Below, piece after piece: positions 1 to 36,186 of a stretch of 36,186 nt of DNA. The DNA is taken from the IMG/VR virus record IMGVR_UViG_3300042115_000005, positions 1-36,186 of that record; one strand, 5' to 3'. Source of the DNA: a virus. The notes beneath the pieces are model-generated. The model worked only from the letters and a program-made list of their open reading frames with translations, searched no databases and was not told the origin of the DNA. A program made the position numbers and the translations under genes. Position 1 is the stretch's first letter, and each line of letters begins with the position of its first letter.

Positions 1-928
1 CACCAGCCTCTACGGCGCTCGCAGCGGACGCATCAGCTTCAACTTCAGCGCGATCAGCCTGAGCAGTCGCAAGGGTAACCTGAGCGGCACCATTGGTGGT
101 GGCGAGGCCAGCCTGAGTGGTTGCAATACCAGCCTGAGTGGTTGCCAGAGCTACCTGAGCGGCACCGTTAGTCGTCGCAAGGCTGGCTTGAATCTCGGCC
201 TTACGGCTGTAGTGGTAGCTCGAATAGAGGCCCCCAGAGACCACCGAATCCTCAGCCTTCGAGGCCCAGTCTTTGGAAGACAGGTTGGACACCTCAGAGG
301 CGTTCGCTGAGGTCAGCGCATTACCCTTGTAGGTGTTCGCCAAGTCACGGGCAGCCTCAGAGGCGACCCTTGCGGTAACCGAGAGATCCTTTGCGGCCAC
401 AGAGGCATCACGGGCAGCCTCAGAGGCGACCTTGTTACCCAGTGTTGAGGCAGCATGATCAAGCTCATAGCGCAAGGTCACAGCATCCCCTTCGTTGATA
501 GGGTCACCCACGTTCACAATGCGCCGCGCACGAGCATCAAGGTTGCCATCGTTATCCACGCCGATTGTGTCAGCGGTCAAGTCACGGGCTTCCTCAGCGA
601 TGTGCAGCGATTGAACCTGAGAGGTGTTGAGGTCGTAGGCACGGAGAATGGAACCATCCGCAAAGTCCACCAGACGCTCAGTGGCTGAAGTGAAGCGACG
701 GATCTCGATCAGGTCGAAACTGTCAGCAGGACCCCATGCAGCTCCACGCAAGGTGGTGATCGTGTTGGACGTGGAGAATCTGTAGTCCACGTTAAGTACA
801 AGCTCCTGACGAACCACGCCAATCAAGGTAACCACCACGAACTTACGAGCGAGATACTCGAAGGGGATCGTGAAGTCCTTAATGGCACCATCAAGGTCAT
901 ACGTTCTAACTGTTTTAGGAACGGCCAT
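1..928 (-). CDS. 17: Tail fibre protein, N-terminal part (gp17-like), runs off the left edge
   Basis: About 309 codons are open from the ATG at 928 to the window edge; the receptor-binding C-terminus is outside. Residues 1-150 closely resemble the T7 gp17 tail-attachment domain, for example FEYLARKFVVVTLIGVV, LVDFADGSILRAYDLN and EEARDLTADTIGV. This domain docks the trimeric fibre on the tail. From about residue 165 the chain becomes Ala/Ser-rich (repeats such as SEAARD), then shows short repeats of 7 and 11 residues (ATTQAGI, ATTNGAAQVAL), as expected for a coiled-coil shaft. The start has a good ribosome site (AAGGAGACCAA then ATG) and follows the class III-type promoter at 977-998. It lies directly after gp16, as in T7. 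Confidence 0.95.
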   Translation of the reverse strand, partial: MAVPKTVRTYDLDGAIKDFTIPFEYLARKFVVVTLIGVVRQELVLNVDYRFSTSNTITTLRGAAWGPADSFDLIEIRRFTSATERLVDFADGSILRAYDLNTSQVQSLHIAEEARDLTADTIGVDNDGNLDARARRIVNVGDPINEGDAVTLRYELDHAASTLGNKVASEAARDASVAAKDLSVTARVASEAARDLANTYKGNALTSANASEVSNLSSKDWASKAEDSVVSGGLYSSYHYSRKAEIQASLATTNGAAQVALATTQAGIATTQAGLATTNGAAQVTLATAQADRAEVEADASAASAVEAG

Positions 929-951
929 TTGGTCTCCTTATGAAATAGAAA

Positions 952-969
952 GGCCCCCGTGAGGAGGCC
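952..969 (-). promoter_or_regulatory. Leader stem-loop of the tail fibre mRNA
   Basis: On the minus strand GGCCTCC pairs with GGGGGCC (7 bp, one G-U) around a TCAC loop. The hairpin begins 11 nt after the predicted +1 (980) of the promoter at 977-998 and is followed by TTTCTATTTC. It sits between promoter and ribosome site, so a strong terminator is unlikely. A 5' stabilising or RNase III-type element is an inference. Confidence 0.55.
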
Positions 970-976
970 AGATGGG

Positions 977-998
977 TCGCAATAGTGAGGGGTTTTAG
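977..998 (-). promoter_or_regulatory. Phage RNA polymerase promoter, late type, before gene 17
   Basis: The minus strand reads CTAAAACCCCTCACTATTGC from -18, with +1 predicted at 980 by alignment to T7 (C-9 TCACTAT-2). It has A at -3 like the other structural-gene promoters, and C instead of A at -12. It overlaps the TAA stop of the gp16 gene (997-995). Confidence 0.9.
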
Positions 999-3900
999 CG
1001 GGCTGGTTGGCCACGCTTTCCATACTCCATGCCTTGCTCCTGCATGATTGCGTTAAGAGCCCGTTGCGACACTGGGTCGTTAGGGATGAGGTTGCGAAGG
1101 CCGTTGTACAGACTGGCCTTGTATTGCTGATCCATGGAGCGGCCTTCCTCACGGAAGATCCCAGCGGTCCCTGAGCCAACCTGATAGATCGACCCCAAGA
1201 CACCAGCGCCTGGGATCTGCTCAAGCACCTTCGAGAGTGGGTCTTGAATGCCTGAGGATCGCAGCGGTGAATACTTGATAGCCTTGTTGCGCTCAGAGTA
1301 CTGAGGGCCCCGTGGCAGCACAGAGGTACGCACAGCGGCAGCCGCATCGAACCCCAAAGGGGCCATTGCGAAGTTGGCGATACCCAGAGGCGAACCAACG
1401 TGAGAGCTACGCGATGCAGCGGCATAGGCAATCATGTTGAGATCCAGCGAGCGCTTCAGGAAGTCACGCCGTTCCTCTTTAGGCATCCCTTGAGCTTGGA
1501 CGTAGCGTTGCGCCACATAGAAGCTCGCAGCCATCCCGAGGGACAAGCTGACTTGTAGAGCCTGATCGATCCCTTGAGAGTTCTTAGAGGTGTTGTAGAT
1601 GCCACGGATCAGACGGCCATTGACGGAACGGAACACGAAGTTCTTGAACTGCATGGCCAGCTTCACATAGGCGTTCTGTGCGATGGAGTCGGAGTTGCTC
1701 AGCTTGTGAGGGCGAAGCACCGTCTCATCGGCCACCTTGTCACCCAGACGCCAGATGTCCATGACCCGAGGATCAGATTGGAACTTGGCGCGGTCACGGA
1801 TCTTGAAGCCCCCTTGAGGGTCCTTGACCATGTGTTCCCGCAAGGCGTTCTGCATATCACCGAACTGAGCCTTGGTGATCGACATGGCGTGCAGGCGTTT
1901 CTCGTTGAACAGCTTCGAGGGCTTCCCAGAGAGAGCCACGTTAACGAGATCCACCAGAGCGCCTTGACGGCCAGCGTCCATGATGTAGTTGGAGGTCTCA
2001 GTGAGGAACTTGGTGAACGGGGAGCGTGCAGCAGCTTCGCCAGTCACGAACTTCATGGTGCCCACAGCCTGAGAGACCACCTTGCCGTTGCCTTGGTTGC
2101 GCAGGCGTTGAACGATGTCATCACGCCGAGGGCGAATCAGGTCGTCCAGCTCCCGCCCGAAGATCATGTTGTGCATTTCCTCCAGTTGGTGAGGCTTGAT
2201 CTTGGTGCCCCAAGTGGTCATCTCACGCAGGAACGGAACTCCCTTCATGAGCATCCTTGTGTGGCCCTTGGTGATCATCCCGGCGACCTCAGTGAGATTC
2301 TGGACGCCCATGTAGGCGTTCTTCGTGGCAAACGAGATGTCCGTTAAGGATCTCGCAAAGGTAGCCAGTGCAGAGTCAGGGTCACGCCGAGAGCGCCCGG
2401 TGAGAAGCTTGATGGACTCTTGGAGAGCCTCCACTTCCATGGTGTTGCCGTTCTTGGCTTTGATCTTGAGGATCGCATCCTTGAGGGCCTTGGTGTCCTT
2501 CCCAGTGGCTGCCATGATGCCCACGTCACCGTTCACACGGCGGTTGTAACTCGAAGTGATCTGAGGGATGTCGAAGGATCGCAGGTCGTTCACCGCAAAG
2601 GTGGTCCCATCGCTCAACTGGACGGAAACGTCAGAGTCGAACAAGTGGCGCCCTTCGAGGAAGTTGTTAGCGTCCTGACCCACGAGACCCTCAAGGTTGT
2701 CGTCAATCAGAGAGGAGCGGTTGAAGTCAGTGGAGTGGCTAATACCGAATGCCTTGTTATGGGCATACTCGACAACAGCGCGCTTCATTTCCTCAGGTGT
2801 TGCCACCTTGCCGTTCTTCTCGATGGACTCCTTGATCATCTTGTCGATCCGGGTACGGACGGCAGGACGACTCAGGTAGCTCGCCATCCAGCTCTCAGTG
2901 ATTGCCTTCTGGAGACCATTGGCGTCACCGAAGCGTTGGATCTGAAGCAGCTTCGCACCATCGTCATAGATGTTCGGGATGTACCGACCAGAGTGACGGG
3001 TCTGGGGCATGATGCTCACAGCGTCAATGTTGCCGAACTGCGCAGGGTTCTCAAGGATGTCCTCTTTGCGAACAAAGTGGTCCTCGACAATCTTGGCATA
3101 CCGCTTCTCGGCCTCTGTGAGCTTGGCCAGCTTGGACCCTGTAGGGTCTTCAATGGCTTCAGCGATTCGACGATCCACGGTCTCACGGTGTGCTTGACGG
3201 CCACCCGGAAGGGACTTCACAGCCACATCTTTCATGGCCTCTTGCTGAGCCTCTACGATGGCGTTGAGGGCCACATGATCTTGACCACGCTCACGCTCGA
3301 TCACGTCAGCAGCCACAGCGCCAAACTTACCGTTAGAGCCCGACTCGCCACCCACAGGGGAGCGGAACAACTGAGCGCCAATACCGCGCAACTCTTCGTC
3401 CTCGGAACGGGTCAGCGTAAGGCCAATCTCAGTGAGACCACCGAACTTGAAGCCAGCGGCAGAACGCTCAGGCTCCAACTCAGCGAGGGCCTTAATGGTC
3501 CTTGGGTTGATCGGATTGGTTGGGCTCAGGATCGAACCGTCACGCAGACGTACCGCACCGGGTTCCGAAGGATGGTCAACGTAGTCAACCCCAAAGGCTC
3601 CCTGAGGTTCCTCATCGGTTCTCCAAGGCATCACGGTAGGGTCATCAGCACCCGCTTGACGGGCTTGCTCACGGGCCTGTAGGCGAATCGAGGGGCCCAT
3701 GAATTCGTTGGGCTCAGAGGCTTCTTGATGGCGCGCTAAGATTCCCTCAACGGTGTCGTCAGGAAGTTCCTTCAGACCCTCTTGGCGGTGCGATCTCTCA
3801 CCGTGCATCCCAAGGATCTTCTCAAGGTACTCATCGTCCATCTCATCCTCAACCTTTGGCGCCTGAGGCAGCATGTCATCCTCAAGCTCCACTCGCTGGT

Positions 3901-5188
3901 TTGGCAAGGCAGAGTCACCGTGCATCGCAAGGACCTTCTCAAGATCAGCGTCAGCCATCTCTTGACGGCCTGGGACAACGAGTGACTTCGCAATCCACTT
4001 ATCGAGGACAGCGGCCATGGTCCCACCAATCGCAGCACCACCAATCGCAGCACCAAGATAATGCCCCTCGATGCCCGTGGTGGCTTCCTTGATACCCTCA
4101 CCAGCTACGGCAAGGCCACCAGAGGCCAGCGCTTGGGAACCAATACGAGCGCCCTTAGAGAGCAAGGCAGTACCGGGGATGGGAACGTAGGTCAGTGGGT
4201 CGACAGCGGCAGAGACGCCACCAGCAGCCAACTGGCCAGCCCAACCAGCACCCTTCATGGCCTTGTCGTTCTCCATGTTCTCCTTGGCCAGCGCAATGGC
4301 CTCAGGCAGCTTCGCTTTGTTGTAGCGAGTGAAGTCACCAATGAAGCCAAAGTACTGAGGGTCAATCCCTTCCTTGCGGATGTTGTCGTAGTCCTCACGG
4401 GACCACTCAGCGTCACCAGCCGTCTCACTCATCCACTCCAAAGGGTCATGGTCTTCAACGGTGATGTTCCGATAGATCTGACCCGGAAGGGATGTAGCAA
4501 GGGCAGCCTTCATGGCTTCCCCAGAGTGATACCAAGCTTCGCGCTCAGGGTTCTGCTCAAGCTCCAACTCACGGAAACCTTTCTGAGTCGAAGTGTCAAC
4601 GTCAGAGCCCCCGATGTTCATGGAGGAGCGGACCCCAAGGCTGCCACGTTCCACGGATGGTTGCGCTGAGACACTCTGGGAAACTGCGAATGCCTCAGCG
4701 GTTTGCTTTGGGGCGTTAGGACCCTCGAACCATTTACGGCTCGGTGAATCCCCAGCGACCTCCAAGAGGTTGGCCATGTACTGGCGACCCTCTGGGGCGA
4801 TCTTAGAGAAGTCACCGGAATCCAGTGCGGCCAACTGAGGGGCGCCTGCTCGGCCATTCCCTTGGTTGTACGCAAGTGCTGCCTTGAGATAGTCGCCCTT
4901 GTAGGTCTTCAGGAGGTCAGCAGTGAGTTTCGCAGAGGCCCCGATGGACTTGGCAGGGTCGAAGAAGTCCTCATCTGTAACGAGCCCGTAGGCCCGCCCA
5001 GTTGCCTTGGTGAATTGACCCAGACCACGAGGACCCGTAGGGCTCTTGGCGTTGGGGTCAAAAGACGACTCATTGAAGATCTTCTTGTGCAGGTAGTCAT
5101 AGTTGACACCGTTGGCGTCAGCCGCTTCTTGGATCAGAGAGTCGTAAGGTGTGCCAGCCGCTTTAACTTCAGCGTAAGTCTTAGCCAT
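995..5188 (-). CDS. 16: Internal virion protein gp16 with N-terminal lytic transglycosylase
   Basis: 1397 residues, slightly longer than T7 gp16 (about 1318). Residues 10-100 form an SLT-type transglycosylase: YDSLIQEAADANGVNYDYLH, then E40 in FNESSFDP as the likely catalytic acid, then GPRGLGQFTKATG. In T7 this protein is part of the internal core. It is ejected into the cell envelope with gp14 and gp15, opens peptidoglycan locally and helps pull DNA in. Position after gp15 and before gp17 agrees. Hydrophobic Ala/Gly-rich stretches near residues 315-395 could be membrane-interacting. The start has an AGGAGG-type ribosome site 20 nt after the gp15 gene. Confidence 0.95.
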   Translation of the reverse strand: MAKTYAEVKAAGTPYDSLIQEAADANGVNYDYLHKKIFNESSFDPNAKSPTGPRGLGQFTKATGRAYGLVTDEDFFDPAKSIGASAKLTADLLKTYKGDYLKAALAYNQGNGRAGAPQLAALDSGDFSKIAPEGRQYMANLLEVAGDSPSRKWFEGPNAPKQTAEAFAVSQSVSAQPSVERGSLGVRSSMNIGGSDVDTSTQKGFRELELEQNPEREAWYHSGEAMKAALATSLPGQIYRNITVEDHDPLEWMSETAGDAEWSREDYDNIRKEGIDPQYFGFIGDFTRYNKAKLPEAIALAKENMENDKAMKGAGWAGQLAAGGVSAAVDPLTYVPIPGTALLSKGARIGSQALASGGLAVAGEGIKEATTGIEGHYLGAAIGGAAIGGTMAAVLDKWIAKSLVVPGRQEMADADLEKVLAMHGDSALPNQRVELEDDMLPQAPKVEDEMDDEYLEKILGMHGERSHRQEGLKELPDDTVEGILARHQEASEPNEFMGPSIRLQAREQARQAGADDPTVMPWRTDEEPQGAFGVDYVDHPSEPGAVRLRDGSILSPTNPINPRTIKALAELEPERSAAGFKFGGLTEIGLTLTRSEDEELRGIGAQLFRSPVGGESGSNGKFGAVAADVIERERGQDHVALNAIVEAQQEAMKDVAVKSLPGGRQAHRETVDRRIAEAIEDPTGSKLAKLTEAEKRYAKIVEDHFVRKEDILENPAQFGNIDAVSIMPQTRHSGRYIPNIYDDGAKLLQIQRFGDANGLQKAITESWMASYLSRPAVRTRIDKMIKESIEKNGKVATPEEMKRAVVEYAHNKAFGISHSTDFNRSSLIDDNLEGLVGQDANNFLEGRHLFDSDVSVQLSDGTTFAVNDLRSFDIPQITSSYNRRVNGDVGIMAATGKDTKALKDAILKIKAKNGNTMEVEALQESIKLLTGRSRRDPDSALATFARSLTDISFATKNAYMGVQNLTEVAGMITKGHTRMLMKGVPFLREMTTWGTKIKPHQLEEMHNMIFGRELDDLIRPRRDDIVQRLRNQGNGKVVSQAVGTMKFVTGEAAARSPFTKFLTETSNYIMDAGRQGALVDLVNVALSGKPSKLFNEKRLHAMSITKAQFGDMQNALREHMVKDPQGGFKIRDRAKFQSDPRVMDIWRLGDKVADETVLRPHKLSNSDSIAQNAYVKLAMQFKNFVFRSVNGRLIRGIYNTSKNSQGIDQALQVSLSLGMAASFYVAQRYVQAQGMPKEERRDFLKRSLDLNMIAYAAASRSSHVGSPLGIANFAMAPLGFDAAAAVRTSVLPRGPQYSERNKAIKYSPLRSSGIQDPLSKVLEQIPGAGVLGSIYQVGSGTAGIFREEGRSMDQQYKASLYNGLRNLIPNDPVSQRALNAIMQEQGMEYGKRGQPAR

Positions 5189-5207
5189 GTGTTCCTCCTA
5201 ATTGGGT

Positions 5208-7415
5208 TTAGAGAGGGCCACGGCCCCCTTTAGTGAAGTCTTTGTACAGCCCTTGATTGCGCTGAGCGTTGTCAACCTTCTCGGCCATGTTGGCCTCAAT
5301 GGCAGCCCGTTGGCGCGCTTGGTGAATCAGTTGGATGGATTGCTGGGTCAGCACGATTCGCTGCCCGGTGAGTGAGGTGATGGTGATCGCCCCAGCCTTG
5401 TTCTTCTCGATCTTCACTGGCGACTCAGCCCAGTACGGACTTGCAGCCTTGATGCCCTTCACGGTCTCATCGACGATGGCCTTGCCCGACTCCCATGAGT
5501 TCGCATCATTAGGGTCGGCCATTAAGTCTTTCTTATTGAGCATCCCACGGAAGCCCGGTTGGGCATCGTCGTCGTCATCTTGGAAAGACACGGTGTTCTT
5601 TTCGAGCCATGCAGTGACCCGCTTGGAGGCGTCAGTAGCGTCACCTGTACCAGCCAAGAAGGAATCGTAGAGAGAGCGCGTCATGGTCTCCATGTCGTTC
5701 GGCAGAGCAGACAACTGAGGGCTCGCTGAGTCCCGCTTAAGGGCTTCCCATTGAATGTCCCGGTTCTTCTTCTCTTCGATGGACATATTGTTGTTCCGCT
5801 TGTCAGCCTCAATGAGGGTCATCGGGTCAATCCCCGAGGAACTCATCTGGTTCATCTTCTCAATGAAGCCAGCCTTGTCAGCGTACAGCGAGGCAATGAG
5901 GCCCGGTTGCTGCGCATAGACCCGCTGAAGTTGCTTGATGGCTTTGAACTCACCGGGTTCCCCAGAGGTGACCGCACCGGTCCACTCGTTGGTTGCGTCG
6001 TCAATCAGGGTCTTGAAGGCAGAACGGAAAGGACCCCCCTCGAAGTCAGCCGCAATGAGCTTGCCTCGAAGTTGATCTTTCTGTTCCTCAGGGATGCCCA
6101 TAGCGGCCACTTGCTGAAGCTTCATGTTGGCGAAGGTGGCCCAGTCGGACTCCTTGTACTCGCCAGTGTTGGCATCAACAGGCATACCCTTCTTGCTCAG
6201 GTCCAAGTACTCACCATCCATTCGCTTCTGATAGGACTCATCCAGACGGTACAGACGGTTGTCAGCCTTCATGGCATCCTCAGTGGCCTTCAAGGTCTTC
6301 GCTGAGTCAGCCTTCAGGCGCTCTTGCAACTTCAGGCGAGCGTTGATGATCGCTTGCTTCTGAGGGGTCATCGTTGGCGAGTCTTGAATCCATTGGTTCT
6401 CAGTGTCGATCTTGTCGATCATGTTGGCAGCAGCCACCGGGTCAGTCAGATTGTCAGCCGTGGCGAGTTCCGTTTGGAACTTCTCATAGAGCGGACGGTT
6501 GCGCTCGTAAGAGGCAGCGCCAGCTTTGGCTAAGAGGTTCTGATACTTGTCCTCACCGACGACATCACGGATCTTTTGCTTGACACCCAGCACGGTCACT
6601 TCTTGATCCCCTAAGGACTTCAGAAGGTTGGTGCCGTGATCCTTGTTGACCGCATCCATGGTCGTCTGATTGATCGCTTCTACCAAGGAGCCCTCAGTGG
6701 GGAATCCCATGGTGGCCGATTTGTTCTCAAAGTACGCTGCCAGTTGTGGGCCAGCGTCCGTGGACTTCATGAAGTTAGGATCATCCAAGAGACCCTGAAC
6801 GTCGCCCCGTGTGTTGATCACGGATTGCGCAATGAACCGCTTGGATCGGCGCTGCTCATGAAGATCGAATAGACCAGCATTCCGCTGAACGATGTCCGAG
6901 TTAAAGCCACGCTGATAGTCAGGGTCATTAGGGTCAATGCCTGCATCCTTGGCATAGCTCTCGCTGATCATGCTCAAGCGGGTCTGACGGTACTCTTCGA
7001 GTTCCTTGCGATCCTTCTGGTCAAACTCACCAGAGGCAATCTTATTCTGCATCTCGTTCTCGATCATGTAGGCAGCAGAGCGGCCCGTATCGTGACGCAA
7101 GATGTTCATGGTGTCCGGATCATCCTGAGCGAGCAGGGTGTTACTGGCGATGGCCTCTTTACGTTGCTGAGGGGTCATCGACCGGATGATCTTGTCGGAG
7201 TTCGCTTGGGCATTCTTTGAGGCTTGCTCAGCATGGGAACCCCAAGCAGCCGTACCGGCTTTCACGAAGGCAGCCATGGAGTCTGTGAAGCCATTCGAGC
7301 CGACATCAGCACGTTGTACCGAAGCGGTGAACTGAGTGGTCGCAGTGGAGCCCTTAAGGCGCTCCTTGCCACCCATAGCGGACTGATCTACAGCCCGTGC
7401 AATTTCATTTGCCAT
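5208..7415 (-). CDS. 15: Internal virion protein gp15
   Basis: 735 residues, close to T7 gp15 (747). Assignment rests on size, composition and position between gp14-like and gp16-like genes; the N-terminus MANEIARAVDQSAMGG is of the gp15 type. It is largely helical, Gln/Ala/Asp-rich, with no signal peptide. Known role in T7: part of the core stack on the portal, ejected to form the periplasmic section of the DNA channel with gp16. The ATG overlaps the stop of the gp14 gene (TAATG), indicating translational coupling, with an AGGAGG ribosome site inside the end of gp14. Confidence 0.9.
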   Translation of the reverse strand: MANEIARAVDQSAMGGKERLKGSTATTQFTASVQRADVGSNGFTDSMAAFVKAGTAAWGSHAEQASKNAQANSDKIIRSMTPQQRKEAIASNTLLAQDDPDTMNILRHDTGRSAAYMIENEMQNKIASGEFDQKDRKELEEYRQTRLSMISESYAKDAGIDPNDPDYQRGFNSDIVQRNAGLFDLHEQRRSKRFIAQSVINTRGDVQGLLDDPNFMKSTDAGPQLAAYFENKSATMGFPTEGSLVEAINQTTMDAVNKDHGTNLLKSLGDQEVTVLGVKQKIRDVVGEDKYQNLLAKAGAASYERNRPLYEKFQTELATADNLTDPVAAANMIDKIDTENQWIQDSPTMTPQKQAIINARLKLQERLKADSAKTLKATEDAMKADNRLYRLDESYQKRMDGEYLDLSKKGMPVDANTGEYKESDWATFANMKLQQVAAMGIPEEQKDQLRGKLIAADFEGGPFRSAFKTLIDDATNEWTGAVTSGEPGEFKAIKQLQRVYAQQPGLIASLYADKAGFIEKMNQMSSSGIDPMTLIEADKRNNNMSIEEKKNRDIQWEALKRDSASPQLSALPNDMETMTRSLYDSFLAGTGDATDASKRVTAWLEKNTVSFQDDDDDAQPGFRGMLNKKDLMADPNDANSWESGKAIVDETVKGIKAASPYWAESPVKIEKNKAGAITITSLTGQRIVLTQQSIQLIHQARQRAAIEANMAEKVDNAQRNQGLYKDFTKGGRGPL

Positions 7416-7996
7416 TACGACTGACCTCCTTGAGCTGTACCCGTGGATTCACCAGTTGGCTTTGAGCCTCCTGTGCCTTTCATTGACGAACCCATGGCGT
7501 AACCTTGAGCGCCCTGAGAGACGATCCCAAGGGCATGGCTGAGACCACTGGTCTTGATTACCTGAGCCTGACCACGGATGGCCGACTTGGTGTTCTCAGT
7601 GTTGGCAATCTGGTTCGCAAAGATCGACGAATAGTCGCGCTTGTAGTTGTCAGTGATCGACATCTTTTGCTGGGAAGCCTCATTGGCTACCGAGTTCTGA
7701 ATACGCTTCATTGAGTTGCCCGACATGCCCGACTCACCGATAGCAGCACGGATGGTGCCTCGGTTCTTAAGGGCCTGCATGTTCACCTCAGAGAGCTGAG
7801 CACGGGCTTCCTCTTGGCGATCCTGAGCGGTGAGCTGCAAGTTAGCGTTGGCCATGTTGGTTTGCTTGAGCTGCTCCTGAGCGGTACGGCGTTGGCCATC
7901 CTCAGCGTTACCCTCACCTTTGGCCTTGTCCTTGGCAGCCATGACCCCACCAACGACTGCAACAGCAGCCATGGCGATACTTACCGGTTCACACAT
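7415..7996 (-). CDS. 14: Internal virion protein gp14
   Basis: 193 residues (T7 gp14 is 196). It starts MCEPVSIAMAAVAVVGG, a hydrophobic N-terminal segment typical of gp14, followed by a long Gln/Ala-rich helix and a low-complexity Gly/Ser/Thr tail. In T7, gp14 is the first core protein ejected and makes the outer-membrane pore. It overlaps the gp15 start by one base. A good AGGAGG ribosome site precedes the ATG, about 10 bases after the gp13-like gene. Confidence 0.9.
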   Translation of the reverse strand: MCEPVSIAMAAVAVVGGVMAAKDKAKGEGNAEDGQRRTAQEQLKQTNMANANLQLTAQDRQEEARAQLSEVNMQALKNRGTIRAAIGESGMSGNSMKRIQNSVANEASQQKMSITDNYKRDYSSIFANQIANTENTKSAIRGQAQVIKTSGLSHALGIVSQGAQGYAMGSSMKGTGGSKPTGESTGTAQGGQS

Positions 7997-8005
7997 GGTG
8001 ACCTC

Positions 8006-8446
8006 CTATAGCCAGAATTGACGGAACGCAAACCCCGCTGGCGACATGAACATCAAGGAGGACCATGAGGCCCCTAATGAGTCGAGCAAGCGGATGTGCG
8101 CAGTGTTTTGAACAGAGACGTAGTTGGTCAGTTGCTTACTGAAAGCCACCCTATCCTTAACGTCGTCGAGATGCCCTTTGAGGAGCCGATAGAACGTGAT
8201 GCGTTGAGCCTTGGTCAGGTGGTCAACCACAGACGTTGTGACGAACCACAGGCAGTCCTTAGAGCCACCCACGGCCAGAACCAAAGAACCCAGCACGATG
8301 GCATGGGTCGTTTCATCAAGGCACTCTGGGAGAACCTCACGAGGGTCCCTGTTTGCGGTGTGCATATGGAACTCCTCAAAGTCGCCCTTACAGAGGTTAT
8401 GGGCAGCTTCAATTAGGTCGTGTTTCGTAGCCTTTCGGATGTGCAT
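8006..8446 (-). CDS. 13: gp13-like protein with GNAT-type fold
   Basis: 146 residues, at the position of T7 gene 13 (138 aa). Shared features with T7 gp13: MHIRKATKHD at the start, LAVGGSKDCLWFVTT in the middle and YVSVQNTAHIRLLDSLGA near the C-terminus, which matches the YVWVGNTSHIRFL region recalled for T7. The layout looks like a degenerate GNAT acetyltransferase without a clear acetyl-CoA loop, so enzymatic activity is doubtful. In T7 gp13 is needed for assembly of the internal core. It is the first gene after the promoter at 8461-8482, with an 18-nt leader. Confidence 0.85.
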   Translation of the reverse strand: MHIRKATKHDLIEAAHNLCKGDFEEFHMHTANRDPREVLPECLDETTHAIVLGSLVLAVGGSKDCLWFVTTSVVDHLTKAQRITFYRLLKGHLDDVKDRVAFSKQLTNYVSVQNTAHIRLLDSLGASWSSLMFMSPAGFAFRQFWL

Positions 8447-8460
8447 AAAGATCCCCCATA

Positions 8461-8482
8461 GGGCAATAGTGAGGGGTTTTAA
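8461..8482 (-). promoter_or_regulatory. Phage promoter, late type, before gene 13
   Basis: Minus strand TTAAAACCCCTCACTATTGC, with A at -3 and C at -12; +1 is predicted at 8464. The initial transcribed bases are GCCC rather than the GCGA of the other sites, so it is the most divergent of the set at the start site. It gives an 18-nt leader carrying a GGGGGA ribosome site before the gp13 ATG. Confidence 0.88.
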
Positions 8483-8501
8483 TCCTCACCATGCCAGTCG
8501 T

Positions 8502-10901
8502 TTAGATACCGCCAGAACGGCGAATGTAGTTACCTTCCCAGCCACATCCGATGATGTTGAGTGGGTTGGGGTTGGATGAACTGATCGTCACTCGTTGTGC
8601 CTGGGCGTTGCCCGTCACCGGGAACTTGTATTGACCAGTACCGAGAGACAGCTCACCAAGGCGCGTCTGGTTACCCAAGCGGCCACCAGCCATCGCATAG
8701 ACGTACTGAGTGGAGCCATTGTCAACGTTCACCTCAAAGGCCCCTGAGTACTCATAGTTGAGCCACGCACGGCGAAGCTGAAGACGACCAATGTCCTCGG
8801 TTGAGGTTGAGCCATCGTCAGCGGTCTGCTTGATCAGGAACTTGGAGAACTCATAGACAAACTCATACTCACGCCCAAAGACCACGTACTCACCAGCGCG
8901 ATCACCACCGAACTCCAGAGTCGCCCCAGATGGCCACGGCCCTTCATGTCGGAGAGTCACGCCCTGAGCGTCAATCGTATAGAACACTGAGTCACTCGCT
9001 GGGAGCCCACCAAGGATGCTCTCAATGGTCACCTTCGAGACGTTCAAGTCAGCATCGTAAGCACCAATCTGAATCAGCTTCTTCTGGTCCATGTAGGTCC
9101 GATAAGGCTCCATTGAGATGTCGATGGTGTTCTGAGTGAACTCGATACGCTCCAGCATGATCCCTTCAGGGCGATCCAGCATGAGGTACATATAGGACCC
9201 GATAGAGGCCGCTGCGAGAACCTTAACGTTGGTCGCAAAGTTCCAGTGAGAGAACGATTGTTGCTGAAGGATTTCATCAAGGTAGAGGAACTTGTAGATG
9301 TACAGGTTACCCGGTGCGCCATCCGAGATGATCGACACGAAGTTCTCTGTACCGGACCCATTGATGTTGATCACACGGTTTGGCAGGTAGCTCGGAACGT
9401 GGGCCGAGACATCCTCAGCGGACTTCACGTTGCTCACATCTTGGATCGCGTAGTAGCGCTTGAGGCTCGTATAGGATGCCCGAGGTGCAGCAAAGTAAAC
9501 GCCACGGCCAATCCCGTAAGGACGGGCACCATCGCTCACATCAAACTCAGTGGTCAGGTCCAGTTCCACCGTCTTCGAGGACAAGATCCCAGAGGACGAC
9601 AGGACGAACTGAGCCTGATCGCTCCAGAGCAACAACTGCTCAGCGAACGGAACGGCGTACTTCAGGATACTGACTCGGTTGTGAGAGACCGCCACGTCAA
9701 TCGGATCGTCATCACTAAGGGCACTCACAGAGGCCGGGAAGAAGTTGAAGTACTTCGCGGTCCTCGAAAGGATCACGTTCTCACCCGCAATGAACCCTAA
9801 GCGGTTCCTGAAGAAGAAGATATCATTGATCGTCTGTCCAATGAAGGATGGCAGTGGGTTCGTACCATCGTCACCACAGCTCCGAGTGTCCCACGTTAAA
9901 GGTGTCCAATCGAACTGGCCATCGGCTGCCCGGATGAGGGCGTGAGGCATGGTCGCATTGTTGAACCCAGCGAGGATCTTAGGTTTAACTGTCTCCTTCC
10001 AGACCTTGCCAGCAGCGTCATAGCGAACCCAGTAGTTGTCACCTGATCGCGCAGACTCACCAGTCACCTCAACCACGTAACCATCCGCGCATTGTGCAGG
10101 CAACTTGTTGAATGTCTGAACCTGACTAATAAAGGAACTCATTAACTGGTCACCATAACCGTCAGCAGTGGCCACCGTTGAAATTGACGCGGCTGGTCCA
10201 TTGATCACAATGAAGCCCGTGCCCGCTGACGCCCACCATCCAGATGGACCTAAGGCCGTGTTGATCTGAGCGGCCAATTGCTGAGCAATGAACGTGGCGT
10301 CAGTCATGTCAACTTGGTTCATACCAGCGAAAGGCTGACCAGCGGGAACCTTCTCAGCGGACCCGTTAGGCATCTGTAAGGTGGCATAGAGCCCACCGTT
10401 TATGTAGACGCTCAGGGTCCGACCATATTGACCACCACGCACTGTGACGATTGCTCGTTGGTTCAGCGCTGGGTAGCTCGCATTGGTCAGTGTTCCGGCA
10501 GTCGCGGTGACAGTCTTTCGGTTAGTGACAAACGTATAGTCAGCCACGGTGACGACCCTAAGGTCATCTCTTGGGTTCGTACAGTTGGCATAGCCGTTGT
10601 ACCCACGAACCGTATAGGCGTTCCCAGCGAGATCATGGACGTAGACAGCACCACCTGTGAAGGACACAAAGTACTGCTCCACAGAGTCACGGTTGATCAG
10701 GTGAACCAGAGGTTTAACGCCCAAGGAACCAGCCCCGTAGAGGCGCTTAATGAACTTGGTTGGAGGACGCTTCTGAAGACCTTGGGTCTCCGAAGACCAC
10801 CCATTGATTTGCTGAGCGCCTTGGTTGGAGAAGCGGAGGATATCCGGTTGTTGCGAGATGCCTCCTTTGAGGTTCTTGACGCTTTGCGAAACGAGACCCA
10901 T
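8502..10901 (-). CDS. 12: Tail tubular protein B (gp12), nozzle
   Basis: 799 residues from the ATG at 10901 (T7 gp12 is 794). The N-terminus MGLVSQSVKNLKGGISQQPD is nearly that of T7 gp12. An upstream in-frame ATG at 10946 lies inside the gp11 gene and is rejected, because AAGGAGGGCTCT stands directly before 10901. Role: forms the hexameric nozzle of the short tail, below gp11 and next to the fibres. The gene ends 19 bases before the next promoter. Confidence 0.96.
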   Translation of the reverse strand: MGLVSQSVKNLKGGISQQPDILRFSNQGAQQINGWSSETQGLQKRPPTKFIKRLYGAGSLGVKPLVHLINRDSVEQYFVSFTGGAVYVHDLAGNAYTVRGYNGYANCTNPRDDLRVVTVADYTFVTNRKTVTATAGTLTNASYPALNQRAIVTVRGGQYGRTLSVYINGGLYATLQMPNGSAEKVPAGQPFAGMNQVDMTDATFIAQQLAAQINTALGPSGWWASAGTGFIVINGPAASISTVATADGYGDQLMSSFISQVQTFNKLPAQCADGYVVEVTGESARSGDNYWVRYDAAGKVWKETVKPKILAGFNNATMPHALIRAADGQFDWTPLTWDTRSCGDDGTNPLPSFIGQTINDIFFFRNRLGFIAGENVILSRTAKYFNFFPASVSALSDDDPIDVAVSHNRVSILKYAVPFAEQLLLWSDQAQFVLSSSGILSSKTVELDLTTEFDVSDGARPYGIGRGVYFAAPRASYTSLKRYYAIQDVSNVKSAEDVSAHVPSYLPNRVININGSGTENFVSIISDGAPGNLYIYKFLYLDEILQQQSFSHWNFATNVKVLAAASIGSYMYLMLDRPEGIMLERIEFTQNTIDISMEPYRTYMDQKKLIQIGAYDADLNVSKVTIESILGGLPASDSVFYTIDAQGVTLRHEGPWPSGATLEFGGDRAGEYVVFGREYEFVYEFSKFLIKQTADDGSTSTEDIGRLQLRRAWLNYEYSGAFEVNVDNGSTQYVYAMAGGRLGNQTRLGELSLGTGQYKFPVTGNAQAQRVTISSSNPNPLNIIGCGWEGNYIRRSGGI

Positions 10902-10911
10902 AGAGCCCTCC

Positions 10912-11496
10912 TTAGCGGTTAGAGATGCCACCCACGAAGGCGTCACCAGTTATCATGTTGAAGCCACCGTAATCAAGTTCGTATTCCTGAATGGAGGCCC
11001 ACGCATCGTTCTCCTGTTCCTGTAAGGAGCCCTCAATTTCCCCAGCGCCAAAGAAGCGCATGTTGAATCTTCGAGACGCCTTAGCGACGATGTAGGAGCG
11101 GAAGCATTCAGGCATCTCACCGAACGGCTTGAGCCGGATCAGGTCAACTTGGATGGCGCTGGTGAAGGTGTCAGTCTTGGTGGTCCGGTCATAAACGTAG
11201 CCACCTCGATTGATGTACAGCGTGCCCCCTGAGGTGGTCATTCGGAGGTAGTCCGGAAGGTACTCAATGAGGTTCGAGAAGGAGTCCGGGGAAAGCGTTG
11301 CGCCCTCCTCGATGTTGAACGTCCATCCCTTCGCTTGAACCTCTCGGTTGACCGCTGTGAGGATGCGGCGACAGTTCGCCACGTCAGCGTTAGGGTCGCC
11401 TTCGAGGGAACTTACAGGTGACTCACCGATAGCTGCGAGCATGTCATTGACAGCGCTGAGTTCATCGTCTGAGTCCAAATAGGATTCATCGGCCAT
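10912..11496 (-). CDS. 11: Tail tubular protein A (gp11), gatekeeper/adaptor
   Basis: 194 residues (T7 gp11 is 196). Features typical of the family: [19 protein letters not shown] near the N-terminus, [19 protein letters not shown], and [16 protein letters not shown] toward the C-terminus. It forms the dodecameric ring between portal and nozzle. A strong ribosome site (AAAGGAGACCTTA) precedes the ATG. It sits just after the T-phi-like terminator at 11521-11561, so it depends on readthrough, as in T7. Confidence 0.95.
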
Positions 11497-11520
11497 TAAG
11501 GTCTCCTTTGGTTGAATACG

Positions 11521-11561
11521 AAAAAAACCCCAAGAATCCCAAAGAGGGACCCAAGGGGTTT
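11521..11561 (-). terminator. T-phi-like terminator after the capsid gene
   Basis: The minus strand folds as AAACCCC-TT-GGGTCCC, loop TCTTT, GGGATTC-TT-GGGGTTT, followed by a run of seven T. There are two T-T mismatches and two G-U pairs. Sequence and place, 11 bases after the capsid stop, match the class II terminator T-phi of T7 (ACCCCTTGGGGCCTC...). It should reduce phage polymerase transcription into genes 11 and 12 relative to the capsid gene. Confidence 0.93.
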
Positions 11562-11572
11562 GGTGTTATGCC

Positions 11573-12601
11573 TTAGGCGGCAGGGGTGAAGACCAATGCG
11601 CCAGCAGCTTCAGGACGCAGGCCACCGTGACCCATCGCGTACTTGCCGATGATCTGGTCAGCTTGGTATTCAGGACGGCGAGCACGTTCCAGCGCCATGT
11701 CCTTCAGCTTCACGGTGCCGACAGCCGAACGGTGAACCAGCAGGCCGATCACGTTGTTCATGGCCACCAGAACGTCACCACCAGCAGTGGCCGGGAAGGC
11801 GTGCTTTTGGTTGGTGCCATCAGCGTCATCACCAGCACCACCAGCGACCAGATGCGGAACCTCGATGATCTCGAAGCCCATCACGTTGCGGATGTTGCCA
11901 GTCTCTGGGTCGATCAGAGCGCTGTAGTTAGCAGCGTTCGGCATCAGAGCGGACAGGATTGCGCTGTAGTCGTCTGGCGAGGTGAAGAAGCGACGATCCG
12001 AGGACGGAACGTAGTTCTTGGTGAAGCGGCCACGGGCCAGGGTCAGACCCTTCAGGATCGCCTTGCCACGCAGCTCAACGTCAACGAGGTCAGCAGCAGC
12101 GCCAATGTTCAGAACAACGGCAGTGCCCAGACCAGTGATGTTTTCGTTCGAAGCGGCTGGCAGGTTGCACAGGTTCGCCATCTCAGCCAGTACAGCGCCG
12201 TCAGCGGCCAGAGCCAGAGCTTCACCCAGTTGGGCCGAGTACTCAGCGCGAACGTCGTAGTGGTTCATCGCGTCCTCGATGTCGTAGATCAGAACGTCGC
12301 TGGTCAACAGACCGTCGATGGTGATCACTTTCTCGGAGTGCTTGATGTCTTTACGCTTGTCATCAAGGTTCTCACCGGCTGCCAAGTAGTAGCCTTTGGT
12401 GCGACCCATAACAGGGAACGAAGCGGACTTGCCGTTCTGAATGGTGCGGACCATATGCTTGTCCATGGTTACCGAACGACGCACGAATGCAGTCAGGACT
12501 TCACCACCGAACAGCTTCAGGAAGTTGGCCAGTTTGTCAGCAGGGTTCTGACCCTTGCCTTGGTTCGAGCCGATTTGTTGACCGCCAGTTGCGTTTGCCA
12601 T
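11573..12601 (-). CDS. 10: Major capsid protein (gp10A-like)
   Basis: 342 residues from the ATG at 12601 (T7 gp10A is 345). The N-terminus MANATGGQQIGSNQGKG parallels T7 gp10A, and the C-terminus KYAMGHGGLRPEAAGALVF is almost identical. It has the HK97-type capsid fold by family. The open frame could extend 25 codons upstream, but AAAGGAGAACTACTCA right before 12601 and the homology fix this start. Expression is favoured by the promoter at 12671-12692, a strong 5' stem-loop, the good ribosome site and the terminator after the gene. No canonical slippery heptamer for a 10B form was found near the end. Confidence 0.98.
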   Translation of the reverse strand: MANATGGQQIGSNQGKGQNPADKLANFLKLFGGEVLTAFVRRSVTMDKHMVRTIQNGKSASFPVMGRTKGYYLAAGENLDDKRKDIKHSEKVITIDGLLTSDVLIYDIEDAMNHYDVRAEYSAQLGEALALAADGAVLAEMANLCNLPAASNENITGLGTAVVLNIGAAADLVDVELRGKAILKGLTLARGRFTKNYVPSSDRRFFTSPDDYSAILSALMPNAANYSALIDPETGNIRNVMGFEIIEVPHLVAGGAGDDADGTNQKHAFPATAGGDVLVAMNNVIGLLVHRSAVGTVKLKDMALERARRPEYQADQIIGKYAMGHGGLRPEAAGALVFTPAA

Positions 12602-12631
12602 TGAGTAGTTCTCCTTTATGAATTCTTTGGG

Positions 12632-12674
12632 ACGAGAGAGATCCTCCGAAGGGAATCGGATAGGTGTCTCTCGC
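12632..12674 (-). promoter_or_regulatory. 5'-terminal stem-loop of the capsid mRNA
   Basis: Transcription predicted at 12674 begins GCGAGAGA. These bases pair with TCTCTCG/T at 12632-12639 (7 bp plus a terminal G-U). Inside, TCCGA pairs with TCGGA around a 6-nt loop, extended by CC/GG across a 2-nt bulge. The 5' end of the RNA is therefore buried in a stem, with about 30 nt single-stranded before the ATG containing the ribosome site. By analogy with the T7 gene 10 leader, this should protect the mRNA and keep the start open (inference). Confidence 0.75.
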
Positions 12675-12692
12675 AATAGTGAGGGTTTTTAA
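12671..12692 (-). promoter_or_regulatory. Phage promoter, late type, before gene 10
   Basis: Minus strand TTAAAAACCCTCACTATTGC, the consensus form, with A at -3 and +1 predicted at 12674. It lies between the scaffold stop (12702) and the capsid leader, where T7 has phi10. Confidence 0.95.
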
Positions 12693-12701
12693 ATCAGGGT
12701 C

Positions 12702-13571
12702 TTACCAGTTCGATTTGAGAACCTTGGCTTCAACCTGAGAGCGGTACGCAGAGTCATTCTGGTAGCGAGGATCGCTCATCGCCTTAACCATTTCGCGCTG
12801 CGATTCGAAACCTTGAGGGCCCGCTTGTTTGCCTTTAGGGGCACTCGCTGGGGCGCTCTTGGAAATGTTGCGCTCAGGGGTCTTGCCGAACTTCTTTGTG
12901 CGGCTCGCCATACCCAGATTGATCAAGGTCTTGACGGCCTTGAGGTCTTGGTTGTTGATCGCATCAGAGAGAGCCTCAGCGGCATCCGGGGAGTTCGCAT
13001 TCATGTGGGCCATGACAGCTTTGAACTTATCAGGACCACCGGCATACGCTTGGATCTGCGCAACGTAGGTCGAAGCCAAAGCCTCTTGGCCACTGATGAA
13101 CGACTTGATGAAACCACGCGAATAACCAACCTTCTCAAGGGCCTTTAAGGACGCCTCGGAGAGCTTGTTATCAGCTTCGTATTCCACTTCGATCTGCTCA
13201 GCGACTTCCAGTGGGAGACCCGCTTTGATCGCTTGGGCTCGCATTTGCTGGAAGCCATCAGCGTACTCATCGACAGCCTGAGAGGCTTCGACCAGTTCAG
13301 CGTCAGGTTCGCCCAGAGGAGTGAACTCATCGGAGTCAGCACCTTCGTCGGTGCCCTCCTCATTCAGATCATCTTGGCCTTCTTCGTCACCTTCTTGCAG
13401 TTCGTCACCGGGCTCATCCGTGGTCATGACAATAGAGTCGTCACCGTCACGGACATCCACTGGCAGAGACAGCATGTTCTGCTCATGTTCCTCAATGGAA
13501 CTACCAGACATCACAGCGCTGTTAGCACCGAAGGACGCATAGACATCAGCTTGGGATTGATTGTCAGACAT
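12702..13571 (-). CDS. 9: Capsid assembly scaffolding protein (gp9)
   Basis: 289 residues (T7 gp9 is about 307). It starts MSDNQSQADVYASFGANSAV, has a very acidic Asp/Glu-rich section at about residues 40-85, then helical Ala/Lys-rich segments. A Lys/Pro/Ala stretch (near 240-260) and a basic C-terminal end could bind the capsid protein. It acts as the transient internal scaffold for procapsid assembly. Position between portal and capsid genes is as in T7. The ribosome site is TTAAGGAGACCCA. Confidence 0.93.
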   Translation of the reverse strand: MSDNQSQADVYASFGANSAVMSGSSIEEHEQNMLSLPVDVRDGDDSIVMTTDEPGDELQEGDEEGQDDLNEEGTDEGADSDEFTPLGEPDAELVEASQAVDEYADGFQQMRAQAIKAGLPLEVAEQIEVEYEADNKLSEASLKALEKVGYSRGFIKSFISGQEALASTYVAQIQAYAGGPDKFKAVMAHMNANSPDAAEALSDAINNQDLKAVKTLINLGMASRTKKFGKTPERNISKSAPASAPKGKQAGPQGFESQREMVKAMSDPRYQNDSAYRSQVEAKVLKSNW

Positions 13572-13595
13572 TGGGTCTCCTTAAAGTAAATGATT

Positions 13596-13660
13596 GCGGA
13601 CACACGCTCAGGCACTATCTGAGCTTTCCCCGATGTACTGGCTGGGCTGAAGTGTGTCGC
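13596..13660 (-). promoter_or_regulatory. 5'-terminal stem-loop of the scaffold mRNA
   Basis: The transcript predicted from 13660 begins GCGACACAC, which pairs with GTGTGTCCGC at 13596-13605 (9 bp with one bulged base). A second perfect 6-bp hairpin, GCTCAG/CTGAGC with a 7-nt loop, occupies 13606-13624 inside it. As in the capsid leader, the first transcribed bases are in the stem. The ribosome site and ATG lie about 20 nt downstream. Confidence 0.75.
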
Positions 13661-13678
13661 AATAGTGAGGGTTTTTAA
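13657..13678 (-). promoter_or_regulatory. Phage promoter, late type, before gene 9
   Basis: Consensus minus-strand sequence TTAAAAACCCTCACTATTGC, A at -3, +1 at 13660. It abuts the TAA stop of the portal gene (13681-13679). Confidence 0.95.
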
Positions 13679-15295
13679 TTAGCCGATCTCGACGCCAGCA
13701 GTGTCAGCGGCATCTTGCATCGCCTCAGGACTTGCGGTCGCCTGAGCGGCCATCCCAGAGCCAATACCAGCAGCAGCCTGTAGACCGCCCTGCTTGAGCA
13801 TCTCTTGGGATTGCAGTTGCGCCTTCTCTGTTTCAGTGAGGAGCAGACCGGACGTGTCGAGGCCTATAGCGTTCGCCAGTCTCAACTTGATGTTTGCCAT
13901 GTTGAGGTCTGGATCAGCCTGTAGCTGACTCACGTTAGCCATTGCACCGAGGAACTGATTGAGCTTGTCGAGATCCTGACCACGGCCCAGCGCTTCCACG
14001 CCAGTACTCACGGTAGGCTCAACGGCCTCCTTTGGCATGTCAGGGATCTGAGCGGTCGCCTGAAGTTGGTTAAGCAGGATGCGGACGATGGGTAGTTGCA
14101 GTTCCTGTGAGAGGATCGAATAGACACCACCTAAGGTATCTTCCAGCTCACTCGCAACGTACCGGATCTCTTCGGCGGTCACACGTTCACCCTTGCGTTG
14201 TACGGCAGAGTTCAACATGAAGACGTAGGAGAGTCGTTGCTCAATGGCGTCAGAGACAGACTTAGCAACTGTGAAGTCAGCGGTCTTCTCCAACTGGAGG
14301 AACGAGATGTCATCCTTACGACCAGCAACGAAGTCGCCAGTCTGGGCCTTAGTCAATCGACGAACCTGAGTGATCCCGTTGGGGTTCACCAAGCCGATGA
14401 TCTTCGAGGACACCATAGCGAACTTGATCATGGCCTCATGGAGGGACTCAAGGGAGTTCAGATCCCCAAGGTATTCCTCAACATGAGAACGGCCATAATG
14501 CTCGCCATCACGCTTGGTCCAACGGACAGCGATCCACGGACAGGCATCGATTGGATACGAGCCATCGGAGCCATCCACTTCGACACCATCGACCTCTTGA
14601 TAACTCAGGAAGTCACCGGACTCATCGTCCAGATAGATGTGCGTGTAGACTTCGATCTCTTGCTCAGGCTTACGCTCCTGACCCTCGTTTCCAAGGGAGT
14701 TCCTTACGTCCTCTGGGAGAGCCGCAAAGGCCACCTTATCGAGCGTAACGATCTGCAAGACGTTCCCGTAGGCGTCTCGTTGAACAACGTGGTTGTGGAG
14801 CGTGTAGAGCTTCATCGGGTTGTAGGCCGAAGAGCTTGCATCAGGTGGCGGAAGGTACAACAGACCAGAGCCAGCAAGGGCCAACTGACGGATCAACTCA
14901 AAGAGCGTCACACGGTACGAGTTGGATTCCATGTAGGACATCATGATGCGTTCAACCATCCCCAAACCTTGTTCAACAACAGCCATCTGCGAAGGGTCTG
15001 CGACCAGTTGCTTGGCTTGCCATTCAGACACCTTAAGCTTCATCCACGTTTGTAACGGGAACAGAGCGAGCATCACCTTGGCTGACAGGTTGTTTAGACC
15101 ACGAGCGCCAACCGCTTGCCACGGAGTTGTATAGTCAGTGGAGGCGTTGTCGGAGTCTTTCGGGAACAGGGAGGGGATGGTGACCTTGGCGCAGTTCTCA
15201 GCACGGGTCTCGTAAGGTACTCGGTCGTTCTTCAGCCGTTCATATACGGCCTTAGCGCCTTCCTCAGCGAGCCCTTGGCGTGCAGTCGTAGCCAT
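13679..15295 (-). CDS. 8: Portal (head-tail connector) protein gp8
   Basis: 538 residues (T7 gp8 is 536). It starts with an Ala/Gly-rich helix (ARQGLAEEGAKAVYERL), then RAENCAKVTIPSLFP and GARGLNNLSAKVMLALFP, typical of podovirus portals. The C-terminus is Ala/Gly/Gln-rich, as in gp8. It forms the 12-fold ring through which DNA is packaged and ejected. A strong AAAGGAGGTGACCC ribosome site precedes the ATG, 12 bases after the gp7.3 gene. Confidence 0.96.
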   Translation of the reverse strand: MATTARQGLAEEGAKAVYERLKNDRVPYETRAENCAKVTIPSLFPKDSDNASTDYTTPWQAVGARGLNNLSAKVMLALFPLQTWMKLKVSEWQAKQLVADPSQMAVVEQGLGMVERIMMSYMESNSYRVTLFELIRQLALAGSGLLYLPPPDASSSAYNPMKLYTLHNHVVQRDAYGNVLQIVTLDKVAFAALPEDVRNSLGNEGQERKPEQEIEVYTHIYLDDESGDFLSYQEVDGVEVDGSDGSYPIDACPWIAVRWTKRDGEHYGRSHVEEYLGDLNSLESLHEAMIKFAMVSSKIIGLVNPNGITQVRRLTKAQTGDFVAGRKDDISFLQLEKTADFTVAKSVSDAIEQRLSYVFMLNSAVQRKGERVTAEEIRYVASELEDTLGGVYSILSQELQLPIVRILLNQLQATAQIPDMPKEAVEPTVSTGVEALGRGQDLDKLNQFLGAMANVSQLQADPDLNMANIKLRLANAIGLDTSGLLLTETEKAQLQSQEMLKQGGLQAAAGIGSGMAAQATASPEAMQDAADTAGVEIG

Positions 15296-15307
15296 GGGTC
15301 ACCTCCT

Positions 15308-15613
15308 TTAGATGTTGATGCCAGTACCAGCAGAGCGAGCCACAGACAGGCCACGTTTGCCTTTCGCACGAGCAGCCTTCTTGGCAGCGTCAGTGTCAGC
15401 ATCATCTTCGCCATCGGTGCCATCTTTAGGGGCCTCAACGACAGCCGCAGCGACTGGTGCAGGTGCAGCAGCGGGAGCGCTCACGGGTGCAGCAGCAGCG
15501 GTCTCAGGTGCAGACTTTTCGGAGTCATTCTTACCCAGCAGGTTACCGGGATCGGCCACTTTACTAACCGACTTGGTGACCTTCTTGATCGCCTTCTTAA
15601 TCTTCTTGCCCAT
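15308..15613 (-). CDS. 7.3: Tail assembly protein gp7.3
   Basis: 101 residues (T7 gp7.3 is 99). The Lys-rich N-terminus MGKKIKKAIKKVTKSVSKV and the C-terminus KRGLSVARSAGTGINI match T7 gp7.3; the middle is a low-complexity Ala/Pro/Val then Asp-rich linker. T7 gp7.3 is a virion protein needed for adsorption and thought to help attach fibres. The frame continues 15 codons upstream, but AAGGAGAACCTAC stands before the ATG at 15613. It overlaps the end of the upstream gene by 17 bases. Confidence 0.92.
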   Translation of the reverse strand: MGKKIKKAIKKVTKSVSKVADPGNLLGKNDSEKSAPETAAAAPVSAPAAAPAPVAAAVVEAPKDGTDGEDDADTDAAKKAARAKGKRGLSVARSAGTGINI

Positions 15614-16034
15614 GTAGGTTCTCCTTAAGTTGTTTGTAATTGATCTCATAACGCCCAACGCCTAAGCGTTTGGTATACGCCACGGTCTTATAGCCAGAGT
15701 GAGAGGCGAGCCTAATGATTGCCCTAAGGATCATGCGACCCACAGGGCCACGATGGTCCGGGTGAACCCAGTGCCATTGAGTACCAAGGCATTCACCTAC
15801 ATGGTCATCCTCATCATTGACGACGACAGCAAACCCCAAGAGGCGCCCTTCAGGGTCCCTCACGGTGATCTCAATGCGCTCATCAAGTTCTTCGGTTGAC
15901 CGACAGATGCGCTCATAGCACTCGACTCGTGAGCCGCCCCAGGTCAACTCTGTGAGTTCCTCAAGGATGTCCTCAAGAACCTCACGGAAACAGGCAGGCT
16001 GGCCCACAGTACGGACGTGAGCCGCGATGATCAC
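15597..16034 (-). CDS. GNAT-like protein in the gene 7 position
   Basis: 145 residues, starting at GTG (16034), which overlaps the TGA of the gp6.7 gene (GTGA); AAGG lies about 9 bases before it. The section LLGFAVVVNDEDD, then WHWVHPDHRGPVGRMILRAI, looks like the beta4-alpha3 core of a GNAT acetyltransferase with an RGPVGR phosphate-binding loop. GYKTVAYTKRLGVGRYEINYK follows. This suggests an acyl-CoA-binding fold; substrate and activity are unknown. T7 has gene 7 here, but I cannot confirm homology. A second GNAT-like protein, gp13, is also in this genome. Confidence 0.75.
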   Translation of the reverse strand: MIIAAHVRTVGQPACFREVLEDILEELTELTWGGSRVECYERICRSTEELDERIEITVRDPEGRLLGFAVVVNDEDDHVGECLGTQWHWVHPDHRGPVGRMILRAIIRLASHSGYKTVAYTKRLGVGRYEINYKQLKENLHGQED

Positions 16035-16315
16035 TTGGTGACCTTCTTAAGGGCCTTCTTAATGGCTGGTGATGGTGCCTTCTTGATTGGTGCGACGCCT
16101 GTATCAGCAGCCACAGCGTCACTGGACCCATCACCTTTATCAGTGGCGGAAGGGGTCTTTGTGACCTTCAGGCCATCGACTCCAGACTCAGTGGATTGGT
16201 CATCCTCCGAGGCTCCGAAATCCACGCCTTTGGGTTCCTCAATGAGGACCGGTGTGGGGGCCTTGATGGCCTCCGGGTTGGTCTTGGGAACCTTTTGTTT
16301 GGACTTGAAACACAT
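16031..16315 (-). CDS. 6.7: Virion protein gp6.7
   Basis: 94 residues (T7 gp6.7 is 88). The N-terminus MCFKSKQKVPKTN, the GVDFGAS/GLKV pattern and the basic C-terminal tail KKAPSPAIKKALKKVTK resemble T7 gp6.7, a small virion protein ejected into the host and needed for proper head/core assembly. It is mostly disordered by composition. The ribosome site GGAGGACTGATCA lies right before the ATG. It shares Lys-rich KKALKKVTK-type motifs with the gp7.3 N-terminus, perhaps a common binding signal (inference). Confidence 0.88.
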   Translation of the reverse strand: MCFKSKQKVPKTNPEAIKAPTPVLIEEPKGVDFGASEDDQSTESGVDGLKVTKTPSATDKGDGSSDAVAADTGVAPIKKAPSPAIKKALKKVTK

Positions 16316-16318
16316 TGA

Positions 16319-16561
16319 TCAGTCCTCCTTGTTTAGTTGACTCTCCTGCATCAGCTCCACGATCTCAGTCGCCGCATTGCACCCATCGACGAAGCCCATG
16401 ATGTAGCCCTCGGAGTAACCCGCTTTACGGAGTTCATCGAGTGCGCCAGTGGCGATCAGATAGGAAGCGTTGAGACGGACGTTGAGATAGTCAGCAGTAG
16501 CCGGGGAGATGTCAGGGATGTCTTCGGGGTTTTGAATGAAGTGTTGAATCTGTTTTAGCAA
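16319..16561 (-). CDS. 6.5: gp6.5-like protein, TTG start
   Basis: 80 residues. Residues IQNPEDIPDISPATADYLNV and the helical middle with LRKAGYSEGYIMGF fit the T7 gp6.5 type; its function in T7 is not known to me. No ATG lies near the N-terminus. TTG at 16561 is preceded by AAGGAGACCCT, so TTG is the chosen start. It is the first gene after the promoter at 16609-16630, with a leader of about 51 nt. Confidence 0.85.
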   Translation of the reverse strand: MLKQIQHFIQNPEDIPDISPATADYLNVRLNASYLIATGALDELRKAGYSEGYIMGFVDGCNAATEIVELMQESQLNKED

Positions 16562-16608
16562 AGGGTCTCCTTAAGGGATCTCTAAGGTAGGAGCCAAAGG
16601 GACCCCTA

Positions 16609-16630
16609 TCGCAATAGTGAGGGTTTTTAA
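16609..16630 (-). promoter_or_regulatory. Phage promoter, late type, before gene 6.5
   Basis: Consensus minus-strand TTAAAAACCCTCACTATTGC, A at -3, +1 at 16612. The stop codon of the 29-aa membrane peptide (16629-16627) lies within its A-rich upstream part. The leader contains GGGTC (near +10) able to pair with GACCC just after the ribosome site, a possible masking of the TTG start (weak inference). Confidence 0.95.
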
Positions 16631-16716
16631 TCTGCGAAGATCAGACACAACAGAGAGACCCACCATGGGCAGGTCAGTATGACGATGATCAACAGGATGA
16701 TCTCGAAGGTAGTCAT
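16627..16716 (-). CDS. 29-aa hydrophobic membrane peptide (gene 6.3 position)
   Basis: The ATG at 16716 overlaps the exonuclease stop (ATGA), with CTCTGGAGACCTCA as ribosome site. The product is almost entirely hydrophobic: MTTFEIILLIIVIL, then a CPWW turn, then VSLLCLIFAD. A single membrane-spanning helix is expected. It ends inside the next promoter. T7 has a small gene 6.3 after gene 6; homology cannot be judged at this length. Role unknown. Confidence 0.75.
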   Translation of the reverse strand: MTTFEIILLIIVILTCPWWVSLLCLIFAD

Positions 16717-17669
16717 TGAGGTCTCCAGAGGATTGGCTTCATGGTGGTCATGTCGAAGTCAGAGCCTCGGCAGATGCGAGCCACTTGAGCTTGAACAATC
16801 AGCTCCTGCTCAGTCATCCCTTGCTTCTCAGCGAGCGACACCATGCAATCCCAGAGGCCAAGCTCACGCTCAAAGGAGCCGGACGCATTGATCTCTTCGA
16901 GGGTCTCAGAGGTCCAGTAAGAAACCTCTTCGCCCTTTCTTGCGCCTGACTTCATGACCTTAGTGGCCTGATAGAAATACTCAGGGTTCTTCAGCCATTC
17001 CCACAGCCCACCACCGAACGCCTCACCGACCCCGTTGACTCCACCATAGCCATCCGTGGTGTCACCTTTGAGGGTCTGATAGAAGTGGTGCAGGTCAGCG
17101 GTGGCCTCATCGTTCTTGATGAGTTCCATCTGAGTCAGCCAGAAGAAGTAACCGGGCACGGTGTTGAAGTCCTTATCACAGGACACCGAGATCACCCGGT
17201 CGCACCCAGCGATCTCAGGGTTGGTCATCAAGATCCCACAGACATCATCGCCTTCCACGCCATGCCATTTGAAGGTAGCCGGGTAGTCCTCCATGGTGCG
17301 AGTCGCCTCGTAGTTCGCCATGATCTCATTGCAGAACTTGCCATAGCCCACAGGCTTACGCTTGCCCTTACGGTTGGCCTTATAGGTCTCAAGGACCTCC
17401 TTGCGCCAGTTGTCATCACCGCTGAGGATGCAGAGGTCAACGAACTCATACTTGTCCTCAGTGAGCTTGAACTTGCGCTTCAGTTGGCCAGCGATGTCAG
17501 CCTTGATGGTCTTGATGGTGCCGAAGAGAATCGAGCGGGCTTTCTTGTGATCGCAGAACAGAGTCCATACGTCTTCGCCCCAGTCCTGTTCTTCCTCAGC
17601 GGCACTCATGGCCGAGAAGATCAGGTAGTCCATATCGAGGGCGAGACCGACTTTAAGTTTGCCGCTCAA
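16713..17669 (-). CDS. 6: 5'-3' exonuclease gp6, TTG start
   Basis: 318 residues (T7 gp6 is 300). FEN/PIN-like nuclease: LDMDYLIFSAMSAAEE at residues 10-25 carries the first metal-binding Asp, then YKANRKGKRKPVGY (helical arch), EGDDVCG, SCDKDFNTVPG and KGDTTDGYGG supply the remaining acidic residues. Roles known from T7: RNA primer removal, host DNA degradation and recombination. The start is TTG at 17669, placed 6 nt after GGAGG and overlapping the gp5.7 stop (TTGA); no in-frame ATG precedes the first motif. Confidence 0.95.
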   Translation of the reverse strand: MSGKLKVGLALDMDYLIFSAMSAAEEEQDWGEDVWTLFCDHKKARSILFGTIKTIKADIAGQLKRKFKLTEDKYEFVDLCILSGDDNWRKEVLETYKANRKGKRKPVGYGKFCNEIMANYEATRTMEDYPATFKWHGVEGDDVCGILMTNPEIAGCDRVISVSCDKDFNTVPGYFFWLTQMELIKNDEATADLHHFYQTLKGDTTDGYGGVNGVGEAFGGGLWEWLKNPEYFYQATKVMKSGARKGEEVSYWTSETLEEINASGSFERELGLWDCMVSLAEKQGMTEQELIVQAQVARICRGSDFDMTTMKPILWRPQ

Positions 17670-17875
17670 ATAGCACCTCCATGTTCTTCAAGGAACAACT
17701 GACCGCTCGTGGTGAGAGACCAGAAGTTCATGTTCTTGCCAGCGGTTGACAGGCACGAGATGTGACCACGAGACGAAGCCTCATTGACCAGTGCAATGCG
17801 ACTCCGAACGAAGTCAGATTGGTAGGACTTGGCTTGCTTCTTGATCTCCCAGAGGACCTTTAGGTATTCGTTCAT
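17666..17875 (-). CDS. 5.7: gp5.7-like protein (sigma-S antagonist family)
   Basis: 69 residues, the same length as T7 gp5.7. YLKVLWEIKKQAKSYQSDFV, then NEASSRGHISCLSTAGKN and FWSLTTSGQLFL, follow the T7 protein nearly along its whole length. T7 gp5.7 binds and inhibits the stationary-phase sigma factor RpoS holoenzyme. In a Pseudomonas-type host the target would be RpoS too (inference). ATGA overlap with the gp5.5-like gene implies translational coupling, since no strong ribosome site is seen. Confidence 0.88.
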   Translation of the reverse strand: MNEYLKVLWEIKKQAKSYQSDFVRSRIALVNEASSRGHISCLSTAGKNMNFWSLTTSGQLFLEEHGGAI

Positions 17876-18315
17876 ACCGTTTCAGTCCAGCGAGGACCGC
17901 CACACGCTTCGCGCAGGCCAGTCCGTTTGAGTTCGCAACCGATGTTCGCAATGCGATTCGGATGGAAGCAGGCTTCTTGTGTGCAGCGGTCACAGCTACG
18001 GGGAACCATAGGGGTCTCAAAGGTCACCTTCACGTCACCCAAGCGGCCACGCGATTCGTCGCCACAAACACCCTTCAGGAAGTCCTCACGGAGAACCTGA
18101 CGGATGCCAGCACGAAAGATGGTTTCAAGAACCTCATCATCGGTCTTGTCGCTTGCCAGCAGCTCCACACGGAACTTGGTTTCACCTTTGAGAGCGGTGC
18201 CTCTGGCGAGAATCTCACGGGCTTCCCCACGGGTCTCGGTGAAATCCTTGACGGTCTCGGTATGTACAACGAGGCTCATCGGGAAGCTCACGTTCAGTTT
18301 GAAAGTCTTAGCCAT
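17872..18315 (-). CDS. 5.5: gp5.5-like protein with a cysteine-rich C-terminal extension
   Basis: 147 residues from the ATG at 18315 (AAGGAGACCCTA before it); a longer in-frame reading from 18579 lies inside the DNA polymerase gene and is rejected. Residues 1-100 share layout and some residues with T7 gp5.5 (99 aa), which binds the host silencer H-NS. Residues 101-147 are additional and contain C108-x2-C111, C116, H118, C127 and C138, a possible zinc site. In Pseudomonas the H-NS role is filled by MvaT/MvaU, so the target could differ. gp5.5 identity is moderate; the Cys cluster is directly seen. Confidence 0.65.
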   Translation of the reverse strand: MAKTFKLNVSFPMSLVVHTETVKDFTETRGEAREILARGTALKGETKFRVELLASDKTDDEVLETIFRAGIRQVLREDFLKGVCGDESRGRLGDVKVTFETPMVPRSCDRCTQEACFHPNRIANIGCELKRTGLREACGGPRWTETV

Positions 18316-18325
18316 TAGGGTCTCC

Positions 18326-20461
18326 TTAGTGACACTCACGCCACGTTGGGCCGATCTTATAATCGGTATCCAGCGGGCATCGGAAGTTGAATGATTCGCC
18401 AACCAAGCGGATTGCTTGTTGACAGATTTTCGCGATCTCCTCAGCGATCTCAGGAGTGCGACAGGCAATCTGAAGTTCGTCGTGGACCCAAGCCATAAAG
18501 CAGAAGTCACCCGGCTTCCCATCGTCGTCATACCAACCGTGATAGAAACCAGCCTCTTGGCAGAGACGCTCCACTTCAACGACCCACTTCTTGCACACGA
18601 GGGCGCCAGCGGATTGCAGCAGGGAGTTCAGTGCGGAGTGAGGTGAACGAACGTGGATCTTTCGGCCATCGAGACCTTTGATCCAACGGCGCTTCCACTT
18701 GATGTCGAACTTGCGGGTCGCTTGGTTCCACTTCTGTTCGGAGATGAGTTGTTCTTCGAGGGCCCCACGAAGGCCACTAATGGCCGGTGTGTTCTCCATG
18801 AAGTTCTTCTTCAGCTCCTTGCCTTCCTTCTTACCACCACCCACGAACGAACCCACGAGTCCATCACCGGCCCCATAGAGGAACGCATAGATGAACGTCT
18901 TGGCTGTGTCACGGTAGGCGTCATGCTCGTGGTTGGCTTTGTCCCTTTCGAGACCAGCAGGAGTGATCCCAGCGGCCAGCCCGTTGACCCAGTGGATGTC
19001 ACCATTGAGTACGGTGTCGACATACGCACCACCATCAAAGGGAACCCCGAAGTGTCCCAGGCAACGCAGCTCAAGGCCGCTCGCATCGGAGCCCAATTGG
19101 ACGACCAGTTCCCATCCCTTACGCTTGCGCGCAAAGATCGCCCCGAAGAGAGCACGGCACGCAGGTCCGAGTTTCTTCTTGGCGCTTGGCACTTGGCCCA
19201 TGTTCGGATGGCTATGCGTAGCACGTCCTGTAACCGCCCCGTTAGGATTCACGGAGCCATGGATACAGCCATCATCACGAACATATCTCAGCCACGCCTT
19301 GTCACCCTCAGAGAGCATCCCGATCACCTTAGTGACCTCAAGGAACTCTCTCACAAGGTTGATGCAAGCTTGCTTCTTCTGGTCGGCTACCTTGACGAAT
19401 TCCAGAACCTCATCGTCCATCTTGGCAGCGCCAGTGTTGGTCAACTCAGTGGGAACCCATCCGGCTTCCTTAAGGACTTTCTCAAGGTGCGCCCGAGATC
19501 CGGGGTTGAACGTGACGAACTCGATAGGAGTGTAAGGGGCGCCCTCAAAGTACTCGCGGGTGTCCTTCTTGCCACTCTTCAGGAGGATGCCACCAACCTT
19601 CGGATAGTTGACCTTGGGCATGGGTCGGCCATCAGACCAGTAGTCGATAGGCTTGCCATTCTTGGGGTTGATGAACTGTGACTTGCCACCTTTAGGGGCC
19701 CACCAAGACCCGAAGGTTTTGATGAGTTCCACAAGGAGATCACTGCGACGACCAGCCAGTTCGCAATAGAGCTTCTCGGCTCCCTCAACATCGAAGGGGA
19801 AGCCGTTGCGTTCCATCTGAGCGAGGGTCCATGCAGCCGCGTGTTCCAGTCGGACAGCCTCAATGGCTTCGCCCTGATCGTTGAAGTAATGCAGATCTTC
19901 GAGGATCTTACGGAACAACTTAGAGGTGACCCGAACGTCCTGCTCGCAGTAGTCCTCCATCGCTTGGTTGCATTCCAGCCACTCCATCCCATCAACATAC
20001 TCAATGCCTTGGTCATCGAGCTGGCGCTTGAAGTCGGTCTTGTACTCGCCCTTCATCTCGCCCAGACGATAGCCCCACGCCTCCAGAGAGTGAGAGCCAA
20101 ACATCTTGCCGGGGAGAATCCCAGAGCGCAGTAGACCAGCATCGCGGTCACCAACGTTCGAGTAGACCAGTCGGGTCATCACCAGCGTATCCATCACGCG
20201 CTTTCGTGGGATGTTCAAACGCTTGCCGAAGTAGAGGCGCTTGAGCTTGTCCAGAACGGGGATGTCGTACTTGATGAAGTTGTGACCAACAATCATGCCA
20301 TCAGGCTTTGCAGCCTCAGCTTCGAGGGCCTTGATGTAGTCCGCAAAGGTGGTCTCGTCGTACCGCGTATAGAGACCAGTGAAGTAGTCTTGGATGGTGG
20401 CGCAGTGGAACCGGGTTACTTGTTCGTAGAGCCCGTTTGTTTCGATGTCAGAGATGAGCAT
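18326..20461 (-). CDS. 5: DNA polymerase gp5 (family A, T7 type)
   Basis: 711 residues (T7 gp5 is 704). The 3'-5' exonuclease domain has D5 and E7 in SDIETNGL and D175 in YCEQDVRVTS. Polymerase motif A is SDASGLELRCLGH (D459), motif B is DTAKTFIYAFLYGAG (K521, Y525) and motif C is WVHDELQIAC. The stretch at about residues 250-322 corresponds to the loop that in T7 binds host thioredoxin (TFGSWWAPKGGK onward), so a thioredoxin partner is likely. No active-site loss was seen. The start has a GGAGGCCCA ribosome site. Confidence 0.98.
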   Translation of the reverse strand: MLISDIETNGLYEQVTRFHCATIQDYFTGLYTRYDETTFADYIKALEAEAAKPDGMIVGHNFIKYDIPVLDKLKRLYFGKRLNIPRKRVMDTLVMTRLVYSNVGDRDAGLLRSGILPGKMFGSHSLEAWGYRLGEMKGEYKTDFKRQLDDQGIEYVDGMEWLECNQAMEDYCEQDVRVTSKLFRKILEDLHYFNDQGEAIEAVRLEHAAAWTLAQMERNGFPFDVEGAEKLYCELAGRRSDLLVELIKTFGSWWAPKGGKSQFINPKNGKPIDYWSDGRPMPKVNYPKVGGILLKSGKKDTREYFEGAPYTPIEFVTFNPGSRAHLEKVLKEAGWVPTELTNTGAAKMDDEVLEFVKVADQKKQACINLVREFLEVTKVIGMLSEGDKAWLRYVRDDGCIHGSVNPNGAVTGRATHSHPNMGQVPSAKKKLGPACRALFGAIFARKRKGWELVVQLGSDASGLELRCLGHFGVPFDGGAYVDTVLNGDIHWVNGLAAGITPAGLERDKANHEHDAYRDTAKTFIYAFLYGAGDGLVGSFVGGGKKEGKELKKNFMENTPAISGLRGALEEQLISEQKWNQATRKFDIKWKRRWIKGLDGRKIHVRSPHSALNSLLQSAGALVCKKWVVEVERLCQEAGFYHGWYDDDGKPGDFCFMAWVHDELQIACRTPEIAEEIAKICQQAIRLVGESFNFRCPLDTDYKIGPTWRECH

Positions 20462-20470
20462 TGGGCCTCC

Positions 20471-20962
20471 TTAGTTGCGAAAGGCGGCACAACTCAATGG
20501 CAGCCAAACGGTCTCCTTGCGGTAAGGGTGAACGGCGAACTCAAAGAAGATTGCGTAGCCGGTGTATTCCTTGAGGCGCATGTACTTGATCTCCTCAGCA
20601 GAGAAGAGGCGACCACGGAAGTGACTGCCACCGTAGTTGGCCAGCTTGGAGAACCTTGGGATGTTCTCTTGGCGCACCTCAAAGTTCCGGCCCACCATTG
20701 GTTCAACGAGGTGCCAGTTAGGGCCACGAGGGTCGTCCTTCTGGGATGCCTTCAAGGCTTCCTTGTGAGCCTCTACGCCCTGCTCGATGCCAGCCTTGAT
20801 GAGTGCCTCAAGTTGTTCCTTAAGGCCGTCAATTGGCTTCACAGGGATCACCCAATGCGGATGTTCCTTCTGGTTCTCAACGAACGTTGCGCCCATCTTT
20901 TCGAGCATCTCAACGGCCAGCTCACCCTTCTTCAGGTGCTTACGGATATCGGAATGATTCAT
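20471..20962 (-). CDS. Hypothetical protein between primase-helicase and polymerase genes
   Basis: 163 residues from the ATG at 20962, which has GGGGGAAACACAC before it; the ATG at 20977 lacks a ribosome site. Helical, charged N-terminal half (KKGELAVEMLEKMGA, LKEQLEALIKAGIEQG), then an aromatic-rich C-terminal part (GYAIFFEFAVHPYRKET). No signal peptide or membrane segment. T7 carries small genes 4.3-4.7 in this interval, but I recognise no family. Confidence 0.7.
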   Translation of the reverse strand: MNHSDIRKHLKKGELAVEMLEKMGATFVENQKEHPHWVIPVKPIDGLKEQLEALIKAGIEQGVEAHKEALKASQKDDPRGPNWHLVEPMVGRNFEVRQENIPRFSKLANYGGSHFRGRLFSAEEIKYMRLKEYTGYAIFFEFAVHPYRKETVWLPLSCAAFRN

Positions 20963-21002
20963 GTGTGTTTCCCCCATTGTTGATTGTGTGAACTCACTGA
21001 AA

Positions 21003-21021
21003 GGCCCTCATAAAGAGGACC
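21003..21021 (-). promoter_or_regulatory. Intergenic stem-loop after the 64-aa gene
   Basis: Minus strand GGTCCTC pairs with GAGGGCC (7 bp, one G-U) around TTTAT, followed by TTTCAG. The U-tract is too weak for a good terminator; an RNase III site or mRNA 3' stabiliser is an alternative. Confidence 0.4.
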
Positions 21022-21027
21022 CTTGGA

Positions 21028-21222
21028 TCAGCTCACGCGCTTGATGTCTTGATGGCGCCAGTTGGCCTGCACTCGTGCATCGACGGTGGTTTGAAGGGCG
21101 TCCTGAGCAGCCTTGATGGCAGCCTTGAGATTGGCTTCGCGCTGAATCAACTTCTGGTGACGCTTCGATTGAATGCGACCGGCCAGAGCGATCAGGAAAG
21201 TAACGAGGTCGAAGTTCTTCAT
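21028..21222 (-). CDS. Small basic helical protein (gene 4.3-like position)
   Basis: 64 residues from the ATG at 21222, preceded by CCAAGGAGAACCATCT. A short hydrophobic start (MKNFDLVTFLIALAGRI) is followed by a Lys/Arg/Gln/Ala-rich helix (QKLIQREANLKAAIKAAQDA) likely to form a coiled coil. The overall plan, hydrophobic N-terminus then coiled coil, recalls T7 gp4.3, but this is not a confident homology. Function unknown. Confidence 0.65.
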   Translation of the reverse strand: MKNFDLVTFLIALAGRIQSKRHQKLIQREANLKAAIKAAQDALQTTVDARVQANWRHQDIKRVS

Positions 21223-21242
21223 GAGATGGTTCTCCTTGGTGG

Positions 21243-23493
<2,251 letters not shown>

Positions 23494-23525
23494 ATAGACC
23501 TCCTAAAGTCAATGTTTGAAACGAC

Positions 23526-23556
23526 AAAAGCCCCACCAACCGAAGTCGATGAGGCT
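23526..23556 (-). terminator. UUCG hairpin with T tract directly after a promoter
   Basis: Minus strand AGCCTCATCGAC / GTTGGTGGGGCT pairs over 12 bp (four G-U) around a TTCG tetraloop closed by C-G, followed by TTTTG. It begins at +9 of the promoter at 23561-23582 and is nearly the same as the terminator at 26725-26757. Placed before the gene it serves, it may act as an RNase III or 5' stabilising leader, or as a barrier to incoming host polymerase, more than as an ordinary terminator. Confidence 0.7.
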
Positions 23557-23560
23557 CGTA

Positions 23561-23582
23561 TCGCAACAGTGAGGGTTTTTAA
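23561..23582 (-). promoter_or_regulatory. Phage promoter, middle type (G at -3), before the nucleotidyltransferase and gene 4
   Basis: Minus strand TTAAAAACCCTCACTGTTGC, +1 at 23564. It differs from the late type only by G at -3. The amidase stop (23581-23579) is inside the A-rich upstream part. Confidence 0.93.
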
Positions 23583-24022
23583 ATCTTGGTCAGGGTGCTG
23601 AGCCAGCCAGCCACGTCAAACGAAGGGCACGCCTTGTTAGGGTCAAGGTCCGTGTGGCCACATATCGTTGCCGCTGGGTACTGGCGTTTCGTTGCCCGCA
23701 AGAGCAGCTCCAAGGAAGCGAACTGTTCTGGCGTGAAGTTGTTCTCTGGGGCACCTTTAGCGTTAATCCCACCAGCCAAGCAGATGCCCAGCGAGCGAGC
23801 GTTGTAATCCTTAACGTGGGACCCAATGACGTCATGAGGTCGACCATCTTCAACGGTGCCGTTACGGCGAATGACGAAGTGATAGCCAACATCGAGCCAG
23901 CCTTGCTGTACGTGCCACTGGCGAATCTCACGAACCCCAATGTCCATGGTTGCCTTGGTGGCAGCGCAGTGGACAACGATGAAGTCAGTGCGTGGTCGTT
24001 TCTTGAATTCAGCCTTAGGCAT
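23579..24022 (-). CDS. 3.5: N-acetylmuramoyl-L-alanine amidase / T7-type lysozyme gp3.5
   Basis: 147 residues (T7 lysozyme is 151). Zinc ligands H18 (VVHCAATKA), H123 (CGHTDLDP) and C132 (KACPSFDV) are present, as are Y47 and K130 at the catalytic positions, so it should be active. In T7 it cuts the amide bond in peptidoglycan and binds the phage RNA polymerase, damping middle transcription. The N-terminal KAEFKKRPRTDFIVVH segment, the part that contacts the polymerase in T7, is retained. TAATG overlap with gene 3; ribosome site AAAGGAGGTAAGTA. Confidence 0.96.
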   Translation of the reverse strand: MPKAEFKKRPRTDFIVVHCAATKATMDIGVREIRQWHVQQGWLDVGYHFVIRRNGTVEDGRPHDVIGSHVKDYNARSLGICLAGGINAKGAPENNFTPEQFASLELLLRATKRQYPAATICGHTDLDPNKACPSFDVAGWLSTLTKI

Positions 24023-24465
24023 TACTTACCTCCTTTCGGTACGAGCATCCCCGCAGGGAACTCTTTGCGTGCCTCCTTGAGCCAGAGAACTGGGATCAAC
24101 TTGTCAGCGAATAGAACCCCATGTTTGCGACACCAATCGGCGTAGCTGGTCGGGGACCCTTTGTAGATCTTTGAGTTGCTATTGGAGAAGACCAGACGGA
24201 TATCGGCCTCAGGGTATTGCTCACGAATCAGCAAGTGTTTCTTGCGGTCTTCGGTCTCAAAGATCCCTTTGGTTTCCACGATGATTCCGTTACGCAACAC
24301 GAAGTCCGGGTGATACTTGGCCTCACGGGCCGGAACGACATACTTGATGTGGAACTGCTCGAAGTCATAGGCGACTCCAAGCTTGTCCATATGTTTGGCG
24401 TTGCGATCCTCAAGGCCGGAACGGAAGGAACCCACACGGGCACCTTTGGGACCGGCGTAGGCCAT
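24022..24465 (-). CDS. 3: Endonuclease I gp3 (Holliday junction resolvase)
   Basis: 147 residues (T7 gp3 is 149). The catalytic set matches T7 endonuclease I: E19 in RSGLEDR, D54 in YHPDFVL, E64 and K66 in IIVETKG. It resolves branched DNA and contributes to host chromosome breakdown. The first base of its ATG is shared with the SSB stop (TAATG). Confidence 0.96.
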   Translation of the reverse strand: MAYAGPKGARVGSFRSGLEDRNAKHMDKLGVAYDFEQFHIKYVVPAREAKYHPDFVLRNGIIVETKGIFETEDRKKHLLIREQYPEADIRLVFSNSNSKIYKGSPTSYADWCRKHGVLFADKLIPVLWLKEARKEFPAGMLVPKGGK

Positions 24466-25163
24466 TAGAAGTCGCTCGCAGCGTCAGGGATATCTTCACC
24501 TGCATGACCTTGATCTTCTTGGGACCAGTCATTGTCGCGGTCGTCTGGAGCCACGTAGCCCTCTTCTTCCTGACCAGCCCAATCGTCGGAGCCCGAAGCG
24601 TATTCACGCAGTTGGATCAGCATGACGCTATCCAGTTGCAGCTTGACGGATGCACCAACAACAGCGCCGAAGGTGTAAGGGAACATCGAGTAACGAACCT
24701 TCAGCTCGGAACCACCAGAGATGGCCGGAACGGCTTGGATGCGCTTACCTTGGGCGTCAACGACCTTCAACAGGATCTCTTTGGATTCCTTGGTCTTCGA
24801 GTCCTGATAGGACGCATAACCAGCGAACTTGAAAGTCACGGTGCCGTCATCGTTCTCGAAGTAGGGCAGTTGGCCCTCATACGGAACCAGCAGGGTCTTA
24901 CCGCGTTGCAGCTTGGCCTTCGCAGCAGCCTCACCACCGTTCTTCCATGCCTCTTGGATCTCGGCCCAGTTGGCCTCATGGCACTTGACGATGCGGTCGA
25001 TGTGCGGTTGGGCTTCTTTGCGGGGAACTGTCAGGTTGACCTTATAGACCCCACGAGGATTGCCGAAGCCTTTCTCAGGGTTGCCATAGTCCGGCTTCTG
25101 GATCGAGCAGTACGGCTCAGCGATGCCTTTAGGGGTGAAGAAGAATTCCTTTTTTGCAGCCAT
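24465..25163 (-). CDS. 2.5: Single-stranded DNA-binding protein gp2.5
   Basis: 232 residues, as in T7 gp2.5. It has OB-fold-type sequence with aromatic residues (YCSIQKPDYGNPEKGF, GTVTFKFAGYASYQ) and an acidic C-terminal tail (DAASDF) ending in Phe, the residue that in T7 binds gp4 and gp5. A CACAGGAGATAAACAC ribosome site is present, with a 36-nt leader from the promoter at 25196-25217. Confidence 0.95.
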   Translation of the reverse strand: MAAKKEFFFTPKGIAEPYCSIQKPDYGNPEKGFGNPRGVYKVNLTVPRKEAQPHIDRIVKCHEANWAEIQEAWKNGGEAAAKAKLQRGKTLLVPYEGQLPYFENDDGTVTFKFAGYASYQDSKTKESKEILLKVVDAQGKRIQAVPAISGGSELKVRYSMFPYTFGAVVGASVKLQLDSVMLIQLREYASGSDDWAGQEEEGYVAPDDRDNDWSQEDQGHAGEDIPDAASDF

Positions 25164-25195
25164 GTGTTTATCTCCTGTGAGAGTGGGAAGTGGGT

Positions 25196-25217
25196 TCGCA
25201 ACAGTGAGGGGTTTTAG
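25196..25217 (-). promoter_or_regulatory. Phage promoter, middle type, before gene 2.5
   Basis: Minus strand CTAAAACCCCTCACTGTTGC, with G at -3 and C at -12; +1 predicted at 25199. The TAA stop of the preceding 116-aa gene (25216-25214) is embedded in it. Confidence 0.92.
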
Positions 25218-25564
25218 TAAGTCAGAGACTCGCGCTCAGCGATGAGCTTGGTCTTGAAGTCCTCAATGACCGGCTGCCAAGTGATCTTGGTGGTGGCGTG
25301 TACCACCTGCCGGAAGTTGTCCTTAAGGAACCCTTTACGGAACCTCCAGACTCCATGTTTGAAGTGGTGATTCTCGTGGCCATCAATGTTGGAGAACGTA
25401 ATGGCGCGCTCAATGAGTAGGCCCTCAACGAGGCTCCTCTGATGGTCATCAAGGATGTGCGTGTAGACCACACCGGCCATGCCTGAATGCTTGGTCACGG
25501 TGAAGTTCTGAATGTGCAGGAACCCATCGGGCGCTTGGCGAGTGTTGCCTTGTGCGCGGTTCAT
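25214..25564 (-). CDS. Hypothetical protein downstream of the gp2-like gene
   Basis: 116 residues. ATG overlaps the gp2-like stop (ATGA). His-rich in the middle (NIDGHENHHFKHGVWRFRKG), which might bind metal or nucleic acid; no family recognised. It is soluble by composition and co-transcribed with the kinase and gp2-like gene. Confidence 0.7.
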   Translation of the reverse strand: MNRAQGNTRQAPDGFLHIQNFTVTKHSGMAGVVYTHILDDHQRSLVEGLLIERAITFSNIDGHENHHFKHGVWRFRKGFLKDNFRQVVHATTKITWQPVIEDFKTKLIAERESLTY

Positions 25565-25731
25565 TGGGTCACCTCTGGGCGAATCCGGCGAACGTTGTCC
25601 TCACCATACTCAAGGTCAGCCGCTTCGAGAGCTTCCTCAATGGTGCGACCCCAGACCGGAACCTCTTGGGCGGTGTACTGGGTCTCAACGGTTACCAGAA
25701 ACTTGCGCATCTTTTGCTTCTCAACATTCAT
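25561..25731 (-). CDS. 2: gp2-like inhibitor of host RNA polymerase (56 aa)
   Basis: 56 codons between the kinase and the 116-aa gene, ATGA overlaps on both sides, with CAAGGAGTCATTGA before the ATG. RKFLVTVETQYTAQEVPVW aligns with T7 gp2 KKFWATVESSEHSFEVPIY. TIEEALEAADLEY aligns with TLDEALELAEWQY. VRRIRPEV aligns with VTRVRPCV. The residues known as essential in T7 gp2, R56 and R58, correspond to R49 and R51 of the R-I-R-P segment; E16 and E23 correspond to E21 and E28. T7 gp2 binds the beta' jaw of bacterial RNA polymerase and shuts off host transcription at the early-to-middle switch. The N-terminus is shorter than in T7. Confidence 0.85.
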   Translation of the reverse strand: MNVEKQKMRKFLVTVETQYTAQEVPVWGRTIEEALEAADLEYGEDNVRRIRPEVTQ

Positions 25732-26372
25732 TCAATGACTCCTTGTGCTTTTAGTTGGTCGATCATCTCCGAGGCGTGGCCCCATTTGTTCTCCACGAGG
25801 GCATCCATTTGGAAGTCCCGAAGTTCAATGTCAGTGGCATGCAGTTCCGCATCGTCAACCGCTGGGATGCGCCAGTCTCTGGTGAGGCGAACGAGGTGAG
25901 CTTGACGTATAGACAGGGCTGCATACTCGTTGGCTTGACGCATGTCAGTGACGACCACGAGGGCATCTTTAGGCGCCTTCTTGATCTCATTGAGACCGGC
26001 CAGCAGCCACACGTCAGGGTTCGCCTTGTAGTTGCGGCGGAACTCGGTGCCGTACTTCTGGAGGTGCCAGCGAGGCGTTCGGGATTCGAAAGGGTCCTCA
26101 CCGGAAGTCAGGAGCCAGTCTTGGTATTCCGACTCAGGGATCTCATGGATCGCCAGCTCATCAAAGCGGGCATCTTTAAGGTCGGTGTGGCAGTGGCTCT
26201 CCATGACAATCCGCGCCTGCTCATTGAGGCACAGCACTTCGGCGCACTTGCGCTTCAGGACATCCCCAAAGGCGACCCGAAAGACCTTATGGCCTTCCAG
26301 ATGGAGCAGGTCCACGAGGGTGTCCTTGCCGCTGCGACCACGCTCCGAAGTCAGGGCGATGATGTCAGTCAT
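25728..26372 (-). CDS. Deoxynucleoside monophosphate kinase-like protein
   Basis: 214 residues from the ATG at 26372; a longer frame runs into the upstream gene. The P-loop is TSERGRSGKDTL (residues 8-19, K16), the GKD(T) variant seen in T4 gp1-type dNMP kinases. A later stretch RQAHLVRLTRDWR fits an LID/NMP-binding region. It likely phosphorylates dNMPs for phage DNA synthesis. The T7 gene 1.7 nucleotide kinase at this position is an unrelated family as far as I can tell. It overlaps the previous gene by 8 bases; ribosome site CAAGGAGATCGTCA. Confidence 0.85.
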   Translation of the reverse strand: MTDIIALTSERGRSGKDTLVDLLHLEGHKVFRVAFGDVLKRKCAEVLCLNEQARIVMESHCHTDLKDARFDELAIHEIPESEYQDWLLTSGEDPFESRTPRWHLQKYGTEFRRNYKANPDVWLLAGLNEIKKAPKDALVVVTDMRQANEYAALSIRQAHLVRLTRDWRIPAVDDAELHATDIELRDFQMDALVENKWGHASEMIDQLKAQGVIE

Positions 26373-26553
26373 TGACGATCTCCTTGATCTTGGTCCAGAG
26401 GTTCTTGAAGAACGTCTTGGTGCGCTGCCAGAAGTCGGCCTTTGGCGCTGGTTGATAGGCAACGGTTGGACGGCTCAGAAAGTAGGCCGCGTTACGTTGA
26501 CGGTCGATGTTGCTTTGGTGAATGCGGTGAGCAAACGAACGGTCTTTAGGCAT
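26365..26553 (-). CDS. Small basic protein, first gene of the kinase operon
   Basis: 62 residues from the ATG at 26553, after CACAGGAGATCTCAACG; the frame is open further upstream through the promoter but that part cannot be transcribed from it. Arg/Lys/Gln-rich N-terminal part (RSFAHRIHQSNIDRQRNAAY) and a C-terminal amphipathic helix (RTKTFFKNLWTKIKEIVND). The place is that of T7 genes 1.5/1.6; no family assigned. Confidence 0.6.
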   Translation of the reverse strand: MPKDRSFAHRIHQSNIDRQRNAAYFLSRPTVAYQPAPKADFWQRTKTFFKNLWTKIKEIVND

Positions 26554-26588
26554 CGTTGAGATCTCCTGTGCGGTGGTTGGTTGGTGTC

Positions 26589-26610
26589 TCGCAACAGTGA
26601 GGGTTTTTAA
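26589..26610 (-). promoter_or_regulatory. Phage promoter, middle type, before the kinase/gp2 operon
   Basis: Minus strand TTAAAAACCCTCACTGTTGC, G at -3, +1 at 26592. It is the first phage promoter after the early terminator. The stop of the 30-aa membrane peptide (26609-26607) lies within it. Confidence 0.94.
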
Positions 26611-26699
26611 TCTTTCCAATGGGATGCGTCGTATGCAGCCACTATGAACAGCAGCACTACGATGGTCGCAAAGATCCCTATCAATCCAGCAATATCCAT
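26607..26699 (-). CDS. 30-aa membrane peptide between early terminator and promoter
   Basis: ATG at 26699 after ATAGGAGAAATCT. MDIAGLIGIFATIVVLLFIV forms one membrane helix, followed by AAYDASHWKD. It sits just after the terminator at 26725-26757, so host polymerase transcripts should mostly stop before it; it would be made from readthrough or from phage polymerase starting at 31813. T7 has similarly short genes 1.4/1.5 here. Function unknown. Confidence 0.72.
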   Translation of the reverse strand: MDIAGLIGIFATIVVLLFIVAAYDASHWKD

Positions 26700-26724
26700 A
26701 GATTTCTCCTATCGTTACAGGCAC

Positions 26725-26757
26725 AAAAAAGCCCCACCGACCGAAGTCAGTGAGGCT
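26725..26757 (-). terminator. Rho-independent terminator at the TE position
   Basis: Minus strand AGCCTCACTGAC / GTCGGTGGGGCT pairs over 12 bp with a TTCG loop closed by C-G, followed by six T. It lies after ligase and the membrane coiled-coil gene, where T7 has its early terminator TE. It should stop host RNA polymerase at the end of the early region. Confidence 0.93.
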
Positions 26758-26764
26758 CGTTGAG

Positions 26765-27205
26765 TTAGGCGTAAGGCTTTAGCAGCCGGTGAATCTCGTT
26801 GATCTGGCCTTTGAGATCCCTGATGGTTTTCGCTTGGGCATCGAGGCGGGATTGCAGGTCCAAGTTGTGTGACTGAAGGTGCTTCTGGTTCTTCATGAAC
26901 AGCGCCAGTTCCGCAAAGGCATTCCAGCGATACTTACCACGCGACCCGGAACCATAACGCAAGTCCAGAAGATCCCGGTCAGGTGTCGCCAGAGCCTGCT
27001 CAATGTCGCTGTAGATCTTCATTCGAAGCTCATCCCGTTGCAGCTTAGTGAAGGCCTCTTGGGCCTCCTTGAGCGCCTTAAGCTCCTCCTCTTTAGCTTC
27101 GGCCTTGGCCTTATCCCTGAGGGGCTTATTGGTCTTGTAGCAGACGAAGCAGAGAGCGGCCAGAATCACAGTGGCGACCGGGAAGAACAGGGACCAAACA
27201 GACAT
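26765..27205 (-). CDS. Membrane-anchored coiled-coil protein
   Basis: 146 residues. Residues 3-24 (VWSLFFPVATVILAALCFVC) form a single membrane helix, followed by a Lys/Glu/Ala-rich coiled coil (DKAKAEAKEEELKALKEAQE) and a second helical region near the C-terminus (LDAQAKTIRDLKGQINEIHR). The topology would put a cytoplasmic helical rod on the inner membrane. Last gene before the early terminator; ribosome site AAAGGAGTAAAGA. It resembles Rz-type spanins in layout only; there is no nested lipoprotein and it is far from the lysis genes. Confidence 0.75.
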   Translation of the reverse strand: MSVWSLFFPVATVILAALCFVCYKTNKPLRDKAKAEAKEEELKALKEAQEAFTKLQRDELRMKIYSDIEQALATPDRDLLDLRYGSGSRGKYRWNAFAELALFMKNQKHLQSHNLDLQSRLDAQAKTIRDLKGQINEIHRLLKPYA

Positions 27206-27208
27206 TCT

Positions 27209-27304
27209 TTACTCCTTTGGTGGTTTATTGGCGAGGTTGATCAGAACAGTCAGCAGCCCGAAGACCACCGCTGTGAACACGCAGAACTCAATCAGTTCCC
27301 GCAT
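27209..27304 (-). CDS. 31-aa membrane peptide after ligase
   Basis: ATG at 27304 with CAAGGAGTAGTCA before it; four bases after the ligase stop and three before the next ATG. MRELIEFCVFTAVVFGLLTV gives one membrane helix, with NLANKPPKE as a charged tail. Tight packing and a proper ribosome site support it. Unknown role. Confidence 0.72.
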   Translation of the reverse strand: MRELIEFCVFTAVVFGLLTVLINLANKPPKE

Positions 27305-27307
27305 TGA

Positions 27308-28453
27308 CTACTCCTTGATGAACGGCGAAGAGATGCCACGGAACGAGTCGAACGAAGGGTGACGCAGAGACCCGTCAGGGTAGCGCTCCATGAACGTCAC
27401 GCGGGCGGTGTGTCCATGGTATGGGTTCACGATCTCCTCCACGAATGACACAAGGCCACGCTCATGGACCAGCTTGTGTGGGCCACGCCATCCCATGTTG
27501 CCCTCTGTGTAGGAGGCCTCAGCGACTGCCTTGGTGAACTCAATCATCTTGGCTTGGCTGATCTTGCAGGCGTTGACTACATGGCCACTCTCAAGGAGGA
27601 CCTCAAAGCCAATCACCTTGCCCTCATTGGCCTTTCCAGCGGTGCCCCAAACGAGGCCCTGAATGATTCCATCCTCGTTGTCATCGGGAACCATCTTCCA
27701 CCAGCCAGTCACCTTGGAGCGGCGGTAGTAGCCCATCGGGCTCTTGACCACCAAGCCTTCCTCACCACGCTCACGAACAGCGTTGTATAGGGTCGTCAGG
27801 TCAGGAGGGGTCTCAGTGGGAATCTCGTTGCCATCCTCATCCTTGATGATCAGGGGCTCGCAAGGGTCCATTGAGTAGATCTCATAGGACTCAGCTACGC
27901 GCCAGTCAATCTCTGGGAAGTATTCCTTGAGCTTGGTCACTTGGTACTCAACGTGCATCTTACGGACTGCCGTGAAGACCTCATATTCCTCACCAGTCAT
28001 CACCGCGTCAAGCGGCAGGATGTCGAAGACGTAGACCCGAAGACGACTCAGGTGTAAATCATGTTCCTTACGGCGGAGCCAGCCCGAGGTTGTCTTGCAT
28101 GGAACCTCAGTGCCCAGAGGATCAAGTAGGATCAGCTCAGCATCCAACATGAATCCAGCCTCTCGAAACATTGCCTCACCAGCGTTAGGGTGAAAGAACC
28201 TTGCCCAACGCTCATCAGCATCCAGAGGCATCACACGGGCCAGCGCTGGGAACTGCTTACCTTCACGGGACAACCAATCGACAGGGTGTCCTTCACCAGC
28301 CTCAGGGCCAACGATCAGGTTCAACCGGACGCCATCCTTCTTCACGTCAGCGATCACATAGGCCTCATCAAGAACCTCTTGGATGGCCTTAGCGTTGTAG
28401 TCAGTTGGGCGGTATGGCTTGGTGTTCAGAATGACGGCTTCAACTTTGGACAC
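27308..28453 (-). CDS. 1.3: ATP-dependent DNA ligase gp1.3, GTG start
   Basis: 381 residues (T7 ligase is 359). The adenylation motif I is ADVKKDGVRL with nucleophile K38. Motif IV is EEGLVVKSP and motif V KVTGWWKMVP. The OB-type C-terminal domain includes the GHVVNACKISQAK region. It seals nicks during replication. The start codon is GTG at 28453, with TAAGGAACCATCCT before it. It is in the early unit before TE, as in T7. Confidence 0.96.
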   Translation of the reverse strand: MSKVEAVILNTKPYRPTDYNAKAIQEVLDEAYVIADVKKDGVRLNLIVGPEAGEGHPVDWLSREGKQFPALARVMPLDADERWARFFHPNAGEAMFREAGFMLDAELILLDPLGTEVPCKTTSGWLRRKEHDLHLSRLRVYVFDILPLDAVMTGEEYEVFTAVRKMHVEYQVTKLKEYFPEIDWRVAESYEIYSMDPCEPLIIKDEDGNEIPTETPPDLTTLYNAVRERGEEGLVVKSPMGYYRRSKVTGWWKMVPDDNEDGIIQGLVWGTAGKANEGKVIGFEVLLESGHVVNACKISQAKMIEFTKAVAEASYTEGNMGWRGPHKLVHERGLVSFVEEIVNPYHGHTARVTFMERYPDGSLRHPSFDSFRGISSPFIKE

Positions 28454-28464
28454 AGGATGGTTCC

Positions 28465-28866
28465 TTAAACTGGGAGATTGGTGATGTTGGTAACGTCAGC
28501 GTTGACCTTCGGCTGGCGCTTAGCCCGAGTCTTCTTCTCAGCGGGCAGGTTCTGGATCTCAGGGTTCTCCTTGACGATCCGGCCAGTTGGAGTGGCAACC
28601 ACTTCGGTGACCTCAGGTTCCTTGTGCAGGATCTTCATGAGGGTCTTGAAGTGCAACTCAATGCCCTTGGTGGTCATCTTCTCGGCACCCAGACGCAGGG
28701 CTTCGATGCGAGTCTCAAGGTCGCCTGAGAGGAAGCGATTTTCCATCAGCTCCTCAGTGTTGTAGCCGACCCGGCTCGTGGTGGTTTGCTCACCGATGGT
28801 CGTAGAGGTTTCGATGAGGATCAGGTCGTCCACTTTGGAACTGGTAGCGGTCACGATAACTTGCAT
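28465..28866 (-). CDS. Hypothetical protein in the gene 1.2 position
   Basis: 133 residues from the ATG at 28866, with GGGAGACCCTCTAATC upstream; an ATG at 28884 has no ribosome site. A beta-rich N-terminal part (MQVIVTATSSKVDDLILIET), a helical middle (LETRIEALRLGAEKM) and a Lys/Pro-rich tail (KKTRAKRQPK). It occupies the place of T7 gene 1.2 (dGTPase inhibitor) but I see no similarity to it. Confidence 0.7.
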   Translation of the reverse strand: MQVIVTATSSKVDDLILIETSTTIGEQTTTSRVGYNTEELMENRFLSGDLETRIEALRLGAEKMTTKGIELHFKTLMKILHKEPEVTEVVATPTGRIVKENPEIQNLPAEKKTRAKRQPKVNADVTNITNLPV

Positions 28867-28868
28867 GA

Positions 28869-29006
28869 TTAGAGGGTCTCCCATTCGTTGCGTTGAGTAC
28901 GGTTTGGTTTGTTGCGCTTGCCCTTCTTGGCCCGGATGGTTTCCATCTCAGAGTCATCACGCAGGGTCTTACGGGCGGTCTTCTCGAAGTTCAGTGCAGC
29001 GTTCAT
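28869..29006 (-). CDS. 1.1: gp1.1-like small basic protein (45 aa)
   Basis: ATG at 29006, with ATAAGGAATAGCCTGC overlapping the end of the RNA polymerase gene. The product is strongly basic: MNAALNFEKTARKTLRDD, then KKGKRNKPNRTQRNEW. The NFEKxxRK start and the position immediately after gene 1 resemble T7 gp1.1 (42 aa) as I recall it. It is followed three bases later by the next gene. Function unknown; nucleic acid binding is plausible. Confidence 0.7.
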   Translation of the reverse strand: MNAALNFEKTARKTLRDDSEMETIRAKKGKRNKPNRTQRNEWETL

Positions 29007-29018
29007 GCAGGCTATTCC

Positions 29019-31676
29019 TTATGCAAATGCAAAGTCGGATTTGAGGATGTCTCGGATGTTCAGCGTGCCCATCTCTGGGAGCGGAGGCATCTTGTCTAAT
29101 TGGGTCTCGTGGAGCTGCTCCATGAACTGCTCACGGAAGTCAGCCAGCACGTTGCTGTTCTCGTAGGTCTCGACCATCGTCTCTCGGACTGCTCGAAACA
29201 TGGCCCCAGCTTTGGAGGCGATGGTTCCGAATGAGTCGTGGATGAGAGCAAAGAAGCGGATCGCATGATTGTCGTGGCCGTGGACCACTGTTTTGCGAAG
29301 GTGTGAGCCATCTTGGCTGTGTACGAAGTTCGGGCTAATGCCACTCTCTTGCTTCCTTGCGTTGATCTTGTTGGTCCCGTTGTCACGCATCATGACGGTG
29401 GCCTGAATGCGCACATCACCGAGGAACATCAGGTCCACTCGACGAGTCGGGTTGATCGTATATTGCTGCCACACAGGGAACCCGTCAGGGGTCGTCCAGT
29501 AGACAGGCATGGCAGGCTTGAGGACCACTTTGGTCTTCTTACACTTGACCTCAGCGGCCAGCAGCTTGGCAGCCTTCTGAAGCCAGTTCATTGCTTCCAC
29601 AGCAGCGACCACAACGACACTCACCGAGTCCCAGATCTTACCGGCCATGTAGCGGCTGGCTTCACCGGGGCTTGTGAACATATGGCCTTCATCGTTGTCG
29701 ATGGCTTTCTTTACGATGTCCTCACGAACCTGATCGGCAAACCCGTAGGCTTTCGAACCGTAGGCGAGGGTCATAACGGATCGCTTGGTAACCTTTCGGG
29801 ACATCCCGTAGGTCAACCACGCAATACTGAGGGTTTTTGTTCCGAGTCGACGAATGTCTTTGATCTCACCCGTCACATCATCGGCCAGGGTTTCAGTCCA
29901 GTCGTCTGTGCCGTACTTCATGTCCCACTGAAGGGAGATCTCTACTTCGTCAGAGACGAGCTTGTAGATGTCTTGCACCGATTCAGAAGGGACAAGGTTG
30001 ACTGCGCGACCACCACGCTCATCGCGGAGCATTGCCGAGAAGTGTTGAATCCCCGAACAGGACCCGTCGAAGGCAAGTGGTAATGCGCTGATGTGTCTCG
30101 GTCCATCCCGCACAACACCGGCCCACTCGAAGCAGAAGGCGAGGAAGCAAAATGGTGAATCCATCTGCATCCAATCTGTGACATTAAGAGGATCTGCCGC
30201 AATTGCGAGGATGAGTTCCTCATTGTCTTTCACCCATTGTTTGCGTTCTGGAAAGGGCACCTTATCGACACCCGCTGTGTTGGCCCCATGGACCATCAGC
30301 CATTCAATTCCTTCGTCACCTACAGGTTCCCCATGAGCCGCCTGAAGAATCCCCTTGGTCATGTCGTTGGACTGAGGGTTGAACGCTGGGACCGCATAGA
30401 CCCGACCACGCCAATCCAAGTTGTACGGGAAGTAAATCGCCTCGTACTCAGAGAACTTGTTGGCCTGCTCAAGGGAGAACTCATAGGCCAGTCTTCGAGA
30501 GACCCTTGCGGCGTCCTTGCGGTAAACCCCAGCGGCCTCTTTCTTCCAGCCCTTGAGGGCCTCTTCGTTGGTCTCGATGTCGTGCGGTTTGGCTGGCAAG
30601 GGTTGACGTTCCGTTGATGGAAACTCCTTGATGCTCACGTTCTTCCAGCCCATGACCGCGTTGGCGACCTCCAAGACCTTCTTGTTGACTGCCCATGCGG
30701 AGGACTGAGCGATGTTGACTGCTCGGTATACATTGGGCATCTCAACGTCGCGGTAGCGCTCTCTGGCCCCTCTCCCGTTCAACCGGATGAAGGTCAGAGG
30801 CTTGCGACCCTTGGCCCAGTAGCCACCACCCTGAAGACCTCTCCAAGGTTTCGGAGGGATGATCGTGGGTTGGTACTGAGGCGTGATCCCCGCCAGTGCA
30901 TAGGCTCGACTCTGGATCTTGTCGGCCCACTCTTGCTTCAGAAAGATGTACTCACCGTCAAGCTTCTTGTTCCCACCATGATCCCGGCGAACCTCGATCA
31001 GTTGGGTCGATTCAATGAGCAGTTCCAGCATACGGATGCCCATGTGAAAGCGGACATCGGAATCAGCCACGTTCCAGTCAACCCATGGGGCGTTGAGTTC
31101 GCCCTTCTGGAGCATGGACTCTTCGACCTTCTCCATGTAGGCCTTTTTGTAGGTCATACCGTTGCGCTTGGCGAGAGCCGGGGCGATGGCCTTCTTGAAG
31201 TGTTCAGCCTCAAGGATTCGGATGCGACCAAAGCGGGCTTCGTCTTCCAGAGCACCACCGACCACGATGGACATCTCTGTGACCGTTGGGGCGCCATTAC
31301 GACGCTGAGCGATCATGTTGAGGACGAAGCGGATGGTCACAGCGGCCATCGTGTCTGGGTTCATTTGCTGAAAGGCGCCGATGGCTACGTGCTTACGGCG
31401 CACCTTCGTGGTCTGGTGCTCGATCCAATCGGTGATCGCCTTGGACAGCAACGGGACCAGAGACCCGAGGAGCGGCATTGCTGCCTGATTGTTTGAGAAC
31501 TCACCACGTTCCATCTGACGCTCCATCTGGCGATGAAAGCGTTCCTCACCAAGCGTATACGCCTCGTGCTCTAAGCGAAGCTGTTCAGCAGCAAGCTCAG
31601 GTCCGTAGATGTTGGAGAGGGTGACGAAGGCGTGGGAAACAGAGATGTCGCTGAAGTCATGACGCTCAGGAATCAT
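29019..31676 (-). CDS. 1: Phage RNA polymerase gp1 (single subunit)
   Basis: 885 residues (T7 is 883). Catalytic motifs: FDGSCSGIQHFSAM (T7 D537 region), TKRSVMTLAYGSK (K631/Y639 region) and LIHDSFGTI (T7 D812); C-terminal end SDFAFA as in T7. Specificity loop residues, numbered by codon: R746, D748 and Q758. T7 has N748; D at this site is found in T3 polymerase and goes with C at -11/-10, which is what the nine promoters here carry. Upstream is a structured AT-rich leader; only a weak ribosome site (TTAAAG) precedes the ATG. Confidence 0.98.
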   Translation of the reverse strand: MIPERHDFSDISVSHAFVTLSNIYGPELAAEQLRLEHEAYTLGEERFHRQMERQMERGEFSNNQAAMPLLGSLVPLLSKAITDWIEHQTTKVRRKHVAIGAFQQMNPDTMAAVTIRFVLNMIAQRRNGAPTVTEMSIVVGGALEDEARFGRIRILEAEHFKKAIAPALAKRNGMTYKKAYMEKVEESMLQKGELNAPWVDWNVADSDVRFHMGIRMLELLIESTQLIEVRRDHGGNKKLDGEYIFLKQEWADKIQSRAYALAGITPQYQPTIIPPKPWRGLQGGGYWAKGRKPLTFIRLNGRGARERYRDVEMPNVYRAVNIAQSSAWAVNKKVLEVANAVMGWKNVSIKEFPSTERQPLPAKPHDIETNEEALKGWKKEAAGVYRKDAARVSRRLAYEFSLEQANKFSEYEAIYFPYNLDWRGRVYAVPAFNPQSNDMTKGILQAAHGEPVGDEGIEWLMVHGANTAGVDKVPFPERKQWVKDNEELILAIAADPLNVTDWMQMDSPFCFLAFCFEWAGVVRDGPRHISALPLAFDGSCSGIQHFSAMLRDERGGRAVNLVPSESVQDIYKLVSDEVEISLQWDMKYGTDDWTETLADDVTGEIKDIRRLGTKTLSIAWLTYGMSRKVTKRSVMTLAYGSKAYGFADQVREDIVKKAIDNDEGHMFTSPGEASRYMAGKIWDSVSVVVVAAVEAMNWLQKAAKLLAAEVKCKKTKVVLKPAMPVYWTTPDGFPVWQQYTINPTRRVDLMFLGDVRIQATVMMRDNGTNKINARKQESGISPNFVHSQDGSHLRKTVVHGHDNHAIRFFALIHDSFGTIASKAGAMFRAVRETMVETYENSNVLADFREQFMEQLHETQLDKMPPLPEMGTLNIRDILKSDFAFA

Positions 31677-31791
31677 TCTTTAAGATTCTCTATAAGGATT
31701 AATAGTCTTATAGGAATTACCTATAAGTTAATCTCAGAGAGTTCTTAAAGATGGTCTTTAAGTAGGTCTTTAGGTATGAACCCTCTGAGTC
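31677..31791 (-). promoter_or_regulatory. AT-rich palindromic leader of gene 1; candidate origin / RNase III site
   Basis: 31681-31740 has 16 G/C of 60 bases, far below the surroundings. It contains CTTATAGG-taatt-CCTATAAG (31707-31727, perfect 8-bp arms), CTTAAAGA-cca-TCTTTAAG (31744-31762, perfect 8-bp arms) and an outer stem CTCAGAGGGTT / AACTCTCTGAG (31779-31789 with 31733-31743; one G-U). It lies just downstream of a phage promoter. The + strand holds TGGTC and AGGTC, candidate T7-type primase sites. A promoter followed by an AT-rich tract is the layout of the T7 primary origin; the hairpins also suit RNase III processing. Confidence 0.6.
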
Positions 31792-31813
31792 TCGCAACAG
31801 TGAGGGTTTTTAA
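31792..31813 (-). promoter_or_regulatory. Phage promoter, middle type, before gene 1
   Basis: Minus strand TTAAAAACCCTCACTGTTGC, G at -3, +1 at 31795. It is the most upstream phage promoter in the window and would let the polymerase transcribe its own gene (positive feedback) and, possibly, prime replication. Confidence 0.94.
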
Positions 31814-31822
31814 CTTTGAGAC

Positions 31823-32278
31823 TTACTTCAGGACTTCGATTCTGCCGTGAACGTCGGAGAGCTTGTAGACAAACTCTTTGATCTCGCAGTCATCTCGCCA
31901 AGCCATGATGGCCTTTCGGATGGCCTTAGAGATTCCTTGGTTGTACTCAAAGGCCGACTTGCAGCCCACAAGGCCAAACCACCGAGGACGCTGGGATTCA
32001 GCGAACTCAGCAGCCTCTTGGCCTGCATATGGTGGGTATGGTCGAGGCGTTGCGTAGGACGTTTGGGTAATCGTGAGGAGCTGATCCGTCACACTGTAGG
32101 CCAGGGTTTCAACGTGACGCCCACAGGGCCCTTCGCCCAGCTTGAAGACCACCTCAGTGACCTTCATGAGGCCGTAACGCTCAGGCTCAGGGAACGAGGC
32201 GCGAAGCTTGATCTGCTTGACGTGGGCCTTATTGGTCGTCCTACCGCCAACGTAGTGAACGTTGCTCATGACACCCAT
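31823..32278 (-). CDS. Hypothetical early protein, last gene before gene 1
   Basis: 151 residues; ATG at 32278 overlaps the previous stop (TGATG), with GGGAGGCTTCTG before it. Mixed alpha/beta composition, with a Pro/Tyr-rich turn (ATPRPYPPYAGQ) and a helical C-terminal half (GISKAIRKAIMAWRDD). No membrane segment and no known family. T7 has gene 0.7 here, but this is unrelated in size and sequence. Confidence 0.75.
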   Translation of the reverse strand: MGVMSNVHYVGGRTTNKAHVKQIKLRASFPEPERYGLMKVTEVVFKLGEGPCGRHVETLAYSVTDQLLTITQTSYATPRPYPPYAGQEAAEFAESQRPRWFGLVGCKSAFEYNQGISKAIRKAIMAWRDDCEIKEFVYKLSDVHGRIEVLK

Positions 32279-32484
32279 CAGAAGCCTCCCCGGTAGCAGC
32301 GAGTGAAGTCGCCTTGGTCGCTGTACTTGAGGGTCTCTCGTTGACGCTGAGCAGCAATCATTGCGAGGTCGCCACGGAAGTACGTCTTGCTTGGGACGCC
32401 ATTCTTACGACCCCTCAGGGCCTTCTCAGCGGTGATCTTGGTGTCGATCAGGCCCTTGCGAGCCGGTTGGTAGTTCGTGTGCAT
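32278..32484 (-). CDS. Small basic early protein
   Basis: 68 residues from the ATG at 32484, which overlaps the oxygenase stop (TGATG); GTG one codon earlier is an alternative. Rich in Arg/Lys/Gln (KGLIDTKITAEKALRGRKNG, MIAAQRQRETLKY). Likely nucleic-acid or protein binding; function unknown. Translation is probably coupled to the oxygenase gene because the nearest GGAG is 12 nt away. Confidence 0.7.
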   Translation of the reverse strand: MHTNYQPARKGLIDTKITAEKALRGRKNGVPSKTYFRGDLAMIAAQRQRETLKYSDQGDFTRCYRGGF

Positions 32485-33188
32485 CACTTAACTTCACTCC
32501 AGTGGACCAGTAGGTGGCGCTCGCCTTCGGTGACGGGCAGGCCATAGTGCAGGGTTGTTTTGCCCTTGAAGAACATCGCCCAACCGGGCAGGTTCTGAGG
32601 GACTTCGATAGGCTCCACAAAGGGCCCTTGATGAACCATCGTGCCACCGCCCTCATGGTCATCATTGAGAGCCACAACGAGCGTCACGTCCGAGTCCCGG
32701 TCAGTGTGCCAATGGCCTCTGGGAGTCTCTGAGGGGCTGTACATGGCCGCTTGCACGCTGGTCAGTACGTCCGGCTCAAGGTTGAACAGAACCTTCGCAT
32801 AGGCCAGCCCAGCGTCAGCCCAGAAGGACCGGAAGACCTCATAGAGAACCTTGTGATCGTTCTGGAAGACCACCTCAGGGATCTGGGCCTCTAAGGGCTC
32901 CTCAAGGTTGGGCTCATGCTCGAACTTGCCGACCTCGTGCCTGATGTCCTCGCAGTACTTTGGATGCAGGTAGGCAACGCTGTAGACGCCCGGTGCATGA
33001 CAGACCACGCAGTCATCAAGGAACTTTTGCCAAGAGCTGGACTCAGAGAAGTCGCTCGGTGCAATCCCGCCGTTGTCCTCAGCGTGCTTGGCCATCTCTT
33101 TGAGGGTCTCAAGGTGCTCTCTGAGGAGCGGGTGGTACTTGTCAACCGAGGCGATGCCCGTGGTGGCTTTGGTCAGCACTGTGCTCAT
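32484..33188 (-). CDS. 2-oxoglutarate/Fe(II)-dependent oxygenase (prolyl 4-hydroxylase-like)
   Basis: 234 residues. The double-stranded beta-helix signature is complete: H161-x-D163 in RGHWHTDRDSD, distal H214 in TTLHYGLPV, and R224 in EGERHLLVHW for the 2-oxoglutarate carboxylate. GGGTMVHQGPF and PGWAMFFKGK between them are typical of the P4Hc superfamily. The first 110 residues are a separate helical/Cys-containing part (C60, C63, C79). The substrate could be a protein side chain, nucleic acid base or small molecule. ATGA overlap with the upstream tail-anchored protein suggests they work together. Confidence 0.88.
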   Translation of the reverse strand: MSTVLTKATTGIASVDKYHPLLREHLETLKEMAKHAEDNGGIAPSDFSESSSWQKFLDDCVVCHAPGVYSVAYLHPKYCEDIRHEVGKFEHEPNLEEPLEAQIPEVVFQNDHKVLYEVFRSFWADAGLAYAKVLFNLEPDVLTSVQAAMYSPSETPRGHWHTDRDSDVTLVVALNDDHEGGGTMVHQGPFVEPIEVPQNLPGWAMFFKGKTTLHYGLPVTEGERHLLVHWSEVK

Positions 33189-33667
33189 GCAAAGACCCCT
33201 GTGAGGTCCCTGAGGACGCTGAATACCACGCCACCGGCCATGCCTAATGCGGCCACTGTCAAGTACTCGACCAGTGATTTAGTTACTGTTTTGGAAGGAA
33301 TATTTACGCATCCCATATTGCTTTCCCGTTCAGGCTGTGAGTCCGCCCGTCGGGCTGTGATCAACGGATGCTCGAAACGTGTATATAATTCGCTCAGCAA
33401 CATTGAGAAGGCTGCCTCGGAGTCTCTCGGCCAGTGGAATGCAGCCTGTAAGATCAGGTGCCCGACCTCTTGCCCATTACCAGCGAGGAACTGGAAGGTA
33501 TAGCCTCCAGAGCGATCACAAGGAATCACGTTCACACGAAGCCAGCGCTGCCCATGCCGGTTCTCGACATAGTGAGCGTAGCCATCAGACATGCAGTCAG
33601 CCATCGCTCTCAGGAGGCGCTTAGCGAATGCCTCAGAGACAAAGTTAGTGCGGTTGAAGCGTTGCAT
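33185..33667 (-). CDS. Early protein with C-terminal membrane anchor
   Basis: 160 residues; AAGGGAATAGT precedes the ATG. Residues 1-120 are soluble (VSEAFAKRLLRAMADCMSDG; WLRVNVIPCD; HLILQAAFHW). The C-terminal 30 residues hold a hydrophobic helix (VEYLTVAALGMAGGVVFSVL) followed by RDLTGVFA, so it is probably tail-anchored in the inner membrane facing the cytoplasm. Overlaps the oxygenase start (ATGA). No family recognised. Confidence 0.75.
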   Translation of the reverse strand: MQRFNRTNFVSEAFAKRLLRAMADCMSDGYAHYVENRHGQRWLRVNVIPCDRSGGYTFQFLAGNGQEVGHLILQAAFHWPRDSEAAFSMLLSELYTRFEHPLITARRADSQPERESNMGCVNIPSKTVTKSLVEYLTVAALGMAGGVVFSVLRDLTGVFA

Positions 33668-33747
33668 ACTATTCCCTTACGGATGTTGGTGAGGTAGGAC
33701 AGTGCGCCCAGCGGAGAACCCTCAAAGACGAAGGCTCTCGACTTGGA

Positions 33748-33903
33748 TCACTTGCTTGCAGGAGTCTCAGAGGCCACTGGACAGGCCACAGAGTCAACCA
33801 TGAAGGTTGCATGGGGCGCGGTCACAACGTTGGCCTGACAGCCCGACAGAGCCAGCGAGAAGGCTAAGCACAGTGCAGCAGCGGTGAGGTTATGTACGGA
33901 CAT
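33748..33903 (-). CDS. 51-aa lipoprotein
   Basis: ATG at 33903 after ATAAGGAAACCTCTCA. Signal peptide MSVHNLTAAALCLAFSLALS is followed by lipobox L19-S20-G21-C22; the mature part is only 30 residues (CQANVVTAPHATFMVDS...). Residue +2 is Gln, so by the +2 rule outer-membrane sorting is expected. The n-region is unusual in lacking Lys/Arg. It is isolated by about 80 nt on each side from neighbouring genes. Phage early lipoproteins (T5 Llp type) block receptors against superinfection; that role here is inference. It is not nested in another frame as Rz1 spanins usually are. Confidence 0.75.
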   Translation of the reverse strand: MSVHNLTAAALCLAFSLALSGCQANVVTAPHATFMVDSVACPVASETPASK

Positions 33904-33979
33904 TGAGAGGTTTCCTTATGGTATGAACAGAGAGTTGTTCCCAATGGACCCTGTGTGAGAAGGCCCATCAGTGAATCGC

Positions 33980-34078
33980 TCACAGTGGATACGTGTAGTG
34001 GAACGTGAAGAAGCCTATGAGACACCCAACGGCTGCCGCTACGAGGAACACAGCGGACAGGATGATGGCGAACTTCAT
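33980..34078 (-). CDS. 32-aa membrane peptide
   Basis: ATG overlaps the preceding stop (ATGA) and GTGAGGAGTC gives a ribosome site close by. MKFAIILSAVFLVAAAVGCL then IGFFTFHYTYPL: one membrane helix with aromatic C-terminal end. VGC could be read as a weak lipobox, but no acceptable -3 residue pattern supports it clearly. It lies just upstream of the lipoprotein gene and may act with it (inference). Confidence 0.68.
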   Translation of the reverse strand: MKFAIILSAVFLVAAAVGCLIGFFTFHYTYPL

Positions 34079-34431
34079 GACTCCTCACCAGCCGTGGCCA
34101 GCTCATAGAGGGCCTCAGCAAGTGCGTTGGTAGAGTGGTCAGCGATCACCTCAGCTGGAGAGTTGCCGTAGATCAGTGCGAAGGACGCAGCGATCATCTT
34201 CTTGGAATCGCAGAGCCTCAGTGTGTCCTGATCGGTGGCCATGATGTTGTCCATGACTTCCTGTTCAGTGGTGGCGTATCGGACTTCCCAATCCTCACCG
34301 TTGTGGATAGACACGTTGTAGCCCAGCTTGAAGGCCTCAGTGATGAGCCTGCGAATAACTCGGCGTTCCCCGATGATGCGCTCGGCGGTCTGAGGGTACT
34401 TGGCTTTGATTTGCTCGTTGGTCATTTTCAT
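34075..34431 (-). CDS. Hypothetical early protein
   Basis: 118 residues; ATG overlaps the preceding stop (ATGA). Helical charged N-terminus (MTNEQIKAKYPQTAERIIGE), then RRLITEAFKLGYNVSIHNGE and an acidic C-terminal end. No membrane segment and no recognised family; composition suggests a small soluble alpha/beta protein. Confidence 0.72.
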   Translation of the reverse strand: MKMTNEQIKAKYPQTAERIIGERRVIRRLITEAFKLGYNVSIHNGEDWEVRYATTEQEVMDNIMATDQDTLRLCDSKKMIAASFALIYGNSPAEVIADHSTNALAEALYELATAGEES

Positions 34432-34646
34432 GAGCGTTTACCTTCGTTGAGTAGGTGAACTGTGATGGTGCCCACTTCGGACTCCAAGAAGCTTTCCGCG
34501 TCGATGCTCTTGGCGACCTTATTGAGGGCCTTAGCGAGTTCCTTGGCCTCCTTGGCGTTGAAGTACAGGGTCTCACCTTTGCCCGGTAGAGACAGTGCGA
34601 CAAACTCATGGAAGCGGTGCAGGTTGGCATTCAGTAAGCGGCCCAT
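34428..34646 (-). CDS. Hypothetical early protein
   Basis: 72 residues from the ATG at 34646, after CAGAGGTTTAATC; longer in-frame reading upstream overlaps the previous gene and is rejected. FHEFVALSLPGKGETLYFNA (beta hairpin-like), then AKELAKALNKVAKSIDAESF (helix), then GTITVHLLNEG. Compact beta-alpha-beta pattern. Function unknown. Confidence 0.7.
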   Translation of the reverse strand: MGRLLNANLHRFHEFVALSLPGKGETLYFNAKEAKELAKALNKVAKSIDAESFLESEVGTITVHLLNEGKRS

Positions 34647-34648
34647 GA

Positions 34649-35002
34649 TTAAACCTCTGTGTAGCGTGAGGATGGCTGGTAGGTGGCAAGGTGCTGATCC
34701 AGCGTTGTGAATTGCCAGTTGGCTCCACGTACAGCCCATTGAGGTGGGTACTCAGCGAGCATATCCGAGAAGGTGCCTCTGAGGACCTCCCAGCCGGTTC
34801 CTGTAGAGCGTGGTTGGTCGGTCTTGTAGTTGCCAAAGAACTTGAAGCCAGCCAGATCATACTGGAAGGAGGTGACGCGGGAGCCTTCAAGGTCCGTGTA
34901 GAGACCATGCGTTCCACTTGCAGCGATGAACACGCGGAACCCAGCGGCCTTGATCTCTTGGGCCAGTGCAGCGACAGCTTCGGTTTTGTAATTGGTGATC
35001 AT
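34649..35002 (-). CDS. Hypothetical early protein
   Basis: 117 residues from the ATG at 35002, with TCAGGAACTAACACC upstream; the frame upstream of it runs inside the previous gene. It begins with a helix (MITNYKTEAVAALAQEIKAA) followed by GFRVFIAASGTHGLYTDLEG and aromatic-rich stretches (FKFFGNYKTDQP; EYPPQWAVRG). No recognised domain. Confidence 0.72.
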   Translation of the reverse strand: MITNYKTEAVAALAQEIKAAGFRVFIAASGTHGLYTDLEGSRVTSFQYDLAGFKFFGNYKTDQPRSTGTGWEVLRGTFSDMLAEYPPQWAVRGANWQFTTLDQHLATYQPSSRYTEV

Positions 35003-35006
35003 GGTG

Positions 35007-35249
35007 TTAGTTCCTGATAGTGAGCTTTGCGATGTCCGACCAGCCTTGACGTAGTGCGTCCTCACGGATGCCTTGGTAGACATCATCCACGACAGACTCA
35101 ATGGTCTCCTTATGGGCCCCAGTGGCTTGCAGTGCGTCTCTGAATTCGTCTACAGAGAGGGCCTTGCCATCCAGCGTGAAGGTGAAACCGTTGTGGTACA
35201 CGTTGTAGCCAATTGCATACCCGGCGTATCGGTAGATGTACTTGGTCAT
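35007..35249 (-). CDS. Hypothetical early protein
   Basis: 80 residues; AACGAGGTGCGTCC before the ATG, four bases of overlap with the previous gene. Tyr-rich N-terminus (MTKYIYRYAGYAIGYNVYHN), then a helical acidic part (HKETIESVVDDVYQGIREDA). No known family. Confidence 0.72.
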   Translation of the reverse strand: MTKYIYRYAGYAIGYNVYHNGFTFTLDGKALSVDEFRDALQATGAHKETIESVVDDVYQGIREDALRQGWSDIAKLTIRN

Positions 35250-35542
35250 GGACGCACCTCGTTAGGCTCATAGACCGATGCAGAGCACAGCTTGATGAGG
35301 TCGCGCAGTTCACGCACTGAGGCGACCCTGAAGATGATCCCGGTGGTGTCCTCCACAAGCCAGTAGTGGCCTTCCCAGCCGCCCCAGTGCCCTACCGTGT
35401 AGACAAGATCCCGGTGGTAGACCTTGAGGAACGTGGGTTGCTTCTGAAGCGTTATGGCGAACTTGGAGAGCCTTACAGCCTCCTCAGCGGTGTTGATGGC
35501 TGGCATTGCGAGGATTGCAGCGGTCAAGTCATGGATACGCAT
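35246..35542 (-). CDS. Hypothetical early protein
   Basis: 98 residues; strong AAGGAGTAACGCACC ribosome site. Helical start (AAILAMPAINTAEEAVRLSK), then Trp/Tyr/Gly-rich beta region (YTVGHWGGWEGHYWLVEDTT) and a helical end (RELRDLIKLCSAS). The Trp-rich centre suggests a small protein-interaction domain; no family recognised. Confidence 0.72.
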   Translation of the reverse strand: MRIHDLTAAILAMPAINTAEEAVRLSKFAITLQKQPTFLKVYHRDLVYTVGHWGGWEGHYWLVEDTTGIIFRVASVRELRDLIKLCSASVYEPNEVRP

Positions 35543-35548
35543 GGTGCG

Positions 35549-35797
35549 TTACTCCTTGTCAGCGTTGAGGGCTTCGAGCAGGTCAGCCTTAGTGCGGTGC
35601 CATACGGCCTCAAGGACCCTACAGCGTGTCAGCGTGCTGTCCACCTCGTTGCGCAGCTTCTCCCACATGGGATGTGCAGAGGAGCCCTCAAAGCGCCCAA
35701 AGAGGACCTTAGCGGCACGGTGTTCATCCTCAGCCGTTGCTATGCGAGTGTCGAGGTCAGCCAGCTCCTTACGGAGTCGATCAGTGCGAGCGCTCAT
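35549..35797 (-). CDS. Helical early protein
   Basis: 82 residues, GGAGGGCTGAC before the ATG, two bases from the preceding stop. Mostly charged helix (DRLRKELADLDTRIATAEDE; LLEALNADKE), likely a two-helix coiled coil. Mildly acidic, but not acidic enough to argue for an Ocr-type DNA mimic. Confidence 0.7.
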   Translation of the reverse strand: MSARTDRLRKELADLDTRIATAEDEHRAAKVLFGRFEGSSAHPMWEKLRNEVDSTLTRCRVLEAVWHRTKADLLEALNADKE

Positions 35798-35798
35798 G

Positions 35799-36059
35799 TC
35801 AGCCCTCCACGACAGTCAGTGCGTTGACGCCACGGCCAATGAAGCAACGGCCAACGTTGGAGTAGATTGCACAGTAAACGCGGCGCCACTTCCCGTTGAA
35901 CTTAACGAGGTGAACCGTTGGAATGCGAGACCCATAGCCACTGGCGGTAAAGCTTAAGCCCAGCTTGTGGTGCCTCATAGGTGCCTCTTTGGACTCCACG
36001 GCGATGGTTTGCATTGGCTCACCAGCCTTTCCCACTTGAACGAACAGTTGCTTGTTCAT
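35799..36059 (-). CDS. Hypothetical early protein, most upstream gene in the window
   Basis: 86 residues; AAAGGAAACAGACC before the ATG. Basic, Gly/Arg-rich, beta-type composition (MRHHKLGLSFTASGYGSRIP; KFNGKWRRVYCAIYSNVGRC). No recognised family. The noncoding stretch upstream reaches the window edge. Confidence 0.72.
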   Translation of the reverse strand: MNKQLFVQVGKAGEPMQTIAVESKEAPMRHHKLGLSFTASGYGSRIPTVHLVKFNGKWRRVYCAIYSNVGRCFIGRGVNALTVVEG

Positions 36060-36186
36060 GGTCTGTTTCCTTTAGTGTTTGGGTTTACAGTCGTAGGCTC
36101 TCTTTGTACTGCAAGTGAGCCCACTGCTTTAAATCCTTTCACTGCCACGCACCGGCCTCAACTCTTCCCAGAGGATGCTGTTTCAG
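36060..36186. other. Noncoding stretch at the right edge
   Basis: 127 bases upstream of the first early gene. No full match to the phage promoter and no convincing -35/-10 pair: the best minus-strand pair is TTGCAG with TGTAAA at a 19-base spacing, which is poor. Strong early promoters and the left terminal repeat probably lie beyond the window. Confidence 0.5.

Follow-up and report, generated by a model that had tools for sequence, protein, structure and literature searches.

The early genes of phage T7, among them ocr and the gp0.7 kinase, are transcribed ahead of the takeover by the phage RNA polymerase and are accessory to growth, and enzymes of the wider 2OG oxygenase superfamily oxidise many kinds of substrate. 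Within that superfamily, the lysyl hydroxylase (LH) domain of mimivirus L230 binds iron and 2OG through H825, D827, H877, Y814 and R887, and mutating such residues abolished activity (PMC5802723); for the 2OG oxygenases of cyanophages, a role in 2OG modulation or DNA repair has been proposed (PMC3037559). The DNA considered here, hereafter the window, is the whole of a 36,186-base virus record from a T7-like Pseudomonas phage encoded on the minus strand, whose closest named records are Ghunavirus. Upstream of its RNA polymerase gene lies a chain of overlapping genes, one of which encodes P0001, best described as an apparently intact, stand-alone lysyl-hydroxylase-like enzyme.

An early gene chain ahead of the RNA polymerase

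Four genes on the minus strand, those of P0002, P0001, P0003 and a protein like that of T3 gene 1.05, follow one another with head-to-tail overlaps. The features of the region are as follows.

33185..33667, minus strand: P0002, 160 aa, the partner, with a conserved N-terminal domain (about residues 1-105) and a variable C-terminal part (phrog_8679, E 2.4e-39; N-domain pLDDT 85-96; alignments)
33212..33265, minus strand: P0002 residues 135-152, an uncharged hydrophobic C-terminal segment, marginal as a membrane helix by octanol free energy
33185..33188, minus strand: ATGA stop-start overlap of P0002 and P0001
32484..33188, minus strand: P0001, 234 aa, lysyl-hydroxylase-like 2OG/Fe(II) oxygenase (phrog_61, LH3 profile match, AlphaFold, VIA)
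32278..32484, minus strand: P0003, 68 aa, a small basic protein whose gene overlaps the oxygenase stop by TGATG (phrog_19243, E 3.2e-20)
31823..32278, minus strand: T3 gene 1.05-like protein, 151 aa, fourth in the chain, TGATG overlap with P0003 (PF25755, E 5e-21)
31794..31813, minus strand: first promoter of the phage-RNA-polymerase type in the region, TTAAAAACCCTCACTGTTGC, downstream of the chain
29019..31676, minus strand: T7-type RNA polymerase, with which the early region ends (PF00940, E 6.6e-104; phrog_414)

The ATGA junction between the oxygenase and its upstream gene, described in the initial annotation of this DNA, is present at 33185-33188. The small basic protein said to be coupled to them is indeed basic and joined by TGATG, but it lies outside the interval that had been delimited, and the chain goes on to a fourth gene. 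Overlapping starts are common in this block (others are at 34075/34078, 34428/34431 and 35246/35249), so that the P0002/P0001 overlap is not special by itself; the special point is that it is retained in divergent phages.

Eight phage-type promoters were observed in the window versus none expected by chance. Because the first one of the region (31813-31794) occurs only after the chain, the four genes are most likely transcribed early by the host polymerase, which agrees with the early block that had been proposed. No host sigma-70 promoter was found in 28500-36186, and the record may stop short of the left end. Upstream of P0002 there is also a 51-aa ORF (33748-33903, minus strand) that may encode a small lipoprotein: its start is signal-like and it contains an LSGC resembling a lipobox.

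A lysyl-hydroxylase-like oxygenase

The phrog_61 profile ('2OG-Fe(II) oxygenase') matches P0001 over residues 1-232 (E 3.6e-51), and similarity to phrog_2297 was also seen. With PF13640 (2OG-FeII_Oxy_3) the protein scores 24.0 bits, below the gathering cut-off of 27, and its membership of the 2OG/Fe(II) superfamily rests on phrog_61, the fold and the ligands. The PADLOC match is to a generic '2OG' model. A profile built from 54 relatives recovered human LH3 (E 3.3e-16) and mimivirus L230 (E 7.8e-11) from the PDB, and no family besides LH matched up to E 0.1; with a smaller profile the figures were 7e-15 for LH3 versus 0.11 for the best prolyl 4-hydroxylase (P4H) match, a viral one.

The AlphaFold model of P0001 (pLDDT 94.3, pTM 0.91) agrees with this placement. 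In VIA comparisons its Z score is 23.2 with L230 (183 residues superposed at an rmsd of 1.7 A) and 22.6 with LH3, and LH chains overall score between 20.0 and 23.2; outside the LH family, the Z scores are 15.9 for OGFOD1, 15.3 for algal P4H, 15.0 for PiuC and 15.0 for the P4H of P. putida. Prolyl 4-hydroxylase is ruled out as the nearest relative by both the profile (E 0.11 versus 7e-15) and the fold margin (Z 15.3 versus 23.2), and PiuC by its NCBIfam score and by the fold margin (Z 15.0). The 'glycosyltransferase' label that is borne by some homologues (L124:1501-2205 and other records) was also rejected, since P0001 spans only the LH domain of LH3; the name was probably carried over from the bifunctional LH3.

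The model shows the double-stranded beta-helix fold, the HxD...H triad and the basic 2OG ligand by which the superfamily is recognized. The ligand residues, aligned to those of L230 and each invariant in 54/54 relatives, are the following.

32739..32741, minus strand: Y150, 2OG-binding tyrosine (L230 Y814)
32700..32708, minus strand: H161-T-D163, HxD iron-binding motif (L230 H825/D827)
32547..32549, minus strand: H214, distal iron ligand (L230 H877)
32517..32519, minus strand: R224, 2OG-binding arginine (L230 R887)

A loss of metal ligands in relatives, which was checked for, is therefore seen in none of the intact ones, and the oxygenase is under purifying selection (dN/dS about 0.1-0.2). With its full-length phrog_61 match and its metal and 2OG ligands present, P0001 is a complete 2OG/Fe(II) oxygenase, as had been stated. 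Its putative activity, 2OG-dependent oxidation, is well supported by the intact ligands and the predicted fold.

The partner protein and the third gene

P0002 matches phrog_8679 over residues 1-128. Conservation extends to about residue 105, the part for which the AlphaFold prediction is confident, while the C-terminal part is not conserved and has a dN/dS of 0.3-0.6. Structure prediction thus gave an LH-type model for the oxygenase and, for its partner, a confident N-terminal domain followed by a C-terminal segment with a pLDDT of about 44-53. This segment has a Kyte-Doolittle value of 1.64 and an octanol-scale free energy of -1.21 kcal/mol over 19 residues (-1.57 to +2.38 among clade members). 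It is found in the window and in eight clade relatives. The partners of Pifdecavirus, Phutvirus and other Ghunavirus instead end in a tail that looks soluble and has 'GG...YG...R.W..RK' as its conserved core, and those of a third group have a short end, with about 140 residues in total. The C-terminal membrane helix of the initial annotation survives as a hydrophobic segment of the window clade, but it is marginal, and it is absent from the other phrog_8679 clades. Nothing points to an envelope target, which had been suggested from this helix, the weakest of the features described, and partners elsewhere have soluble tails. No PDB chain matched the P0002 fold at E<=0.001 (best VIA Z 4.1), and in BFVD it matched only small unnamed phage proteins; this is no proof of a new fold.

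The link between partner and oxygenase was tallied at the 69 distinct oxygenase loci for which sufficient sequence upstream was available. A partner of the P0002 type (phrog_8679, class A) stands directly upstream of the oxygenase at 35/69 loci, the two genes overlapping by 4 bases or 1 base at 28 of these 35, and the order is held across relatives of 35-45% identity. At 15/69 loci the partner is of another type (phrog_24184/5433, class B), for which a common origin with class A was rejected (hhalign probability 0.1%). Class A has a near-invariant His-Pro (H100-P101) and no invariant lysine; class B has a near-invariant lysine, K92. Neither class is present at 19/69 loci, Warsawvirus being among the phages concerned, and the partner is therefore not needed everywhere. 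Conversely, the class A partner was seen on 12 viral contigs, of which 11 hold an intact oxygenase and the twelfth, phi15, a truncated one. The partner thus seems more dependent on the oxygenase than the oxygenase is on the partner. All class A-linked oxygenases but one outlier fall in a single clade of 26 rows (support 100/100), of which the rows L058 and L060 have little upstream sequence.

These counts support a link of the oxygenase to the gene preceding it; independent occurrence, for which the genes were checked, is seen for the oxygenase and hardly at all for the partner. The third gene behaves differently. P0003 has homologues in 73 phage records, yet at the class A loci a homologue lies downstream in only 14/35 and overlaps the oxygenase stop in 11/35, and in the Dickeya phage BIM BV-99 an Ant-like gene is inserted between the oxygenase and the P0003 homologue. 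P0003 is not a fixed part of the module. The proposal that three genes are always translated together fails in relatives, and a fixed three-gene module is not supported in view of the frequent absence of the third gene and the replacement of class A by the unrelated class B partner elsewhere.

Distribution and natural losses

At E 1e-5, 193 phage records match the oxygenase, nearly all of them from Pseudomonas phages, and at E<=0.01 there are 213 matches in 50,697 phage records; those in cyanophages are weak and appear only at E 0.01. No Escherichia occurs in the tally of organisms, which agrees with the remark that T7 has nothing like this. Among 84,980 genomes of bacteria and archaea, a scan based on a signature, and thus blind to relatives without it, found six loci. 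Five are from Pseudomonas, with an integrase near four of them (L042-L045) and a phage RNA polymerase downstream in L044-L046. The sixth is on a contig of 62,952 bases from a planctomycete MAG; a viral contig that carries this gene as well (L106) is identical to it in size, and the two are probably the same viral contig. Within the limits of the signature scan, the oxygenase family is close to phage-only.

The Pseudomonas contigs L042, L043, L044 and L045 carry T7-like oxygenase loci adjoining a phage integrase, and earP (EF-P rhamnosyltransferase) is the bacterial gene that flanks those of L043 and L045; the four appear to be T7-like prophages that are integrated in a common neighbourhood. 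An annotated integrase is also present at the left end of phage G11. In other lineages the relatives adjoin DNA primase or recombination genes, which makes a nucleic-acid or replication-protein substrate possible, and in 3MF5 the oxygenase adjoins an ArdA gene. In Itty13, which is not T7-like, the gene overlapping the oxygenase start (L026:4534-5001) resembles a Holliday junction resolvase/nuclease (phrog_190). The papers searched contained no work on the Ghunavirus oxygenase and named no substrate of the enzyme.

The block has also been lost or damaged in nature. In the type phage gh-1, no genes are annotated in the interval from the early promoters to the RNA polymerase. In phi15, gp8 (L027:3472-3888) consists of oxygenase residues 1-115 fused to a 1.05-like tail, so that the catalytic half is gone and the partner is kept. 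These two cases indicate that the block is accessory. In phiPstE (L040:2963-3972) an insertion that contains a duplicated segment splits the oxygenase close to the C-terminus, either a real event or an assembly error, and in phiGM22-3 (L036:4468-5118) the frame is broken in the second half by a frameshift or a sequencing error. The phi15 partner homologue, gp07, is annotated as 'virion structural protein', in line with the two early gene products found in phi15 particles by ESI-MS/MS (PMC3079711).

Possible functions of the oxygenase and its partner

Our tentative preference, quite possibly correct, is for an early accessory protein hydroxylase that acts with a lineage-specific partner on a protein, probably of the host, to ease infection on some hosts. 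P0001 would be transcribed early in infection by the host RNA polymerase and would hydroxylate a side chain, lysine being the leading guess, in a protein that most likely belongs to the host; some hosts would thereby be easier to infect. The product of the small gene just upstream would serve as its lineage-specific partner, be it adaptor, chaperone or localiser. In the window clade, the short hydrophobic tail may bring the partner to the membrane; other lineages have a different tail or another partner altogether. The LH affinity argues moderately for a protein substrate rather than a small molecule or a nucleic acid, and for lysine, although lysine specificity does not follow from an LH-type fold. 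That the target belongs to the host and that the partner is an adaptor we only infer. The initial reading of an early, intact and probably protein-modifying oxygenase is supported. Early expression, dispensability (gh-1, phi15) and neighbours of the ArdA type would fit a possible role in host takeover or counter-defence, and the ArdA and Ant neighbours also speak for an accessory status. We consider it rather unlikely that T7-like phages possess a lysyl-hydroxylase branch of their own, aimed by interchangeable small partners, which hydroxylates a host protein early as an oxygen- and 2OG-dependent means of takeover or counter-defence. To our knowledge, there is no example of such a modification.

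The conserved partner-oxygenase order and overlap could also mean that the substrate is one of the phage's own proteins, either the partner, modified as it is made, or replication proteins, classes A and B then being two substrates. The near-invariant H100-P101 of class A and K92 of class B point the same way, as do the primase genes adjoining the oxygenase in several lineages and the virion annotation of the phi15 partner homologue, which fits the early products reported in phi15 particles (PMC3079711). However, class A lacks an invariant lysine, the two classes have no detectable homology, phi15 retains its partner without a catalytic oxygenase, and in Warsawvirus and others the oxygenase occurs with neither partner, and a phage substrate appears distinctly unlikely to us. 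The same 19/69 loci with neither partner would suit two mere neighbours in a variable early slot, kept in this order by common descent and the packing of operons but with no joint function, and so would the common overlapping starts of the block and the way in which class A partners travel with one oxygenase clade. Such an accident of position is very unlikely, in our estimation, given an order kept across relatives of 35-45% identity and twelve partner-bearing viral contigs among which no partner was found without at least an oxygenase remnant.

An auxiliary metabolic or nucleic-acid role, in which a small molecule, a free amino acid or a nucleobase is oxidised or 2-oxoglutarate is drained, would accord with the broad substrate range of the wider superfamily, with the proposals made for cyanophage enzymes (PMC3037559), with the replication-gene neighbours in several lineages and with the phrog_2297 similarity. 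We find it unlikely because protein lysyl hydroxylases are by a wide margin the closest folds; AlkB- and TET-type enzymes are absent among the matches listed, which does not exclude such enzymes. As for the module of three fixed early genes, in which a tail-anchored protein brings the oxygenase to the host envelope, the gene overlaps and the hydrophobic segment in the window and eight clade relatives agree with it, but the marginal helix is confined to one clade, only 11/35 class A loci show an overlap between oxygenase and third gene, and Ant is inserted between these two in one phage, making this the most improbable of the readings.

If the preferred reading of an early protein hydroxylase were confirmed, it would mean an oxygen- and 2OG-dependent early protein modification directed against Pseudomonas hosts. 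About 190 sequenced phages carry the enzyme, and placing it with LH, as opposed to a generic '2OG oxygenase' label, provides a concrete chemistry that can be put to the test, a shift of +16 Da with lysine as the first residue to consider. Natural losses of the block (gh-1) or of its catalytic half (phi15) open the question to direct tests.

Comparison with known systems

The family phrog_61, classed under 'moron, auxiliary metabolic gene and host takeover', covers the window protein over its whole length, and many Pseudomonas homologues are already labelled '2OG-Fe(II) oxygenase' or 'hydroxylase'. The annotation of phrog_61 gives no substrate or sub-type, and includes neither the LH affinity nor the switching of partners.

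Two enzymes of the host genus belong to the same superfamily. The prolyl hydroxylase of P. putida, which acts on EF-Tu (4J25, 4IW3; Z 15.0), is about 8 Z units more distant from P0001 than LH is, and the PiuC/PKHD-type Fe(II) dioxygenase (9QN4, PRK05467; Z 15.0) shows a weak NCBIfam similarity, with 13 bits for P0001 versus a curated cut-off of 143. By position, the oxygenase occupies the same genome slot as ocr and the gp0.7 kinase of T7, to which it is unrelated in sequence. It is not a replacement of the 0.7 kinase, as Luutsna-1 and Kurepalu-1 carry both; in these two phages (L024 and L025) the oxygenase lies shortly ahead of the primase gene.

The nearest systems, in fold as in sequence profile, are the LH domain of mimivirus L230 (6AX6/6AX7) and human LH3/PLOD3 (6FXK and others), at an identity of about 21%. 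P0001 shares the iron and 2OG ligands of L230, including the equivalents of Y814 and R887, whereas after the HxD motif the phage enzyme reads DxDS in place of DS. The dimer-lock residues L873 and Y801 of L230 correspond to T211 (mostly T/A/R/Q among relatives) and L137 (mostly L/Q/V/I) and are not conserved. With its 234 aa, P0001 covers about residues 522-738 of LH3 and lacks the N-terminal glycosyltransferase domain. Since the dimer lock is not conserved and this domain is absent, P0001 is LH-like but not a collagen LH, and no collagen substrate is expected in the host.
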